This document shows, in pieces, positions 1 through 64,000 of a stretch of DNA of 64,000 bases (positions are counted from its first letter, which is position 1; each line of letters begins with the position of its first letter). A model generated the notes under the pieces. That model had not been told where the DNA came from. It saw only the letters and a program-made list of their open reading frames with translations, and did not search any database. The position numbers and the translations under genes are program-made. The stretch comes from Cohaesibacter gelatinilyticus (GTDB lineage Bacteria > Pseudomonadota > Alphaproteobacteria > Rhizobiales > Cohaesibacteraceae). The stretch is taken from the NCBI RefSeq assembly GCF_900215605.1, contig NZ_OBEL01000002.1, forward strand, positions 558,001 through 622,000, read 5' to 3'.

Positions 1-882
1 GCACGGCATGATCATGTTCAGGCAGAGCAACAAGTTGCCCAGAGCAAACGTCGCGCTCAAAAAGCTGCCGAACGTAAAGCACGCACGAACAGACAAGGGC
101 GAATTCTTCGCGCCTCAGGCAGCCAATCAAAAATGCTGATGGATGTCGCCAAACAACGCAGCGAGAATTCAGGCAGCGCAAACGCCCATCTGCGTCAAAA
201 CCGGTGTGCAGAAGCAAACAGAGCGCTGGAAAAAGCACGAGAGAAAATCGAAATCCTCGAACCTCTAAGCATACACATAGCTTCTACCGGCCTAACAGCA
301 GATCGATCTGTACTCGATATGGAAGATCTGAATTTCGGCTTCGAACCAGACCGGCCTGTTCTGCAATCCGTTTCACTGGAGATTAGAGGACCTGAAAGAA
401 TTGCCATTGAAGGGAACAATGGCACCGGAAAATCCACTTTGCTGTCTTGTATCATGGGGGATTTGACACCCCTCTCAGGCACCCTGTTCCTCCATGTATC
501 CATGGCCCTGCTTGATCAGGATATGCAACTTCTCAATCCAGACCAGACAATTCTGCAAAACATCACACGTCTGGATCCAGAAGCAACGCAGAATGAATGT
601 CAGGCCACTCTTGCCCGCTTCGGCTTCCGCGCAAAGGCGGCAAGTCGCCTGGTCGGAACGCTGAGCGGGGGCCAACAGATGCGCGTTGGCCTCGCCTGCA
701 CACTCGGGCGCAAAACACCGCCACAATTGCTATTGCTGGATGAACCAAGCAATCATCTGGACATAGAGACAACCGAGCTGTTGGAAGCCGCATTATCCGA
801 TTATGATGGAGCACTCATACTGGTCAGCCATGACCCGGTTTTCATCAGAAATATCGGAATAGACCGCTCTCTGGTTCTTTGA
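1..882 (+). CDS. ABC-F family ATPase, C-terminal part (cut by window edge)
   Basis: The frame is open from base 1, so the true start lies outside the window; the visible 293 codons cover the linker and the second ABC domain. After a basic, coiled-coil-like stretch (about residues 1-85) come Walker A GNNGTGKST, the signature LSGGQ, Walker B LLLLDEPSNHLD and a switch histidine in LVSHD. DEPSNHLD is typical of ABC-F proteins, which lack membrane domains and act on the ribosome (translation factors or antibiotic target protection). No membrane segment is visible. The gene converges with the MFS gene on the other strand. Which ABC-F subfamily cannot be told without the first domain. Confidence 0.85.
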   Translation, partial: ARHDHVQAEQQVAQSKRRAQKAAERKARTNRQGRILRASGSQSKMLMDVAKQRSENSGSANAHLRQNRCAEANRALEKAREKIEILEPLSIHIASTGLTADRSVLDMEDLNFGFEPDRPVLQSVSLEIRGPERIAIEGNNGTGKSTLLSCIMGDLTPLSGTLFLHVSMALLDQDMQLLNPDQTILQNITRLDPEATQNECQATLARFGFRAKAASRLVGTLSGGQQMRVGLACTLGRKTPPQLLLLDEPSNHLDIETTELLEAALSDYDGALILVSHDPVFIRNIGIDRSLVL

Positions 883-917
883 TCAACCAGCATGGTCTGC
901 ATACTCAACCCTCACAG

Positions 918-2381
918 CTATGATGAGACATGCCCGGGTTTGACAAACTGCCAGGTCGCCAGAAGTCCTAACAGAACAAAGGGAAAGCAGGCCATGAAGA
1001 GGGATCGTGCCAGTTCACCAAGGGCAATAGGCTCCGCGGTCTCTTCAAAGCCAAGCGCATTGCCGACCAGTCCGATATACGCGGCGCCAAATGCATATCC
1101 CACCCGCTGAACCGTCGTGATGGCGGCTGTCACCCGAGGGATCTCCGCTTCCTCCACAAGGCTGGTGGTCCTGCGCAAGATGAAGGTCCAGGACATGCCA
1201 AATCCTGCACCACTCAGTCCCGCAATCATGGCCAGGATCCAAACCGGACCGACCGGATAAAGAAACGAAAAGGCGACCAGACTGGTGGCAACGGCCGTCA
1301 TGCCAATGCCGATCATCTTTGCGTCCTTTTCTTCGGCACTGCTATTCACCACAAAGGCCGTAATCGACCAGCCAAAGGCGGCACAGGCCAGCACATAGCC
1401 AGCAACCAAAGCAGAGACGCCATGCAATCTGGTCAGCAGCAGCGTGCCATAGACCGAATTGGTAACCGTCGCAGAACAAAAACAGGCAAGCATCAGCAAG
1501 GCCGCACCGACCGGTGTGCGCAGATCAAACGGTCGGGCTGGCAGCATGCGAGATGCCCCGGCCCGGGCATCGACTTTCAGGAAAAGTACGGCCAAAGCCA
1601 AACCGGCAAGAATGAAAGCACTGCTTTGAACCGGGCGAACATTGATAGAAGCCATGGCAATGCAAAGGACAGACAGGCTCAGGACAGCCAAGCCCAGCCA
1701 GGGAACAGAGCGCTTCGCCCCCAAAGGCCCGGAAGTCTCTGAAGCCTCTGAAGTCTCGCCAGTCTCGGACATTTGATCAGCTGGGATTTTCTGGCTTCTG
1801 ACAAACAGCGCCAAAGCAATGGCCTGTATGGCAAAGGCGGCAAAACCCCATCTCCAGCTTGCATATTCAACGAACAAACCACCTAAAAGCGGCCCGAGAA
1901 AAGCCGAAGCGCCCCACAGCGTTGATGTCGCTGCCATCACTTTAGGAAGCAGATGAGACGGAAAAAGCACCCGCGCCGCAATGAAGCCAAGCGAGACCAG
2001 CACGCCGCCCCCCGCGCCCTGAAGCAGCCGCCCCAAAAGCACGACAGGCATGCTCATCGCCAAAGCAGAGATGAGACAGCCCAAGCCGAACAGAAGCGCT
2101 GCCCAGAACATCGGCACCCGAAGCCCAAAGGACATGGTCAAAAGCGCGCTGGTTGCTCCAGCTATCACTGACGCCAGAACATATAGAATGAACGACCATG
2201 AGATCATGTGTTCGCCGCCGACTTCCGCCACGATCGACGGCAACATCGTCGCGACGATCAGGCTGTCCCCGGCATGAAGCCAAACGGCCAAACTCACCAC
2301 AGCCAGAGCCCGTCCATATTGCCCCGAGATCAACCCGCCCCAACTCATATCATGCGAAAAATTTTCTTCCATATCCGACAT
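918..2381 (-). CDS. MFS drug/solute exporter
   Basis: A 487-residue polytopic membrane protein of the major facilitator superfamily. Hydrophobic segments run from about residue 25 to the C-terminus, probably 12-14 helices, and the early LLGRLLQGAGGG segment is a motif C/antiporter-like stretch seen in DHA-type proton-coupled exporters. I start at 2381 (MSDMEENF) because AAAGGAG lies 6 bases upstream; an earlier in-frame ATG has no such site. A SoxR/MerR-type promoter lies immediately upstream, which suggests induction by redox-cycling compounds. The substrate is unknown. Confidence 0.85.
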   Translation of the reverse strand: MSDMEENFSHDMSWGGLISGQYGRALAVVSLAVWLHAGDSLIVATMLPSIVAEVGGEHMISWSFILYVLASVIAGATSALLTMSFGLRVPMFWAALLFGLGCLISALAMSMPVVLLGRLLQGAGGGVLVSLGFIAARVLFPSHLLPKVMAATSTLWGASAFLGPLLGGLFVEYASWRWGFAAFAIQAIALALFVRSQKIPADQMSETGETSEASETSGPLGAKRSVPWLGLAVLSLSVLCIAMASINVRPVQSSAFILAGLALAVLFLKVDARAGASRMLPARPFDLRTPVGAALLMLACFCSATVTNSVYGTLLLTRLHGVSALVAGYVLACAAFGWSITAFVVNSSAEEKDAKMIGIGMTAVATSLVAFSFLYPVGPVWILAMIAGLSGAGFGMSWTFILRRTTSLVEEAEIPRVTAAITTVQRVGYAFGAAYIGLVGNALGFEETAEPIALGELARSLFMACFPFVLLGLLATWQFVKPGHVSS

Positions 2382-2404
2382 TGACGTCTCCTTTCGACGC
2401 CACC

Positions 2405-2435
2405 TGTATCGAGCCTCAAGTATAGTTGAGGTCAA
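2405..2435 (-). promoter_or_regulatory. SoxR/MerR-type promoter with 19-bp spacer
   Basis: On the minus strand the -35 TTGACC (2430-2435) and -10 GATACA (2405-2410) are 19 bp apart, the long spacing typical of MerR-family activated promoters. The dyad CCTCAACTATACTTGAGG (2414-2431) fills the spacer and matches the E. coli soxS SoxR box CCTCAAGTTAACTTGAGG at 15 of 18 positions. It sits 33 bases upstream of the MFS start. No soxR gene is in the window, so the regulator would act in trans. Confidence 0.65.
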
Positions 2436-2769
2436 GAAGAAATTTCATCTTGTCAAAGAATGTGGGATTGGGTGGAGCTTTGAGGGCTAAAGGCTATCTC
2501 GCCCGATCCTGTTTGCAGGCATGCTCATCAGCTCCCGCCTGCATGCTCTGGTCAATCAGGACATCTTGATAAAAATCACCTACGGCTTCCTCACCCTCAC
2601 CGCCATAAAACTCCTATCCGACAGCACCCCTGCTTTTGTGGGTTAGGGGCAGCAGGTATCTGTCTGAAGATATTTTCGAGGCAATTTAGGGAGCAAATTT
2701 TCACCCCGTCGTCTGAGCACCGAAACACTTCCGCCTGTTTCACCAGATCATATTCAAGCTTAAGCGAGA
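2436..2769. other. Intergenic stretch, no gene seen
   Basis: About 330 bases between the MFS promoter and the 3' end of the Cache-repeat gene. No open frame with a plausible start or domain is visible; a weak hairpin around 2620-2655 (CCCCT/AGGGG arms) could be a terminator. Confidence 0.4.
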
Positions 2770-4473
2770 TTATGGATTGGAGCGCCAGTAAGAATGCAGT
2801 CCCCATACTGATCTTTCGTCCTTGAGAATTGGGACAACCACAAAACTCTCGTTATCAAGGGGCAGCACATAGCCCTTTTTCTCTGCAATTTTGTCCCGAT
2901 TGGATGACATCCAATGAAAATTGACCCACATCTGTCCTCCTGCACTCGAAGCATTTGCAAAATGCCTAATAAATGGCCTTTGCATTATGTCATCGAGAGT
3001 TATTAATCCCCTGCCATTGAACTGGGGTTTGTCTGGATTACAGATTTGCGTTCCATTGTTTTTATACAATTCTATGTGCTTGTCTGTATCGCGAAACTCT
3101 GAACTCTCATCAGCAAATTTCTTGCAGGCAGTTTCAACTCCAAATTGTGAGACCGTGGTTTTGGCCTTCCTCGCAAGCAAAATGGCAACCTCATCCCTCG
3201 GTGTGAGAGTAGGCACCGAGTGCATTTCTACCACAACAAATGCGCTTTGAGTTGCATTCACAACATAAGTCCTAAGCGTTTGTTTCATATCTAAAATTTG
3301 TGAATATCTTCGTTGCTCCACCCATTTCAAACCACCACTGCGAGCGGTACGAATATATTCCGTCACAAATCTCTTGCCGTCTATATCAGCCAGTCTGGAT
3401 ATGTTTCTCCCATTAAACCGTGGGTTAAGCGGATCACAGATACGAACACCCTCCAAATCAAAAACCATAGGATGGAGATAACCAACAGAAAATACTTTTG
3501 ATCGTTTGGTAAATTCTGCACATGCTTTCTCTGTCCCAACTTCCTTGATGTGAGAGGCCGCGCGATGTGCAAGATTCACTGCTTCTCGAGACATGGGCCA
3601 CACAGCACGAGTTTCATGAGAACTGGCAATAACGAGTGTTTTCTGATCAGCTACTTTGACAAAAGCTTTTTGCTCGATCATCAAGTCTCGACCAACAGGT
3701 AATTGGTTGAATTTAAGCGATGCATCACCACCACTTTTTACAGCTTTCAGATACTCCTGTACATACGTCTCTTTCGTTTGCTTTTGGATGGCCTTTGCTG
3801 TCATTCCATTTAGGTTTGGCCTGATGGCATGACAAATAGCAGTACCCGTACCGTCATACACTTCAATATGGTATCCATCGCCAATATAGACATGTTGCTC
3901 AGACGCAAAGTCAGCACACGCTTCTTCTCTGCCAACACGTTTAAAATGATCAACCGCTGAAACAGCTAATTTGGCCAACTTGCTTTCAGAAATTTTTGAA
4001 GGCAATAGCTTGTGAAGATTCAAGCTTAGAAACATCTCATCGTTGATTCTTGCTACATAGCCAGATCTTTGAATGGCTTCATCACGCTTTTGCGTGCTCC
4101 CACGATAATCAAGCCATTGATCTCCTCCGTCTAGTGCAGCACCAATTTGCTCCCGAATGAATTTCTTGCCATGGATGCCTCTCATTTCGCTTATATTTTT
4201 ACCTAACGAGCCGCCCCAACCATTGCAGATCATGACCCCTTCATAATTGAGAACCATGATCCTCATGGCTCGATCTCGGAACTCAGATTCTATAGCTGAA
4301 AAACTTTGGCAAGCTTTCTTCAACCCGTCAGCGCGAATATCCGAAACCAGTTTTTCTGCCAATTGCTCGATGTTTGGTTCGGCTGGTGACGCAATCGCGG
4401 TTCTTATAAAGCCAACAACGAGAAACGAGCACAGCACGGCTACCAGGGAGTATTTGTATATTAATTTCAGCAT
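2770..4473 (-). CDS. Secreted protein with four tandem Cache-like repeats
   Basis: A 567-residue protein with an N-terminal signal peptide (hydrophobic core SLVAVLCSFLVVGF, likely cleavage after AIA near residue 29) and no later membrane segment. Numbering from the ATG, four repeats of about 120 residues start near 37, 165, 300 and 430. Each has the order: helix with G-x2-x-AC-x2-F, a DG/EG-x-x-IC turn, an asparagine-rich P-x-NGR/NG loop, a K-x-F-[IV]-x-x-x-x-x-A-x-GG-x-W-like segment and a final beta strand. This is the pattern of the single Cache (sCache) sensory fold usually found once in chemoreceptors or kinases. Here no output domain follows, so it may be a periplasmic ligand binder. 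A GTG at 4488 is an alternative start; neither has a clear ribosome site. Confidence 0.6.
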   Translation of the reverse strand: MLKLIYKYSLVAVLCSFLVVGFIRTAIASPAEPNIEQLAEKLVSDIRADGLKKACQSFSAIESEFRDRAMRIMVLNYEGVMICNGWGGSLGKNISEMRGIHGKKFIREQIGAALDGGDQWLDYRGSTQKRDEAIQRSGYVARINDEMFLSLNLHKLLPSKISESKLAKLAVSAVDHFKRVGREEACADFASEQHVYIGDGYHIEVYDGTGTAICHAIRPNLNGMTAKAIQKQTKETYVQEYLKAVKSGGDASLKFNQLPVGRDLMIEQKAFVKVADQKTLVIASSHETRAVWPMSREAVNLAHRAASHIKEVGTEKACAEFTKRSKVFSVGYLHPMVFDLEGVRICDPLNPRFNGRNISRLADIDGKRFVTEYIRTARSGGLKWVEQRRYSQILDMKQTLRTYVVNATQSAFVVVEMHSVPTLTPRDEVAILLARKAKTTVSQFGVETACKKFADESSEFRDTDKHIELYKNNGTQICNPDKPQFNGRGLITLDDIMQRPFIRHFANASSAGGQMWVNFHWMSSNRDKIAEKKGYVLPLDNESFVVVPILKDERSVWGLHSYWRSNP

Positions 4474-4597
4474 TTTGAATGGAACCACTTGTCGTTAGCG
4501 AATTCTTTGAAATGGGGCGGAAATCATCTCCGCAAAACTCGGGAGACGCTCAAAAAATATGACAAGCAACTTTAGCGAGAGTTAATGAAAAGACGTT

Positions 4598-4860
4598 TCA
4601 CTCCTGCAGCACAGCAACCAAGCACCTTGCTACCTCTTCAAACAAATCCTCCAGCTCGGCCAAATTTGACCAGATCAGTTTGATGTCGACTTTGGCTTCC
4701 GGGGTGATGATGGGGATGGTTTTAAGCGTTTCGCCGTCATAGCAGGTGCGCCGGGTGGGCGGGAATAGCTGATGCCGACGCCGTTGCCGTGGGCGGCCAT
4801 GGAGCGCATGAGTTCCAGCGATCTGACCGGAGGGGCGATGCTTGGGATGATATGCAATAC
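4598..4860 (-). pseudogene. Decayed LysR-type regulator, C-terminal remnant
   Basis: On the minus strand two frames together give the end of a LysR substrate-binding domain: SLELMRSMAAHGNGVGISYS in one frame, then after a frameshift near 4745 YDGETLKTIPI, KVDIKLIWSN and a tail ending at a stop at 4598-4600. These match the family's usual closing strands and helix. No helix-turn-helix part is found upstream, where the IS200-type element lies. The frameshift and truncation mark it as a pseudogene. Confidence 0.6.
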
Positions 4861-4949
4861 AATTGGTTCGATGGGTGGGGTTTAAACACCACCAACTCGC
4901 CGAAAAATCCTTTCAATCGCAGGGTTTTACTCATTGCTCATACTACGTA

Positions 4950-5500
4950 CATAGATACCCCTGGCTAAAGCCGGGGTCCTATGGCTTGCGCCCGCTATCG
5001 CGTCTGCTTACAACTCCTGCCGGAGTTGTCCTGAATCCTGCTGCCCTTGGTGCTCCACATAGCGACGTATCGTTTCTTCGTCCAGCCAGACACTGCTCAC
5101 GAAATAGCCAGGTGACCAGATAATGTTTTCCTTCCAATAAACTTTCGAAAGCCACGGAAAGAATTTACGCATACGGGACGCCAATTGGCTTTTTAGCTGC
5201 CCCATAACGTCTGCAATACTGTATTTGGGAGGAATGACCATCAACATATGCAGATGGTCTTGGTCAAAGCCAATTGTCTCTATCGTAACACCGGGCATTG
5301 CGCGCAGCAGGCCGGGCAGAGTTTTACGGATGTACGAACAGACACCAGGCTTCAGGATCTTGCGACGATATTTGCAAACCCACACCACATCATATCGAAG
5401 GCAATACATGCTGTGGGACGTTTTGATGACTTCCATGAAACCAGAATATCGTCTCAAGGCTCATTCATCCACGGCTAATCTGTCTACGGCCACATAAAGA
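4950..5500 (-). mobile_element. IS200/IS605-family element (approximate limits)
   Basis: The region contains a Y1 transposase gene with a subterminal hairpin downstream of its stop (4957-4977: ACCCC-T-GGCT, loop AA, AGCC-GGGGT, one bulged T), as expected for IS200-type ends that are recognised as folded single strands. The other end is not clearly defined; bases 5460-5500 contain GGCTAATC and TACGGCC arms that could form it. These elements make no target duplication, so exact limits cannot be read from the sequence alone. Confidence 0.6.
5008..5436 (-). CDS. tnpA: IS200-type Y1 transposase
   Basis: 142 residues, close to the usual 130-150 of IS200/IS605 TnpA. The HUH motif is DHLHMLM, and the catalytic tyrosine lies in the helix IRRYVEHQ near the C-terminus. 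The start of the family, a short strand followed by YDVVWVCKYRRKI, is present, which is why I use the ATG at 5436 rather than a TTG at 5457. It cuts and joins single-stranded DNA during peel-and-paste transposition. The frame is uninterrupted, so the enzyme may still work. No TnpB partner is present. Confidence 0.9.
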   Translation of the reverse strand: MEVIKTSHSMYCLRYDVVWVCKYRRKILKPGVCSYIRKTLPGLLRAMPGVTIETIGFDQDHLHMLMVIPPKYSIADVMGQLKSQLASRMRKFFPWLSKVYWKENIIWSPGYFVSSVWLDEETIRRYVEHQGQQDSGQLRQEL

Positions 5501-6128
5501 ATGAACATTTAACATGGTTATATCCAATGATCATGAAGCGCCAAATAGCCTTCCTTACAACACAGGAAGAGTTTTTCACGTCGGCACCACATAAGCTGTG
5601 CAACACTTTGTCAAACGATTTGAACCGATCTGTGACTTCCAACAAATTCGCACCACAACTAGGCTGAAAGAAGGTTTTTCCTATGTATGATCTTACTCGC
5701 TTTCCAACCATCATAGTCTCTGGAAAGCCGCTCACTCAAGGCATGAATACCGCAGGAGAATCATTGGGAATGGGGGCGTCGGGTGGTATGGCGTCGATTG
5801 GACGTATGATGTCGGCGCAAACAGAGATAACCAATCATACCTTGGAAAGCCTGATCCAGTTTCTTCATATGAGAACGTCGACGACACGCAATGCCTATGA
5901 TCGTTCCAAACGATGGTGGGGGCGCTTCTACAATCGCATGTCCAGTGAGCACCCAATTTATGTGCAGATGAGCGGCCACCACCTTATTTAGATTTTGACT
6001 GCAATTGGACTGGAAACAGTAACTGCAGACATACCACATCAGGCACAATGCGGCATTCGGATTGATATCGCAGAAAACTATCTATCCAGGATCAGGAAGG
6101 ATTGAATCAAAGCATTTCATGCACCTTT
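5458..6128. other. Gene-poor stretch beside the IS element
   Basis: About 670 bases between the transposase and the rubredoxin gene. Apart from the IS end and one doubtful 102-codon frame (5683-5991) I see no recognisable coding or repeat content. Confidence 0.4.
5683..5991 (+). CDS. Doubtful hypothetical protein
   Basis: A 102-codon frame preceded by GAAGG eight bases before the ATG. The product is methionine-, glycine- and serine-rich with no signal peptide, membrane segment or known motif. Overlapping open frames exist on the other strand. It may be only a chance frame or part of a degraded mobile element; I list it because of the ribosome site. Confidence 0.2.
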   Translation: MYDLTRFPTIIVSGKPLTQGMNTAGESLGMGASGGMASIGRMMSAQTEITNHTLESLIQFLHMRTSTTRNAYDRSKRWWGRFYNRMSSEHPIYVQMSGHHLI

Positions 6129-6458
6129 TCAGACTTGCAAGACGACGTCCACCCACTCCCCCATCGGTTCGAAGTGGCTCTTGGGATCGCCACAGACATG
6201 GCAGATCCAGTCATCGGGAAGATCCTCAAAGGCAACACCTGGCGGAATGGGATTATCCTCATCATTGATATTCATATCGCCCACCGAAGGATCATAGATG
6301 TAAGGATCACAATCGTGATTGGTGCAGGACCATTTTTCCAGCTTGATGACTTTGGTATTCGGCTCAGCTTGCACACCACGCTCACCGAAAGCTGCAAAAA
6401 TACCAGCAAAGATCAACGCCAAAATATCACGTCGGTCTGTCATTTTCGGTTTGGCCAT
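6129..6458 (-). CDS. Exported or membrane-anchored rubredoxin
   Basis: A 109-residue protein ending in a rubredoxin domain: Cys45-x4-Cys50 and Cys86-x2-Cys89 would bind a single iron, framed by the family markers [21 protein letters not shown] and a final KSHFEP. The C-x4-C first pair is wider than the common C-x2-C and recalls type II rubredoxins. Residues 8-31 form a hydrophobic leader ([18 protein letters not shown]... ending AEP) that could be a signal peptide or anchor, unusual for a normally cytoplasmic electron carrier. It follows phoX on the same strand but a strong hairpin separates them. Start alternatives are at 6500 and 6443. Confidence 0.75.
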
Positions 6459-6514
6459 GGTCAGGTTCCAGTACCGAATTGATCCATATTCATTGGGCAT
6501 AAGCTCAAAAGGAA

Positions 6515-6544
6515 CTGGCCGGGCAACCCAAGGGACCCGGCCAG
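6515..6544 (-). terminator. Hairpin after phoX
   Basis: Perfect 9-bp arms CTGGCCGGG/CCCGGCCAG with a 12-base loop, 27 bases past the phoX stop; the following minus-strand sequence TTCCTTTT is moderately U-rich. It should end or attenuate transcription before the rubredoxin gene. Confidence 0.6.
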
Positions 6545-6570
6545 CAAGCTTGTTCCACCTGAAGGGCGAT

Positions 6571-8463
6571 TTAGCCTACAAGACCGCCATCCTCACGGGT
6601 GACAGCAATGATTGCAGAGCGAGGAACGCTATCACCGCCTTCTGGCCAATGACTGTCGCCACGCTCGCCAGGATGCTGAATACCCACCAGCATGGTGCGG
6701 CGATCAGCGGTCCAGGACAGGCCGGTTACTTCGCACTGTTTTGGGCCAACCAGAAAGCGGCGGATCTCTCCGGTAACAGGATCACCGGCCAGCATCTGAT
6801 TGTTGCCTTGTCCGGCAAAATCCTTCTCATTGGAATAATTGCCATCCGTCTGAATCCAGAGCAGGCCGTTGGAGTCAAATTTCAAACCATCCGGAGAATT
6901 GAACATGTTATCCGGATTGACATTGTCAGATCCGGCACGATCATCTTCATGGACAGTCGGGTTACCAGCAATCACGAAAAGATCCCATGCAAAGCCTTTG
7001 GCAGTATGGTCACCAGCATTTGGTTTCCATCGCAAGATCTGACCATATTTGTTGGCTTCACGCGGGTTCGGACCACCAACCGGCGTCAAATCACCACCTT
7101 TGTTCGGCTTGATGCCACGGTTCTTGTTATTGGTCAGAGCACAGTAAACTTCATCCGCTTTGGGGTTGGCTGCAACCCATTCAGGACGATCCATGGTGGT
7201 GGCGCCGACCTTGGATCCAGCGATACGCGCATGGATGCAGATTTCCGCCTGGCTGGCCATGCCGGTGGTCTCAGGATTGAGCTCAAGCCATTCGCCAGCA
7301 CCATTGTCATGGAATTTGGCAACATAAAGAGATCCTTCACTCAGAAGAGTATCGGTTTCCCCACCCGGCGCATAGACACCTTTGGAGACAAAGCGATACA
7401 GAAACTCGCCACGCTCATCATCCCCCATATAGACAACAACACGGCCATCCTTGTTGACCACACATTCCGCATTTTCATGCTTGAAGCGGCCCAGAGCCGT
7501 GCGTTTTTTCGGTGTCGAATTGGGATCGCGAGGATCTATTTCCACGACATAACCGGCACGATTGGGTTCTTGCGGATGCTTGGCAACATCGAAGCGCTCG
7601 TCGATTGCTGCCCAGCCATATCCCCAGTCCTTCTTACCGATGCCATAGCGCTTCAGCTCAGATGACAATTCAACGCTCTCATCACTCGAGGAAAAGTAGC
7701 CGTTGAAGTTCTCTTCGCATGCCAGATAGGTGCCCCAAGGGGTTTTACCGTTGCCGCAATTGTTCCATGTCCCCAGCGATCTGGTTCCGGTCGGGTCCGC
7801 AGCCGTTTTCAGCAGATCGTGCCCGGCAGCAGGCCCGGTAAGCTCCATTTCGCTGTCCGGAGTGATACGACGGTTATAAGGGCTGTCTTTCACCAGACTC
7901 CAGCTTCCATCCTTGAATGCAATCTCCACGACAGAGAGGCCATGGGCATTCTTACCCTTGGCAATATCATCATCATTGGCGGCTTTTCCCTCTTCGCGAT
8001 TGCCCCAGATGATTTTGCGATTGGTATATTCGTTATTGACCACCAAAAGCGTTTTATCACCATGAGAAAAGACATCCATGCCATCGGTATTGTCACCAAA
8101 TGCACGTGCCTGGGACTTGGCCGTACCACGTGTGGCAGGGTCAAACTCGGCAGCGTCGGACCAGAGCGGATCACCCCAGCGCACCAGCACCTCGGCTTTG
8201 TAACCTTTGGGCACTGTGATGGCATCATCGCTGTTGGCAGCAATGGCCTCAAAGGCGAACCGGTCGGTCGCAGCCTTGGCACTGGTAGACAAAAAAGTGC
8301 TGTTCAGCATGGCAAAACTGCCGAATGCCAAAGTGCCACCGAGAAATCCACGGCGACTGATGGAAGCCTCGACAACCCGGTCAAAATCGGTTTCGTCAGG
8401 ACGTGGATTTACAATCTCATCAAAATCGTCAAAGCTGACTTCGGTTTCATGGTTGGAAGACAT
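6571..8463 (-). CDS. phoX: PhoX-type alkaline phosphatase (DUF839)
   Basis: A 630-residue periplasmic phosphatase of the PhoX family, which releases phosphate from organic esters using calcium and iron. The Tat signal SRRGFLGG is at residues 36-43, with cleavage after AKA near 64; as usual for PhoX it is preceded by about 35 mostly acidic residues. Family stretches seen: [65 protein letters not shown] and a C-terminal [13 protein letters not shown]. Start at 8463 is supported by AAAGG; a longer frame begins at 8583. A Pho box lies about 205 bases upstream, so phosphate starvation control through PhoB is likely. Confidence 0.92.
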
Positions 8464-8665
8464 GGATATACCTTTGAGTTCTGGTCTACTGTTCGAGCCT
8501 CTTTGTCTGTAAAACGAAATCTGAGATATGGTCGGCAATAGCTGCGATCCCGCACATGACCAATGGTCATTCTTTCTCGCCATGCATCGGGATTTGTTTG
8601 GTCCTGACTATATCTGAAGAAACAACGCTTTTCAGACTAGTGATATGAATCGATAAACCCGTTAC

Positions 8666-8683
8666 GTTGCAGCCTTGTGACAG
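8666..8683 (-). promoter_or_regulatory. Putative Pho box for phoX
   Basis: The minus strand reads CTGTCACAAGGCTGCAAC: two 7-base repeats, CTGTCAC and CTGCAAC, separated by four bases, as in rhizobial PhoB sites. The second repeat has two mismatches to CTGTCAC. It lies 203 bases upstream of the phoX start codon, which is rather far. Confidence 0.45.
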
Positions 8684-8777
8684 CCTGCCCTATTTGGCCA
8701 GACCATATAAATGACGCTTCAGTATTTGCTGACACAACAAGAAGACTATACCAAAACAAGTGGTAACCGTTGCCAGT

Positions 8778-9413
8778 TCACCACAGCAAGTCAGCTTTCT
8801 CGCTCGCCGCCAGCCGCGCTTCGGCGCGAGCATCGTGATCAACCTCAGGTCCAAAGAGAGTTTTTTCGATGACAATGGACTCCCAATTGCTTATCCCAAT
8901 AAAGCGAAACCACATCTCCATATAGGGCTTTTGGAAGTCGAAATTACGCGCTGGTGTCAGGGAATCTGTGTCAAAGTTAAGGCCACGCGCATAAATAGCT
9001 GTGACTTTCTTTTTTCCCAACAACCCCTCCAGTCCATCTTCCGTCACCGAAAACAGAATATCCTTTTGAGAGATCACATCAATCAGGTGCTTGAGTTTAT
9101 ATGGTATTCCAAAATTCCAAAGAGGAATGGAAAACACAATATGATCTGACCAAAAAAATGACGCAGCCAGTTCCTGAATTTTCTCCCAGGCATCTTTCTG
9201 AGCAAGCGAAAGTTCTACACCGCTTAATGCTGCATATTTCGCGTCCATGATATGTCCAGTGAAGTCCGGTAGCTCCATATTCCATACATCAAGCTTCCGA
9301 ACCTCGGTGTCCGGGTGTTTCTTCTTTATTTGCTCAATGTGAGCAGTTGCGACTTCGATACTGGCTGAACGTTCCTTTCTTGGAGACGCTTCGACATATA
9401 AAATTTTTGGCAA
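8778..9413 (-). CDS. azoR: FMN-dependent NADH azoreductase
   Basis: A 211-residue flavodoxin-fold enzyme of the AzoR family, reducing quinones and azo compounds with NADH. The phosphate-binding loop ASPRKERSAS (residues 9-18), the FMN-binding IPLWNFGIPYKLKHLID (about 96-112) and the ARG-L loop near 144 are in place; length is normal. It is transcribed away from a LysR gene (9674) across a 260-base gap, the common arrangement in which the LysR protein regulates its divergent neighbour. Role inferred: detoxification of electrophilic quinones. Confidence 0.88.
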   Translation of the reverse strand: MPKILYVEASPRKERSASIEVATAHIEQIKKKHPDTEVRKLDVWNMELPDFTGHIMDAKYAALSGVELSLAQKDAWEKIQELAASFFWSDHIVFSIPLWNFGIPYKLKHLIDVISQKDILFSVTEDGLEGLLGKKKVTAIYARGLNFDTDSLTPARNFDFQKPYMEMWFRFIGISNWESIVIEKTLFGPEVDHDARAEARLAASEKADLLW

Positions 9414-9617
9414 TGGATTTTCCCTTCATGGACTGATCTGGTTCACAAGCGGCGGAGTACATCTCCGCCTGGGCTACCGGAGCTTCCGATTGGCTGGCTT
9501 GAATTCAGGCCAGGGCCGCTACCACGATTTCAAAAAATCAAGAGCTGTCGGATCTGGTTTCTGATTGCTGGTAAACGACGGTTTCGCCACAGAAGAGATT
9601 GTCACTGATTTATTGAC

Positions 9618-9635
9618 AAATAAAACGAATTATTT
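9618..9635. promoter_or_regulatory. Inverted repeat in azoR/LysR intergenic region
   Basis: AAATAA-AACGAA-TTATTT forms perfect 6-base arms 38 bases upstream of the LysR start. A dyad of this size in an AT-rich divergent promoter is a plausible LysR operator, though it is not a strict T-N11-A site. Confidence 0.35.
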
Positions 9636-9673
9636 TACTTCAATTCAGAAAGAAAATCACTGAATAAGGTTTT

Positions 9674-10540
9674 ATGTTTAATTCTCAACTCCTTCGTAGT
9701 CTCGTTCATGTGGTTGAGGCAGGAAGCATCACAAAGGCCGCAGAGCGACTTAACCTCACGCAGTCAGCTGTCAGCGCCCAAATTCAAAGATTGGAAGAGC
9801 AGGCAAATTTTGTAATTCTGGAGCGAACAACCAGAACACAGAAGCTGACGGTGAAAGGAGAGCTTTTGCTCGGCTATGCGAAGCAAATCGTTGCCTTGCA
9901 TGAACAGGCCATGCTTCGCCTCGGCTCCTCAGATGATCTTTCTGGATGTATCAAACTTGGCTGCTCCGAAGGTTTTGTTGCCAATTGGTTGTTGCCAATC
10001 GTTTCCTCGTTCAATTCAGAGCATCCGGATGTAACCATTCAAGTTCAACTGGGCTTGACCACAGACCTGCTCCCGGAGGCGCAGGAAGGTGGGATTGACA
10101 TCGTTGTTGGTCCGACTTGCAAGAGAATTGAAGGTGCCGAACATTTATGGAGCGAGCCGCTTATTTGGGCGTTTGCGAGCCAGCGGGAACCTGATTGGAG
10201 CAAGCCTTTGCCAATTGCAGTTTTTCCTGAGCCGTGCCCGTATAGAGAAGTTGCTATTGCCAGTCTTGATAAGAGAGGCACGAACTGGCAACTTTCATGC
10301 ACCAGTCCAAGTTTGGCGGGGGTTCAGTCTGCTGCTCTTGCAGGACTGGGCGTTACGCCGCTAACCTTGTCAAGCCTCACCAAGGGTCTGGCACCTCTTC
10401 CTCAGAATTCGCTCTTGCCTTCCTTGCCAGAGGCCCATTTTGCAATCGTCCCATCTTCAAGAAATCTGAGTAGATCTGCCAGGGCGCTTGTGAAAATCAT
10501 AAGAGACTCTGCCTATGGCTTGAAATTTAACTCTCAATAA
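9674..10540 (+). CDS. LysR-family regulator, divergent from azoR
   Basis: 288 residues, with the N-terminal winged helix at 4-62 (SITKAAERLNLTQSAVSAQI as recognition helix region) followed by a periplasmic-binding-like effector domain. Family markers VVEAGSITKAAE and SAQIQRLEEQ are clear. Its position back-to-back with azoR suggests that it controls that gene in response to a quinone or azo compound. The divergent spacing (260 bases) and an IR at 9618-9635 fit autoregulation. The effector itself cannot be read from the sequence. Confidence 0.88.
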   Translation: MFNSQLLRSLVHVVEAGSITKAAERLNLTQSAVSAQIQRLEEQANFVILERTTRTQKLTVKGELLLGYAKQIVALHEQAMLRLGSSDDLSGCIKLGCSEGFVANWLLPIVSSFNSEHPDVTIQVQLGLTTDLLPEAQEGGIDIVVGPTCKRIEGAEHLWSEPLIWAFASQREPDWSKPLPIAVFPEPCPYREVAIASLDKRGTNWQLSCTSPSLAGVQSAALAGLGVTPLTLSSLTKGLAPLPQNSLLPSLPEAHFAIVPSSRNLSRSARALVKIIRDSAYGLKFNSQ

Positions 10541-10633
10541 TCCGGTTTCACTTTCGACATCAGATCGATGTTTCTGTTTGTCCTGATCCTCTATCAGTTT
10601 TGGAAGACTTCAAGGCCCAAAATTCAGGGATAG

Positions 10634-12646
10634 TCACATGGACACCGGCACATGCAGATCGAACCTTGTTCCCTTGCCGGGAACTGAGTGCACATCCAGC
10701 TTCAGACCGTGTTGCTTGGCAAGGTCGAAGCAGACGGCAAGGCCAAGGCCATGGCCGTCCGAACCGGCACCTTTGCGGTAGGCTTGTCGAAATGCCAGTC
10801 GCTGCGCCTTGCTCATGCCTGGTCCTGTATCCCATACCTGAATGATTGCATGATGATCCCGCCGCCGCACACCAAACAGCACGCGCCCGGTCAATGTATG
10901 TTTCACGGCATTTGAGACCAGATTGCTGACAATACGCATGATGGCAAGAGCAGGCACCTGTGTCGTCAGGGAAGAGGCCACCATATGCAGAGCAAGCCCT
11001 TTCGAGATGGCCTCTTCATGGAACATCTGCAGAATTGTTCCCAATACCAGCGAAAGCTCATAAGCTTCCTCGACTTTGTCGGGATCGCCCTCATCAGCAA
11101 AACTCTGCTCATGTTCGCCATCTTCAGGCATGTCGGGCGTGGTCTGTTTCAGATAGTCGGAAGAGAGTTGCTCCATATAGTCGAATGCTTCTCGCATCCG
11201 ACTGCGCAGCTCAGGGGCGGCCTCTGCCGAAATACTGTCAAAGCTCATACGCAATGAGGCAATGGGCTGCTTCAAATCATGGGACGCAGTTGCAAGCTGC
11301 CTTTGACGCAGGGATGCCAGTTCACGCGCGCGGGAATAATTCTGCTCCGCTTCCAGCAATTCCTGACTGCGCCTTGCCTCTTCCTGCAGGGCTGCAATCT
11401 GCGCTTTCACCGCCTTTGCATGATTGCGGCGCAGGCTCATCATATGCACTGTCAGACTGGTCATTGTCGCAAGCAACATGGCGGCAAAGGCAGCTTTCAC
11501 CGCATCTGGCAGCAGCACGGAATTGTTCGCCCATCCCATCACCGCAAAAGCCAGCACGCCAATGACGCAAACAATGGAAATGGCTGCAACAATCATGGAA
11601 CTGATCTGCACATCGCCTTCATTCCTGCGCCACACATTGCTGGCCATGAAGGTTGTGACGGGAACCAGACCAAGCAAGATATAGGCGGCCAGAGCGGTAT
11701 AGGGACCGGGCGAATAGAGCGAGATCACAAAACCGATGACGGAGAGCACACTCAGTGAACTGACACCCAGCGACAGGATCGTCTCGCGTCCATCTAGCCG
11801 CATGGATCGACCTGCCACAAAAAGGCCGACACCGGACAGGGCAAAAAGAAAACCAAATCCGGCAAGGGAATGCCATTGCGGAGCATCGGGATAAAGGAAG
11901 CGGAACAGCAACCCGTCGATGAAGGCAATGAAGCCCAGGGCGACCGCAAAAAGAACGGCATAAGTAAAGCCGATCCAGTTTTTCATCGCGGCATGAAACC
12001 CGAAGAAGAAGACAAGACAGGCAATGGCAAAGGCATAGAATGCCGTGTGATAGATGCCAGACGAAAATGCAGACGCTTCCAGTTCCACGGGTGTTTCCAG
12101 AGCCAGATTGAAAGACTGGATCGGGCCGAAAGTCAGCTTTGCCATCAGGATCACAGTCTCGCCCGGGGCAATCTCGAATTGTGGTGTTCTCAAGCGTGTA
12201 ACGGAATGGTCTTCCGGCACGAAGGACTGTCGGGCCGTGTAATTGAGCAGGCTTTCCGTAAAACCACTTTCCCGAATGACATAGATATCAACTGCCGTTG
12301 GCAAAGCCAGCGCAAGCGTAACAACAAACGGGTCAGGTGCGCGGCCATCATCCAGAGTCGCATTGACGATCTCGACGGCCGCCCAGACGATTGGGGCAGA
12401 ATTGGGATAGCGCGGTGATGCCTTCATTTCTGTCTCAAAGGCACCGTCACGGAAACGCCGTAGCATTGTACCAAGGCGCGCCGATGGGTCGCCATGGAAA
12501 GACAAATGCCTTTCAAGGTCCGCAATTCCCCTGCCCGGCTGAAGGTCAACCGCCATGGCCGTTGCCGAAAACCAGGAGCAGGCCAGCAATGCCAGCAGAA
12601 CAAGCAGGCTTATTTTGCTGGATATTTTTGAGGAGCTCCGGCACAT
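10634..12646 (-). CDS. Sensor histidine kinase with 7TMR-DISM input
   Basis: A 670-residue membrane kinase. Signal peptide 1-32; extracytoplasmic 7TMR-DISM extracellular domain about 40-190; seven membrane helices about 195-405; coiled coil 408-448; phosphoacceptor H456 in ATASHDLKQPI; ATPase domain with NLVSNAVKHT (N box), DTGPGM (G1) and GHGLGL (G2) up to the C-terminus. It is divergently placed 29 bases from a LuxR-type response regulator that is its likely partner. DISM sensors usually detect small extracytoplasmic ligands such as carbohydrates. Likely controls the nearby secreted-protein genes. Confidence 0.88.
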   Translation of the reverse strand: MCRSSSKISSKISLLVLLALLACSWFSATAMAVDLQPGRGIADLERHLSFHGDPSARLGTMLRRFRDGAFETEMKASPRYPNSAPIVWAAVEIVNATLDDGRAPDPFVVTLALALPTAVDIYVIRESGFTESLLNYTARQSFVPEDHSVTRLRTPQFEIAPGETVILMAKLTFGPIQSFNLALETPVELEASAFSSGIYHTAFYAFAIACLVFFFGFHAAMKNWIGFTYAVLFAVALGFIAFIDGLLFRFLYPDAPQWHSLAGFGFLFALSGVGLFVAGRSMRLDGRETILSLGVSSLSVLSVIGFVISLYSPGPYTALAAYILLGLVPVTTFMASNVWRRNEGDVQISSMIVAAISIVCVIGVLAFAVMGWANNSVLLPDAVKAAFAAMLLATMTSLTVHMMSLRRNHAKAVKAQIAALQEEARRSQELLEAEQNYSRARELASLRQRQLATASHDLKQPIASLRMSFDSISAEAAPELRSRMREAFDYMEQLSSDYLKQTTPDMPEDGEHEQSFADEGDPDKVEEAYELSLVLGTILQMFHEEAISKGLALHMVASSLTTQVPALAIMRIVSNLVSNAVKHTLTGRVLFGVRRRDHHAIIQVWDTGPGMSKAQRLAFRQAYRKGAGSDGHGLGLAVCFDLAKQHGLKLDVHSVPGKGTRFDLHVPVSM

Positions 12647-12675
12647 TGAGGATATTACCTAAAGGAATGCATCTT

Positions 12676-13329
12676 ATGAGACATGACCGATATTATGCTA
12701 TTGTTGCAGACGATCACGCAATAGTGCGCGCCGGATTGAAAGATGCACTGGAAAAACCCGGACTGGTTGAACAGGACGGCATCAAGGTTGTCGCCGAAGC
12801 GGGGGATGGCCTGAGTGCGATCGCAGAGGTGCGAAAACACCGCCCTGAACTATTGTTGCTGGATGTATCCATGCCGCTTGCCGGGGGTGTCGAAGTTCTG
12901 GTGGAGGTGCGTCGCTGGTCGCCGGATACCAAGGTTGTGGTATTGACCGGCGTCTCGGCTGTCGGCCTGATAAGCGAGCTGATCGAAGCCGGCGTTGATG
13001 GTCTCTTCTCCAAGGCATCCTCCAACGAAGAAATGTATGAAAAGCTGCCCAATATTCTTAGGGGTGGTCGCCATATTGCAAAGCAATTTCTTGATGTTCT
13101 TGAAGAAAATCCCAAACCGGCCATCCTGACCGACCGGGAACGCCAAACGCTCAACATGATCATCAGAGGACGTTCGAACAAGGAAATCGCCGAAGGTCTG
13201 GGCATCAGCGTCAAAACCGTCGATAAACACCGCACCAGTCTGATGCAAAAACTCAAGGTTCATTCTGTTCCTCAATTGATGGCACTGGCCCTGAAAGAAG
13301 GCATGATCGACGCCTCTCTTGAGCTTTAG
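12676..13329 (+). CDS. LuxR/NarL-type response regulator
   Basis: 217 residues: receiver domain 6-125 with acidic pocket D12/D13, phosphoacceptor D63 (LLLDVSMP) and the conserved lysine in LFSKASS; then a LuxR-type helix-turn-helix (about 150-210: LTDRERQTLNMI, SNKEIAEGLGISVKTVDKHR). AAAGGA at 12661-12666 is nine bases before the ATG at 12676 but only touches the ATG at 12667, so I take the later one. It is back-to-back with the DISM kinase. The 17-base palindromic boxes upstream of three neighbouring transcription units are candidate targets. Confidence 0.9.
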   Translation: MRHDRYYAIVADDHAIVRAGLKDALEKPGLVEQDGIKVVAEAGDGLSAIAEVRKHRPELLLLDVSMPLAGGVEVLVEVRRWSPDTKVVVLTGVSAVGLISELIEAGVDGLFSKASSNEEMYEKLPNILRGGRHIAKQFLDVLEENPKPAILTDRERQTLNMIIRGRSNKEIAEGLGISVKTVDKHRTSLMQKLKVHSVPQLMALALKEGMIDASLEL

Positions 13330-13350
13330 GCCGTAGGCTCATGAATGAGC
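13327..13350 (+). repeat. Short dispersed repeat at a stop codon (copy 1)
   Basis: The response regulator ends in TAG, which is the first part of TAGGCCGTAGGCTCATGAATG. Nearly the same 20-odd bases occur at the stop codon at 33746, and the same core forms the terminal arms of the element at 62939-63096. It folds as GGCTCAT-GA-ATGAGCC. Confidence 0.5.
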
Positions 13351-13397
13351 CGGGTTCATCAATTTACGTTCTGGCACGTCAAGTCAACAAACACATT

Positions 13398-13414
13398 GGG
13401 GTCTTTACCCCATA
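13398..13414 (+). promoter_or_regulatory. Shared 17-base box, site 1
   Basis: GGGGTCTTTACCCCATA: palindromic arms GGGGT/ACCCC followed by ATA. It lies 74 bases before the ATG at 13472, with a TATGAT -10-like hexamer at 13429-13434. Matching sites are at 15125 and 18026. Confidence 0.5.
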
Positions 13415-13471
13415 TGAGCGCAACCGAATATGATCCAGAATGGCAACAAACAGCCAATAGAGGAAAAAGCC

Positions 13472-13897
13472 ATGTCATCTCCTGTCTGCCGGAAGATTTC
13501 CAAACCCCTGACCACCTTGCTTATGGCAACAATCATGCTCGGCACCGGCCTGGCTCAGGCATCGGATATGACGTCAAACCCGCTTGAAGGCTTCAAGGAA
13601 ATCAAGGTCGCGCCTGGCTATGCAAAAGCCGACAGCCTGATCGGCACCATTCTTCCCTTCGTGCAGGATCACCCGGAAAATGACGAAAGTATCGGTAAGA
13701 TGGATATCCGGGTCCGTCAGAGCGGCAGCGGCTATCAGGTCACTATCATCAAGGACGGATATCTTGATGATTCAATACGCGGCGAACATTTCCTCGGCCA
13801 TGTCATTTACACCTCCAACGGGCGCTGGGAGTTGCTCTCCATGCATGTAAAGCCGCTTTGCTATCGGGGTATGACGGAAACCGGTCTGTGCCGATAA
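13472..13897 (+). CDS. Small secreted protein of unknown function
   Basis: 141 residues with a signal peptide (basic start, then TTLLMATIMLGTGLAQA, cleavage about residue 30). The mature part is a compact alpha/beta sequence with two cysteines near the end (CYRGMTETGLC), probably a disulphide. No family is recognised. The start at 13472 is set by AGAGGAAAA just upstream; a longer frame from 13430 would run through the promoter. It is the first gene after the response regulator and probably cotranscribed with the SH3 gene 24 bases downstream. The shared box 74 bases upstream suggests control by the two-component pair. Confidence 0.7.
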   Translation: MSSPVCRKISKPLTTLLMATIMLGTGLAQASDMTSNPLEGFKEIKVAPGYAKADSLIGTILPFVQDHPENDESIGKMDIRVRQSGSGYQVTIIKDGYLDDSIRGEHFLGHVIYTSNGRWELLSMHVKPLCYRGMTETGLCR

Positions 13898-13920
13898 CGG
13901 GTGAACACAGAGACGCCGCC

Positions 13921-14217
13921 ATGCGTGCCGTGATGACATCCCTGCTGATCACCGCCATCACCTTCCTCATTGCAGGCCTGAACATACCGACAAAAGCGAT
14001 GTCAGCGGACGACAACCGCATGTGTGTGAAGCTCGCCATGGGCAAGATGCTCCCCGTGCGCGCAGGGCCAGGATTGCGATTTGCTGTGATTGGTCAGCTG
14101 CCCGCTGGCGATTGCTCGCTCAAACTCAGCAATTTCTGTGAAGGCAATTGGTGCAAAGTGAGCGTTGGACAAATTGCAGGATGGGTTCACATAGGCTACC
14201 TTTACCCTGCAAAATAG
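13921..14217 (+). CDS. Secreted bacterial SH3-domain protein
   Basis: 98 residues: a signal peptide (VMTSLLITAITFLIAGL, cleavage near 28-31) and one bacterial SH3 (SH3b) domain with LPVRAGPGLRFAVIGQLPAG and a closing GWVHIGYL. Such domains bind peptidoglycan or peptides in the envelope. Four cysteines (MCVKL, GDCSL, NFCEGNWCK) may form disulphides. The ATG at 13921 directly precedes the leader; the frame extends upstream to 13858, overlapping the previous gene. Likely in one operon with the genes on both sides. Confidence 0.75.
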   Translation: MRAVMTSLLITAITFLIAGLNIPTKAMSADDNRMCVKLAMGKMLPVRAGPGLRFAVIGQLPAGDCSLKLSNFCEGNWCKVSVGQIAGWVHIGYLYPAK

Positions 14218-14220
14218 ACA

Positions 14221-14272
14221 ATGGTTCCAGTACGTGGTTCCAGTACGTGGTTCCGGTGTGTGGTTTCAATAC
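14221..14272 (+). repeat. Four tandem copies of a 13-bp unit
   Basis: ATGGTTCCAGTAC, GTGGTTCCAGTAC, GTGGTTCCGGTGT and GTGGTTTCAATAC follow each other without gaps. The first copy begins with the ATG of the next frame. Because 13 is not a multiple of three, gain or loss of one copy would shift any reading frame that passes through. Confidence 0.85.
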
Positions 14273-15078
14273 CGGAACATCAACTGAAGAGGAAAGGCAA
14301 CCGGACGGTGCAAGAAGTTTCCAGAACGAAAGGCAGGTATGCGATCGTTGGTTCCGCCATGATTTTGTTCATGGCAGGAGCAAGCTTGGCGCAAAATCAA
14401 TCCTTGCCAACAGTGATGGAAAGCGGCAGCAATGACGTTATCAGCCTTCAACGGGGCCAGATACCGGATGCCGCCACCCCTATTGCCCCCCAATCGCCTT
14501 CCAAAGCTCTGAGACGCCGCTCATCAGCAACCTTCTCGGCGGAAGATCCGTCTGCTGGCCAACGCGCCCATATCGGGAAAGCCACCTCCCCGACCAGAAT
14601 GAAGCGCAAAATGGCAAAGCCGTCTGCAAAGCCCGATATTGCATCCCGGATCGCTCCGATGTCATCAGGCGGTGGCGCAAGCATTCAAAACAATGCCATT
14701 GCCCCGCCAGCTGCTTCTCTGGTTCCACCCCCTGTTCCTGAATCACTTTCCGAGTCCCCCCTGGCATCACCTGTTGGATCAGCCCTTGCGCCGCGCCCTG
14801 TTCTCGACAATGGCATTTCAGAGCGGCTGGTAACCGTCTGTCTCAGCAATGCTGCCACAAATTCCGGTACAAAGGCTTTCGATGTTCAAAGGCGGGATAG
14901 CCCGCGTTTTGTCGTTGGTTCCGGCAAGACCACCTGTGCCAAATTCGAGCCGACACGCCAAACCATCTATTTCTGGAAAACCAATACCCTTGGAAAATTG
15001 GCCCTTACCTTGTCGAATCGACTGGACCTGCGCGACTCCGAGGGAACCCAGATCACGCTCAATTGGGAACAGGATTAG
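14221..15078 (+). CDS. Secreted proline/serine-rich protein of unknown function
   Basis: Up to 285 residues. Starting at 14221 the first 17 codons are the 13-bp tandem repeat; a GTG start further in (about 14308) would give a standard signal peptide (YAIVGSAMILFMAGASLAQ). The middle (about 80-200) is low-complexity, rich in S, P, A and basic residues; the C-terminal 90 residues look folded, with two cysteines (TVCLSNAAT, KTTCAKFEP). No family is recognised. It follows the SH3 gene by three bases. The start is uncertain and could be sensitive to repeat number. Confidence 0.6.
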   Translation: MVPVRGSSTWFRCVVSIPEHQLKRKGNRTVQEVSRTKGRYAIVGSAMILFMAGASLAQNQSLPTVMESGSNDVISLQRGQIPDAATPIAPQSPSKALRRRSSATFSAEDPSAGQRAHIGKATSPTRMKRKMAKPSAKPDIASRIAPMSSGGGASIQNNAIAPPAASLVPPPVPESLSESPLASPVGSALAPRPVLDNGISERLVTVCLSNAATNSGTKAFDVQRRDSPRFVVGSGKTTCAKFEPTRQTIYFWKTNTLGKLALTLSNRLDLRDSEGTQITLNWEQD

Positions 15079-15124
15079 GCGCAGATCGTTGATCATATCG
15101 ATGAGTGCATGCCCGACTTCAAAT

Positions 15125-15141
15125 GGGGTATTTCCCCCATA
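15125..15141 (+). promoter_or_regulatory. Shared 17-base box, site 2
   Basis: GGGGTATTTCCCCCATA, 73 bases before the ATG at 15198; the spacing is almost the same as at site 1 (74 bases to 13472). The following bases (GGGCGGGAAC) also resemble those after site 1 (TGAGCGCAAC). Confidence 0.5.
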
Positions 15142-15197
15142 GGGCGGGAACAGGCCGCACGTTACGGTCCTTTCAGCCAAACTGAAAGGACCTCCCC

Positions 15198-15332
15198 ATG
15201 ATCTCCAAAGCACTTTCAACTGTCCTTGTCACCACCACACTCGCTCTTGCGGGGGACGTGTCCTCATTTGCTGCCAGTAACCCGATTGGCAACAACCACA
15301 AGACCGATATCCGTTTTGACTGGAACCAATAA
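15198..15332 (+). CDS. 44-residue secreted peptide
   Basis: Too short for usual gene finding but well supported: AAAGGA precedes the ATG, the first 26 residues form a signal peptide (ALSTVLVTTTLALAG ... SFAA) and a 17-residue tail ending DIRFDWNQ remains. The stop TAA (15330-15332) is also the target duplication of the miniature element that follows, so the coding part is intact with or without it. A terminator hairpin lies on the far side of the element. The upstream shared box suggests two-component control. Function unknown. Confidence 0.5.
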   Translation: MISKALSTVLVTTTLALAGDVSSFAASNPIGNNHKTDIRFDWNQ

Positions 15333-15596
15333 TAACAACGAGGGGGAACAATAACCCATATGACCGGACTTTTCGGGTTTTGTGACTAGGAGCGGATGCC
15401 GTCTTGATCTGGTTGACCGCAAGGGAGCAGCGACGTAGTCCACCAAACTTGAAAATCCGGCCTTTGGTGCTTTTCGATTGCTCGCTGAACGTCGTTATCT
15501 TTCTTCCGAAAATGCCCCGGTATTGTCCGTCGAAAGCTGCCTTGTCAGCAAACAAGAGAAAAGCATCCTATGGGTTATTGTTCCCCCTCGCTGGTA
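15333..15596 (+). mobile_element. 264-bp miniature inverted-repeat element, copy A
   Basis: Flanked by TAA direct repeats (15330-15332 and 15597-15599). Its ends are inverted: TAACAACGAGGGGGAACAAT on the left and the complement of ATTGTTCCCCCTCGCTGGTA on the right, with a further CCCATA/TATGGG inside. Copy B at 31355-31618 has the same length, opposite orientation and high identity throughout. It encodes no transposase, so it is non-autonomous. A TAA (TNA-type) duplication recalls some IS5-family groups, but no parent IS is in the window. Confidence 0.8.
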
Positions 15597-15597
15597 T

Positions 15598-15620
15598 AAG
15601 GCCGACATGAAGCCGGCCTT
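15598..15620 (+). terminator. Terminator hairpin beyond the miniature element
   Basis: Perfect 7-bp arms AAGGCCG/CGGCCTT around a nine-base loop, followed by CTTG. Before the element inserted it lay directly after the stop of the 44-residue peptide gene. Confidence 0.5.
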
Positions 15621-15650
15621 CTTGCATGAGTATACAGTCAGGAACAAATC

Positions 15651-17423
15651 CTATCGCCGGGCTATCCGGGCCTGACGAACGAGATTGAGAAATTCCGCCC
15701 GATAACCAAAATCATCCGTCCCTCGATTGGCTCTGGCAAGATTTTCGATCTCGGTCAGAGAGAAGTCTTCGAGATATTTGCTTCCCTTCAGATATTGACC
15801 AAAGGCTGCAACAGCCGCCGCAAATCGTGTCTCGGTGCGGTTGATGGCCTGCTCCTCTTCCAGCACAGGCGTGCTGATCAGGTTACTGTGCGACTGTCCG
15901 GGTTTCTTGTAACGGATCTTGACAAAAGCAAGTTCATCGCTCCTGTCGGATGAAACCTTTTTCGGGGAGTTTGCACCATAGCGGCGTTCATCAAGCTTAA
16001 CCGCTGGCGACCCGACCGGCGTGATCTCATAGATAGCTGTCACCGTATGTCCGGCCCCGATATCGCCAGCGTCAACACGATCATTGTTGAAGTCTTCATT
16101 CTTCAACGCCCGTGTCTCGTAACCCACCAGTCGATATTCCGCAATTTTCGATGGATTGAACTCCACCTGGATTTTCACATCCTGTGCGATGGAAACCAGA
16201 GAGCTGACCATTTGATCCACCAGCACCTTGCGCGCCTCGGACAAGGTATCGATATAGGCAGCAACACCATTGCCATTCTGTGCCAATGTCTGCATCAAGG
16301 CATCATTATAATTGCCACGTCCAAATCCCAATACGGAAAGGGCTGTACCGCTTTTGCGTTGGTCCGATACATAGCGCTTCAAGCTTTCCGGATCGGAAAG
16401 ACCGACATTGAAATCACCATCGGTGGCCAGGATCACGCGCGCTTCTTCGCCCTGCCCACTCATCTGGCTCGCCACTGCATAGGCTTGCTTGAGACCCGCC
16501 TGCCCGGCAGTGGAGCCACCCGCACCCAACTGGTTCAGTTTGCTCAGGATAAGATCCTTGTCGGCAACTTTCGTAGGTTCCAGCAAAACACCCGCACTGC
16601 CCGCATAAGTCACGATGGCGACCTCATCCTCCGGCCGCAATGAAGACAACAGCAGACGGAAGGATTGCTGAAGCAAAGGCAACTTGTTTGGCGCTCTCAT
16701 GGACCCGGACGTATCAATCAGGAAGACCAGATTCTGTGGCGGCAGACTGGCCAGATCAGGCTTATAGCCCTGAATACCGATATGCAGCAGCCGGGTAGCC
16801 TTGTTCCAGGGGGTCTGCATCACCGATATATTCGATGAAAAAGGCCTCTCCAGAGAGACTGGCCTCTCATAATCATAGGAAAAATAATTCACCATTTCCT
16901 CAATGCGAACCGCATCAGGCTTGGGCAAGCGCCCCGCATTCAGATTGCTGCGAACAAAGGAATAAGAGGCGGTATCGACATCTATGGAAAAGGTAGAAAC
17001 CGGATCTTCCAGACTTTGTTTGAGAGGATTTTGCTCCATATCAGGAAAGCGCTCGCGATCCAGCATGGTGGGGGGCGGTGCGGGCATGTGATCGGTGCTC
17101 GATATTCGAGCCTTTCTGGACATACCACCCGCCTGCTGTCCCGACATATTGAACAGACCTACAAGATTGCGTTGCGGAGCATGGCTCTGAGCAGTCCCCT
17201 TGCCCATTTCCACACGGGTGGAAGGCAGGGGACTCTTCAATTCGTTCAGATATTGGTCATTGGCCGGCTTCACCGGCTCCGATGATAGGGACAGCGTCCC
17301 GCCGGAAGACGGTTCGATCTTGTTGCTTTCCAGCAATTGAGAGCCGGCCAACATGGCAATGGCCAGAACCAGAAATGAGGATGTCATCAGCAGCAGAGAC
17401 GGGCGGGAATATTTTTTCAACAT
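15651..17423 (-). CDS. VWA-domain protein of the YfbK type
   Basis: 590 residues. An N-terminal hydrophobic segment (about 8-28) acts as signal or anchor; then a YfbK-type N-terminal domain (FSIDVDTASYSFVRSNLNAG), a von Willebrand A domain with MIDAS motif DTSGSM and the later TDGDFNVG aspartate, and a C-terminal DUF3520-like region (RYKKPGQSHS to the end). It would bind a divalent metal and ligand proteins at the cell envelope. Start at 17423 is favoured by AAGGA upstream. It follows the 17514-17930 gene by 90 bases and probably shares its promoter. Confidence 0.88.
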   Translation of the reverse strand: MLKKYSRPSLLLMTSSFLVLAIAMLAGSQLLESNKIEPSSGGTLSLSSEPVKPANDQYLNELKSPLPSTRVEMGKGTAQSHAPQRNLVGLFNMSGQQAGGMSRKARISSTDHMPAPPPTMLDRERFPDMEQNPLKQSLEDPVSTFSIDVDTASYSFVRSNLNAGRLPKPDAVRIEEMVNYFSYDYERPVSLERPFSSNISVMQTPWNKATRLLHIGIQGYKPDLASLPPQNLVFLIDTSGSMRAPNKLPLLQQSFRLLLSSLRPEDEVAIVTYAGSAGVLLEPTKVADKDLILSKLNQLGAGGSTAGQAGLKQAYAVASQMSGQGEEARVILATDGDFNVGLSDPESLKRYVSDQRKSGTALSVLGFGRGNYNDALMQTLAQNGNGVAAYIDTLSEARKVLVDQMVSSLVSIAQDVKIQVEFNPSKIAEYRLVGYETRALKNEDFNNDRVDAGDIGAGHTVTAIYEITPVGSPAVKLDERRYGANSPKKVSSDRSDELAFVKIRYKKPGQSHSNLISTPVLEEEQAINRTETRFAAAVAAFGQYLKGSKYLEDFSLTEIENLARANRGTDDFGYRAEFLNLVRQARIARR

Positions 17424-17513
17424 GGTTCTATATCCTTGTTTCCAAATATACGTATGAAACACAAAAGCCACGCTCCCGGGAGGAATGAAGCGTGGCTGGC
17501 TGGTCAGATCGGC

Positions 17514-17930
17514 TTACTGCCAGATATTGATCTTGAACTTGCTGCCATTTCTGCAGACTTTTTTGGGAGAGTCGTAATACCAATATTGGGCATTGTTCCA
17601 GCGACCGTTGGATTTCAATGTGCGATATTTCACCCGGATCTTTGTCTCGGTCCGGTTCACCTTTTCCAGATTGTGTGTTCTGCGGAACTTTGCACCCGGC
17701 TGCATGATGAAATCGCGGATCGGCTCGGAGCGCCATTTGCGTTTGGCATAATCATAATAGTCGATATCAAACAGGCGAACGGTCTTGGAGGATTTGTTGT
17801 CGACATGAAGCTTCACATTCTTGCAGATATTGAAAGCAGCTTCTGCTGGTGTCGAAACGGAGAAAGACAGGCAGGCAGCAGAAACAAGTGCGGCGGCTGC
17901 ACAAAGTGAGATTTTGCTAAAAGTATTCAT
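17514..17930 (-). CDS. Small secreted basic protein of unknown function
   Basis: 138 residues with a clear signal peptide (KISLCAAAALVSAACLSFSVS, cleavage after AEA near 31). The mature chain is rich in K, R, Y and W and has two cysteines (FNICKNV and KKVCRNG) near its two ends, likely a disulphide-closed beta fold. No family is recognised. It lies upstream of and in line with the VWA gene, so the two may form an operon; the shared palindromic box is about 100 bases upstream. Confidence 0.7.
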   Translation of the reverse strand: MNTFSKISLCAAAALVSAACLSFSVSTPAEAAFNICKNVKLHVDNKSSKTVRLFDIDYYDYAKRKWRSEPIRDFIMQPGAKFRRTHNLEKVNRTETKIRVKYRTLKSNGRWNNAQYWYYDSPKKVCRNGSKFKINIWQ

Positions 17931-18025
17931 TGGTCATTTCCCTCTGGGTAGGCCCCGGCTCGGTTGGGGCTGAAGCTGTTGTGAAGTTCGATGTAAGGAA
18001 AATGCCAAATGTTCAAGGCTGACTG

Positions 18026-18042
18026 TATGGGGTCAACACCCC
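18026..18042 (-). promoter_or_regulatory. Shared 17-base box, site 3
   Basis: The minus strand reads GGGGTGTTGACCCCATA, matching sites 1 and 2. In this orientation it faces the secreted protein/VWA operon (start 17930). The palindromic core also lies upstream of the EF-hand gene on the other strand, where the sequence after it (AAAAGAACGCAA) resembles that after site 1. Confidence 0.5.
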
Positions 18043-18146
18043 AAAAGAACGCAAACTTTGACAAGCTGCATCAAAGGCCTGCATGATGCGCACCGTGTCA
18101 TCTTCACCAGAAAATGCGGATTTTGACCAGGATCTGGGGGACAATC

Positions 18147-18566
18147 ATGAGGATCAGAAGATCAAAGCCTCTGCACTCCCGCGCGCCGACAGCAAAGGCC
18201 CAAGCAGACAATCGGCAAATAGGACAGTCAGGAATGCACCCATCGACACCGTTGATTGCCATTGCATCCATAGTCACGGTCTTCATGAGTACCGGCAGCC
18301 TTTGGGCTGAAAAAGTCAAAGCAAACCGAACCGAGATCAATGCCTTCATCAAGGCTGACACAAATGCCGATCAGAAATTGAACAAAAGCGAATTTCGCAC
18401 TTTTGTGAATCTGATGGCAACGGCGGGGCAGCCCGCTGCGAAACGCATCCGCTTTTTTCGTGCCTATGGCTTTGCCTTTTCAATTGTAGACAAGGATAAG
18501 AACGGAATATTGTCACCCATCGAGCTACGGACTGCCGATAACGATTTCCGATCCGGCAAGCTCTGA
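18147..18566 (+). CDS. Secreted EF-hand protein
   Basis: Up to 139 residues with two calcium loops: DTNADQKLNKSE and DKDKNGILSPIE, each with acidic residues at positions 1, 3, 5 and a glutamate at 12. A signal peptide (PLIAIASIVTVFMSTGSLWA) begins at an internal methionine at 18234, preceded by AGGA, so translation may really start there (110 residues); the ATG at 18147 has GGGGGA seven bases upstream. It is divergent from the secreted protein/VWA operon and shares its regulatory region, fitting an envelope calcium-linked set. Confidence 0.7.
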   Translation: MRIRRSKPLHSRAPTAKAQADNRQIGQSGMHPSTPLIAIASIVTVFMSTGSLWAEKVKANRTEINAFIKADTNADQKLNKSEFRTFVNLMATAGQPAAKRIRFFRAYGFAFSIVDKDKNGILSPIELRTADNDFRSGKL

Positions 18567-18989
18567 AACAACCATCCCATCCCGACCAACCCGGCAATTG
18601 CCTTGACCGAGACACACCCAATATCAGCGCCACCAGAAACCGATCACGCCAATGATCAGCGCACAATAGATGGCCCATATTTCATTCCCTGATCAAAAGC
18701 ATTCTGCAGGTTGCTCTGACACATACAGAGCCGGCTCTATTCAGGTTTTACGCAAGACGCACAGAAGGGAAGATCCGCTTTCTGATTTTCTGTCATCCTT
18801 TGAATATCAGGATGCGCAAGGGGGTCCCGGTCGAAATTTGCCCCATCATGAAACCCATCATCTGTTTGCAACAGTCGTTTCCAGAGGCGTGCAAGATATG
18901 CTGTCATAGTCTGTATCATGCCCCAATTATCGCGGACATTGTCGCAATTCGGAATCGACTTCGAAAGGCAATGTGTTTAGTTTATCTAA
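18567..18989. other. Intergenic stretch, no gene assigned
   Basis: About 420 bases between the EF-hand and LysR genes. On the minus strand around 18610-18680 a short frame gives a membrane-like end (WAIYCALIIGVIGFWWR, stop) but it has no start codon before an upstream stop, so it is at most a remnant. Otherwise nothing is seen. Confidence 0.4.
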
Positions 18990-19919
18990 ATGCAAAATCT
19001 CAACAGCCTTTCGATCTCATCACTCAGAACCATAGAAGTGCTTGCCAGGCACAGCTCCATGCGCAGTGCAGCAGAAGAGCTGGGCGTGACGGTTGGCGCA
19101 CTCAGCCAAAGACTGGCAAAAACAGAAGCTGCTTTGCAACAAACGCTGTTTGTGCGCTCCTCCACCGGACTGCAACCAACGGACATTTGCATTGAGATTG
19201 CCCCAAGACTGACATCAGTCTTTCAGGAATTGTCGAACATTGTCTCGGACATAAGGGACAACAACCAGAACACCCTGACGGTCACCGTTGCCACTATCAT
19301 TGCAAGCCGTTGGCTTATATGGAGAATAAAGAAATTCACCGATCAGAATCCTCACATTTCCTTGCGTATTCTACCCACGAATGATGTGGTCGATCTGGAG
19401 AATTCCGAGGTTGACATCGGCATCCGGGTTGGAGCCAATTTTGGATCAGACGATGGTGTCACCAAATTGCTGGACAAGCACGTCTTTCCAGTCTGCTCGC
19501 CCGGCATTGCCGCACAAATCAAAACACCCGCAGATATCTTGAAATTTCCGATCATTCGCGAGAATGACGAATTCATAGGTTGGAAGCCATGGCTCGCTGA
19601 AGTCGGTCTTTCAGGACAAGATCTGATCCCCGGCCCCACCTATGCGGACGGCTCTTTGTGTTTAGATGCAGCGATGACCGGACAAGGGATCTTCATGGCA
19701 TGGGAAATCGTTGCTTGCGATGCTTTGGAGCGAGGATTGGTTGTCTCTCCCTTCGACATACGATCAGACCTCGGGTCAAGCTATTGGTTTGCCTGCAGCA
19801 AACGATCCGAGCGCAATCCAAGTGTCAGGAAGTTCAAATCCTGGCTGATGGATGAGCTCGAATGTTCATTGGCAACCTGGAACAAACAGTCTGATAGCAA
19901 AGATGGTCCAGAAGGATGA
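18990..19919 (+). CDS. LysR-family regulator (GcvA-like)
   Basis: 309 residues. The helix-turn-helix is at about 9-66 (SSMRSAAEELGVTVGALSQRL) with the GcvA-type variant GALSQ in place of the usual AVS; the effector-binding domain follows with DIGIRVG, typical of the GcvA/AmpR subgroup. It converges with a TetR gene, six bases apart at the 3' ends, so its neighbours give no clear target. The start ATG has no strong ribosome site; no alternative is better. Confidence 0.85.
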   Translation: MQNLNSLSISSLRTIEVLARHSSMRSAAEELGVTVGALSQRLAKTEAALQQTLFVRSSTGLQPTDICIEIAPRLTSVFQELSNIVSDIRDNNQNTLTVTVATIIASRWLIWRIKKFTDQNPHISLRILPTNDVVDLENSEVDIGIRVGANFGSDDGVTKLLDKHVFPVCSPGIAAQIKTPADILKFPIIRENDEFIGWKPWLAEVGLSGQDLIPGPTYADGSLCLDAAMTGQGIFMAWEIVACDALERGLVVSPFDIRSDLGSSYWFACSKRSERNPSVRKFKSWLMDELECSLATWNKQSDSKDGPEG

Positions 19920-19925
19920 AGTCCC

Positions 19926-20525
19926 CTACCCGACCAAGCCGGCAATTGCCTTGACCGAGGCGCGGGTTGCGCATTCTACACTGGCTCGTTCCTGTCCGCT
20001 GCGCGTGCGGGTGCCAAGGGAAAGAAAGACCGAAAGAGCCAGTTCGGTGGCCGCGTTCAATTGCGCATCAGGACAATCAGGGTGATGCTTTTGCACACAG
20101 CGTGTAATGGCCCGGCGAACTCGCTCCAACGTCTCTCCCAGATACGCCCTGATCTGATCGTTGGAAGGGGCATCAGCTATCGCATTTGAAAAGACAAGGC
20201 AACCAAGCCCTCTATCGTCTCCTGCCTCGTAATAATACTCGATCAGCCCGGCATAAAAGCCCCAAAGCGCAGCTTCGAAACTCTCGGCCTCCACAAACAC
20301 CCCACCAAGCTCAGCAGCCAATTCCTCGGTTCGGTGCCGCAGACAACCCAGATACATGTCTTCCTTGTTGCCAAACGCTCTGTAGAGGCTGGGCCGGTTC
20401 AAACTGGTGACCTTTGCTATGTCATCCAGCGACGTTGCCGCAAAGCCTTGCCGCAGGAACAGATCCTGCATCGCCTCATTGACCGCATCTTCATCAAACT
20501 GCCTCGGGCGTCCACGTTTATTCAT
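19926..20525 (-). CDS. TetR-family regulator
   Basis: 199 residues. Basic start KRGRPRQFDEDAV, DNA-binding helices at about 8-55 with LDDIAKVTSLNRPSLYRAFGNKEDMY, then the all-helical ligand domain with a TetR_C-like ending. I start at 20525 (MNKRGRPR); another ATG is at 20543. It is divergent from the HD-domain hydrolase (20656) across 130 bases, so it probably represses that gene. No clear operator palindrome was seen between them. Confidence 0.85.
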   Translation of the reverse strand: MNKRGRPRQFDEDAVNEAMQDLFLRQGFAATSLDDIAKVTSLNRPSLYRAFGNKEDMYLGCLRHRTEELAAELGGVFVEAESFEAALWGFYAGLIEYYYEAGDDRGLGCLVFSNAIADAPSNDQIRAYLGETLERVRRAITRCVQKHHPDCPDAQLNAATELALSVFLSLGTRTRSGQERASVECATRASVKAIAGLVG

Positions 20526-20655
20526 TTCTGTACCGTTTCGCATATAAATATTGACCGCCCCTTATTTTTATGCGATCCAGTACACAATTCAAGTCCAAAC
20601 TTACCTCATGTCCTTCATTTCGACAATGATCAGGCACTTTTCGCAGGAGTCCCCA

Positions 20656-21288
20656 ATGCCCATTTTCAATGATGTCTCCATTCCCGACAGTCAGATGTGC
20701 AAGACAGCACTGGAATTTGTCAAAGCCAGTCACGAGCCTTTTCTGCTCAACCATGTCATGCGGACCTACTTTTTCGGCTCACTGGCTGCGCAGCGGGCCT
20801 CTGCCAAACTGGATCAGGAGATGTTCTTTCTGGGAGCAGTGATGCATGATCTGGGGCTGGTGGAAGACTATGTACGCGACAATCGCTTTGAGATTGATGG
20901 CGCAAATGCAGCAGCCGACTTCCTTCTCGGGGCAGGCTATCCGGACGACAAGATCGAGATTGTCTGGGATGCCATTGCCCTGCACACCACATTGGGCATT
21001 CCCCAAAGCAAACGACCCGAAATCGGGTTGGTCCAACTGGGTGCTGGCATCGATGTCGGCGTGGTACCATTGGAAATGCTCGACAGCCAATTCGTCGATG
21101 AAGTGCTGGTCGAATATCCCCGTGCCGATTTCAAGAACAAAATGCTCGAACGCATTGCAGAGGTTGTTGGCCGCAAGCCCCATATGACCATGCACACCTT
21201 TGCCGAGGATATACTGGAACGTCATGTCGAGGGCCATCACCGCCACAATTTCTGCGATGCCATGCATGGCTCTGCCTTTGCCGAATGA
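20656..21288 (+). CDS. HD-domain hydrolase (cyanamide hydratase-like)
   Basis: 210 residues. The HD metal site is H35 in LLNHVMRTYFFG and the pair in GAVMHDLGL, followed by a later histidine in DAIALHTTLGI and an aspartate in AGIDVG. This order, with FEIDGANAAADFL, is that of the HD group that includes fungal cyanamide hydratase, so the substrate may be a small nitrile or a phosphate ester; I cannot decide. AGGAG six bases before 20656 fixes the start. A strong terminator follows. Probable target of the divergent TetR. Confidence 0.75.
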   Translation: MPIFNDVSIPDSQMCKTALEFVKASHEPFLLNHVMRTYFFGSLAAQRASAKLDQEMFFLGAVMHDLGLVEDYVRDNRFEIDGANAAADFLLGAGYPDDKIEIVWDAIALHTTLGIPQSKRPEIGLVQLGAGIDVGVVPLEMLDSQFVDEVLVEYPRADFKNKMLERIAEVVGRKPHMTMHTFAEDILERHVEGHHRHNFCDAMHGSAFAE

Positions 21289-21299
21289 CATTCCCAGAT

Positions 21300-21327
21300 G
21301 CGCCTCGCATCCCGCTCTGCGAGGCGC
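21300..21327 (+). terminator. Terminator of the HD gene
   Basis: Perfect 10-bp arms GCGCCTCGCA/TGCGAGGCGC with an eight-base loop, 12 bases after the stop codon. No U-run follows. Confidence 0.55.
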
Positions 21328-21432
21328 TCCACGCCGCAGCATCAATCACACCCTCACAATCTTGCAGCAAATGGCGACTATGCGGATAAAGTAAAGATCG
21401 ATCTCTTGGAACCAAGATCTGCTTTCATTGAT

Positions 21433-22026
21433 TTAGGCAGCTTGCGTTCCAAGTTCAGATATTTTTTTTGACCAGACCTCAACTGTCGCAGGTTCCGGGT
21501 GACTGGCTCCTGAAAAGTGAGTGATGCGTGTGGGTTTGAAACCCACAAACCCAAGTATTTGTCCACGCAACTGATGCACCATCGCGTATTTATAGATAAA
21601 GCGGAAAAACCAGTTCGGCGTATCTGATGTCATTATCACACGCGCAGACCGTCCTTTTAGCAACGGAGAAGGAAGGCCCAATCGGGATGTGTTACGTGTA
21701 TCAAATGCTTCACCCGGCAGAAGGATCCGGTCGATAAGCCCTTTGAGTTTGGCTGGCAGTCCGCCCCACCACATCGGCGTCAGCACCACCACATGCTCAC
21801 TCCATTTGAGATTATCCAAAACCACTTCAAGATCAGGTTCCAGTGGTTTGACGTTCTTATATCCACCATTTTCAAAATCAGGATCAAAATCCAGATCATG
21901 CAAATGAGTGATCCGTAAATCGTGGCCAGCCTTTTCTGCAGCATCCGAGTATTTCTCAGCAAACAGCTTTGAAAGCGAGGACTCGGCGGGATGCCCATTG
22001 AGAATGTAAATGCGTTTGATTGTCAT
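21433..22026 (-). CDS. NAD(P)H quinone oxidoreductase (flavodoxin_2 fold)
   Basis: 197 residues of the NQO1/KefF-like family. The FMN phosphate loop is in ILNGHPAESSLSK, and the flavin-contact loop VVLTPMWWGGLPAKLKGLID is typical. It would reduce quinones by two electrons, avoiding radical formation. AAGGA lies eight bases before the ATG at 22026 (an ATG at 22035 would overlap it). It is divergent from a TetR gene with two palindromic operators between them, so induction by the TetR ligand is likely. Confidence 0.85.
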   Translation of the reverse strand: MTIKRIYILNGHPAESSLSKLFAEKYSDAAEKAGHDLRITHLHDLDFDPDFENGGYKNVKPLEPDLEVVLDNLKWSEHVVVLTPMWWGGLPAKLKGLIDRILLPGEAFDTRNTSRLGLPSPLLKGRSARVIMTSDTPNWFFRFIYKYAMVHQLRGQILGFVGFKPTRITHFSGASHPEPATVEVWSKKISELGTQAA

Positions 22027-22044
22027 GATAATCATTCCTTAAAT

Positions 22045-22087
22045 TGACCATGGTCATTTATTTGCATTATTATTGACCGCGGTCAAT
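22045..22087. promoter_or_regulatory. Paired TetR operators
   Basis: Two perfect palindromes with the same TTGACC-type half site: TGACCATGGTCA (22045-22056) and ATTGACCGCGGTCAAT (22072-22087), centres 29 bp apart, between the divergent quinone reductase and TetR genes. Their position at both start regions fits repression of both genes. Confidence 0.7.
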
Positions 22088-22106
22088 ATACGGTTTACAA
22101 AAAACT

Positions 22107-22682
22107 ATGAAACGAGCCACGCAACAAAGAACCTTGAAGACACGAGAACAGCTCATCAGCTCTGCTCGTGAAATAGTGATCAATGTCGGATATGAGGCTT
22201 TGCGTGTCGAAGAGGTTGTCAAAGGTGCCAAGGTTGCGAAAGGCACATTCTTTGCCCATTTCAAGGACAAAGACGCCTTGATGGACATTCTCATTGGAGA
22301 AAAAATTGATGATGTCCTCAATGAAATGGAAGCAAAGCCTCATTTCAGAACGGTCGAAGAACTCGTAGATAGCACGATGCCATTACTGTGCTTCATATCA
22401 AGCGAGCGATATGTATTTGATGTATTCCTGCGACTGTCTGGCGCGCTTGCAGTTGAGGAAATTGGAAATATTGCCACTACGATCTATCGACACGAGCGAA
22501 TTCTAGTCAATCAGTTGAAAGACAATCCATTTCGACAAGATGTTTCGACCGACTTACTGTCGGAAGGAATTCAGTCCTTTTGCATCAATGCGGTGGCATT
22601 GAGTTTTTGTGCTCTGCATAGTGATAAGGATATCAGGAATAGACTGACGACCTATCTAAATGCTTGGCTTTGCCCTCATTAG
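22107..22682 (+). CDS. TetR-family regulator of the quinone reductase
   Basis: 191 residues; helix-turn-helix at about 12-58 (YEALRVEEVVKGAKVAKGTFFAHFKDKDALM), followed by a helical ligand domain with no clear subfamily. It is transcribed away from the quinone oxidoreductase gene, and two perfect palindromes lie in the 80-base gap, which argues for autorepression and control of the oxidoreductase. GC content of this gene is visibly lower than its neighbours, a hint of separate origin. Confidence 0.85.
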   Translation: MKRATQQRTLKTREQLISSAREIVINVGYEALRVEEVVKGAKVAKGTFFAHFKDKDALMDILIGEKIDDVLNEMEAKPHFRTVEELVDSTMPLLCFISSERYVFDVFLRLSGALAVEEIGNIATTIYRHERILVNQLKDNPFRQDVSTDLLSEGIQSFCINAVALSFCALHSDKDIRNRLTTYLNAWLCPH

Positions 22683-22859
22683 CCGCCTTCATGGCTTGCA
22701 AGAAGTAGGTAGTAAAGACTCAAAGCAGTCATTCGCTACATTCAGCAAACTCGAATTGTGCAGACCGGGCAAACTTTGGCCGTAACTGCGCCGACATCCG
22801 CTGCCAGAATGGCACCCCATCAGCACGAGCTGTCTGAAGAGAAAACTGCTGGCGTCAGT
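22683..22859. other. Short intergenic space before the ArsR operon
   Basis: About 180 bases with no frame or repeat of note. Confidence 0.3.
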
Positions 22860-22895
22860 ATTATACCCATTGATTAATTAACGAATTGGTATAAT
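22860..22895 (+). promoter_or_regulatory. ArsR operon promoter and operator dyad
   Basis: Perfect arms ATTATACC (22860-22867) and GGTATAAT (22888-22895) bound an imperfect 36-bp dyad. The right arm contains the -10 hexamer TATAAT (22890-22895), so a repressor bound here would block RNA polymerase. The ATG at 22905 is only about ten bases past the -10, implying a very short or absent leader. Confidence 0.6.
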
Positions 22896-22904
22896 ATAGC
22901 CTTC

Positions 22905-23246
22905 ATGAATAATGACGAACAACTTGACGCAATTTTCTCTGCATTGGCCCACCCAACGCGGCGCGCCATTTTGGCACGGCTGGCCAAAGGCACCGCAACC
23001 GTGAATGAACTGGCAGAACCATTCGACGCGACATTGCCAGCGATTTCCAAACATATCCGGGTGCTGGAAGCTGCAGGTCTGGTTTCTCGCGGCAAAGAGG
23101 CACAATTCCGCCCCTGTGTCCTGGACACACAGCCGTTGCAGACCGTTGCGAGCTGGACTGACCAATATCGCTTCATCTGGGAAGGTCGCTTCGACGCAAT
23201 GGACCGAATTCTACAAGGAATGAAGGAACCGCCGAATGAGCAATGA
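22905..23246 (+). CDS. ArsR-family repressor
   Basis: 113 residues, the family's normal size, all one winged-helix domain: AIFSALAHPTRRAILARLAKG, VNELAEPFDATLPAISKHIRVLEAAGLV, then a beta wing ending in CVLDTQPLQ. No metal-binding CxCxxC motif is present, so it belongs to the non-metal group often paired with SRPBCC (AHSA1) genes, as here. It overlaps the next gene by 11 bases and heads a four-gene operon. A second ATG lies at 22911. Transcription probably starts next to the start codon. Confidence 0.9.
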   Translation: MNNDEQLDAIFSALAHPTRRAILARLAKGTATVNELAEPFDATLPAISKHIRVLEAAGLVSRGKEAQFRPCVLDTQPLQTVASWTDQYRFIWEGRFDAMDRILQGMKEPPNEQ

Positions 23247-23730
23247 AAAGAAGTGGGTGAAAATTGAGCGCGAATTTGACGCTCCGATTGAAACTATCTG
23301 GAACATGTGGACAGATCCGATCTTGTTCAAGGCATGGTACGGCCCCCGTGGTATGTCGATACCAGTCGCGGAAATGAACGTCACCGTGGGCGGAAAACGC
23401 AAGATCTGCATGGAAATGACTTCTCCCGAGCGCTCCATGAAGATGTGGTTCACCGGCATTTACAAGGAAGTCACGCGTCCGCATCGCCTCGTCTATACCG
23501 AGAGCATGTGCGATGAGGACGGCAAACTCATCTCACCCCAGTCGATGGGCATGCCGGTTGATTTTCCCGACATCACGGAAGTAATCGTGGAACTATCTGA
23601 ATCTGATGGAAAAACCTTGATGATCATGGTTCATGTCGGCGTCGAGACCGGAACAGCTGGTGCTGGCGGCTGGAACCAGGCATTCGACAAGCTGACCGAG
23701 TATCTTTCCGCAAAAGACAAGGCCGTCTGA
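23236..23730 (+). CDS. SRPBCC (AHSA1-like) protein
   Basis: 164 residues of the START/AHSA1 helix-grip fold: an opening REFDAPIETIWNMWTDPILFKAWYGPRGM, then KMWFTGIYKEVTRPHRLVYTES and a closing VETGTAGAGGWNQAFDKL helix. Such proteins bind hydrophobic ligands in a cavity; pairing with an ArsR repressor is very common and suggests that the ligand state is reported to the repressor. It overlaps both neighbours, so translation is coupled. Precise ligand unknown. Confidence 0.85.
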   Translation: MSNEKKWVKIEREFDAPIETIWNMWTDPILFKAWYGPRGMSIPVAEMNVTVGGKRKICMEMTSPERSMKMWFTGIYKEVTRPHRLVYTESMCDEDGKLISPQSMGMPVDFPDITEVIVELSESDGKTLMIMVHVGVETGTAGAGGWNQAFDKLTEYLSAKDKAV

Positions 23731-24155
23731 TGATCGTTCATATCCTGTCGGTTATCGCCTTCATGCTGGTGACATTTGCGGCACAGGGTGTGTCGCATTT
23801 CGTCATCAATGCCGATCACTTTGCGTCCATTGGTTTCCTGCGAGCCGAGCCAATCATGGCAATGGGCTTCGCCGTCATGATCATTCAGGGCGCCATTCTC
23901 AGTTTCAGCCTGCAAATCTGGAAGGGTGACGCTGTGCAAATAAAAGAGGGATTATTGATTTCCCTGATCTTTGGCGCATTCCTGGTCAGCTATATCGCAC
24001 TGACAGAACCGGCAAAATATGCTGTCCCTTCGATCACGGATTGGCTTCGCATCGAACTCGTTGTCGGCTTTTTGCAATTCGGGATCTTTGGTCTTGTTCT
24101 GGGTTGGCTACACCGCAGGTTCGGCTCTGAAAAAGCCCCGAAAGGAACCCCATGA
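23730..24155 (+). CDS. Four-helix membrane protein of unknown function
   Basis: 141 residues with about four hydrophobic segments (6-24, 45-63, 78-95, 110-128) and short loops. Its ATG overlaps the stop of the SRPBCC gene (TGATG) and its own stop overlaps the next ATG (ATGA), so it is firmly part of the ArsR operon. I do not recognise the family; operons of this kind often carry small DoxX-like or DUF1761-like membrane proteins. Confidence 0.7.
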   Translation: MIVHILSVIAFMLVTFAAQGVSHFVINADHFASIGFLRAEPIMAMGFAVMIIQGAILSFSLQIWKGDAVQIKEGLLISLIFGAFLVSYIALTEPAKYAVPSITDWLRIELVVGFLQFGIFGLVLGWLHRRFGSEKAPKGTP

Positions 24156-24730
24156 GACAGCTTGCAGCCCTGACATTTGTTACGCTTGATGGCGTGATGC
24201 AATCTCCTGGCATGCCAGACGAAGACCCTTCCGGTGGATTTACGCAAGGCGGTTGGGCAGCACCCTATTGGGAAGGCATCATGGCACAGGTCGAACGCCA
24301 TGCCATGTCCGAGCCATATGATATGGTGCTGGGTCGAACGACCTATGATATCTTCGCCGGCCACTGGCCGAAAGCACCAAAATCCGCACTGTCGGATCGC
24401 TTGAACGCCGCTTGCAAATATGTAGCGACTTCAGACCCGGACAGTTTGAAATGGGAGAACTCCCACCCGATCACAGGCAATATTGCTGAAAGATTTCGCT
24501 CTCTGAAAAAGCAGGACGGGCCGTTGTTGCAAGTGCATGGCAGCGCCCGGCTGATACAGACATTGATGGCTCATGAATTGATCGACGAATATCGCCTGTG
24601 GATTTTTCCAATCATAACTGGTGGTGGCAAACGGCTGTTTGAAGATGGCAGCACACCAAGTCAATTGAAGCTCACAAGATCTGAACCCAGCGAAAACGGC
24701 ACCATGATGCAGTTCTATCGCACCCGATAA
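24152..24730 (+). CDS. Dihydrofolate reductase-fold protein (RibD C-terminal-like)
   Basis: 192 residues of the RibD_C/YyaP family: opening LAALTFVTLDGVMQSPG, the NADPH-loop MVLGRTTYDIFAGHW, LLQVHGSARLIQTLM and ELIDEYRLWIFPIITGGGKRLFEDG. These proteins share the reductase fold but most have unknown substrates. It is the last gene of the ArsR operon (4-base overlap with the membrane protein) and converges with the deiodinase-like gene three bases away. Confidence 0.85.
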   Translation: MRQLAALTFVTLDGVMQSPGMPDEDPSGGFTQGGWAAPYWEGIMAQVERHAMSEPYDMVLGRTTYDIFAGHWPKAPKSALSDRLNAACKYVATSDPDSLKWENSHPITGNIAERFRSLKKQDGPLLQVHGSARLIQTLMAHELIDEYRLWIFPIITGGGKRLFEDGSTPSQLKLTRSEPSENGTMMQFYRTR

Positions 24731-24733
24731 CAT

Positions 24734-25441
24734 TCAACAGTGCACATCCGGTGATATCTCCATCGGTTTGCCACGCATGAGACGAATGTTGCGCAATATG
24801 AGATTGTTCCAGATCAGTCTGGGCAGCCCTCGCAGAAAATCCGCCATTGAGCCTTGTCCACCGGCACGCAATATCTTCCAGCTCACGGTTGGTGGCACCG
24901 GTTTGAACCAGGCTTTCAGATTGGCAGGCTTGCCCTGTTTGAGCAATGTCAGCGCCCGGGCGGTGATTTCAGGATTGTTCCAGTCCGATGCATAGACCAC
25001 ACAGCCATTGTGATTGATGATAAAAACCGAATTCGGATAGCCCCCATAGGCCTGATGGGCCGATCCATCCAGATCATCGACCAATATTCGGCGATTTTCC
25101 CCGTCCGAACGAAGACGCGCCGCACAGCTCTGCTTTTCCTCATCGGACTGATGCGCCGAGATCATGGTTCCCGGATGAGCTTCGCGCACATAAAGCACGG
25201 CAAAGCTGACATCTTTATGCTCATGATGCAGCGCACTCATGGTTTTCCGGCGTCCCTGAAACAAAGGGCAGGTCAGGCTACCCATTTCCAGCACAAGGAA
25301 AGAATTGTCAAAATCCAGCAGACGAGACTGCCCGCCTTCTGCAAGGGTCAGGTTGAAATCAGGAGCATTGGTGCCGGGTTGCGGTCCGCGAAAATTCACA
25401 AGGTCATAATCCTCGGCATTGAACTGACTATAATTATACAT
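24734..25441 (-). CDS. Deiodinase-like thioredoxin-fold protein
   Basis: 235 residues. The central thioredoxin-like domain carries MGSLTCPLFQGRRKTMSALH and VLYVREAHPG, the arrangement of iodothyronine-deiodinase-type proteins, with cysteine at the place where animal enzymes have selenocysteine. The C-terminal 60 residues are basic and specific to this protein. Bacterial members are redoxin-like with unknown substrates. The start overlaps the end of the MarR gene by eight bases, so the two are an operon under the MarR operator. Confidence 0.7.
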   Translation of the reverse strand: MYNYSQFNAEDYDLVNFRGPQPGTNAPDFNLTLAEGGQSRLLDFDNSFLVLEMGSLTCPLFQGRRKTMSALHHEHKDVSFAVLYVREAHPGTMISAHQSDEEKQSCAARLRSDGENRRILVDDLDGSAHQAYGGYPNSVFIINHNGCVVYASDWNNPEITARALTLLKQGKPANLKAWFKPVPPTVSWKILRAGGQGSMADFLRGLPRLIWNNLILRNIRLMRGKPMEISPDVHC

Positions 25442-25883
25442 CTGCTCCCCTTTCCAGATTGCTGAGATTTTCTGACATCTTTTTCAGCACCTGGTTCACC
25501 AGCTCCAAATCCTGTGGGGCAATGTCCTGCAAGGAAAGATTGATAAGGCGGCTGGCAATGTCAGCAAGTTTTGCAAACAGGACGCGACCTGCTTCCGTTA
25601 TGCCGACATCAACAATCCTGCGATCCTTGCGGGTTCGGGTGCGTTCGAGCAGCCCCTTGCCTTCCAGCCGGTCAATCAGGCGCGATACTGTCGTGGGATC
25701 ACGCAATGTCAGTTGTGACAGATCACGCGGGCTCAATTGACCATGTTTGCTCAAAATAAGCAGCAAGGCCCATTCTTCACTGGTCACCCGATGCCCGTTG
25801 GCAACGAATGCTGTTTCAAGCTCCTTTCGGAGCTGAAACCCGAGATGGTTCACCCAGTAATGCGGAAAATTCTCATAATTCAT
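25434..25883 (-). CDS. MarR-family regulator
   Basis: 149 residues with the MarR winged helix: ALLLILSKHGQLSPRDLSQLTLRDPTTVSRLIDRLEGKGLLERT and the wing RKDRRIVDVGITEAG. First gene of a two-gene operon with the deiodinase-like protein. I start at 25883; in-frame ATG at 25889 and TTG at 25901 are also possible, but the latter two fall in or beside the operator. A perfect 29-bp palindrome directly at the start region strongly suggests autorepression. Confidence 0.88.
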   Translation of the reverse strand: MNYENFPHYWVNHLGFQLRKELETAFVANGHRVTSEEWALLLILSKHGQLSPRDLSQLTLRDPTTVSRLIDRLEGKGLLERTRTRKDRRIVDVGITEAGRVLFAKLADIASRLINLSLQDIAPQDLELVNQVLKKMSENLSNLERGADV

Positions 25884-25888
25884 AATCA

Positions 25889-25917
25889 TTGCTATATACA
25901 ATGATTGTATATAGCAA
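25889..25917. promoter_or_regulatory. MarR operator, perfect 29-bp palindrome
   Basis: Arms TTGCTATATACAAT and ATTGTATATAGCAA (14 bases each, exact) around a single G. It lies six bases upstream of the MarR start codon and contains the AT-rich promoter elements. Confidence 0.8.
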
Positions 25918-25982
25918 TCAATAAAAAGATTTATCTTACCGGCAATGTCACCTGTGCAACCTGCTAGACCGATTGATTTTTA

Positions 25983-26660
25983 ATGTTTAGATTGACCTAT
26001 ATGGCTGATTTCACCGACGAAAACCCCTCCTGTGTTCACCGCTGGTCCTACACGGTTGAGAAAGACGAGACCTCTATCGTCCTGCCGGACGGGTGTTTGG
26101 ACATTCTTGTCGTTTCCTGTGTGGAGACGGGAAAGGATATGCTGTGTGCCACTCATTGGGACTTTTCGCCGAGACCGGTAGCGCTTCGTGCCGGGCTTAC
26201 TCTGACTGGCTATCGGCTTCGGCCAGGAACCATGGTCGATCTTCCCGAGCTTAATGCAGAAGTCGGTAACGTCTCCAATCTGGAGGCCATGATCAATGAT
26301 GCTGCAAGCCCTGATCAAGAGATCACGCAGATCATTGAAGCTCTGGGTTTACCGGAAAGCAGCGTCGATGGCCTGGCCAGACAGCAAGGGGTATCGGAAA
26401 GAAGTCTGCAACGTCATTTCAAGAGCCTTTCCCTTCCGCCGCCGGTCTTCTGGCGTCAATTGGGGCGGGCAAGGAGGGCCGTTCAGGCGCTGCCATGTCG
26501 GGTGCCGCTCAGTGACATTGCCCTCGACTATGGCTATAGCGATCAGGCCCACATGACGCGGGAGTTTGTCCGATGGTTTGGCCTGACGCCAGCCCAGTTG
26601 CGCCAAAGCCCGGATGTCATGAAGTATCTGGCAGAGCCGGGCCTTGGGAATTGGTCATAA
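25983..26660 (+). CDS. AraC-family regulator
   Basis: 225 residues. The N-terminal domain (about 12-95) has the DUF6597-like pattern WSYTVEKDETSIVLPDGCLDILV and GYRLRPGT; the C-terminal AraC helix-turn-helix pair covers about 125-215 (LARQQGVSERSLQRHFKS and LSDIALDYGYSDQAHMTREF). No strong ribosome site is visible; ATG at 26001 is an alternative start. It is divergent from the MarR operon and convergent with the DUF1801 gene, so its target is unclear. Confidence 0.85.
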   Translation: MFRLTYMADFTDENPSCVHRWSYTVEKDETSIVLPDGCLDILVVSCVETGKDMLCATHWDFSPRPVALRAGLTLTGYRLRPGTMVDLPELNAEVGNVSNLEAMINDAASPDQEITQIIEALGLPESSVDGLARQQGVSERSLQRHFKSLSLPPPVFWRQLGRARRAVQALPCRVPLSDIALDYGYSDQAHMTREFVRWFGLTPAQLRQSPDVMKYLAEPGLGNWS

Positions 26661-26674
26661 GAAGTCGCTTCAAA

Positions 26675-27001
26675 TCAAAGAGCTTTAGCCGCCTGACGTA
26701 AAAAGCCCTCGCTTTGCTTTTCCTCGATGTCTGAGAGTTTGGCGAACTTGATATGGCGACGAAACTTCCCGCTTCCTTCCAGGATCTTATCGGGATCATC
26801 TAGATCACATCCGTTGGTGAATTCCAGCGAGACGTGGTTCTTGTAGGCAAAGACCCCGCAGAATTGCGATTTCATCTCTCCGGGGATGGCCTCGACCATG
26901 GTGCCACCATATTTCGCGACGAATGCCGCTTCAGGCACCACTCGTTTTATCAGGGCCTTCAAGTGCTCGGCAATTTCGGCTTTTTCAATTTCATTCATCA
27001 T
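26675..27001 (-). CDS. DUF1801 (YdhG-like) protein
   Basis: 108 residues of the YdhG/DUF1801 fold, related to the frataxin-like CyaY/YjbR group: ALIKRVVPEAAFVAKYGGTMVEA, GVFAYKNHVSLEFTNGCDLDDPDKILEG split around a central strand, and a C-terminal RHIKFAKLSDIEE. Function in bacteria is unknown. It lies four bases after the VOC gene on the same strand, so both form an operon. Tandem ATGs at 27001 and 26998 leave the start ambiguous. Confidence 0.75.
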   Translation of the reverse strand: MMNEIEKAEIAEHLKALIKRVVPEAAFVAKYGGTMVEAIPGEMKSQFCGVFAYKNHVSLEFTNGCDLDDPDKILEGSGKFRRHIKFAKLSDIEEKQSEGFLRQAAKAL

Positions 27002-27005
27002 GTAT

Positions 27006-27395
27006 TTATCCCGGAAGCTGGACTGCTGAGCAAATCTCGATCAGATAGCCATTGGGGTCTGCGACATAGGATGTCGTCTGCCCCCATGGCTCGTCACGTA
27101 CATCCTGAATGAGCGTCGCGCCAGCATCAACCGCTCTTTTCAGGGCGCTTGCTACATCATCCGTCTCAAACGCAATCTCAAATGTCGGATTATCAGATCG
27201 TGGGGATGCCGGGTTCTTGCCCAACTGATGCATGAGAGCCTTTGAGGAAAAGGCCAGTTTCGTCTCTCCGGTGACCAATTCCCCATAATCGCCACCCTCG
27301 TGAAGAAAGGCGCGCTCAAGCCCGAATGCTTTCTCGAAAAAGGTAAGTGAAGCCGGGACATCATCCACGTAAAAAATCGTGTAGCGAAAGATCAT
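27006..27395 (-). CDS. VOC-family (glyoxalase/dioxygenase-fold) protein
   Basis: 129 residues with two beta-alpha-beta-beta-beta modules: FRYTIFYVDDVPASLTFFEKAFGL and FEIAFETDDVASALKRAVDAGATLI, ending in YVADPNGYLIEICS with a candidate metal glutamate. No specific substrate can be named; related proteins include resistance proteins and glyoxalases. It is the first gene of a two-gene unit with DUF1801. Confidence 0.85.
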   Translation of the reverse strand: MIFRYTIFYVDDVPASLTFFEKAFGLERAFLHEGGDYGELVTGETKLAFSSKALMHQLGKNPASPRSDNPTFEIAFETDDVASALKRAVDAGATLIQDVRDEPWGQTTSYVADPNGYLIEICSAVQLPG

Positions 27396-27522
27396 TCAAA
27401 GTGCCTCCAGAATTGACTTCTTGCAGGCAGGATAAACAGGCGGCTGATGTCCTGTCTTGAAGAAAGCCGACAGTCACCATCTTTATAGCCAGGATCTCAA
27501 TCTGGCACAGATGTTTGGGCTT

Positions 27523-28140
27523 TCACCCTTCCTTCAAGGTGGCAATCAGGGCATCGAGCACCTGTAAATGATCCTCAGGATCATCCCCTTCAGAGACTGC
27601 AAGGGCGGCTCGGTCGAACATGGCGGAAAGCTGTTGCGTCAGGGCTTCAAGGGGAAGGGTCCGGATCTCGCTCGCTTTCATGGCGGCGGCAAGCCCCAGA
27701 CGCAATGTATCTGCAGAGGTTTCACGATCGATCTTGTCGAGTTCGATCTGCCCCAGGACTGCCGGGCCGTCCAGAAGCATGATGCGGACGCGCCCCGGTT
27801 CCTGCATGGCGCGGAGATAGCCACGGCTCCCCTGCTTCAATGCGTCAATTGCAGAGGCAGGAGCGGGCTTGATGGATGCATTTATCTCATCGGCCACGGC
27901 GACAAATTCCTCGGTGACCACAGCGTGAAAGATCGCCTCTTTATCTTTGAAATGGTGGTAAAGCGCCCCGCGCGTGACCCCCGCGGTCTTCACGATTTCC
28001 GGTGTGGAGGTTTCCGCATAGCCCTTTTGCGCAAATAGAGCTCTGGCCGCACCAATCAGCGCAGAGCGCATGGCCTCGGTGCGAGCCTTATTGGACCTTG
28101 GTTGTTCTTTCTCTTTCATACATTCAGCCTGGATGCTCAT
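27523..28140 (-). CDS. TetR-family regulator
   Basis: 205 residues. The N-terminal DNA-binding domain (about 22-68) has RSALIGAARALFAQKGYAET and GVTRGALYHHFKDKEAIF, typical of the AcrR-like group, and a TetR_C-type ligand domain follows. An ATG at 28119 is an alternative start. It is transcribed away from a VOC gene with a perfect palindrome in the 47-base gap, so it very likely represses that gene and itself. Confidence 0.88.
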   Translation of the reverse strand: MSIQAECMKEKEQPRSNKARTEAMRSALIGAARALFAQKGYAETSTPEIVKTAGVTRGALYHHFKDKEAIFHAVVTEEFVAVADEINASIKPAPASAIDALKQGSRGYLRAMQEPGRVRIMLLDGPAVLGQIELDKIDRETSADTLRLGLAAAMKASEIRTLPLEALTQQLSAMFDRAALAVSEGDDPEDHLQVLDALIATLKEG

Positions 28141-28150
28141 AACTATATCG

Positions 28151-28165
28151 CATACAGACTGTATG
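28151..28165. promoter_or_regulatory. TetR operator between TetR and VOC genes
   Basis: CATACAG-A-CTGTATG, perfect 7-base arms, in the only 47 bases separating the divergent genes. Confidence 0.65.
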
Positions 28166-28187
28166 TTTTTTTAGAAGGAGACGCAAT

Positions 28188-28613
28188 ATGAAATGCACCC
28201 AATATTATCCCGTGATCCAGACAGACAATGCGGCAGCAACAAAGGCCTTCTATGTGGATCACTTTCGTTTCAAGGTGAGCTTTGATGCAGACTGGTATTG
28301 TCATCTGCAATCCAGCAAAGATGAAGGCGTAAACATCGCGATCCTGAAAGGTGATCATGAGACCATCCCGAAACAGGGACATGGAACGGTCAATGGCTTG
28401 ATCCTAAATTTCGAGGTGGAGGATGTGGATGCGGAATTCCAGCATGTTCAGGAAGCAGGCCTGCCCATTCTGAAAACACTGACGGACGAGGCCTTTGGTC
28501 AGCGCCACTTCATCACCTGTGATCCGAACGGCGTTTTGATTGATGTGATCAAGCCCATTCCGCCGACCGCAGACTTTGCCGATCAATATGCCTCAGACGC
28601 CCTTCCGGCTTGA
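28188..28613 (+). CDS. VOC-family protein controlled by TetR
   Basis: 141 residues, VOC fold: [23 protein letters not shown] at the start, a second module [23 protein letters not shown], and [17 protein letters not shown] near the end. AAGGAG lies eight bases before the ATG. It is divergent from the TetR gene and followed by a hairpin terminator, so it is a single-gene unit. Probable detoxification role; the substrate is unknown. Confidence 0.85.
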
Positions 28614-28633
28614 TCATGATGCTGACATTACGA

Positions 28634-28662
28634 CGAGGCCCATCCTGTTATCTTGGGCCTCG
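28634..28662 (+). terminator. Terminator of the VOC gene
   Basis: Perfect 9-bp arms CGAGGCCCA/TGGGCCTCG with an 11-base loop, 20 bases after the stop codon. Confidence 0.6.
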
Positions 28663-28921
28663 TTAAGTGGGCTGGGCCATAGGGTGGTTGCAGTCAGGGT
28701 TTCGAGATGGCATGTCTGTGTGGGGAGGCGGGCATGTCGGCAGGCGGATAATGCTGACTTTCGTTGTCATTACATCAATGATCATTTCATCTCTCCGCTT
28801 CCTGTGAAATATCTGGTAGCAATCATCGAGTAATTGATGGTTTGTGAATTATATACTACGTCGTCTATGGAGATATTGCCCCGTGAATATTGAGCAAGAA
28901 GTAGTGAGAGCGATAGTTTGA
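28663..28921. other. Left border of the low-GC accessory patch
   Basis: About 260 bases without a gene. Base composition drops to AT-rich from about 28760 and stays low through the next gene, marking a likely transfer boundary. No direct repeat or tRNA end that would define an insertion site was seen. Confidence 0.4.
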
Positions 28922-29923
28922 ATGACTGATAAAAAGTCAACAGGGCGACAACTAGGTTTCGAGGCGGAAGAGTTTGCAGCATCCCTATTTGAAGCGCTCG
29001 GCTATGTTGTCACGAGAGAGGTCCTCATCGGTGGCATCATGGTTGATATGATTATCGAGCGTGATGGCTTATGGCACCCAGTGGAAGTCAAGTTTTTCTT
29101 AAAACGGGTTAGTAATTCTACCATTTTGGAGAATGCGGTACGTTTGCGTCAACTGGTTTCCGTGGATCCACGTTTATCAAATCCCATACTTGTTATCATT
29201 GGCTCCCTCACGGCGTATGCTAGAGGTTGGTCATCTTCAAACTTTGACATTCGCGTGTGGGATTACCAAGAGCTGAGAAATAAAACTGTTGAGCTGAAAG
29301 AGCTTCGCCAGCGATTAGATATGCTCATTGACCCTGAAAATATGAATACTCAGGATATCAATACTGCATCTCGCGAGAAGCGTGAAGTAGTAGCTAGTTC
29401 CCTAATAGAACGTCTCAGATCACACGAAGCTAAGGATGGCTTGACACCAACCGATTACGAAAAACTATGCAGGGAAGTGTTTTCGTTTCTTTTCGACCCA
29501 TTTCTCTTTGGCTTTAGCGATCAACATCGCACTACAGATGGTGCAAACAGATTTGATTTCGTTTGCAGAATCAAGTCAGGAGATCAGTTCTGGGATGCGT
29601 TGCAGAGAGATTTCCGCACACGAGTCATTTTGTTTGAATGTAAGAACTATAAAGATAAAATCACTGCGGATCAGATCTACTCAACCGAACGGTACCTTTT
29701 TACCTCTGCGCTCAGAACCGTAGCTTTTCTAATCTCTCGCAAGGGACACGATGAGGGTTGTTTTCGCGCAGCTCAAGGAGCGATGAGAGAGAGTGGAAAG
29801 CTTATTATTCTGCTTTCTAACAAGGAGTTGATTGAGATGCTTAAGTTTGAGGGTACGGAGGATGGTGCAACTAGTTTCCTAGACCAACATATCTGGAGAT
29901 TTGTGACAGGCCTTCCGAGGTAG
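28922..29923 (+). CDS. Protein with two PD-(D/E)xK nuclease domains
   Basis: 333 residues. Domain 1 (about 8-125) reads as an Mrr-like restriction fold: a helix FEAEEFAASLFEALGYVV, then the catalytic set D42, E55-x-K57 (VDMII ... PVEVKFF). Domain 2 (about 175-330) repeats it: YEKLCREVFSFLF, then D212 (RFDFV) and E239-x-K241 (FECKNY), with a following KITADQIYSTERYLF helix as in Mrr-like enzymes. A charged linker of about 50 residues joins them. Both active sites look complete. Low GC and the next gene, a Shedu-like nuclease, suggest a defence role. It could also be a nuclease of a mobile element. Confidence 0.65.
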   Translation: MTDKKSTGRQLGFEAEEFAASLFEALGYVVTREVLIGGIMVDMIIERDGLWHPVEVKFFLKRVSNSTILENAVRLRQLVSVDPRLSNPILVIIGSLTAYARGWSSSNFDIRVWDYQELRNKTVELKELRQRLDMLIDPENMNTQDINTASREKREVVASSLIERLRSHEAKDGLTPTDYEKLCREVFSFLFDPFLFGFSDQHRTTDGANRFDFVCRIKSGDQFWDALQRDFRTRVILFECKNYKDKITADQIYSTERYLFTSALRTVAFLISRKGHDEGCFRAAQGAMRESGKLIILLSNKELIEMLKFEGTEDGATSFLDQHIWRFVTGLPR

Positions 29924-30092
29924 CCAGCCCATCTGATTTTGACGGATTTTATACCTATTAGCGAAAGCTGCCATTTAGGCAGCGCGCAGTGTCCCCCGTG
30001 CCTGTCGTGCAAGCGCCTTAGTACGCTGCCAGAAAGAGGCCATTCACTAAGACAAACAGAAACCGCCAATTGGAAGTGGGAAGGCGAAGCTT

Positions 30093-30785
30093 ATGAAGTT
30101 TACGAACGCAGAAAATTGGCGTGAAGATCTGTTTAATCGATGGCCGCAGGACTGGCCAGACAAGTCGAAGCACGTGATACCCCACGACGTGACGGTGGCG
30201 CAATATGAGGAATTGGTTGCCCTACTAGATGCGAAAGCCGGGGAGCGAGAGATTGAGATGTTCCTCACACGTAACCGCGAGGCACTCTCAATGGTAATCT
30301 GGCTGTTCTCAACAGGACATCACATGAGCTGGATCTTCCCTAAGGCACCGTTCAGGCCCTCGGTTGGGGAGGTTGGCGGACTTATACCCGACTATCTAGT
30401 TGCTGGCGCCAACAGTATGGGGGTCCAATACTTTGTGCTAGAACTGAAGGGGCCTGATAAAAGGGCCTTCGTGAAACAAGGGAAGCGCGTGTATTTGTCA
30501 GCTGAAGCGAACAAGGGCGTCTGTCAGCTCATGAATTACCTCGACTATGCTGCCCGCGATCAGGCGTACCTTCGCGACAGTCTGCAACTTCACCAGTTTC
30601 GAGAACCGACGGGCGTGCTGTTGATCGGGACTGACGAGGAAACCGAAGACCCTCAGGTACGTCAATTCAAGGCGGCATGGAACAGGATGAATCCACAGAT
30701 CATGATCAGATCGTATAGTGCGTTGCAACGCACAATGCTGAGTAAGCTTCAAGACCATAGAAAATTGCCGACTGTAGAGAAATAG
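30093..30785 (+). CDS. Shedu-like (DUF4263) nuclease
   Basis: 230 residues. The C-terminal two thirds match the DUF4263 pattern of Shedu SduA: EREIEMFLTRNREAL helix, then GGLIPDYLVAG with D100, YFVLELKGP with E117-x-K119, and NKGVCQLMNYLDYA. This is a PD-(D/E)xK nuclease fold; SduA proteins defend against phage. Here the N-terminal part is short (about 45 residues), whereas many Shedu proteins have long N-terminal sensor regions. GGAAGG nine bases before the ATG fixes the start. It follows the double-nuclease gene by 169 bases; the two may act together. Confidence 0.65.
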   Translation: MKFTNAENWREDLFNRWPQDWPDKSKHVIPHDVTVAQYEELVALLDAKAGEREIEMFLTRNREALSMVIWLFSTGHHMSWIFPKAPFRPSVGEVGGLIPDYLVAGANSMGVQYFVLELKGPDKRAFVKQGKRVYLSAEANKGVCQLMNYLDYAARDQAYLRDSLQLHQFREPTGVLLIGTDEETEDPQVRQFKAAWNRMNPQIMIRSYSALQRTMLSKLQDHRKLPTVEK

Positions 30786-30999
30786 TTCTCCCGCAATTTC
30801 GGTCTCTGTTTGGAAACAGAAATCTTAACTTGCCGAAGTTTCTCGCAAAAACAGGAGCGAAGGAACGGAGAGTCAATGTCTGCTTTTGTGTGCTCATCTT
30901 GTGGGTGCTGTCAGTCCCCGTAAGCCCCCATTCCAGTCATTCTTTTGAACTTCTGCATCTTGGACACAATGTAGCCCTCAGAATTTCGACCAAACGCGC
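30786..30999. other. Right border of the accessory patch
   Basis: About 210 bases without a gene after the Shedu-like gene. An inverted repeat near 30805-30822 (TCTGTTT/AAACAGA) could end its transcript. Confidence 0.4.
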
Positions 31000-31024
31000 C
31001 GGGCTGCAGAATGACTGCAGCCCG
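31000..31024. terminator. Terminator of the SPW-like membrane gene
   Basis: Perfect 10-bp arms CGGGCTGCAG/CTGCAGCCCG with a five-base loop, flanked by CAAACG and CGTTTG-like ends, 19 bases after the stop of the minus-strand gene. It could work in both directions. Confidence 0.65.
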
Positions 31025-31043
31025 TTTGCGTTGTGGGTTTGGG

Positions 31044-31679
31044 TCATGCGGCAGCCATGCGCTCTTCGGGTTGGTGCAGGCCGACTACGGCGATGACGGT
31101 CAGGCCGAGCAGCATATTGTACCAGAACTCGATGCCAGCGAAGCCGAGCAGCAGCGGCGCGGCGATGAAGGTGATGCCGACGAGGCCATCGACAGTGAGA
31201 TGCACGCTATAGGGCAGCACTCGGAATACACCGAGATGGTGGTCCGTCAGCAGCGTCAATATAAGGGCCGCGATGCCGGTCACGACGGACAGCCAGAATG
31301 CCAGACCATTGCCGCTACCCAGGCCAAACAGAAACGGCATGGCCATGAGGTTAATACCAACGAGGGGGAACAATAAGCCATAGGATGTTTTTCGATTGTT
31401 TGCTGACAAGGCAGCTTTCGACGGACAATGCCGGGGCATTTTCGGAAGAAAGATAACGCTGCTCAGCGAGCAATCGAAAAGCACCGAAGGCCGGATTGTC
31501 AAGCCTCACAGACTGCGTCGCAGCTACCTTTTGGTCAACCAGACCAGAGCGGCATCTGCTCCTTGCCACAAAGCCCGAAAAGTCCGGTCATATGGGTCAT
31601 TCTTTCCCCTCGTTGGTATAAGTGCAACCGGATAGTCGAGATAGGCGTGAATGGATTTGGTGATGAAACGTGGGAACAT
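31044..31679 (-). pseudogene. SPW-repeat membrane protein split by miniature element
   Basis: The N-terminal piece (start 31679, AAGGAAG before it) encodes MFPRFITKSIHAYLDYPVAL; the rest continues after the element as NLMAMPFLFGLGSGNGLAFW and on to an end at 31044. Removing the 264-bp element and one TAA joins the two in frame into a 122-residue protein with four membrane segments and the SPW-type stretches WLSVVTGIAALILTLL and LTVDGLVGITF. The element brings an in-frame TAG, so the full protein is no longer made; a TTG inside the element could start a 152-residue version with a foreign N-terminus. Neighbour of an AraC gene that may have controlled it. Confidence 0.8.
31355..31618 (-). mobile_element. 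264-bp miniature inverted-repeat element, copy B
   Basis: Flanked by TAA (31352-31354 and 31619-31621). It is copy A (15333-15596) in reverse orientation, of exactly the same length and with matching sequence along its whole span. Ends read TACCAACGAGG and CCTCGTTGGTA. It lies inside the SPW-like gene, where the restored reading frame proves both the element limits and the 3-bp duplication. Confidence 0.85.
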
Positions 31680-31784
31680 GATTTCTCTTCCTTTTGTTTG
31701 AGCGAGCTGGTTGCTCTGGAAGAGAAATAGGCGATGCTGTCTGATCAAACTATGTTTGATCACTCTATATTTTGTGCAGATCGT

Positions 31785-32741
31785 TCATGAATTTGAATGA
31801 TCAGTGGCAATCGATTTTCTGAACCCTGCCGGGGTCATGCCGGTTTCCTTTTTGAAAACACGGGCAAAGGCAGAGTCAGAGGCATAGCCTGCGCCCTCTG
31901 CTGCGTCAGTCAGTGAGTTTCTGGGATGCACAAGCAATTTTTTGGCGATTTCGATGCGCCAGGCGGTGACATATTCCATGGGCGTCATCGCCATTTTCTT
32001 TTGAAACAGGACCGCAAAGCTGGTGCGTGACATGCCGGCCGTCTGGGCCAGCGCTTCGACCGTCCAAGGTGTGGCAGGGGATTTGTGAAAGGCATCCAGT
32101 GCCCGTCTCAGATTGTCGTCCGAGAAGGCACCAAGCCCCCATTCCGGGGCCTCGTTGCTCTCTATGAAACTGCGAATGGCCTGGGCGAGGATGGCTTCGG
32201 ACATTTTTAGCGCAATCAGATCGCCGCCCATGCGCTGGCCACCGGCCTCGTCGCCAATCACCCGCAAGGTGGCTTCCATCCATTTGCCCGCTGTTTCTCC
32301 ATAATTCTTGAGATGAATGAAAGGCGGCAGTCGTTCCATCAGGATATGTTTTGCGTGGGGCTCGAAGGAAAAATGCCCGCAGATGAGCTGCGTCTCGCGG
32401 TCATCGTCATCGCCGCCATAAACCAGAACTCCGGTTCCGGTGAAGCCTGATTTTTCAATGACGGTGTCGAGTGGAAGAACCGCGTCTCTTGTTTCCGGGG
32501 CGCAATAGAGTTTGTGCGAAGCGCCATGGGGAATGATGAGCAGATCCCCTTGGGCAATTGCGACCGGCTTCTCGCAACCCGCCACCTCGATCAGACAATT
32601 GCCGCGATGGGCAAAGTGAAAGCGCGCGACATTTTCAAAGGGCGGCACTTCAATGCCCCATGGGGTGGTGAGCGATGTGCGGAAATAAAGCGTGCCGCGC
32701 ATCGAAAGGCTGGTGAGGATGTCACTGAGAAGATCAAGCAT
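31785..32741 (-). CDS. AraC-family regulator with cupin domain
   Basis: 318 residues. The N-terminal cupin (about 15-185, AraC_binding_2/Cupin_6 type) has FHFAHRGNCLIEV and GDLLIIPHGASH; the C-terminal AraC domain spans about 210-310 with LAQTAGMSRTSFAVLFQKK and LTDAAEGAGYASDSAFARVFKKETGMTP. This subfamily is usually beside the gene it controls; the split SPW-like membrane gene lies 105 bases downstream on the same strand. The DUF4142/cupredoxin operon is divergent and another possible target. Confidence 0.88.
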   Translation of the reverse strand: MLDLLSDILTSLSMRGTLYFRTSLTTPWGIEVPPFENVARFHFAHRGNCLIEVAGCEKPVAIAQGDLLIIPHGASHKLYCAPETRDAVLPLDTVIEKSGFTGTGVLVYGGDDDDRETQLICGHFSFEPHAKHILMERLPPFIHLKNYGETAGKWMEATLRVIGDEAGGQRMGGDLIALKMSEAILAQAIRSFIESNEAPEWGLGAFSDDNLRRALDAFHKSPATPWTVEALAQTAGMSRTSFAVLFQKKMAMTPMEYVTAWRIEIAKKLLVHPRNSLTDAAEGAGYASDSAFARVFKKETGMTPAGFRKSIATDHSNS

Positions 32742-32876
32742 AAGCTGAGATTACATCAATATCTGCTTCTGTACAGAGGTTTGAACGATCTGCATGAAAT
32801 TTCGCATGATCTGGCATGTTTGGCCGCTGCTCTGCGTTGTATTTGGAAGGGACAGAAATCACAACAGGAGTGGATC

Positions 32877-33401
32877 ATGAGAAAGATTTTAGCCGGACTG
32901 ACCATCGCAGGAATGATGTTTGCAACGCAGGCCTTTGCCAATGACCCGGCAGAACTGAGCGATGTCGAAATTGCGCATGTGGCTTACACCGCTGACAATC
33001 TGGACATTCGCTATGCCCATCTGGCGCTGGCCAAATCGAAGAATCCCGAAATTCATGTCTTCGCCAAGACGATGATCCGCGATCATGAAGCGGTGAACGA
33101 GTTGGCGCTGGCGCTTTTGAAAAAGCTGGGTGTGCAGGCCAAGGACAATTTCCTGAGCCAGAAACTGAACCGCGATGGCGATGCGATCATTGCCAAATTC
33201 AGCGCGCTGAGCGGGGCGGAATTTGACAAGGCTTATGCCGAAAATGAGCTGGCTTACCACAAGGCGGTCAATGCTCTGGTTGGCGATGTCTTCATTCCCA
33301 ATATCGAAAATGCCGAGGTAAAGGCTCTGTTCGAAGAGGGCTTGAGGATCTTCAAAGCCCATGAAAAGCATGCCGAGATGATGGTCGGCGCGCTGAAATA
33401 A
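32877..33401 (+). CDS. DUF4142 secreted protein
   Basis: 174 residues, signal peptide 1-21 (ILAGLTIAGMMFATQAFA), then an all-helical ferritin-like DUF4142 domain: EIAHVAYTADNLDIRYAHLAL, FAKTMIRDHEAVNELAL and a closing HEKHAEMM. Histidines H66, and those in the last helix, could bind metal. AGGAG eight bases before the ATG at 32877 sets the start; a frame opens further upstream but through the AraC gene. The stop overlaps the next ATG (TAATG), so it is cotranscribed with the blue-copper protein. Confidence 0.85.
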   Translation: MRKILAGLTIAGMMFATQAFANDPAELSDVEIAHVAYTADNLDIRYAHLALAKSKNPEIHVFAKTMIRDHEAVNELALALLKKLGVQAKDNFLSQKLNRDGDAIIAKFSALSGAEFDKAYAENELAYHKAVNALVGDVFIPNIENAEVKALFEEGLRIFKAHEKHAEMMVGALK

Positions 33402-33748
33402 TGACATCGAACCTTAAACGCAGAGATATTCTGGTCGGGGTGGCGGCATGTGCCACCACTCTGGCCTTATCTGGCAAAACTGGCTTGGCTGCATCACCAG
33501 AGACCCATCATGTCAGGATCAAATCCTTCACCTTCGAGCCACAGCATATCAGGGTCAAGGTCGGCGATGTGATCGTCTGGACCAATGAGGATCTCGCCCC
33601 GCACACGGCTACGGCCATGGAGGGCGGCTGGGACACAGGAGAGATCGCCCGATCCGAGACCGGCTCGATCAAGGTAACCGCAGACATGGAACTCAGCTAT
33701 TTCTGCGCATTCCACCCCCATATGAAGGGTAGGATCGAATTGGTGTAG
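33401..33748 (+). CDS. Cupredoxin (amicyanin/plastocyanin-like)
   Basis: 115 residues. A twin-arginine-like leader (KRRDILVGVAACATT, cleavage after GLAA near 31) exports it. The type I copper site is complete: H68 (APHTATA), C102, H105 and M108 in FCAFHPHM, the C-x2-H-x2-M spacing of amicyanin. It should shuttle single electrons in the periplasm. Its start overlaps the DUF4142 stop, so the two proteins probably work together, perhaps in metal or redox handling. Confidence 0.88.
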   Translation: MTSNLKRRDILVGVAACATTLALSGKTGLAASPETHHVRIKSFTFEPQHIRVKVGDVIVWTNEDLAPHTATAMEGGWDTGEIARSETGSIKVTADMELSYFCAFHPHMKGRIELV

Positions 33749-33768
33749 GCCGTAGTCTCATAGATGAG
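33746..33768 (+). repeat. Short dispersed repeat at a stop codon (copy 2)
   Basis: TAGGCCGTAGTCTCATAGAT begins with the stop codon of the cupredoxin gene, just as copy 1 does at 13327; the two share 18 of the first 20 bases. Confidence 0.5.
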
Positions 33769-33784
33769 CAGGATGCATCCATCA

Positions 33785-34819
33785 TTACTCACAGAAAATG
33801 ATTTTTGGCTGCTGAACACGCTGCCAGAGATCACCCTCGTTGCTTCTCAGCCTGTTCAGCAGATGAGACCCCATCTCATATCCCGCAACCTTGATATCCT
33901 CCCCTATCCGGTCAACCGTCGGATCAATCATATCCAGCATGTCCGAATTGGTTTTTACAACTGCAAGGAAATCCTTGCCATGCAAAAGACCATGCTCTCT
34001 GAAACCGGCCAGAAGCGCGAAATAGGATGATTCTCCGGGGCATACGATACCATCCGGCATATCCCCGGATCCGGCGAGCTTTGCCGCCCATTGCGTCAAT
34101 TCAGACCGCCTGGAATCAAGCGTCACATCTTCGGGAATGAGATAGGAAACACCGGTTTCGCGCACGGCCCGCATGAAACCATACCGCATATGCTGGTAAA
34201 AGGTAAAATCTCGAATAGGCAGAAGAATCAAAAGGTTCCGACATCCCTTATCCACCAGGCGCATCGCAGCCTGATAGGCAAATGCCTCATTGTCATAGTC
34301 AAAAAAACTGTGCTGCTCGGAAAAGTCCGTACGCCCATGAGAGATGAACGGAAACTCACGCTCCATAAGATAACGGACCCGTTCATCAAACACCCGCGTA
34401 CGCGTGAAGATCAGCCCGTCTGCAAGACCATTGCGCACGATATGACGCACGGCATCCTGATCTCCCCCAACAGTGAAATGCGGGGTAATGTTGAGATGAT
34501 AATCCGATCCTTTGAGCGCTTCCACGATACCCGAAATCATCGAGTTGCCAAAACTCAGAATTTCATCATGCGGATCCAGAATCAGACTGATAACCTTGGT
34601 CTTTCCGGTACGCAATCTCTGCGCCGCCCGATCAGGCACATAGCCTATTTCCGCAGCAACCTGTTCCACGCGCTCACGCGTTTTGGCGGCGATCCTGGGA
34701 TCGCCCTGCAAGGCTTTTGAAACAGTGGTAATGGCCAGACCGGTAAGCTGAGAGATGGTTTTCTGTGTCGGACGTGGCTTGTCAATCAAGCCCTTTTGAT
34801 CGGAATTCTTACCCGCCAT
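33785..34819 (-). CDS. LacI-family repressor of the sugar operon
   Basis: 344 residues: helix-turn-helix at about 18-65 (TISQLTGLAITTVSKALQGDPRIAAKTRERV, YVPDRAAQRLRTG hinge), then a periplasmic-binding-like sugar domain with GLADGLIFTRTR and DGIVCPGESS. It is divergent from the binding-protein gene of a sugar ABC operon, and a TTATAACGTTATAA dyad overlaps that promoter, so repression relieved by the sugar or its product is likely. The ATG at 34819 is used; a GTG at 34861 would add 14 residues. Confidence 0.88.
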   Translation of the reverse strand: MAGKNSDQKGLIDKPRPTQKTISQLTGLAITTVSKALQGDPRIAAKTRERVEQVAAEIGYVPDRAAQRLRTGKTKVISLILDPHDEILSFGNSMISGIVEALKGSDYHLNITPHFTVGGDQDAVRHIVRNGLADGLIFTRTRVFDERVRYLMEREFPFISHGRTDFSEQHSFFDYDNEAFAYQAAMRLVDKGCRNLLILLPIRDFTFYQHMRYGFMRAVRETGVSYLIPEDVTLDSRRSELTQWAAKLAGSGDMPDGIVCPGESSYFALLAGFREHGLLHGKDFLAVVKTNSDMLDMIDPTVDRIGEDIKVAGYEMGSHLLNRLRSNEGDLWQRVQQPKIIFCE

Positions 34820-34926
34820 CTCAATCAATTTCCCAATATAATTCAATATTTCGATTAGCACATTTTATAAAGTCAGTCAATTTCATACAAAAAACCTTAT
34901 ACTTTTCAGATGGATAAAATTCTCTA

Positions 34927-34957
34927 TTGACAAGGCAAATAATTATAACGTTATAAA
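34927..34957 (+). promoter_or_regulatory. Sugar-operon promoter with LacI-type operator
   Basis: -35 TTGACA (34927-34932) and a -10 region TTATAA (34951-34956). The perfect 14-bp palindrome TTATAACGTTATAA (34943-34956), with the central CG typical of LacI-family sites, covers the -10. A GGAGGA ribosome site precedes the ATG at 34998. Confidence 0.65.
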
Positions 34958-34997
34958 TATAAAGAAATTTCAGACATCAAATAACTGGGAGGAATTT

Positions 34998-36257
34998 ATG
35001 AAACTGAAATCTTTGCTCAAATCCACACTCGCTGGCGCGACACTTGTCGCAATGACATCCATACCCGGAACGGTCAATGCAGCGTCAAATGTTGAAGTTC
35101 TGCATTGGTGGACATCAGGTGGAGAAGCGGCAGCCCTCAAGGTTCTCAAGGAAAATCTCGAAGGTCAGGGTGTGACCTGGTCGGACATGCCTGTAGCAGG
35201 CGGTGGTGGCAGCAGCGCCATGACAGCCCTGCGTGCCCGTGTTACGGCAGGAAATCCGCCAACCGCCGTTCAGATGCTTGGATTTGATATCAAGGATTGG
35301 GCCGGTGAAGGCGTATTGGGCAACCTCAATGATGTTGCATCGGCAGAAGGCTGGGACAAGGTTGTGCCACCAGCCCTGCAATTCTTCTCCAAACATGAGG
35401 GCAACTGGATTGCCTCTCCTGTCAATGTTCACTCCACCAACTGGGTCTGGATCAACAAATCCATCCTTGATGCCGCAGGTGGCAAGGCCCCCACAACATG
35501 GGAAGAGCTTGTTTCCCTTCTGGACGCCATGAAAAAAACAGGTGTCACACCATTGGCCCATGGCGGGCAGGCCTGGCAGGATGCCACCATCTTCGACGCA
35601 GTGGTCCTCTCGCTTGGAGATGATTTTTACAAAGCCTCGATGATTGACCTTGATCCGGCAGTGCTTGGTGGAGAGAAGATGGTGGAAGCCTTCAATCGCA
35701 TGGCAACCCTTCGCTCCTATGTCGACGACAATTTCTCGGGTCGTGACTGGAACCTCGCATCTGCCATGGTCATAAATGGCGAAGCAGGCATGCAGATGAT
35801 GGGCGACTGGGCCAAGGGCGAGTTCCTGCGGGCAGGCAAGAAGCCTGGCGAAGACTTCGTTTGCATCCGCTTCCCAGGCACCCAAGGCGCGGTAACATTC
35901 AACTCCGACCAGTTTGTCATGTTTGACATCAAGGAAGGAACCGACGCACAGAAGAAAATGGCCTCTGCTGTCATGGATCCGGCCTTCCAGTCCGTCTTCA
36001 ACGTTGTCAAAGGCTCCGTTCCGGCCCGGACGGATGTGCCTGACACAGACTTTGACGATTGCGGCAAAAAAGGCATGGCCGATTTGTCGGACGCAGCAAA
36101 AAACAGCCGCCTGTTCGGCTCGATGGCCCATGGCCATTCCGTTCCAGCCAGCATCAAGAACGCCATTTATGACGTTGTAACCGCCCATTTCAATGGCGAA
36201 TATGACGCCAAGACCGCAGCAAAAGAGCTGGTCAATGCGGTAGAAGCTGCCCAATAA
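34998..36257 (+). CDS. Sugar ABC transporter binding protein (family 1)
   Basis: 419 residues with a signal peptide (cleavage near 29, VNAAS). The mature protein shows the CUT1 pattern [21 protein letters not shown] split, [21 protein letters not shown] and a C-terminal helix; it resembles glucose/mannose-type binding proteins. It delivers sugar to the two permeases encoded downstream. First gene of the LacI-controlled operon; a hairpin in the 104-base gap after it probably raises its expression over the permeases. Confidence 0.88.
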
Positions 36258-36316
36258 AGGGCAAATGATCGACGAACCCCACTCTGATTGCCGCTGGCCG
36301 GTACATCAGATCCCCG

Positions 36317-36342
36317 GATCGGAGGGCAACGGCTCTCCGATC
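36317..36342 (+). terminator. Attenuating hairpin between binding protein and permease
   Basis: Perfect 8-bp arms GATCGGAG/CTCCGATC with a 10-base loop, no U-run. Such structures after binding-protein genes stabilise the upstream mRNA or reduce read-through. Confidence 0.5.
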
Positions 36343-36373
36343 TCCCTGTCGACCTTCAGATGTGAATGATACA

Positions 36374-37249
36374 ATGGTTGATCGCCTGCGAGAATGGGTG
36401 CCTCGCCTCGTGCTGGCTCCAAGCTTTTTACTGATCCTTGTCTTTGTTTATGGCTTCATTCTGTATTCCGGTTATCTTTCCATGACCAATTCAAGAATGC
36501 TGCCATCCAATGACTGGATCGGCGTTGCAAATTACGTGAAGCTCTTCAAGCTGAAACACTGGAACACGGCCCTGATCAATCTGGGTCTGTTCGGATTTCT
36601 TTATATTGCCATAAGCAGCTGTCTCGGATTGTTGCTTGCAATTTTGCTTGATCAGAAAATCCGGGCAGAAGGCGTCTTGCGCCCGATCTTCCTGTATCCC
36701 ATGGCTCTGTCTTTCATTGTCACCGGCACGGCATGGAAATGGTTCCTTGATCCGGGCATCGGCATCGAGGCGACCATGCATGCCTGGGGATGGGAGAGCT
36801 TCCAGTTCAATTGGATCAAGGATCGCTCGATGGCAATTTATACGGTCGTCATTGCAGCAGTATGGCAATCATCAGGGTTTGTCATGGCCATGTTCCTTGC
36901 AGGTCTGCGCGGCGTTGATACCGAGATTCTGAAAGCCGCCGAAATGGAGGGCGCATCGAAATTCAGAATCTATCGCAAGATTGTCATCCCCATGATGCGA
37001 CCGGTTTTTCTTTCAGCTTTTGTTGTGCTCGCCCATTTGGCAATCAAGGCTTATGATCTGGTGATTGCCCTGACCGGCGGCGGACCCGGACGCGCCACCG
37101 AATTACCAGCAACCTTCATGTATTCCTATACCTTTACCCGCAACCAGATGGGCGTCGGAGCCTCTTCCGCAATCATCATGCTGGTCATGATCTTCTCCAT
37201 CATCATCCCCTATCTCTATAGCGAAATGAAAAGCGGAGACTCCAAATGA
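36374..37249 (+). CDS. Sugar ABC permease 1 (CUT1, MalF-like)
   Basis: About 291 residues with six membrane helices and the cytoplasmic EAA loop KAAEMEGASKFRIYRKIVIP, which docks the ATPase. WVPRLVLAPSFLL at the start is typical of the glucose/mannose-type MalF-like subunits. A GTG at 36362 is an alternative start; neither has a strong ribosome site. Its stop overlaps the ATG of permease 2 (ATGA). Confidence 0.88.
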   Translation: MVDRLREWVPRLVLAPSFLLILVFVYGFILYSGYLSMTNSRMLPSNDWIGVANYVKLFKLKHWNTALINLGLFGFLYIAISSCLGLLLAILLDQKIRAEGVLRPIFLYPMALSFIVTGTAWKWFLDPGIGIEATMHAWGWESFQFNWIKDRSMAIYTVVIAAVWQSSGFVMAMFLAGLRGVDTEILKAAEMEGASKFRIYRKIVIPMMRPVFLSAFVVLAHLAIKAYDLVIALTGGGPGRATELPATFMYSYTFTRNQMGVGASSAIIMLVMIFSIIIPYLYSEMKSGDSK

Positions 37250-38130
37250 ACCAGTCTGTTTCCGCCTCGTCCGCAACACACGGCAACCGCATGATTCGGG
37301 CCCTGATCTATGCAAGCCTGATCCTGTTCGCGATCTATTATCTGCTGCCCCTCTATGTGATGGTGATCAATTCCTTCAAACCTCTGGAGGAAATCCGTGG
37401 CGGCGGCATGATGAACCTGCCGCAACAATGGACCATCGATTCCTGGCTGACCGCCTGGTCTTCCGCCCAGATTGGTGTGAAACCGACCGGCCTAAAGCCT
37501 TTCTTCATCAACTCGATCCTGATGGTTGTACCTGCGGTTCTGCTCTCGACATTTCTGGGCGCTCTCAACGGCTATGTATTGACCAAATGGAAATTCAGAG
37601 GTCACGGAATTGTCTTTGGCATGCTGCTTCTGGCATGTTTCATTCCCTTTCAGATTGTTCTGATACCCATGGCCCGCATTCTGGGAATACTGGATCTTGC
37701 CGGAACAACAGCCGGGCTGGTTCTTGTCCATACCGTCTATGGGCTGGGCTTCACCACCCTCTTTTTCCGCAATTATTATGATGCATTTCCGACCGAACTG
37801 GTGCGATCTGCCCAGATTGACGGGGCAAGCTTCTTCCAGATATTCCGTCGCATTCTGTTGCCCAATTCAGCACCCATCTTCGTTGTCACCATCATCTGGC
37901 AATTCACCAATATATGGAATGATTTCCTGTTCGGTGCCTCCTTTGCGGATTTCGACTCCATTCCCATGACGGTGGCCTTGAACAATCTGGTCAATTCCTC
38001 AACCGGCGTCAAAGAATATAACGTCCATTTTGCTGGCTCCATCCTCGCCGCCCTTCCCACTCTGATCGTCTATATCGTCTCTGGTCGCTACTTTGTTCGC
38101 GGGCTGATGGCAGGATCCGTAAAAGGATAA
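37246..38130 (+). CDS. Sugar ABC permease 2 (CUT1, MalG-like)
   Basis: 294 residues, six membrane helices, large first periplasmic loop, and the EAA loop VRSAQIDGASFFQIFRRILL. LPLYVMVINSFKPLEEIRGG is a MalG-family start. It forms the translocation pore with permease 1, with which it is translationally coupled by a four-base overlap; the ATPase gene follows four bases after its stop. Confidence 0.9.
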   Translation: MNQSVSASSATHGNRMIRALIYASLILFAIYYLLPLYVMVINSFKPLEEIRGGGMMNLPQQWTIDSWLTAWSSAQIGVKPTGLKPFFINSILMVVPAVLLSTFLGALNGYVLTKWKFRGHGIVFGMLLLACFIPFQIVLIPMARILGILDLAGTTAGLVLVHTVYGLGFTTLFFRNYYDAFPTELVRSAQIDGASFFQIFRRILLPNSAPIFVVTIIWQFTNIWNDFLFGASFADFDSIPMTVALNNLVNSSTGVKEYNVHFAGSILAALPTLIVYIVSGRYFVRGLMAGSVKG

Positions 38131-38134
38131 AACA

Positions 38135-39247
38135 ATGGCTTCACTTACAATCGACAATCTGCACAAATCCTATGGCAATGTTGATGTCCTCAAAGGCATT
38201 GATATCGAAATTGAGGATGGAGGATTTCTGGTTCTGGTCGGGCCTTCGGGCTGCGGAAAATCCACACTGCTCAACACCATTGCAGGGCTGGAAGATATCA
38301 CAGACGGCGACATCAGGATCGGCAAGCAATCCGTCTCCGGTCTGGCCCCGTCAAAGCGGGACATTGCAATGGTCTTTCAGTCCTATGCCCTTTATCCCAA
38401 CATGACGGTGGCTGAAAATATCAGTTTTGGCATGGAAGTCCGGGGCGTTGCCAAAGCCGAACGCAATGCCGCAATCGAACGTGTGGCTGACATACTTCAG
38501 ATCGGTCAATTGCTTGATCGCAAACCTGCCCAGCTCTCGGGCGGCCAGCGTCAACGTGTCGCCATGGGGCGGGCGCTCGTACGGGACCCGCAGGTCTTTC
38601 TGTTCGATGAACCTCTCTCCAATCTGGATGCCAAATTGCGGGTCGACATGCGGACGGAAATCAAGCGCCTGCATCAACGCATGGGCACCACCATTGTCTA
38701 TGTCACCCATGACCAGATCGAGGCCCTGACGCTGGCAAGCAAGATTGCCGTGCTCAAGGACGGCCTTTTGCAGCAATTTGGAACTCCGGCCGAGATTTAT
38801 GACAATCCTGTCAACATGTTCGTCGCCGATTTCATGGGGTCTCCATCCATGAACCTGCTTGAAGCCACAATCGTCGCATCCGATGACGGCCTTGCCGCAA
38901 GTCTTGCAACCGGCACCACAGCGCCCGTTTTGTTGCCAATCGACAAACAGGAAAATATCTCCGGCTATCTTGGAAAATCCGTCATCCTCGGTATCCGGCC
39001 GGAAGCCCTGACAGATCCGTCCGGCGCCGACCAGGCATCAGAGCAGATCATAGAACGCGAATGCCTGATCGATGTTGTGGAACCGGCAGGCTCGGACACA
39101 TTCGCCGTTCTGCAACTGGGCGGGAAACAGGCAATCGCCCGGCTGCGCGCCAACGCAAAGGTCCAGACAGGACAGACAACCAGCCTTGCCTTCGACATGG
39201 CAAAGGTGGTCTTTTTCGATCCGGACACCACCAATCGGATTTTATAG
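38135..39247 (+). CDS. Sugar ABC ATPase (UgpC/MsmK type)
   Basis: 370 residues: Walker A GPSGCGKST, Q-loop VFQSYALYPNMT, signature LSGGQRQRVAMGRAL, Walker B FLFDEPLSNLD, switch YVTHDQ, and a C-terminal regulatory TOBE region (about 240-370) including GIRPEAL. AAAGGA precedes the ATG. It energises the two CUT1 permeases encoded just before it; such ATPases can serve more than one transporter. Confidence 0.92.
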   Translation: MASLTIDNLHKSYGNVDVLKGIDIEIEDGGFLVLVGPSGCGKSTLLNTIAGLEDITDGDIRIGKQSVSGLAPSKRDIAMVFQSYALYPNMTVAENISFGMEVRGVAKAERNAAIERVADILQIGQLLDRKPAQLSGGQRQRVAMGRALVRDPQVFLFDEPLSNLDAKLRVDMRTEIKRLHQRMGTTIVYVTHDQIEALTLASKIAVLKDGLLQQFGTPAEIYDNPVNMFVADFMGSPSMNLLEATIVASDDGLAASLATGTTAPVLLPIDKQENISGYLGKSVILGIRPEALTDPSGADQASEQIIERECLIDVVEPAGSDTFAVLQLGGKQAIARLRANAKVQTGQTTSLAFDMAKVVFFDPDTTNRIL

Positions 39248-39328
39248 GAAACATACTGTGTCGGCATCCAATCTCTGATACAGACACAGAACGACAGATC
39301 ACCAGGAAAGAAGCCGCGAGACACCCCA

Positions 39329-40006
39329 ATGAAACGATCCCGGATAAACGAAATCCTGCGCGAAGGAGATGCCTTCATTCGCTCCTTTGGTTACCAGCTC
39401 CCCCCTTTTGCCTATCTGTCGCCACAAGCGCTGAAGGCCAGCGACCACGAGGTTCTGAAAGAAAGAGCCATGGGCTGGGACATTACCGACTATGGTCAGG
39501 AGAAATTTGATGAACTGGGGCTCTTCCTTTTCACCGTTCGCAATGGAAAAGTCACCGATCTTGCGAAAGGCAAAGGCATGCTCTATGCCGAAAAACTCCT
39601 GATCAGCCGCAAGGACCAGCTCAGCCCCATGCACCGGCATTTCCTCAAGGCGGAGGATATCATCAACCGTGGTGGTGGAAAGCTGGTTCTGGAACTGTTT
39701 GCAGGCGCTCCGGACGGATCCATAGACCGTGAGGCAGATGTGACAGTGCCAGTTGATGGCCAACTGACAACATTGCCTGCCGGAGGATTGCTCAAGCTTG
39801 ATCCGGGAGAAAGCGTGACCCTCATGCCCGGCGTCTGGCATGCTTTCTGGGGTGAAGGAGCTGATGTACTCATCGGAGAGGTCTCCACCGTCAATGATGA
39901 TCGCACCGACAATGAATTTGAAATGAAGATAGGCCGCTTTGCAAAAGTGGAAGAGGATGTAGCCCCCCTTCATCTGCTGGTGTCAGATTACGACACTTTT
40001 CTGTAA
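39329..40006 (+). CDS. D-lyxose/D-mannose isomerase (cupin)
   Basis: 225 residues of the D-lyxose ketol-isomerase family. A cupin fold supplies the metal ligands H102, H104 and E109 (MHRHFLKAED) and H171 (MPGVWHAFW). Family enzymes interconvert D-lyxose/D-xylulose and D-mannose/D-fructose. With the fructokinase gene 13 bases downstream, the reaction here is most simply mannose to fructose. It is the fifth gene of the LacI-controlled operon. Confidence in the family is high; in the substrate, moderate. Confidence 0.82.
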   Translation: MKRSRINEILREGDAFIRSFGYQLPPFAYLSPQALKASDHEVLKERAMGWDITDYGQEKFDELGLFLFTVRNGKVTDLAKGKGMLYAEKLLISRKDQLSPMHRHFLKAEDIINRGGGKLVLELFAGAPDGSIDREADVTVPVDGQLTTLPAGGLLKLDPGESVTLMPGVWHAFWGEGADVLIGEVSTVNDDRTDNEFEMKIGRFAKVEEDVAPLHLLVSDYDTFL

Positions 40007-40019
40007 GTGAGATTGCGCA

Positions 40020-40949
40020 ATGATTTTATGCTGCGGTGAAGCCCTTATCGATATGATCCCGACTGCAACAACAGACGGTCAGACCGGTTTCGTTCCTCTC
40101 AATGGTGGTGCCATATTCAACACCGCCATCGCCCTTGGACGGCTCGGAGCCCCGACAGGTATGGTCACCGGATTGAGCAGTGATCTGTTCGGTCAGCAAT
40201 TGCTGGCAGGCTTGAAGCAAAGCAACGTGGATACCGCCCGGATTGCCATATCGGATCGCACATCCACATTGGCTTTCGTACAATTGGTTGAAGGGCACGC
40301 AACCTATACTTTCTATGACGAAAATTCCGCAGGTCGCAGCCTTGCCATATCCGACCTTCCCTCGCAATCGGACGATATCACAGCCCTCTATTTTGGCGGC
40401 ATAAGCCTGTGCAATCCACCCGCCGCCGATACCTATCAGGCTTTCGCCGAACGGGAAGCCGGGCGGGCTGTCATTATGCTGGATCCCAATATTCGGCCCG
40501 GTTTCATATTGGACGATACAGCCCATCGTGCACGTCTGGCAGCCATGATTGCCGCTTCTGACATTATCAAGGTATCGGATGAGGATCTGGACTGGATCTA
40601 TCCGTCAGCCTCCCTCTCGGAACAAGTCACCCGATTGCAGGAAGATGGTGCCCTCTATATCATCCTGACCCGTGGCAGCGAAGGGGCAACCGCTTTCGGC
40701 CCGAACAATCTGGAAGTCACCATAAAGGCCCGTAAAGTGAAAGTGGTCGACACGGTGGGTGCGGGCGATACATTCAATGCCGGATTTCTGGCATCCCTTT
40801 CAAACCAGGGTTTGCTGACCAGAGACGCGATCGGCACCCTGAGTTGCAAACAACTTCAGGCGGCCATGTCTCTTGGCGCGCAGGTTGCCGCCATTACCGT
40901 TTCCAGAGCCGGGGCCAATTCCCCCTGGAAAAGCGAATTGACGCAATAG
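40020..40949 (+). CDS. PfkB-family fructokinase
   Basis: 309 residues, ribokinase fold. The sugar-site start CGEALIDMIPT and NGGAIFNTAIALGRLGA, and the anion-hole/catalytic motif DTVGAGDTFNAGF with the base aspartate, are intact. It would phosphorylate fructose made by the isomerase encoded upstream, feeding fructose 6-phosphate to glycolysis. Spacing of 13 bases to the isomerase and nine to the epimerase gene supports one operon. Confidence 0.88.
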   Translation: MILCCGEALIDMIPTATTDGQTGFVPLNGGAIFNTAIALGRLGAPTGMVTGLSSDLFGQQLLAGLKQSNVDTARIAISDRTSTLAFVQLVEGHATYTFYDENSAGRSLAISDLPSQSDDITALYFGGISLCNPPAADTYQAFAEREAGRAVIMLDPNIRPGFILDDTAHRARLAAMIAASDIIKVSDEDLDWIYPSASLSEQVTRLQEDGALYIILTRGSEGATAFGPNNLEVTIKARKVKVVDTVGAGDTFNAGFLASLSNQGLLTRDAIGTLSCKQLQAAMSLGAQVAAITVSRAGANSPWKSELTQ

Positions 40950-40958
40950 GCCCTGACC

Positions 40959-41990
40959 ATGAAAGAAGCAACTCACTGCCAACAGATGGACATGCAATGG
41001 GAGTGTGGCAGAGCAACCATGCAAAGTCTGGGGGCCATGTTGGCACCCGTGACCTTTCTTCTTCCCGATGGCAGAGATGTCTCACCAATGCATATTGCCA
41101 GGTGGCAGGAGGATATCGAAATCGGATCCTTTCCCCCAATCCTGCATCACCTGCGCGGAGAATGGCCATGCGTGCCCTTTGGGGCCACCGATACCGGGCC
41201 TTTGCCTCCACGCTGGAAATCTGACAACACATCCGAGAACCACGCAGATCACTCAAACCTTCATCCCCACGGTTTTGGCTCAAATACCCATTGGAAACTG
41301 GAAAACAAGACATCCGGCGCCATCCGTGCCCAACTTGACTATCCGGACCAGTCCCCGATCAGCTCACTCACACGAAGGGTGACCGGGAAAAAAGGCCAAC
41401 CGGGTCTTGATATCACGCTGTCAGTTACGGCAAGGCGTGGCACATCTCTTCCCATTGGGCTACACCCAACTTTTGCCCTGCCCGCAACAGCTGGTGCCAT
41501 ATCTCTGCATCCAGGAACTTATAAGGACATATGGACATATCCAGGTGATACAGGAGGGCCATGTCCGCTGGAAACAGACAGTCATCATCAGACCCTGTCC
41601 GCCATGCGGACAAGAGACGGATCCATCATCAATCTCTCTCGCCTGCCACTCACAGAGCCTTGTGAATGCCTGCTTTTGTTGACAGAAACCGATGGACATT
41701 TTGAGCTTCACAATCTGGATGAAGGATACAAAACAAGTCTTGAATGGAATGCCGACCACTTTCCCTCTGTCATGCTATGGATATCCAACCGTGGCAGACA
41801 AGCGTCCCCCTGGAATGGTCAGCATCTCGCACTTGGCGTTGAACCCGTTTGCTCGGCCTTTGACCTTGGCACGGATATTTCCGTCGGAACCAACCCTCTG
41901 TCGCAAGCAGGTATCCGGACATATCAGACTTTCGAAAAAGACCAGATCTGGACAACCGGCTATTCAATATCCGTCGAGGCGCTCGACTAA
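40959..41990 (+). CDS. Aldose 1-epimerase-like protein
   Basis: 343 residues of the galactose-mutarotase fold. Visible family features: a histidine-bearing HPHGFGSNTHW segment, IGLHPTFALP and the C-terminal ALGVEPVCSAFDLG where the catalytic glutamate lies. It would speed anomer exchange of the imported sugar. The first 40 residues are atypical. It is the last gene of the sugar operon, nine bases after the fructokinase, and is followed by a dispersed repeat. Confidence 0.72.
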   Translation: MKEATHCQQMDMQWECGRATMQSLGAMLAPVTFLLPDGRDVSPMHIARWQEDIEIGSFPPILHHLRGEWPCVPFGATDTGPLPPRWKSDNTSENHADHSNLHPHGFGSNTHWKLENKTSGAIRAQLDYPDQSPISSLTRRVTGKKGQPGLDITLSVTARRGTSLPIGLHPTFALPATAGAISLHPGTYKDIWTYPGDTGGPCPLETDSHHQTLSAMRTRDGSIINLSRLPLTEPCECLLLLTETDGHFELHNLDEGYKTSLEWNADHFPSVMLWISNRGRQASPWNGQHLALGVEPVCSAFDLGTDISVGTNPLSQAGIRTYQTFEKDQIWTTGYSISVEALD

Positions 41991-42030
41991 CGGGCAATCC
42001 AATCAGTCTGTATCAACCAACAGCAATCAA

Positions 42031-42108
42031 GAAAATACGCTACGCATCCCTTTCTGAGAGACACCAGGATTTCTTTATGAAAACGGCTTGTCTTTCACGA
42101 GCTAGTCC
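42031..42108 (+). repeat. Dispersed 3'-end repeat (copy 1 of 3)
   Basis: A roughly 75-base sequence shared with 48501-48564 and 59320-59395. The common core is GGNTTCYTTTAYRAAAAC followed by a TCTTTC-RC-AGC segment. All three copies lie 35-100 bases after the stop of a plus-strand gene. Confidence 0.5.
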
Positions 42109-42184
42109 TCATTGAACTTGAAAAATAACCCACCTCAAGTCAACCGTTCAGGCCGTGCGCCAAAGTACCATCACCGTCAAAATA

Positions 42185-42258
42185 AACAACATGACTTCTG
42201 CCAATAGCCCCGTCAGCCATACGCCAATTTCACCAAACGAGATTGGCATATGGTATGC
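42185..42258 (+). repeat. Dispersed repeat with AACAACATGA start (copy 1 of 2)
   Basis: Shares two blocks with 58676-58782: AACAACATGAYTTCYRCCAA at the left and CCAATTTCACCAAACGAG at the right; the other copy has about 35 extra bases between the blocks. Probably fragments of a mobile element or an old duplication. Confidence 0.5.
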
Positions 42259-42402
42259 CTGCACTACAGGACTAATCTGTCTTTCACCGGCGCTCAAACA
42301 AACGTCCGCAATGATTTTCAAAACAGGCTGAGATCACTGGCAAGATCTTCCAAGCATTCCAACGTTGAGGAGATCTATTGTCAACCACGCTTGTTGCTCA
42401 TA

Positions 42403-42699
42403 CTAAATTTCCTCAATTTCGCCCGAGTTGATAATCTTCGCACTTCGCTTCACAATGTGCGGCACACTTTGCTCTTTCCATTTTAGCAAGTGTTCAGTGG
42501 CAAAATGCAAGGTGAGGGCTTCACGACTCTTCCATACCTCAACAAATACTAGGGTATTTGGATCCGTAGTACTTCGGTATAGATCATAGGATATACACCC
42601 TTGCTCTTTTCGTGTTGCTTCAATACACGGTGCTGCTGCGGACAGCAATGCCTCAATGCTGCCCGGCTTGATTTTGAGAGTTGCAATGAGATGAACCAT
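42403..42699 (-). CDS. Antibiotic biosynthesis monooxygenase-fold protein
   Basis: 98 residues, the ABM (YgiN-like) dimeric ferredoxin fold: MVHLIATLKIKPG, ACIEATRKEQGCISYDLYRS-like middle and FVEVWKSREALTLHFATEHL. These small enzymes oxidise quinols without cofactors. It is last in an operon behind the FMO gene; its start at 42699 follows that of a longer frame that would overlap the FMO gene. Likely acts on the same compound as the FMO. Confidence 0.8.
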   Translation of the reverse strand: MVHLIATLKIKPGSIEALLSAAAPCIEATRKEQGCISYDLYRSTTDPNTLVFVEVWKSREALTLHFATEHLLKWKEQSVPHIVKRSAKIINSGEIEEI

Positions 42700-42725
42700 A
42701 TCTGCTACTTTCAATCTTGTTCTAT

Positions 42726-44483
42726 CTAAATCATATTTTCTTCGGTAGCTTTGATTTGAAGCCCCAGATATTTGGAGTACACGCGGCACTGGGCAAGGCT
42801 TCCTGCCATGAACCAGAGGTCCGGTTGGTTGGTTCGCGTAAACATGTTCCTCAGCTCCAACCCGTCGCCGTATCCCCAAACCGGGCCGACACGATCCGCA
42901 ACGTCATCCCCGAACAATGTCCGCGCAAGGTACTCCTGATCTTTGTATCCCGTCGCTAGAACGACCAGATCAGCATCAATTTGCCGGCCATCATCCAGCG
43001 ACATACCCTTGGCGTTAAAACCATGGATTTCATCGTGTTGCACAACTTCGATTTTGCCATCTGCAATTAGATCGGAGCAGCCCACGTTGAAGTAGTATCC
43101 TCCTCCCTTGGTGAGGTATTTGAACAACCAGCCGGTTTCATCCTCACCAAAGTTCAATCTGAACCCGACTTTTTCTAACTTCTTCAGAAGCGGCTTGTCG
43201 TTCTCTTTTGCGATCTGCGTCAGCCCGATATGCGCGCGTTTGGTCAGAGGCAAAGGAATGGAGATGTTCAGCAAGTCACTATCATCCAGAGGAAGGCCCT
43301 GTTCGTAGCGTTCATATGCGAGTTGGGCGCTTGGTTCGACATTGATCACCATGGTCGAGTTGCGCTGAATCATTGTCACAGATGCGCCTGCGGAATGCAG
43401 ATCTTGGGCAATATCATGGGCGCTGTTTCCTGTTCCCACGATAATGGCTTTCTTCCCAGCCCAGTCATCGCCATCACGATATGCGCCAGCATGAATAACT
43501 GGCCCCCCGAAATTTTCCAGAGTTTTGATGTCTGGAATGTTCGGAATTCCGCTGACACCGGTCGCCATGACAACATGCCGGGGCTTGACCTCTCTTACGG
43601 TTCCGTCTGCCCGCTCAATCCGTGCTGTCCAACTCTGGGTTTTCTCATCAAAGGTAGCACCCTGAAAATCCGACTCCGTCCATATGTTCAGCTCCATAGA
43701 CTCGGCATAGGATTCCAGCCAGTTCGCGAGCTTGTCCTTCGCGATGTATTTCGGCCAGTTGGGCGGAAACGGCATATAAGGAAGATGGTTGATTTCAACC
43801 GAGTTATGGAGCGTCAATGCGTGATATCGGTTGCGCCAGTTGTCGCCAACTCGGGCCTCGCGATCAACAACCAGAGTATCAACGCCGAGTTGCTTCAGGC
43901 GAGCGGCAATACACAAGCCGGCTTGACCACTCCCGACAACAAGAACAGCCGGGTCACGATCAGAAAATTCGCGCTCCGCATTTCGCTGGTCAAGCCAGTT
44001 GGGGCCTCGAAAGTTACGCATTGCACCCGCCCCGGCGGGCCTACTGGGTCCAAGCGCCTCCTCGTGACCCTTCAACTCTTTCAGCGCGAAAAACACCGAC
44101 AATGCTTTGGGCGGGCCATACCGCTCAGGGTCTGCTTTCAGCCGCAAAACACCAGCCCCCCGCCCAACGTCGGTTTCAAATTCAAAAAGCGCCTCGACAA
44201 CATCAATACCGGCAAGCTCTGTACGGCTTGCAGGGGTCCGGTCCGTAGAATACGCGATGTTCCGCGGAACGCCCCTGCCAGGAGTGTCTTCGAGCGCGGT
44301 GCGTATCTCGCCCTTGCCAACCAATGTTCGGATATCCCAATCCAGCGCGAGCACATCTCGAAAGTAACATTCATCATCGAAGAGATGCTCCAAAGCGGCC
44401 ATATCCATGATCGCAAACATGCGCTCAAATTCCGCAAGCCAATGGGTGACCTGATAGGCCAGGTCATTGTTTTGAATATTCAT
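42726..44483 (-). CDS. Flavin monooxygenase with N-terminal SnoaL-like domain
   Basis: 585 residues. Residues about 10-130 form a SnoaL/NTF2-like cone domain; the rest is a class B flavoprotein monooxygenase with FAD motif VVGSGQAGLCIA, the FMO fingerprint F-x-G-x3-H-x3-Y (FGGPVIHAGAY), NADPH motif IIVGTGNSAHDIA and a late ATGYK. It would insert oxygen into an organic substrate using NADPH and O2. The SnoaL-FMO fusion occurs in a distinct clade. It lies between two ABM-fold genes and behind GntR, so the operon likely degrades one compound. Confidence 0.85.
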   Translation of the reverse strand: MNIQNNDLAYQVTHWLAEFERMFAIMDMAALEHLFDDECYFRDVLALDWDIRTLVGKGEIRTALEDTPGRGVPRNIAYSTDRTPASRTELAGIDVVEALFEFETDVGRGAGVLRLKADPERYGPPKALSVFFALKELKGHEEALGPSRPAGAGAMRNFRGPNWLDQRNAEREFSDRDPAVLVVGSGQAGLCIAARLKQLGVDTLVVDREARVGDNWRNRYHALTLHNSVEINHLPYMPFPPNWPKYIAKDKLANWLESYAESMELNIWTESDFQGATFDEKTQSWTARIERADGTVREVKPRHVVMATGVSGIPNIPDIKTLENFGGPVIHAGAYRDGDDWAGKKAIIVGTGNSAHDIAQDLHSAGASVTMIQRNSTMVINVEPSAQLAYERYEQGLPLDDSDLLNISIPLPLTKRAHIGLTQIAKENDKPLLKKLEKVGFRLNFGEDETGWLFKYLTKGGGYYFNVGCSDLIADGKIEVVQHDEIHGFNAKGMSLDDGRQIDADLVVLATGYKDQEYLARTLFGDDVADRVGPVWGYGDGLELRNMFTRTNQPDLWFMAGSLAQCRVYSKYLGLQIKATEENMI

Positions 44484-44546
44484 GAGAGTACTCCAATCCG
44501 AACGATGTCGGGTGTTTGGCGAAATCAGGGTTCACCAAAAAGCTGG

Positions 44547-44894
44547 TTATTTGACTGAACGCCCCTTTGGGCCGGAATAAGACCGCTCGATCCTGGCAAC
44601 GCGCAATTCGTAGTGCGTGTACCAGCGATCGATGCCCACACTTTGCGCCACCAGATGTTTTGCGTTCTTCTTCCAGGCAGCGATACTTTCTTCGCTGTCC
44701 CAGTACGAAACTGTTATGCCAAAATTGGTCCCATCTCTTGCGCTTTCCGCTCCGAAACAGCCAGGCTGTTCACAGGCGAGCTCAAACATTTTGTCGCCCA
44801 TTTCGCCATATCCGGCATCATCTTCGCTTAGCTGACTACTGAAGATGACTGCGTAATAGTGATTTTGTGGTGTTTCCGTGAACCGGCCTGTCAT
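44547..44894 (-). CDS. ABM-fold (YgiN/heme-monooxygenase-like) protein
   Basis: 115 residues. The ferredoxin-like pattern is visible in YYAVIFSSQLSEDDAGY, ACEQPGCFGAES and ITVSYWDSEESIAAWKKNAKH, which resembles the group annotated as antibiotic biosynthesis monooxygenases. Its ATG overlaps the GntR stop by four bases, so it is the second gene of the operon. Function on its own is uncertain. Confidence 0.75.
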   Translation of the reverse strand: MTGRFTETPQNHYYAVIFSSQLSEDDAGYGEMGDKMFELACEQPGCFGAESARDGTNFGITVSYWDSEESIAAWKKNAKHLVAQSVGIDRWYTHYELRVARIERSYSGPKGRSVK

Positions 44895-45505
44895 TTATCC
44901 CGTTCCTTTACGTGATCGAAGTGTTCTTGCAACAGCGATATAGCTCTATCGCTATCTTGTTGGGAGACCGCATCAAGCAACTGCCAATGTGCGTGAATGC
45001 AAAGCTCTCGCGTTGTGGAGCCCAAAGGCTGTCCAAGATAGGCACGTCGGTTGAGGCGTCGAAGGCTTACGATTAGGTCCAGCAAAACCCGATTTCCGCA
45101 TTTTGCATACAAGGCAAGATGAAAGTCCGTGTCATGCTGTGCCAAACGGTCTGAATCCGTCTCTATTTCAAACCTTTCCTGCGCCTGTTTAGCAATAAGC
45201 AGGTCAGCAGGGGTCAATTGATCAATAGACCCAAGTAGAGCCTCCGGCTCCAACAGTTTTCTTACTGCAAGAGTTTCCTCAGCCGCACCAAGATGAAGAC
45301 CGCCAACTTCGACGGTTCTGTTAGGCCGCTTCTCTGCGAGACCTTTGGCACTGAGGATGTCAAGTGCTGCTCTAATCGGTTGACGACTGACACCGAAGCG
45401 TTCGGCTAACTCCTCTTGCTGTAGCAAAGATCCAGGAAGCAGCTTGCCGTTAATGATCTCGGTTTCAAGGGTCTGCGAAATTGTATTTGATGATTCTGTA
45501 TCCAT
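44891..45505 (-). CDS. GntR-family (FCD) regulator
   Basis: 204 residues: winged helix at about 8-72 (LPGSLLQQEELAERFGVSRQPIRAAL, KGLAEKRPNRTVEV) and an all-helical FCD ligand domain with metal-binding type residues in HDTDFHLALYAKCGN and HAHWQLLDA. FCD regulators usually respond to organic acids. First gene of the operon ABM-FMO-ABM, so it probably represses it. A small palindrome lies eight bases upstream of the start. Confidence 0.9.
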   Translation of the reverse strand: MDTESSNTISQTLETEIINGKLLPGSLLQQEELAERFGVSRQPIRAALDILSAKGLAEKRPNRTVEVGGLHLGAAEETLAVRKLLEPEALLGSIDQLTPADLLIAKQAQERFEIETDSDRLAQHDTDFHLALYAKCGNRVLLDLIVSLRRLNRRAYLGQPLGSTTRELCIHAHWQLLDAVSQQDSDRAISLLQEHFDHVKERDK

Positions 45506-45512
45506 GGATCCA

Positions 45513-45529
45513 AATATACATTCTATATT
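45513..45529. promoter_or_regulatory. Probable GntR operator
   Basis: AATATA-CATTC-TATATT, perfect 6-base arms around five bases, directly upstream of the GntR start codon in an AT-rich promoter region. Confidence 0.45.
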
Positions 45530-46045
45530 ACAAATGTCAACTGGACCGCTGCCTTCTCACCAATATGGATCATAGGAGCGCGTGGGCAGAACGATATTCA
45601 AAGCGTGGGTAGAAGAGATAACTATCGCTAGAAGAACAGACTCGCGGGCATTAGAACACGCTGCGGCATTGATCAATATGGGCGCCATCTGGAACTACAT
45701 ATTGCGCTTGCACCGGATCAATTGTGAGCACACCGCAACACCAAGTCGACACAATTTCCTGGACTCTCGATCGATGAACGTTCCATTCGGCTGGATGAGA
45801 TATCATGCGCGGATAAAGCATTTATCACCTCTTCAATGAACCTAGTCATTCCAGTCATTTCGATCGACCCGAAAGTCGTGGGAAAAGGCAAACTCGCCCA
45901 TGTTTCAATATTGCGGGGCAAAATGCTAAGCAGGATGAAAGCAAGCCGCTTGAAAACAGACAGCAATATCGGACAACCAAATAAGTCAAACTGCTGATCG
46001 GAGGATAATGTTAGAGCCTGTTCCCAAAAAACTCAGGAATATTTG
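45530..46045. other. Gene-free stretch of about 500 bases
   Basis: Between the GntR and AraC genes. A minus-strand frame at 45718-45966 (82 codons) has no ribosome site and no recognisable motif. GTTAGAGCCTGTTCCC at about 46009 recurs in changed form near 55970. No gene assigned. Confidence 0.4.
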
Positions 46046-46963
46046 CTAGAGCTGCTTCAAACGTAATTGTTTGGGTGTAATCCCAAACATCGTTTTGAAC
46101 TGAGATATGAAGTGGGAAGTATTTTCATATCCGATCTCAAATCCAATATCCGTAATTGATGCGTCGGTTGACACCACAGCGTCGTGGGCGCGAGTCAGGC
46201 GCTGTTCAATCAACCATCTGCTGGGTGCAACGCCATATTGTCGTTTGAATTCCCGGTTGAATGCCGACACCGAACGTCCAGACAAATGTGCATAGTCATG
46301 CACGCTAAGATTATGCGAGCAATGCTCACGCATCAGATGGCGAATATTGCGTTTGCCACTGTCTGAACAATTTTCATGCAGAAACGATTTGAGGCGTTTT
46401 GGCTCATCTTCCGCTGCGACCAGAAACAACAGCTCCATCAGTTTTGTGTGCAATAACTCCCGCGTCCCATCAATGCCTTTGTAGATATCGGTAATAGAGC
46501 GCATGAAACCACTTAAGCTGTCATGCCGATCAATTTTGTAAGCACCTATCCGCGACGCTGGTTGAGCGTAATAGTGTACGCTTTGCCGCTCAAATTCACG
46601 GATCACGCTATTGTCGAAGAAGAACAAAAGCGCTTCCAATGGTCCGTCGGTACTTGAAAAATTGGATACCATGAAAACATTGCGTGGCAGCAGGATCATC
46701 TCACCGGCCCTGACAATGATCTCCTCACCTGTGGGAGTGAAAAACACCTCTTTGCCCTTGGTAACAAAACACAGGCATGGGCAACTGTTATAGAATTCCA
46801 CACCAAAGACACTGGACCGAATACACTTTTGAAAGATTGCTTTTTGTCCGTGTTCCATGATCACCTGAGCATCTGAGTAGTCATGCAATCCTTGTGGTAT
46901 TATCAGGCTTTGGGTGCCATCCATACCAAGATCTGACAATGTTCGATGCCTTCTGGATGTCAT
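46046..46963 (-). CDS. AraC-family regulator
   Basis: 305 residues. The N-terminal part (about 30-165) is a cupin-like ligand domain (FFTPTGEEIIVRAGEMILLPR); the C-terminal AraC domain (about 205-300) has YAHLSGRSVSAFNREFKRQYG and ITDIGFEIGYENTSHFISQFKTMFG split across its two helices. It is divergent from the small-protein/membrane-protein/MBL genes, which are its likely targets. AAAGAGA lies before the ATG. Confidence 0.88.
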   Translation of the reverse strand: MTSRRHRTLSDLGMDGTQSLIIPQGLHDYSDAQVIMEHGQKAIFQKCIRSSVFGVEFYNSCPCLCFVTKGKEVFFTPTGEEIIVRAGEMILLPRNVFMVSNFSSTDGPLEALLFFFDNSVIREFERQSVHYYAQPASRIGAYKIDRHDSLSGFMRSITDIYKGIDGTRELLHTKLMELLFLVAAEDEPKRLKSFLHENCSDSGKRNIRHLMREHCSHNLSVHDYAHLSGRSVSAFNREFKRQYGVAPSRWLIEQRLTRAHDAVVSTDASITDIGFEIGYENTSHFISQFKTMFGITPKQLRLKQL

Positions 46964-47126
46964 ATCGATCTCTTTTCTTTCGGGTTGGATGCCAATTTTC
47001 TTTCTATCACGTCAGCCAGTAAATTGCGCCAATTCATGCGCGATTTCCGGCATTTTTTTTAGCGATGCAACTATTTCCCTTTCCCACGGTACCGTAAGAA
47101 ACATCCATATAACCAAGGAGATCGCC

Positions 47127-47249
47127 GTGAGCAATTGGACAACATTGAAGCTAAGGGTTTTTCAGAATGAAACCAGTGTTGTGTTGATCGCAGAGCGGCT
47201 TGGATTGGTCACACCAGACACTGAAATCTACAATCGCAAGGATATCTGA
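47127..47249 (+). CDS. 40-residue protein of unknown function
   Basis: Starts with GTG at 47127, preceded at the right distance by AAGGAG, and ends one base before the next gene's ATG. The product, beginning MSNWTTLKLRVFQNETSVV, is soluble and amphipathic, without signal peptide. The ribosome site and tight coupling to the membrane-protein gene make it likely to be real. No family is recognised. Confidence 0.5.
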   Translation: MSNWTTLKLRVFQNETSVVLIAERLGLVTPDTEIYNRKDI

Positions 47250-47250
47250 C

Positions 47251-47661
47251 ATGAACAAAATCCAACTTGTTACTGGAGTTGGTGCAGCGGCCCTTGCAGC
47301 CCTGCATACATTTGTTGGCACCCCGGAGATCGCAGATCCGCTTTTGGCGTCAGAGCTTGAGGACCGGGCAAAATACTTAAACTTCTTTTGTTGGCACATT
47401 GTAACCATCGTGCTGTGGGCCACCGCTGCGGGCTATCTATGGTCCGCAATTGTCAAACCGTCTGTAGAGCTGGTCATGTTCTTGACATGCATGATGGCAT
47501 GCATCGAGATCTGGGGAGTTCTCCTGCCACCGGGCGTCGGCTTGTCCTATATGACGATGCCTCAGGGATGGCTGTTTTTCCCAATCGTTATGCTTGCCAT
47601 TTTTAGCCTGGGCTACGAACGCCGGCGTGCCAATGCCCCAGGCTCGGGACCCGCAAATTAA
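47251..47661 (+). CDS. Four-helix membrane protein of unknown function
   Basis: 136 residues, membrane segments at about 5-22, 46-66, 72-90 and 103-122, and a short basic C-terminus ERRRA. AAGG precedes the ATG at 47251, which I prefer to an upstream in-frame ATG at 47200 lying inside the small gene. Probably cotranscribed with the 40-residue gene and the following MBL gene and controlled by the divergent AraC protein. Confidence 0.7.
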   Translation: MNKIQLVTGVGAAALAALHTFVGTPEIADPLLASELEDRAKYLNFFCWHIVTIVLWATAAGYLWSAIVKPSVELVMFLTCMMACIEIWGVLLPPGVGLSYMTMPQGWLFFPIVMLAIFSLGYERRRANAPGSGPAN

Positions 47662-47755
47662 GCACATTCTGCCAGGGTAATTTCGCCTGGGAACATATTG
47701 GAAAATCGCGACAATGCCATGAATGGGCATGTCTCAAAACTACAAGGCCCAGGTA

Positions 47756-48466
47756 ATGACCGATACGATCGTAGAAACCATCCCCATACTGCCCTTTGGC
47801 ATGTTGAACGCTTTTCTGGTGGTCAACAAAGGAAAAGCTCTTCTGGTAGATACCGGCCTACCAAACTCAAAAATGAAAATCGAAAAGGCATTGAGCAAGC
47901 ACAAGCTTGATTGGTCGAACCTCCACCTTACGATCTTGACACATGCGCACATTGACCATTCTGGTTCAGCTGCAGAAATCCGTTCGTTATCACAGGGGGA
48001 TATCCTCGCACATCAAGATGAGGTGCAATATTGTCTGGGGCGGCCTCCAGTTCTTAGACCAACTGGAACATTTGGGCGGTTATTTCAAAAAACCGGTGCA
48101 ATCCAGCAGCCATTTGATTACTTCACACCCGACCGGATTATGGAGACCGATACGCTCAATCTCGATGAGTACGGATTTCCTGCTCGCGTCCTTCATACAC
48201 CGGGTCACACACAGGGATCTGTATCCATTCTTTTGGAAGCAGGTCGTGTTATCGCAGGGGATTTGACTGCCTCCGGAATATTGCTGGGAGGAATTGTGAT
48301 GCGCAATCGTCCCAAACAACCTCCATTCGAAGAAGACACAAGCACCGTTATTGCTTCACTGGAGGATCTCTTGTCGAGAGGTTGCGAACAATTCTTCCTT
48401 GGTCATGGCGGACCATTGACCGCTGCTGTGATCAAGAAACATATTGAGATCCTTCGCAAAAAATAG
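47756..48466 (+). CDS. Metallo-beta-lactamase-fold hydrolase
   Basis: About 236 residues. The dinuclear metal site is complete: HAHIDH (H-x-H-x-D-H), a histidine in HTPGHTQGS, the bridging aspartate in VIAGDLTAS and the last histidine in FLGHGGP. This glyoxalase II-like group includes lactonases and thioesterases; the substrate is not evident. ATG 47756 has AAGG eleven bases upstream; an ATG at 47723 is possible. It lies 94 bases after the membrane-protein gene and is followed by a dispersed repeat. Confidence 0.85.
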   Translation: MTDTIVETIPILPFGMLNAFLVVNKGKALLVDTGLPNSKMKIEKALSKHKLDWSNLHLTILTHAHIDHSGSAAEIRSLSQGDILAHQDEVQYCLGRPPVLRPTGTFGRLFQKTGAIQQPFDYFTPDRIMETDTLNLDEYGFPARVLHTPGHTQGSVSILLEAGRVIAGDLTASGILLGGIVMRNRPKQPPFEEDTSTVIASLEDLLSRGCEQFFLGHGGPLTAAVIKKHIEILRKK

Positions 48467-48500
48467 AAGCCCGCGGGAAAGGGGCTATTCCAAAGAAACA

Positions 48501-48564
48501 AACCTCTTCCCTCGTTCTGAGGCGCGCGCGGGTTCCTTTACGAAAACAGTTATCTTTCGCAAGC
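48501..48564 (+). repeat. Dispersed 3'-end repeat (copy 2 of 3)
   Basis: Shares the core GGGTTCCTTTACGAAAACAG and a TCTTTCGCAAGC segment with 42031-42108 and 59320-59395, 35 bases after the MBL stop codon. Confidence 0.45.
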
Positions 48565-48607
48565 GGTGAAATAGGGCGCCATTGTCCAGGTAATTGGGGG
48601 AGCAAAA

Positions 48608-49492
48608 TCAGTCAGCGGTCGCCCTGACCACTTCCACAAACCTATCCACGGTGTCAGAGTTTCCGGATTTGCGAAACGCGACATATAGCTCAATCTGATT
48701 GTCACATGGCTCAAACGGGACGAAGGTGACGCCCGGAAGAGCAATGTTGCGGACCCATCCTGGAACCAGTGCGATCCCGAGCCCATGCGCCACGAATTGC
48801 AGCAGTGTGGACTTGTCGATAATCTCGCAGACAATGTTCGGCTGGGCGCCGATCTGGCGGAACTCGCTCCAGAGCGCCTCGTGCAGGATTGGCCGGGCGT
48901 GTTTTGGATATCCCACGATCGGTTGGTCGGCGATATCGGAAGCGGAAAGGGTCGTTGCGCTTGAGAGAGGATTTGTATCGGCAAGCACCACCACAACCGG
49001 CTGACGATGCAAAAGCTCGCTGGTAATGAATTCGTCTTTCTGGGGCATGCGCACGAAGGCCACATCGGTTCGATGCCCGATCAACTCCTGTGAATGTTGT
49101 TCGGAAGACGAAATTTCGAGAACCTGAATATGTACATTCGGATCGGTTTCGCGAAATGCAAGCAGCATCCGGGGCAACAGCATCGAAATGGCCTCATCCA
49201 CGCCGCTTACCCGTATGTGGCGTAGATCGGACTCGGCAGTATGGCGAACATTGGATACCGATTTTTCGATATCCGAGAGAATTTTCTTGGCGTCCTGAAC
49301 AAATTCCGCCCCGGCCTGTGTCAGGCTGACTTGCCGGGTGGTTCGAAAAAACAACCGTGCACCGAGCTCATGTTCAAGAGCAGATATACGTTCGGAAAGA
49401 GCGGATTGGCTAAGCCCCAGACGTTCACCAGCCTTGCGGAAGTGAAGTTCCTCAGCGACGGAGACGAAGCATTCCAGTTGTCTGATGTCCAA
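48608..49492 (-). CDS. LysR-family regulator of the leuDC-like operon
   Basis: 294 residues; helix-turn-helix at 1-60 (ELHFRKAGERLGLSQSALSERI) and a type 2 periplasmic-binding effector domain ending in a variable tail. It lies 17 bases downstream of the leuD-like gene on the same strand, so it is probably cotranscribed and regulates both this operon and the divergent TRAP genes. A BenM/CatR-like start (DIRQLECFVSVAEELHFRKA) suggests control of an organic-acid pathway. Confidence 0.88.
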   Translation of the reverse strand: MDIRQLECFVSVAEELHFRKAGERLGLSQSALSERISALEHELGARLFFRTTRQVSLTQAGAEFVQDAKKILSDIEKSVSNVRHTAESDLRHIRVSGVDEAISMLLPRMLLAFRETDPNVHIQVLEISSSEQHSQELIGHRTDVAFVRMPQKDEFITSELLHRQPVVVVLADTNPLSSATTLSASDIADQPIVGYPKHARPILHEALWSEFRQIGAQPNIVCEIIDKSTLLQFVAHGLGIALVPGWVRNIALPGVTFVPFEPCDNQIELYVAFRKSGNSDTVDRFVEVVRATAD

Positions 49493-49509
49493 TCCGTTTC
49501 TCCCTCATG

Positions 49510-50115
49510 TCATTTGATGACGTTTACCTGCATTCTATCATCCAGCTTGGCTTCATAGGCACGGATGGTCTTAGCATATTTCAACGTGTCCAGAGTGTCA
49601 TCGCTGCCGCGGATCAGGGCGGATCGGGTCGCATCATCCATCTGGAACGGCACGATCAACTCGCCCACCGTTATCTCGCGACGCTCGATATCAATCGAGA
49701 TCTCGGCTCCGCATTCCTTGCTGGCCAAGTTCATAAGTTCATCCCTTGCGTCAGGAGACACAATGGGCAGAGCCAGCCCATTCTTGCGGGCATTATCAAA
49801 AAAGATCCCCGCAAACCCGGTGCCGATGCAAGCCGCAATCCCTAGTTGCCGCATGCCCCAGACCGCGTGTTCGCGGCTGGAGCCACAGCCGAAATTATCT
49901 CCGACAATCAGGATTGTGGCCTGGGACCATGGTGTCTTGTTCAGAACAAAGTCGGGGCGGATTTCACCTGCCTCGTCAAAGCGCAAATCCGCGAATGTGC
50001 CGTCGGCAAGCCCTTCACGGGTGATCGTGATCAGAAAACGTTTGGGCATGATCACGTCGGTATCGACATTGGCCAGCGGAAGGGGTGCGGCCAGACCCGA
50101 GATCGTTTTTGGCAT
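49510..50115 (-). CDS. leuD: Isopropylmalate isomerase small subunit-like (LeuD family)
   Basis: 201 residues, the swivel domain of the aconitase family: LANVDTDVIMPKRFL, DNFGCGSSREHAVW and GFAGIFFDNARKNGLALP, all close to LeuD. It completes the active site of the large subunit encoded immediately upstream (stop to start without a gap). No leuA or leuB is nearby; instead the operon has a dehalogenase-like hydrolase, a LysR gene and a divergent TRAP transporter, so the enzyme may hydrate a related dicarboxylate rather than isopropylmalate. Confidence 0.88.
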   Translation of the reverse strand: MPKTISGLAAPLPLANVDTDVIMPKRFLITITREGLADGTFADLRFDEAGEIRPDFVLNKTPWSQATILIVGDNFGCGSSREHAVWGMRQLGIAACIGTGFAGIFFDNARKNGLALPIVSPDARDELMNLASKECGAEISIDIERREITVGELIVPFQMDDATRSALIRGSDDTLDTLKYAKTIRAYEAKLDDRMQVNVIK

Positions 50116-51507
50116 CTAATTGGCCTCCAATTGACAGTTGCGCACGTCGGTCAGGTGACCTGCAACGGCAGCAGCGGCCACCATGGCCGGGCTCATCAAA
50201 TGCGTGCGCGCACCGCGCCCTTGACGACCCTCAAAGTTGCGATTGGTCGAGGACGCAATGCGTTCTCCATCCATGGCGATATCGTCATTCATTGCCAGAC
50301 ACATGGAACAGCCGCTTTCGGGTCGCCAATCGAAGCCTGCTTCGATGAACACAGTGTCGAGCCCTTCCGCCTCGGCTTGAAGTCGTGTCAGAGCGGACCC
50401 CGGAACAACAATGGCGTTGACGCCCTTGGCGACTTTGCGTCCTTTCAGGACAAGGGCCGCATCACGCAGATCCTCAATCCGGCTGTTGGTACAGGAACCG
50501 ATGAATGCCCCATCAATCGGGATGTCCTGCACCGATTGCCCGGCTGTCAGACCCATATAGTCCAACGCCCGTTCCAGCGCCGCTTTGGCTTTCGGAGTGA
50601 ACAGGCTGCTGGCATGTGGAACGTGACCCGTTATGGAGACCGATTGATCGGGGCTGGTGCCCCAACTGACCAATGGTGCAATCTCACCGGCGTCGATCCT
50701 GACAAGGGTGTCGAATTCTGCGCCGGGGTCTGAAACCCATTCCTCACCGTCGAAGTGCAGCATCTCACTGTGAGGGCGACCAGCGGCCATGCGAAAGGCC
50801 TTGTCATCCGCTGCAATCAGTGCGGCGCGTCCTCCAAGTTCCACGGCCATGTTGCAGATTGTCATGCGACCCGACATCGATTGCGCCCTGATGGCGGAGC
50901 CAGCAAATTCCACGGCATAGCCATTGGCTCCGCCGGCACCGATGACCTGCACCACTTTCATGATGATGTCTTTGGCGGTTACGCCGGTGGCAAGATCGCC
51001 CTCAATCTCGACCAGCATCGTCTTCAAACGCTTGTAGCGTAGGGTTTGGGTTGCCAGCACGTGCTCAACCTCGGATGTGCCGATGCCGAAGCCAAGTGCA
51101 CCATACGCTCCGTAGGTCGTGGTATGGCTGTCCCCGCAGGCAATCAACATGCCCGGCACAACAAGTCCCTGTTCGGGCACCACGACATGCTCGATACCCT
51201 GTCGCCGGTCACCAAGACCGTAAAAGGCGATGCCGTGTTTGGTGCAGTTTGCCTCCAGATTGTCGATCAGCAATTTTGATGCAGCATCATGCGGTTCCCT
51301 GCTTCGGGTCGCATTCACATGGTCGACCACCGCCAGATGCGCCTCGGGACGCCAGACGCTCAACTGCTTTGTATCAAGTCCTGAAAAGGCCTGCGGGCTG
51401 GTATATTCGTTCATGATGTGGAAATCGACATAGATCAGCATGTCGCCGTCTGGCAGATCACAAACCTTATGAGCGTCGACCAGTTTGTCATAGAGTGTCC
51501 GGCTCAT
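50116..51507 (-). CDS. leuC: Isopropylmalate isomerase large subunit-like (LeuC family)
   Basis: 463 residues, normal LeuC length. The three cysteines that hold the 4Fe-4S cluster are present in GSCTNSRIEDL and SGCSMCLAMN, with substrate-loop residues in GDSHTTTYGAYGALGFGIG and EFAGSAI. It would move a hydroxyl group by dehydration and rehydration. Coupled to leuD downstream and overlapping the hydrolase gene upstream by four bases. Whether it serves leucine synthesis or a catabolic route cannot be settled from the sequence; context favours catabolism. Confidence 0.88.
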   Translation of the reverse strand: MSRTLYDKLVDAHKVCDLPDGDMLIYVDFHIMNEYTSPQAFSGLDTKQLSVWRPEAHLAVVDHVNATRSREPHDAASKLLIDNLEANCTKHGIAFYGLGDRRQGIEHVVVPEQGLVVPGMLIACGDSHTTTYGAYGALGFGIGTSEVEHVLATQTLRYKRLKTMLVEIEGDLATGVTAKDIIMKVVQVIGAGGANGYAVEFAGSAIRAQSMSGRMTICNMAVELGGRAALIAADDKAFRMAAGRPHSEMLHFDGEEWVSDPGAEFDTLVRIDAGEIAPLVSWGTSPDQSVSITGHVPHASSLFTPKAKAALERALDYMGLTAGQSVQDIPIDGAFIGSCTNSRIEDLRDAALVLKGRKVAKGVNAIVVPGSALTRLQAEAEGLDTVFIEAGFDWRPESGCSMCLAMNDDIAMDGERIASSTNRNFEGRQGRGARTHLMSPAMVAAAAVAGHLTDVRNCQLEAN

Positions 51508-52409
51508 TCTGCGGCCTCCGCGTGGATTGGGTTGCGGGAAAAGAAACCGACCATACGTGCGGCGATTTCATCCGGAATTTCTTCGGCCATATAGTGCGTT
51601 GCGTCGAGCGCATCACCCTCGACCCGCTCGGCACGCTGATACCAGAGATCAAGAGCATCAAAGCAGGTCTCGATCACGCCGCGTTTCGCCCAAAGAGCAA
51701 GGAGGGGCATGGTGAGTTTTCGCCCCTTGTCAGCATTGTCATGTTCGATATCTATGCTTGCGGCGGCGCGGTAATCTTCGCAGCTTGCGTGAATGACCTC
51801 CGGCTCTTGGAAGGCCTTCAGATATTCCTTCAAGGCCTCGGAGGAAAAGGGGTTCTCACCACGGGCCTGATTGAAGCATTTCAGCTTCCAGAATTCCTCG
51901 GGATCAGAAGCAATCATTTTTTCCGGCAGCGGCTGCTGCTGGGTCAGGAAGAACCAGTGCCAATAGGCGTGCGCGAATTCGGCATTTGTCCCGGCATACA
52001 TCTCGCGGGTCGGTGCAATGTCGAGCAAGACCATGGCACTGACGTGATCAGCATGATCAAGGCCCATACGATGCGCCACCCGCGCTCCGCGGTCATGAGC
52101 GCCAACGAGAAATCTTTCATGTCCCAAACGTTGCATGACCGCGACAATGTCATTGGCCATGGCACGTTTCGAGTAGGGCTGATGAAATGGGTCGGACGCT
52201 GGTTTGTCCGAGCGACCATAACCACGCAAATCCGGACAGACGACCTGATATGATCGCGCCAATATCGGTGCCACACCGTGCCACATCGCAGACGTCTGCG
52301 GGTATCCATGCAACAACACGATCGGTGGCGCACCATCCGGTCCCGCACGGCGGATGAACAAGGTCGCACCGTCTCCTTCGACCCGCTCTTCCACGAATTC
52401 CTGAAACAT
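51504..52409 (-). CDS. Alpha/beta hydrolase, haloacetate dehalogenase-like
   Basis: 301 residues. Oxyanion region LLHGYPQTSAMW, PDLRGYGRSDKP, nucleophile aspartate in GAHDRGARVAHRMG (Asp, not Ser), DIAPTREMY and AYWHWFFLTQQQPLPE, and a late catalytic histidine in DATHYMAEE. This set is that of fluoroacetate/haloacetate dehalogenases, which cut carbon-halogen bonds, and of related epoxide hydrolases. It heads the operon with leuC-leuD-LysR and is divergent from the TRAP genes across 180 bases. Confidence 0.82.
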   Translation of the reverse strand: MFQEFVEERVEGDGATLFIRRAGPDGAPPIVLLHGYPQTSAMWHGVAPILARSYQVVCPDLRGYGRSDKPASDPFHQPYSKRAMANDIVAVMQRLGHERFLVGAHDRGARVAHRMGLDHADHVSAMVLLDIAPTREMYAGTNAEFAHAYWHWFFLTQQQPLPEKMIASDPEEFWKLKCFNQARGENPFSSEALKEYLKAFQEPEVIHASCEDYRAAASIDIEHDNADKGRKLTMPLLALWAKRGVIETCFDALDLWYQRAERVEGDALDATHYMAEEIPDEIAARMVGFFSRNPIHAEAAE

Positions 52410-52588
52410 TTTCGACTCCTGAAGGAAATCAGATTTTCTTCATTATCTCAGATCAAATCAGAATAACTAATCGGGAAAACTGATCAATAATGGCGACTAA
52501 TCCTGTCGGAGATCCCAATTAATATCCGGTGTCATAAAGCGCTGTTGGGGAGGAACCAGAGGCGCGAAACAGAAAACCGGAGGACATC

Positions 52589-53590
52589 ATGAAATTTCTG
52601 CTCAGAGCGACCCTGACCTTGTCTATGGCATTGGGTGCCACATCTGCGTTTGCTGCGTGCGATGAGGGCGAGACCGTCATCAAGTTCAGCCATGTCACCA
52701 ATACCGACAAACATCCTAAAGGCATCGCCGCCACGTTGCTTGCCAAGCGGGTCAACGAAGAAATGAATGGCAAGGCCTGCATGGAGATCTTCCCGAATTC
52801 GACGCTCTATGATGACAACAAGGTCCTTGAGGCGTTGCTTCAGGGCGACGTGCAGCTCGCAGCCCCGTCACTGTCGAAATTCGAGAAATTCACCAAACAG
52901 TTCCGCATCTTCGATCTGCCTTTCATGTTCAAGGACATCGTCGCTGTTGATGCCTTCCAGGCATCCGACGCCGGCCAGACCCTTCTCGACAGCATGCAGC
53001 GTCGTGGCATTCAGGGATTGGCGTTCTGGCACAACGGAATGAAGCAGATGTCTGCCAATGTGCCGTTGATATCGCCTGCGGATGCCAATGGGCTGAAATT
53101 CCGCGTCATGTCGTCTGACGTTTTGGTGGCACAGATGAAGGCGATTGGGGGTGCCCCGCAGAAAATGGCCTTCTCCGAAGTATATGGAGCACTCCAGCAA
53201 GGTGTGGTCGACGGGCAGGAAAATGTCTGGTCCAATATCTACGGCAAGAAGTTTTTTGAAGTCCAGGACGGCATCACCGAGACCAACCATGGAGTTCTCG
53301 ATTATCTGGTCGTGACCAGCGTTGATTGGCTTGACAGCCTGGATGCAGATGTCCGTGACCCGTTCCTGAAGATCCTGAACGAAGTTACCGAGCTTCGCAA
53401 TGCCGAGTCCTTTGCGGTCAATCAGGCCAATCGGCAGGCCATAATTGACGCTGGTGGCAAAGTGCGCACACTGACGCCCGAGGAGCGGCAGGCTTGGGTC
53501 GATGTCATGAAACCAGTCTGGGACCAATTCTCTGATGATGTTGGCCAGGACATGATCAAGGCTGCGCAGTCCTTCAACTCCGGAAACTGA
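52589..53590 (+). CDS. TRAP transporter binding protein (DctP family)
   Basis: 333 residues, signal peptide 1-22 (LTLSMALGATSAFAA). The mature chain has the DctP features IKFSHVTNTDKHPKG, the carboxylate-binding arginine in GLKFRVMSS, FSEVYGALQQGVVDGQENVW and a long hinge helix. It captures a dicarboxylate-like acid in the periplasm. GGAGG lies before the ATG. First gene of a dctPQM operon divergent from the hydrolase/leuCD operon. Confidence 0.9.
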   Translation: MKFLLRATLTLSMALGATSAFAACDEGETVIKFSHVTNTDKHPKGIAATLLAKRVNEEMNGKACMEIFPNSTLYDDNKVLEALLQGDVQLAAPSLSKFEKFTKQFRIFDLPFMFKDIVAVDAFQASDAGQTLLDSMQRRGIQGLAFWHNGMKQMSANVPLISPADANGLKFRVMSSDVLVAQMKAIGGAPQKMAFSEVYGALQQGVVDGQENVWSNIYGKKFFEVQDGITETNHGVLDYLVVTSVDWLDSLDADVRDPFLKILNEVTELRNAESFAVNQANRQAIIDAGGKVRTLTPEERQAWVDVMKPVWDQFSDDVGQDMIKAAQSFNSGN

Positions 53591-53646
53591 ACTCAAACCG
53601 TTGAGGGCGGGTTTTCCGTCCCCAACGTTCAATGGGAGGGCAAGGG

Positions 53647-54312
53647 ATGGATCACACAAGATCATTCACGGACCGAATTGAAGAGACATTGATCGCAGGT
53701 ATCCTTGGGGTCATGACGCTGATCACATTTGCCAATGTGGTGATGCGTTATGGCTCCAGTCAGAACATCCTCTGGGCGTTGGAGCTGACGGTCTTCTTGT
53801 TCGGCTGGCTCGTGCTTCTCGGAGCATCCTACGCGGTCAAGAAAGGCGCTCACCTGGGCGTCGACATCGTCGTCAATATGCTGCCCCCGAAACCGCGCCG
53901 CACAATGGGGCTCGTTGCGGTGGCTGTGTGCATCGCCTTCAGTTTTCTGATGCTGAAAGGGGCATGGGATTATTGGGCCAATTTCGCCAATCTCCCGGGC
54001 ACGGAGGGGCGCTGGTTCCCCCTCGGTTTTGAAGAGAAATACCGCGACAAGGGATGGTACGAGGTCAATGACATCCCGCATCCCGTCATACTGTCCTGGA
54101 TGGAGACCGTGTTCAACGAGGGCGAGGAATATGAGAAAATACCGCGCTTGTTGCCCTATGTTGTTCTGCCTTTATCGATGGCGCTGATGCTGTTCCGCTT
54201 CCTGCAAGCCGGATGGTCACTATGGATCGGCAAAAGTGATCGGGTCGTCGCCAGCCACGAAGTTGAAGACGAAATCCAGGAAGTTCGCGAGCAGTTCGGG
54301 GAGGAAGCCTGA
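53647..54312 (+). CDS. TRAP transporter small permease (DctQ family)
   Basis: 221 residues, four membrane helices (about 15-35, 50-70, 85-105 and 170-190). It is longer than the usual 160-190 because of a 55-residue loop between helices 3 and 4 (LPGTEGRWFPLGFEEKYRDK onward), a variant seen in some dicarboxylate systems. GGGAGGG just before the ATG at 53647 sets the start. Its last base pairs overlap the DctM ATG. Confidence 0.88.
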   Translation: MDHTRSFTDRIEETLIAGILGVMTLITFANVVMRYGSSQNILWALELTVFLFGWLVLLGASYAVKKGAHLGVDIVVNMLPPKPRRTMGLVAVAVCIAFSFLMLKGAWDYWANFANLPGTEGRWFPLGFEEKYRDKGWYEVNDIPHPVILSWMETVFNEGEEYEKIPRLLPYVVLPLSMALMLFRFLQAGWSLWIGKSDRVVASHEVEDEIQEVREQFGEEA

Positions 54313-55721
54313 TGGACGTCGCATTGTTATTCGCCATGGTTGTGGGTCTGTTGTTGATCGGCGTCCCGATCGCGGTTGCGCTGGGCATGTCGTCGGTCCT
54401 CTTTCTGCTATGGTTCTCTGACAGTTCATTGGCCTCGGTAGCACAGACCCTGTTTGGTGCTTTTGAGGGTCATTATACCTTGCTGGCCATTCCATTCTTC
54501 ATCCTGGCCTCGTCCTTCATGACGACCGGAGGGGTTGCACAACGGATCATCCGGTTTTCAATCGCTTGTGTCGGGCATCTTCCCGGTGGGTTGGCAATTG
54601 CCGGTGTCTTTGCCTGCATGCTGTTCGCCGCTCTATCGGGGTCTTCTCCGGCAACTGTGGTGGCAATTGGAACCATCGTCATCGGCGGCATGCGTCAGGT
54701 GGGTTATTCCAAGGATTTTGCTGCTGGCGTCATCTGCAACGCCGGCACGTTGGGGATCCTGATCCCGCCTTCAATCGTCATGGTGGTCTATGCGGCATCT
54801 GTCGAAGTATCCGTTGGCCGGATGTTTCTGGCCGGTGTCATTCCGGGTCTGCTGGCCGGGATAATGCTGATGACCGCCATCTATATCATGGCCAAGGTCA
54901 AGAACCTGCCCAAAGGAGAGTGGCAGGGTTGGGCAGAGATCCTTGCATCGGGACGCGAAGCCGGTTGGGGCCTGTTCCTGATCGTCATCATCCTTGGCGG
55001 CATTTACGGCGGAATATTTACCCCGACCGAAGCGGCGGCCGTGGCTGCGGTTTATGCATTCTTCATAGCGTGCTTCGTTTACAAGGATATGGGCCCCTTG
55101 GTCGAAAAGCAGCCGAGCAATCTCTCCGCTGCTGCAGCGGTTGGGGTCGCTGGCAGCGTTCCGTTGCGCCATCGCCCCTGGGCCATTGTGACCGCATTCT
55201 TCCACCGGGATACGCAGCACACTCTGTTCGAGGCGGGCAAGTTGACAGTGACCTTGTTGTTTGTGATCGCCAATGCGCTGATCCTCAAACATGTCCTGAC
55301 CGATGAGCAGATTCCACAGCATGTGGCAAACGCAATGCTGTCGGCTGGCTTCGGACCGGTCATGTTTCTGATTGTCGTCAACGTCATCCTGTTGATCGGC
55401 GGGCAGTTCATGGAGCCGTCAGGATTGCTTGTGATCGTGGCTCCGCTCGTCTTTCCAATTGCCATTGAACTGGGCATTGACCCGATCCATCTGGGCATCA
55501 TCATGGTGGTGAACATGGAGATCGGCATGATCACACCACCTGTCGGGTTGAACTTGTTCGTGACCTCTGGAGTGGCAGGGATGCCAATGATGCGGGTCGT
55601 ACGCGCCGCCCTGCCATTCCTCGGTGTGCTTTTCGTCTTCCTGATCCTGGTGACCTATGTGCCCTGGATCTCGACATTCTTGCCCAACACCTTCATGGGC
55701 CCCGAGATCATTACGAAATAG
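54312..55721 (+). CDS. TRAP transporter large permease (DctM family)
   Basis: 469 residues, about 12 membrane segments. Family stretches include LLAIPFFILASSFMTTGG, FAALSGSSPATVVAIGTI, GILIPPSIVMVVYA and GIIMVVNMEIGMITPPVGLN. A roughly 60-residue cytoplasmic insertion (about 255-310) is present. It drives sodium-coupled uptake of the substrate bound by DctP. A terminator follows 20 bases after the stop. Confidence 0.9.
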   Translation: MDVALLFAMVVGLLLIGVPIAVALGMSSVLFLLWFSDSSLASVAQTLFGAFEGHYTLLAIPFFILASSFMTTGGVAQRIIRFSIACVGHLPGGLAIAGVFACMLFAALSGSSPATVVAIGTIVIGGMRQVGYSKDFAAGVICNAGTLGILIPPSIVMVVYAASVEVSVGRMFLAGVIPGLLAGIMLMTAIYIMAKVKNLPKGEWQGWAEILASGREAGWGLFLIVIILGGIYGGIFTPTEAAAVAAVYAFFIACFVYKDMGPLVEKQPSNLSAAAAVGVAGSVPLRHRPWAIVTAFFHRDTQHTLFEAGKLTVTLLFVIANALILKHVLTDEQIPQHVANAMLSAGFGPVMFLIVVNVILLIGGQFMEPSGLLVIVAPLVFPIAIELGIDPIHLGIIMVVNMEIGMITPPVGLNLFVTSGVAGMPMMRVVRAALPFLGVLFVFLILVTYVPWISTFLPNTFMGPEIITK

Positions 55722-55740
55722 GCATCACGCTCTAACAGAT

Positions 55741-55768
55741 GCGGCGTCTAAAAAGGCGCCGCCTCTCT
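55741..55768 (+). terminator. Terminator of the TRAP operon
   Basis: Arms GCGGCG/CGCCGC around a ten-base loop with TCTAAAAAGG, followed by CTCTCTTT, about 20 bases past the dctM stop. Confidence 0.65.
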
Positions 55769-56086
55769 TTGCCAATCCTCACACCTTCAGATTTCCTGTT
55801 CTCACTACATCGGCTTTGCTGAATAACGCCAGTGTCCTGCCATAAACGACAACAGCGTTTTTCCGCACAAACACCTATCGGAACCAGTGTGGTGAAATTG
55901 AAACAGGTATCATTCATCTGCAAGTTCGTTTGCCTATTTCAATTCCGAAAACCACGCACACTTTTCGGGAATAGGCTCTAACCGCAGCATTGAACAAAAT
56001 GGAAAGTGGGAGACAAGAGCCCCAACCCTGACAAGAAGGCCACGGAATTGCGCGGCCCGCCGCTGGTAGCGGCGAACCTTGCTTTG
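55769..56086. other. Intergenic stretch, no gene seen
   Basis: About 320 bases at the convergent ends of the TRAP operon and the alcohol dehydrogenase gene. A GGGAATAGGCTCTAAC segment near 55970 resembles the complement of one near 46010. Otherwise nothing. Confidence 0.4.
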
Positions 56087-57250
56087 TTAAGCTGGAACAA
56101 TAACACCAGGTAGATCATTCACAAACATGGTGTCATTCGGCTGAAAATGAATGACCGACCGGATTGATTTGCCCGCATGCAGAAGGTCAAAGGCAGTGTT
56201 GATCTGCTCATGGGCCATATTGTGGGTGATATAGGGGTCTACGTCGAAATCACCACGCAACCATTCATCCACCATACCCGGCAACTGGCTGCGTCCAAGA
56301 ACACCACCAAAAGCGGAACCACGCCAGACACGGCCTGTTACCAGTTGGAAAGGACGTGTGGCAATCTCCTCGCCTGCACCAGCCACGCCAATCACGGTAC
56401 ATTCACCCCAGCCCTTATGACAGCATTCCAGTGCCGAACGCATCACGCTGACATTGCCGATACACTCGAAGGAATAGTCGACACCTCCGTTGGTCATTTC
56501 GATGATGACATCATGAATCTGCTGAGAGAAATCAGCGGGGTTGATGCAATCGGTCGCCCCCAGACTTTGGGCAAGCTGGAACTTGTTGGGGTTGGTATCA
56601 ATCCCTATGATGCGGCCTGCCCCGGCCATCTTGGCACCTTGGATAACAGCCATACCAACCGCACCAAGACCAAAGACTGCAACAGTCGAACCCTGCTCGA
56701 CTTTGGCGGTGTTACGCACCGCACCAATTCCTGTGGGAACGGCACACCCCATGACACTGGCTTTCGCCAATGGCGCATCCTTCGAGATCTTGGCAACCGC
56801 AATCTCAGGCAGCACGGTATATTCGCTGAAGGTCGATGTACCCATATAGTGATGGATCATCTTGCCCTTATAGGAAAACCGCGAGGTTCCATCGGGCATC
56901 ACCCCCTGACCTTGGGTCTTGCGGATGGTTTGGCAAAGATTGGTCTTGCCGGATTTGATATAGGGGCATTCGGGATCTTCAGGCGTGTAGAGCGGGATCA
57001 CATGGTCACCTGGCACGACCGAGGTCACACCATGACCAACATCCTCGACCACGCCGACACCTTCGTGACCCAGAACTGCCGGAAACAATCCCTCCGGGTC
57101 ACGACCCGATAGGGTAAACATGTCGGTGTGGCACAAGCTGGTCGTCACGATACGTACCAGAACCTCGCCTTCTTTGGGGCCCTCCAGATCGATTTCCTCA
57201 ATTTCCAGAGGCCGATTGGGTTCCCAAGCGATGGCTGCACGGGTCTTCAT
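56087..57250 (-). CDS. Class III alcohol dehydrogenase-like (FrmA type) with altered structural zinc site
   Basis: 387 residues, medium-chain zinc dehydrogenase. Catalytic zinc ligands C40 (SLCHTD), H62 (LGHEGVG) and the later cysteine in VMGCAVPTG are present, and [18 protein letters not shown] binds NAD. Many stretches match S-(hydroxymethyl)glutathione dehydrogenase ([20 protein letters not shown]). The structural-zinc lobe, usually four cysteines, reads [17 protein letters not shown], keeping only the second and fourth. So the structural zinc is probably lost. Substrate may be a thiol adduct of an aldehyde. Divergent from the GlxA-type regulator. Confidence 0.85.
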
Positions 57251-57373
57251 AACAGTGCTCCTTCTTCAATTTTCTGATATGTAATGTTATATCGTATCAA
57301 AATCACATCGAAGGCTGCCGATCAGGCATATCTGGCCATTCGACACATCAACCCGGCCCAAGAGGACAGACAT

Positions 57374-58390
57374 ATGAACCGGACGTCTCGCCCTATGTCA
57401 GAACAAAATCGATCCGTGGCGCTGGTAGTCTATCCGGGCTTCAAGGCGCTTGAGGCAATCGGCGTGCTGGCGGTGTTGAGTTATGCCGGACAGCATCTGT
57501 GTAGCGGCGAGCTGAATGGTGGTTATCAGGTGACAATCATGGCACCTGAGCCTGGTGCCGTATGCTCGGATACATTGATGTCTCTCGAAGCCAGTACGGC
57601 ATTGCCGGACAATATTCCATTGGATACGGTATTTATCGTCGGCGCCCAGGACATCGAAACTGTGCTGACACGGGAGGCGGAACTGGTCGATTGGTGCAGA
57701 CGCAGAGCTTTCGAGGCCAAGCGGTTCACCGCGCTTTGTACCGGCAGTTTCATCCTTGCAGCAGCAGGACTGCTCGATGGCCGCAAAGCAGCTACCCATT
57801 GGAAGTATGCAGATCGCTTACAAACACTTTTCCCGGAGATTGATGTTGATGCCGATGCTATCTTTCTACAGGATGGATCCCTATGGACGTCAGCCGGCGT
57901 CACGGCGGCGATAGATCTGGCTCTGGCCTTTGTAGAGCAGGATTTCGGCCGCGATATTGCATTGCGGGTTGCCCGCGACATGGTCATGTATCTCAAACGA
58001 CCGGGCGGGCAGTCACAGTTCAGTACCATGTTGACCGGGCAGATGAGCGGCTCTTCCGGCATGCGCGATATCCAGACCTGGCTGAGCATGCATTTCAATC
58101 AGCCGATGACACTGGACAACATGGCCGCACAGGCCAAGATGAGTGTGCGCAGCTTCACACGTGCTTTTGCAACCGAGCTTGGGGTGACACCTATGGCCTA
58201 TCTCGAAGGACTGCGCTGCGATCGGGCCAAGGCACTGCTTTTGGATACCGATCTGCCGATGAAAAATGTGGCTTTCAGATCGGGTTTCAGCTCTGACGAG
58301 CAGATGCGCAAAGTATTTCGCCGACGCTTCTCGCTTTCGCCGCGCGATTATAGAGCACGGTTCAAGACGGCAGCAGAGGCAGCAAGTTGA
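57374..58390 (+). CDS. GlxA-type AraC-family regulator
   Basis: 338 residues: an N-terminal class I amidotransferase-like (DJ-1/PfpI) domain, about 12-200, with the nucleophile-elbow cysteine in TALCTGSFILAAAGLLDG, and a C-terminal AraC domain with MAAQAKMSVRSFTRAFATEL and KNVAFRSGFSSDEQMRKVFRR. Such regulators often control catabolic genes. AGAGGA precedes the ATG at 57374. It is divergent from the alcohol dehydrogenase across 120 bases and probably regulates it. Confidence 0.9.
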   Translation: MNRTSRPMSEQNRSVALVVYPGFKALEAIGVLAVLSYAGQHLCSGELNGGYQVTIMAPEPGAVCSDTLMSLEASTALPDNIPLDTVFIVGAQDIETVLTREAELVDWCRRRAFEAKRFTALCTGSFILAAAGLLDGRKAATHWKYADRLQTLFPEIDVDADAIFLQDGSLWTSAGVTAAIDLALAFVEQDFGRDIALRVARDMVMYLKRPGGQSQFSTMLTGQMSGSSGMRDIQTWLSMHFNQPMTLDNMAAQAKMSVRSFTRAFATELGVTPMAYLEGLRCDRAKALLLDTDLPMKNVAFRSGFSSDEQMRKVFRRRFSLSPRDYRARFKTAAEAAS

Positions 58391-58851
58391 GGGTCGGAAC
58401 AACCATCCTGGGATATGATGGAGGCGCTCTTCCTGAATGACAAACCGTTTCACAGGCAATCTTGGGCACTCTGCAATGCCTATCCCATTCGTAATACTAA
58501 ATTGTCAGGAAACAATGCGAGATGTTTGCAGGCCCAATATTGCATGACCAGTTGCTGAGATTTGAATGAATAAGAACACACGACTTCATTCTAAGGTATT
58601 TTGAATGATACATTGATCACCTATTAGGAACTGGTCATCAACCAAAAGCTGACCCTCGCTGCATTCTGTAGAAAGAACAACATGATTTCCACCAATGGCC
58701 CCGTCTAAGGGCTTGGTTCAAGGCTTTTAAATCAGGCTCTAACGCCTGCCAATTTCACCAAACGAGGTTGGTATATCATATGTCAACTTTGCGGACCAAG
58801 TAGCAGTCACCCAGTAAGCGGGATGGAATAACACCAGAGAAGGAGATTAAA
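58391..58851. other. Intergenic stretch with one dispersed repeat
   Basis: About 460 bases between the GlxA-type regulator and the VOC gene. Apart from the repeat at 58676-58782 nothing is recognised. Confidence 0.4.
58676..58782 (+). repeat. Dispersed repeat with AACAACATGA start (copy 2 of 2)
   Basis: Left block AACAACATGATTTCCACCAA and right block CCAATTTCACCAAACGAGG match 42185-42258; about 35 additional bases lie between them here. Confidence 0.5.
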
Positions 58852-58854
58852 GTG

Positions 58855-59223
58855 ATGCTCACTCATGCTTGCCCAATTCTACCAAGCACTAATTTTAAAG
58901 CGACGAAAAAGTTCTACAACAATTTAGGGTTTGAGTTTGGGTCTGAATATCCCGAACAAGGATACTTGATCCTTCATCGAAATAATATTGAGCTACATTT
59001 TTTCAAATCCCCTCAACATGTTGCAGAAACATCAGATCATGGTGTTTTTATCAGGACTGAAGACGTTGACAGTCTTTCCAAAGAGTATTCGGCTCTAAAT
59101 TTACCGGCTGATGGTATCCCGCGATTCACACAGGCCGAGAACAAACCTTGGGGGGTTTGTGAGTTGGCAGTCGTCGACACGGATGGCAACCTACTTCGTA
59201 TAGGCCAAATCATGGATACTTGA
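58855..59223 (+). CDS. Bleomycin-resistance-like VOC protein
   Basis: 122 residues of the BLMA/Sh-ble type VOC fold: ACPILPSTNFKATKKFYNNL, YLILHRNNIELHFFKSP, FIRTEDVDSL and a closing KPWGVCELAVVDTDGNLLRI. Members sequester glycopeptide drugs of the bleomycin group by binding them as a dimer. AAGGAG lies nine bases before the ATG (a GTG sits three bases earlier). The gene has lower GC than its neighbours and lies between two dispersed repeats, which may mean it was acquired. Confidence 0.82.
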   Translation: MLTHACPILPSTNFKATKKFYNNLGFEFGSEYPEQGYLILHRNNIELHFFKSPQHVAETSDHGVFIRTEDVDSLSKEYSALNLPADGIPRFTQAENKPWGVCELAVVDTDGNLLRIGQIMDT

Positions 59224-59319
59224 TATTGTAGATATCAGCTCAAAGCAGCCATTCATTGGCAATGCTGGTTCGGAAATTGCTACCAATATCGCGATCTTTG
59301 CCGAGCAACAACGACAAAC

Positions 59320-59419
59320 AAAATACACCTCGCATCCCGCTCAGCAAGACGCGAGGGTTCCTTTACAAAAACGGGTGTCTTTCACAAGCTGGTCCCCTGT
59401 TGCATGTGAAAGACACCCG
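59320..59419 (+). repeat. Dispersed 3'-end repeat (copy 3 of 3) running into a strong hairpin
   Basis: Bases 59320-59395 match the repeats at 42031 and 48501. The second half joins a perfect 15-bp hairpin: CGGGTGTCTTTCACA (59372-59386) and TGTGAAAGACACCCG (59405-59419) with an 18-base loop. It can terminate the VOC transcript and the MAPEG transcript on the opposite strand. Confidence 0.6.
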
Positions 59420-59454
59420 ATGCCAAGTGACGGCTTGAGATCGTAGCATGCAGG

Positions 59455-59898
59455 CTATTGCACCAGACACCAGATAGCCGTGATCGCCAATCCGATATTG
59501 CATAGCAAGCCAACGACAAAGACCAGTGTTCTGGGGCCACCGGCAGGCTTGCCGGTCCCTGCATAATACAGCCCCCAAAACACGATCCGAGCGGCAAAAT
59601 ATCCCCCTGCCAACCAATTCACCAGCATTGGCGAGGCGCCGGCAATGATGGCCACAAGCAACGCCCACCCGAACGCAGGAAACGTCTCGGCAGAATTCGA
59701 ATAGGTTCTCAGCACACGAAAGCTCAGCTTGGAATGATCAAACCGCACTGGCAGGCCCGGTACTTGTTCCTCATTGATGAATGCAAGCGGTGCAGTCGCA
59801 AAATTCTGGATCAGTGTGATCAGGGAAAGTCCGGCAAGCACAAGAAAAGAAAAACGATAGGCGCCGAGATAGGGCAGCACTTCAAAAATCGAATCCAT
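59455..59898 (-). CDS. MAPEG-family membrane protein
   Basis: 147 residues with four membrane helices and the MAPEG pattern: first helix FSFLVLAGLSLITLI, SKLSFRVLRTYSNSAETFPAF with the conserved asparagine and glutamate after helix 1, and FAARIVFWGLYYAGTG. Bacterial members are linked to glutathione or eicosanoid-like metabolism, mostly unproven. The ATG at 59898 has GGTTGGA just upstream; it follows the YCII gene by about 15 bases, so both form an operon. Confidence 0.85.
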   Translation of the reverse strand: MDSIFEVLPYLGAYRFSFLVLAGLSLITLIQNFATAPLAFINEEQVPGLPVRFDHSKLSFRVLRTYSNSAETFPAFGWALLVAIIAGASPMLVNWLAGGYFAARIVFWGLYYAGTGKPAGGPRTLVFVVGLLCNIGLAITAIWCLVQ

Positions 59899-59913
59899 TT
59901 TTTCCAACCCAAT

Positions 59914-60231
59914 CTACATTTCCAGATCCAACGCCTCGGCGATCTCGATGGTCCCGGTACCACTCAGATGAGGACAACCTTTGGCAAGGGCAATTGCCTC
60001 CTCCATGCTATTGGCTTGAAGAACCGTCATGCCGGACGCCGGATTGGCACCACCATGATCTTCCACCCCATTCGCGCTGATGGTTTTGGACGGCCCAACT
60101 GGAAGCCCCGGATCGACAACAGCATCGCCCATACCGGCATTCCAGGCTTTCCAGGCTGCCATATGTTTTGCCCCGTCCTCAGGGCTCTGAATGTCAGGTT
60201 TTCCGTGATAGATGAGCAGAAATTTTGGCAT
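59914..60231 (-). CDS. YCII-family protein
   Basis: 105 residues of the YCII/DGPF group with a ferredoxin-like fold: start PKFLLIYHGKPD, a middle WKAWNAGMGDAVVDPGLPVG and closing ANSMEEAIALAKGCPHL with GTIEIAEALDLE. The conserved histidine and aspartate of YCII domains are in place. Exact reaction unknown. GGAGA lies before the ATG; first gene of a unit with MAPEG. Confidence 0.85.
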   Translation of the reverse strand: MPKFLLIYHGKPDIQSPEDGAKHMAAWKAWNAGMGDAVVDPGLPVGPSKTISANGVEDHGGANPASGMTVLQANSMEEAIALAKGCPHLSGTGTIEIAEALDLEM

Positions 60232-60348
60232 GATCCATCTCCTTTTGGTGTGATCAGACCCTAGTCATACCAAGCATCTATTTATGTTAAAGAACATATT
60301 ATGGAGAATAACCACGGCAACCTTGGGCCAGAAATAGTGAGTGGTGCT

Positions 60349-61020
60349 TTAAAAACCGGGAGCCAGCTCAAACTCATTGTCTTTCGCAGCGGGCACAAGT
60401 GAAACATCGGCAGATAGCTGATGCATGGCAATCAGGTTGGCATTTACCAGATCATTTTCTTCTGCCCGTTTTTGCGCTTGTTCCTGCGACAAGCCATTGG
60501 CAAGCCAACGATCAATCAGGCGTTCTCTGAGCATTGAAGTGGAGACTTCAAGCCGGATGGCAAAGTCCCAGCAAGGGGATAATTCACGCCAGAGCGGAGC
60601 ATCATAAAGAAGATAATTCCCTTCGATGATCAAGATTTCACAATCATCGCGAACCTGACCTGCCCCCGCTATGGCAATATCACGCGCCCTGTCAAAGAGC
60701 GGAAAGATGACATCCGCTTCATCGGACAACCGCGATACCAGAGACAGCAACCCGCGAGCATCAAAAGTATCAGGAGACCCCTTTCGATGCATCAGGCCAC
60801 GTTCCATCAAAAGCCTGTTGTCCAGATGAAACCCGTCCATCGGAACAACCTGCGCCTTGCGATCAAAGGTTGCCAGCGCTTCCACCAGCTTGGTCGCCAA
60901 AGTGGACTTGCCACTCGCAGGTGGTCCCACCAATGCCACCAACCGGCGACGGCCAGCCCGGGGCGCAGATTGAATTTGCTCAAGCAATGCCCTCGGAATT
61001 CCGTGTATCATGCTGCTCAT
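60349..61020 (-). CDS. frcK: P-loop kinase of the fructose operon (FrcK-like)
   Basis: 223 residues, P-loop NTPase of the uridine/pantothenate kinase type: Walker A ALVGPPASGKST, VVPMDGFHLDN and LIIEGNYLL, with an arginine-rich lid RLEVSTSMLRERLIDRWLAN. In rhizobia the fourth gene of the frc operon encodes a kinase of this kind. It overlaps frcA by four bases, the same order. It would phosphorylate imported fructose or a related compound, though this is by context. Confidence 0.82.
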   Translation of the reverse strand: MSSMIHGIPRALLEQIQSAPRAGRRRLVALVGPPASGKSTLATKLVEALATFDRKAQVVPMDGFHLDNRLLMERGLMHRKGSPDTFDARGLLSLVSRLSDEADVIFPLFDRARDIAIAGAGQVRDDCEILIIEGNYLLYDAPLWRELSPCWDFAIRLEVSTSMLRERLIDRWLANGLSQEQAQKRAEENDLVNANLIAMHQLSADVSLVPAAKDNEFELAPGF

Positions 61021-61799
61021 ACTGCCTCGATGGGTGGCTCCTTGGCGCCGGTCATGAACGCCACTGCATCAGACATGGTATAATCCTTCGGATCGATAAC
61101 ACACAACCGCTTGCCAAGCCTGTGAATGTGAATGCGATCAGCCAATTCGAACACATGCGGCATATTATGACTGATCAGGATAATCGGAATGCCGCGCGCA
61201 CGGACATCCTTGATCAGTTCCAGAACACGCCTGCTTTCCTTGACGCCAAGAGCTGCCGTTGGTTCATCCATGATGATGAATTTGGATGCAAAGGCCGCAG
61301 CCCGGGCAACAGCCACACCCTGACGCTGGCCACCCGAGAGGGTTTCCACCGCCTGATTGATCGATTGAACCGTCATCAGACCAAGTTCGGTCAGCTTGTC
61401 GCGCGCAAATCGTTCCATCGCCTTCTTGTCCAAAAGCCGAAACCAGTCTCCAAGAATGCCCTTCCTGCGAATTTCACGGCCAACAAACATGTTATCGGCG
61501 ATGGAAAGGGCCGGTGACAATGCCAGCGTCTGGTGGACAATTTCAATGCCCCGTTCCCGCGCCTCGATGGGGGAAGAGAATCTGATCGGTTCGCCATCAA
61601 TCAGAATCTCTCCCGCATCGGGTTGAACCGCACCACAAATCGCCTTCACGATGGAGGATTTGCCAGCCCCATTATCACCGATGACCGCCAGAATTTCGCC
61701 GGGCATGAGCTCGAAGTCGGAATGATCTATGGCTGTGACATGGCCGTAATGCTTCACAATGCCCCGGCCCTGTACGACAGGCGTTACATCTGATGTCAT
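61017..61799 (-). CDS. frcA: Fructose ABC ATPase FrcA
   Basis: 260 residues with a single ABC domain: Walker A GDNGAGKSS, signature LSGGQRQGVAVARA, Walker B FIIMDEPTAALG, switch LISHN. Single-domain ATPases in CUT2 systems are a hallmark of Frc-type transporters, unlike the double-domain RbsA. The start at 61799 follows the frcC frame with a four-base overlap; a longer frame to 61874 lies inside frcC. Confidence 0.9.
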   Translation of the reverse strand: MTSDVTPVVQGRGIVKHYGHVTAIDHSDFELMPGEILAVIGDNGAGKSSIVKAICGAVQPDAGEILIDGEPIRFSSPIEARERGIEIVHQTLALSPALSIADNMFVGREIRRKGILGDWFRLLDKKAMERFARDKLTELGLMTVQSINQAVETLSGGQRQGVAVARAAAFASKFIIMDEPTAALGVKESRRVLELIKDVRARGIPIILISHNMPHVFELADRIHIHRLGKRLCVIDPKDYTMSDAVAFMTGAKEPPIEAV

Positions 61800-62869
61800 G
61801 CTGAAACCCTCCTGATCCACTGATCTATCGCAACTGCAATGATGATGAGCCAGCCAATGGCAAAGACCTGCCAAAGCACGTCAACGCCAGCAAGACGCAG
61901 ACCAGACTGAAAAACACCCACGATCAAGGCGCCGAACAAGGCACCCATGATGGAACCACGTCCTCCAAAAAGCGAAATACCGCCAATAACCACCGCAGTG
62001 ATGGATTGCAGATTGCCTTCGTAGAAACTTTGCGGAGAAATGGAACCGACCCGCCCGATTGATGCCCAGCCGGCAATGGCGCAAACAAGCCCAGCAAGCA
62101 TATATACGGAGACAAGTGTGCGGTCGGTGCGGATACCCGCAAGGTCGGCTGCTTCCTTGTCATCGCCAATTGCATAAACATGGCGACCCCAGGCCGTCTT
62201 GTTGAGCATGTACCACAGCACAATGAAGACCACGATCATCAGGATCGAGCCAAGCGTGATCCGGGCGCCGCCAAACGAAAAGGCAGTTCCGAAAAACTTA
62301 AGCAATGGCGCGTTTGCATCAATATCCTGACTGCGGATCGACTGAGCCCCTGATAGCCACAAATTCAGCGCAAAGAAGATCGACCAGGTACCGAGTGTCG
62401 TGATGAAAGGCGGCAACTTTATTTTGGTGATCAGAAGACCGTTCATCAGGCCCGCCGCTGCGCCGCCAGCAAACCCGACCAGCAACGCAATGCCCGATGG
62501 CACCCCCATATTGACGGCCAGATTGCCCATGATGACCGACATCAGCACCATGATTGCCGCAACCGACAGATCAATTCCCGCCGTGATGATGATCAGGCTC
62601 TGCCCGGCGGCCAGGATACCGATGATCGACACCTGCTGCATGATCAGACTGAGATTGAATGCAGAGAAAAATCGCTCACCGGCAATCAGGCCGAAAACGG
62701 CCAGACTGATCCCGAGAACGATAACCGGAACAAGGGTCGGATTGTTGTGCAACACATGTTGAACACCATCCAGCGGAGAACGATAACTGGTTTCGAACTC
62801 CGCCACCTTGGTATCGCTTCGATCCAATGAGCGCTCAAAGTCCTGCCCGGATTGTAATTGACTTGTCAC
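61796..62869 (-). CDS. frcC: Fructose ABC permease FrcC
   Basis: 357 residues, CUT2 permease with about ten membrane helices; LIIITAGIDLSVAAIMVLMS and FGGRGSIMGALFGALIVGVF are family signatures. I start at a GTG (62869) because GGGAGG lies five bases before it; the ATG of the longer frame at 62911 has no such site. It forms the membrane channel with FrcA. The 270-base gap to frcB contains an inverted-repeat element and the frcB terminator. Confidence 0.88.
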   Translation of the reverse strand: MTSQLQSGQDFERSLDRSDTKVAEFETSYRSPLDGVQHVLHNNPTLVPVIVLGISLAVFGLIAGERFFSAFNLSLIMQQVSIIGILAAGQSLIIITAGIDLSVAAIMVLMSVIMGNLAVNMGVPSGIALLVGFAGGAAAGLMNGLLITKIKLPPFITTLGTWSIFFALNLWLSGAQSIRSQDIDANAPLLKFFGTAFSFGGARITLGSILMIVVFIVLWYMLNKTAWGRHVYAIGDDKEAADLAGIRTDRTLVSVYMLAGLVCAIAGWASIGRVGSISPQSFYEGNLQSITAVVIGGISLFGGRGSIMGALFGALIVGVFQSGLRLAGVDVLWQVFAIGWLIIIAVAIDQWIRRVSA

Positions 62870-62938
62870 TGAGGCCTCCCTTGCCGCTGCCGCAAAACAT
62901 ATCAACGGCAATTAAGGGGTCAAATTTTTGGAACACCA

Positions 62939-63096
62939 GGACGTAGACTCATAAATGCGATGCATTTGGTAGAGGCAAATTTTTCTGGTCACAAGGAGCA
63001 AGGATGCAGACAATGTGCTGCATTTTCAAGCTCTTTGCCGACGCCAGATCTTGACCATATTGACGCCAAATCCAGTTCATTTATGAGTCTACGTTC
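62939..63096. mobile_element. Small inverted-repeat element between frcB and frcC
   Basis: Perfect 17-base terminal arms ACGTAGACTCATAAATG (62941-62957) and CATTTATGAGTCTACGT (63078-63094) enclose about 120 bases. The arms resemble the repeats at 13327 and 33746. No open frame is present, so it would be non-autonomous. It lies in the operon's largest gap. No target duplication is obvious. Confidence 0.55.
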
Positions 63097-63101
63097 TAAA
63101 G

Positions 63102-63126
63102 AGCGGAGTGCAAAATGCACCCCGCT
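63102..63126 (-). terminator. Hairpin after frcB
   Basis: On the minus strand AGCGG-G-GTGCA and TGCAC-T-CCGCT arms (one mismatch) with loop TTT, then CTTTAG. It lies 17 bases past the frcB stop and would partly end transcription before frcC. Confidence 0.55.
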
Positions 63127-63143
63127 TTCATGACAGGCTTTTA

Positions 63144-64000
63144 TCAGCCCCAGCACTTACCCAGTCCCTCTTTCGAGGAAAGGGAGTTGATGCCATCGAC
63201 TGGCTGGTCGGTAATCAATTCCACACCTGTATCGAAGAAATCAAGACCAGAGGTGTTTTGCGGCTTGGTGCCATTTTCCGCCCAGGCCTTGATGGCTTCG
63301 ACGCCCTTGGACGCCATCAGCAGCGGAAACTGCATGGAGGTTGCTCCGATGATCCCTTCCTTGACATTCTGAACGCCCGGGCAACCGCCATCAACCGAAA
63401 CAATCAACACGCCATCGGTTTTACCAGCCGCTTTCAACGCTTCATAAGCACCGGCAGCAGCGGGTTCATTGATTGTATAGACTACATTGACGCCCTGATC
63501 TTTCTGCAACAGGTTTTCCATGGCTGTCCGGCCACCTTCCTCATTGCCATTGGTTACATCATTGCCCACGATGCGCGGATCATCTTCATCACCGATATCC
63601 TTTGGGTTCTTGATGTCGATGCCGAACCCTTTCAGAAATCCGTTGTTGCGCAAATAATCGACAGAAACCTCGGAAGCATTCAGATCAAGCAACGCGATCT
63701 TCGCATTTGCCGCATTGTCGCCCATTTTTGCCTTGGCCCACTGCCCAATCAGCTCACCCGCCTTGAAATTGTCAGTCGCAAAAGTGGCATCAGCGGTATC
63801 AGCAGGTTCAAACGGTGTGTCCAAAGCAATCACAAGCAGGCCATTTTCACGGGCCTGTGTCACCACCGGCGCAAGAGCACGACTGTCAGATGGGGTAATC
63901 AGAATGCCCTTCGCTCCGCTTGCGATGCAGGTTTCCACTGCGGCCACCTGACTTTCCACATCACCATCAATCTTGCCTGCAAATGTATCAAGCTTGATAC
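63144..64000 (-). CDS. frcB: Fructose ABC binding protein FrcB (cut by window edge)
   Basis: The frame is open to the window's last base; at least 285 residues are visible. Type I periplasmic-binding fold with [52 protein letters not shown] and a hinge near [20 protein letters not shown]. These stretches match FrcB-like binding proteins of CUT2 systems. The N-terminal signal peptide lies outside. It delivers fructose (probably also ribose or mannose) to FrcC/FrcA. Confidence 0.88.

Follow-up and report, generated by a model that had tools for sequence, protein, structure and literature searches.

Mrr proteins, which are type IV restriction endonucleases, have an N-terminal DNA-binding (Mrr_N) domain before their catalytic domain. 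The Shedu (SduA) proteins that have been studied possess regulatory N-terminal domains, long ones in type I, as described in the accessible portions of two reports (PMC12137116, PMC12904381). According to the accessible text of the former, a Shedu gene of V. cholerae and the adjacent GrwAB pair are independent systems (PMC12137116), and the accessible part of another report describes PD-T4-8 from E. coli as a further defense system with a DUF4263 domain (PMC9519451).

In the window, a stretch of 64,000 nucleotides of Cohaesibacter gelatinilyticus DNA, a tandem PD-(D/E)xK protein and a short Shedu-like protein are encoded next to each other. The features of the two genes are as follows.

28922..29923, plus strand: ORF1, 333 aa, start codon ATG; tandem PD-(D/E)xK protein, by sequence of the PHROG 31260 type
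ORF1 N-domain, about residues 4-121, with D42, E55, and K57
28958..29278, plus strand: Mrr_cat domain of ORF1, residues 13-119, with a predicted AF1548/Card1-like fold
29369..29920, plus strand: C-domain of ORF1, about residues 150-333, with E180, D212, E239, and K241
30093..30785, plus strand: ORF2, 230 aa, start codon ATG; short Shedu (SduA) nuclease, assigned by Pfam, PADLOC, and alignment A2

ORF2 lies 169 bases downstream of ORF1 on the same strand. The preliminary description proposed that the pair forms a two-gene module with three nuclease centers; the tandem PD-(D/E)xK protein with its Shedu-like neighbor has held up, the pair as a module has not, and the three-center candidate is removed from the list of defense pairs. 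The two genes are probably independent, stand-alone nuclease genes of the restriction or defense type that each act alone and share a site which varies between strains; the Shedu gene and GrwAB of V. cholerae set a precedent for such an arrangement.

The two D...E-x-K sites that had been noticed in the 333-residue protein are conserved in both alignments of its relatives. D42, D212, and K241 are invariant and K57 and E239 nearly invariant in alignment A1 (11 proteins, ORF1 included). Alignment A3 has 35 rows, again with ORF1, two of which (L007 and L010) are fragments without a usable N-half. In the 33 rows with the N-domain, D42 is present throughout, position 55 is E in 29, D in three, and Q in one, and position 57 is K in 31 and R in two; at the C-site, D212 and K241 occur in 35/35 rows and E239 in 34/35, with D in the remaining one. 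Counted over the near-full-length members (n = 33, ORF1 included), the N-site pattern is kept in 31 and the C-site pattern in all, and the tandem layout is thus a trait of the family. Judged by their sequences, the two sites of ORF1 and the site of ORF2 are conserved family features, and chance motifs are ruled out. Of the full-length relatives found, L089 is the nearest (46% identity, 154 of 333 aligned columns); in a pairwise alignment with ORF1, its C-site is preserved but its N-site shows no lysine, so the C-site appears to be the stricter of the two.

ORF1 matches Mrr_cat in Pfam (34.3 bits; cut-off 21), as do 26 of the 35 family members counting ORF1 itself, and in this it resembles the Mrr endonucleases. 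In contrast to them, it has a second nuclease fold after Mrr_cat and no match to the Mrr_N DNA-binding domain in Pfam at E up to 10, its catalytic domain starting at residue 13. Both halves of the predicted structure (pLDDT 85) match restriction-endonuclease-type folds, which bears out the PD-(D/E)xK core expected of this protein; the N-domain is modeled as Mrr/AF1548-like and the C-domain as closest to Nt.BspD6I/FokI. Since Foldseek returned just two PDB matches at E up to 0.001 for the model, the statement on the fold leans on VIA-align. By sequence, ORF1 alone had no match in the PDB, and its profile had a weak one to AF1548 (E 0.0099). Although the predicted C-domain shares the cleavage-domain fold of FokI and Nt.BspD6I, sequence identity to ORF1 is 13-14%, and, among the matches listed, the N-half resembles Mrr/AF1548-type nuclease folds where the FokI type has its sequence-recognition domain. 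At the position of the catalytic E239 of ORF1, FokI has an Asp.

In PADLOC, ORF1 matches two candidate models, PDC-M36A with its C-half (1.9e-8) and PDC-S02 with its N-half (4.5e-5). The C-domain is common to PDC-M36A and PHROG 31260, and the former model is matched by 34 of the 35 family members. However, the match of ORF1 covers only model positions 295-431 of 457, and the N-terminal part of PDC-M36A therefore differs from ORF1; the name 'PDC-M36' was absent from the literature covered by a limited search. ORF1 also matches phrog_31260 (8.1e-59, in two stretches, the best at 160-328) and shares with this family the tandem PD-(D/E)xK sites in one chain.

The assignment of the downstream protein as Shedu-like, with D100, E117, and K119 as its site, is upheld by several lines of evidence. 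ORF2 matches SduA_C (DUF4263/SduA_C) in Pfam (44.2 bits; cut-off 27) and SduA PDLC00397 in PADLOC (1.5e-81) over residues 10-218, nearly its full length, and the three residues are invariant in alignment A2 (four proteins, ORF2 included), in which ORF2 is 33-35% identical to its three strongest relatives. In contrast to the type I proteins, as far as the accessible text on these describes them, its 230 residues include no long N-terminal regulatory domain. The single-sequence structure model of ORF2 is poor (pLDDT 46), and a PDB search gave nothing meaningful. Two weak relatives, L043 8195-8770 (plus strand) and L090 8595-9686 (plus strand), have E-L-E where ORF2 has E-L-K in our own reading of the translations, which may mean that the catalytic lysine is missing from some of the broader group of short Shedu relatives. 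With gene names read from translations, one relative (L040) is flanked by comM-like and aminotransferase genes, another (L041) has a putative regulator and recO/pdxJ-like genes downstream of it, and a third (L039) is flanked by transposase-type genes; from their sequences, the neighbors of the ORF2 relatives are unrelated genes.

Both genes are rare, and they are distributed separately. ORF1 and ORF2 each occur in one of 18 genomes of the genus, namely their own, and neither is found in the 17 others at E up to 0.001. The ORF1 and ORF2 profiles match three and two of 140 genomes of the order, ORF1 and ORF2 are found in four and two of 385 genomes of the class, and the ORF1 profile and the SduA model match eight and three of 398 genomes of the phylum, where none of the seven ORF1-profile matches in other genomes starts before profile position 115. 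In each of these paired samples, the only genome common to both lists is that of the window. In another order, for which the ORF2 profile alone was used, three of 78 genomes match. In one of these three (G493), the ORF2-profile match is weak (4.9e-7), and a broken gene piece of the ORF1 type lies about 960 kb from it on the same contig.

The absence of both genes from the other genomes of the genus could also mean that a single mobile element brought in both ORF1 and ORF2 as cargo, the two acting independently of each other. This would fit with the flanked 6.8-kb region, which, a dispersed repeat aside, matches just two of the 17 other genomes (G003, about 0.9 kb at 72%, and G017, 36 bases). 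However, no integrase was recognized among the frames of 24-36 kb as read from translations, ARAGORN found no tRNA in the window, and the pair was found in no other genome. The composition of the two genes differs as well. ORF1 has a GC content of 0.445, compared with 0.519 for ORF2 and 0.516 for the whole window, and a GC3 of 0.435 (about 0.44), rank 3 among the 61 longest non-overlapping frames, in agreement with the earlier remark that the first gene is AT-rich; ORF2, with a GC3 of 0.60 (rank 41/61), resembles its surroundings. The difference in GC3 is evidence against a common recent history, and we regard joint acquisition as unlikely.

The relatives of ORF1 were collected from plasmids, genome contigs (2 loci), genome samples, and viral contigs (28 IMG/VR loci). 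The viral loci were obtained with the ORF1 alignment; the same contigs gave none with the ORF2 alignment or with a single ORF1 or ORF2 sequence, and neither protein was found in phage records. Plasmid records with an ORF1 match numbered 28, of which nine were opened. Besides viral contigs, the family occurs on rhizobial plasmids, on one plasmid from an actinobacterium, and in a genome bin from Clostridia, and one of the viral relatives (L049) matches PHROG 31260 over residues 7-338; by sequence, ORF1 is a member of an uncharacterized prophage- and plasmid-borne family of the PHROG 31260 type. Downstream sequence of 1 kb or more is available for 44 of the 48 family proteins (43 clusters at 90% identity), and 36 have that much on each side. 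Nine of the 49 ORF1-family loci (L044, L045, L076-L082) owe their match wholly or largely to the C-domain, and this domain also occurs in longer proteins whose N-part does not match the ORF1 profile (e.g., L045, L077, L082, and L091). In L045 (360-2438, minus strand), it ends a protein of about 690 aa with an N-part that we read as a P-loop NTPase, and in L069 (1700-5677, plus strand) the whole tandem module ends a 1325-aa protein. The gene copies in L074 (5710-6795) and L076 are broken into split frames, which indicates decay in some hosts.

At least nine of the 28 viral contigs carry the family gene directly before P2-like baseplate genes, the next gene being gpV-like in seven and gpW-like in two more, identities that were checked with PHROGs on the representatives L048 and L068; the loci of this kind are L048, L049, L050, L051, L053, L054, L058, L060, and L068. 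In phage P2, the corresponding slot between S and V is occupied by orf30, which is annotated as nonessential, and this slot may be a cargo site for the ORF1 family, possibly worth a survey. Neither 'orf30' nor 'DUF4263' occurs in the accessible part of PMC9122126.

The neighbors of the family were also scanned with PADLOC, using 132 of 133 listed flanking frames (one short frame was dropped), which were chosen by length and some of which may not be genes; near-duplicates (L052, L065, L070, L072, L074), the window, and L044, L045, L076-L082, and L089-L091 were left out. Of the 165 models with a match, the first 25 include mads models with two proteins each, as well as Argonaute, Lamassu, IetA, QueC, and OLD/Gabija with one protein per model. 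In L089 (6442-9726, minus strand), the nearest full-length ORF1 relative and an AIPR-family gene (Pfam PF10592) are separated by about 470 bases on the same strand. Other members have transport, catabolic, or uncharacterized neighbors (e.g., L005 and L010), so the defense setting is noticeable but not general. A fixed partner was sought and rejected, as clustering of the neighbors within two genes yielded no general partner but mostly tail genes of phages and some small, local groups. In three loci only, homologous nuclease-like genes of the HSDR_N type directly follow the family gene.

L011, 5744-6880: HSDR_N-type gene
L059, 2424-3452: HSDR_N-type gene, match below the Pfam cut-off
L062, 6510-7538: HSDR_N-type gene

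It is possible that these three loci represent a small sub-lineage of the family with a partner. From its context, the overall pattern suggests a mobile, self-sufficient defense-type gene.

The viral contigs with their 28 relatives, together with Foldseek matches of ORF1 to archaeal Holliday-junction resolvases and EndoMS/NucS, could instead point to ORF1 as the leftover of a prophage, a DNA-processing or recombination nuclease resembling Holliday-junction resolvases, and not a defense gene. We consider this very unlikely, as the P2-like contigs place the family in the slot of a gene that is nonessential in P2 and some plasmid and chromosomal relatives adjoin defense genes. Furthermore, in contrast to the prophage setting of PHROG 31260, our reading of the frames of 24-36 kb recognized no phage structural genes and no prophage around ORF1.

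The proposed module was tested from both sides. In the 49 ORF1-family loci (468,956 bases), the ORF2 profile gives no match to any frame at E up to 1, whereas it recovers the ORF2 relatives in control loci; the absence of SduA among the neighbors rests on this search and not on the PADLOC listing. Loci L089 and L091 are likewise without an ORF2-like frame. Conversely, none of the five ORF2-relative loci (L039, L040, L041, and the weak L043 and L090) holds an ORF1-family frame, in a set that is small, includes two weak members, and has one locus starting 68 bases upstream of the gene. The conserved adjacency expected of a module is thus absent from the loci covered, an outcome that the preliminary description itself had named as refuting the module. 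That ORF1 serves the short ORF2 as a sensor or DNA loader in a genuine but rare module, seen once, is extremely doubtful given these counts, the existence of short ORF2 relatives without ORF1, and the strong GC3 difference, even though ORF2 is without the long fused regulatory domain of studied Shedu proteins and the scan of the 169-base gap on the shared strand found neither terminator-like sites nor promoter-like ones on the plus strand, so that co-transcription is possible.

With two independent nucleases as the preferred reading, we infer nuclease activity and anti-phage function for both, and a division of labor between the domains of ORF1. ORF1, a single chain with two predicted restriction-endonuclease folds, would most likely act alone in cutting invading DNA; its C-site would be the indispensable catalytic center, and its N-domain may be either a second cutter or a DNA reader. 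By analogy with studied Shedu proteins, ORF2 would be expected to attack phage DNA near its ends, also by itself. For the family as a whole, the chances appear evenly balanced that it constitutes an unnamed, stand-alone anti-phage restriction system with Mrr-like and FokI-like domains in one polypeptide, exchanged as cargo among plasmids, chromosomes, and prophages (there in the P2 orf30 slot), the N-domain having changed in some members from a cutter to a non-catalytic reader. Attention therefore shifts to the ORF1 family (PHROG 31260) as the more interesting part, a tandem nuclease whose function is not assigned; given its fold, conserved residues, and location, a role as a single-gene defense system can be tested directly.

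As to the surroundings of the two genes, the ten flanking genes of the window have no PADLOC matches at E up to 0.001, so a larger defense island is not seen there, and Rfam has no matches in the window at gathering scores. Downstream of ORF2, at 31353-31620, lies a MITE-like dispersed repeat of about 270 bp with 32-bp terminal inverted repeats (84%). Among the candidates scored, it recurs in ten further places of the same genome, including a second copy in the window at about 15332-15597; the copies elsewhere in the genome are whole or partial, with 79-90% identity, and many copies are found in two other genomes of the genus (G006 and G007).
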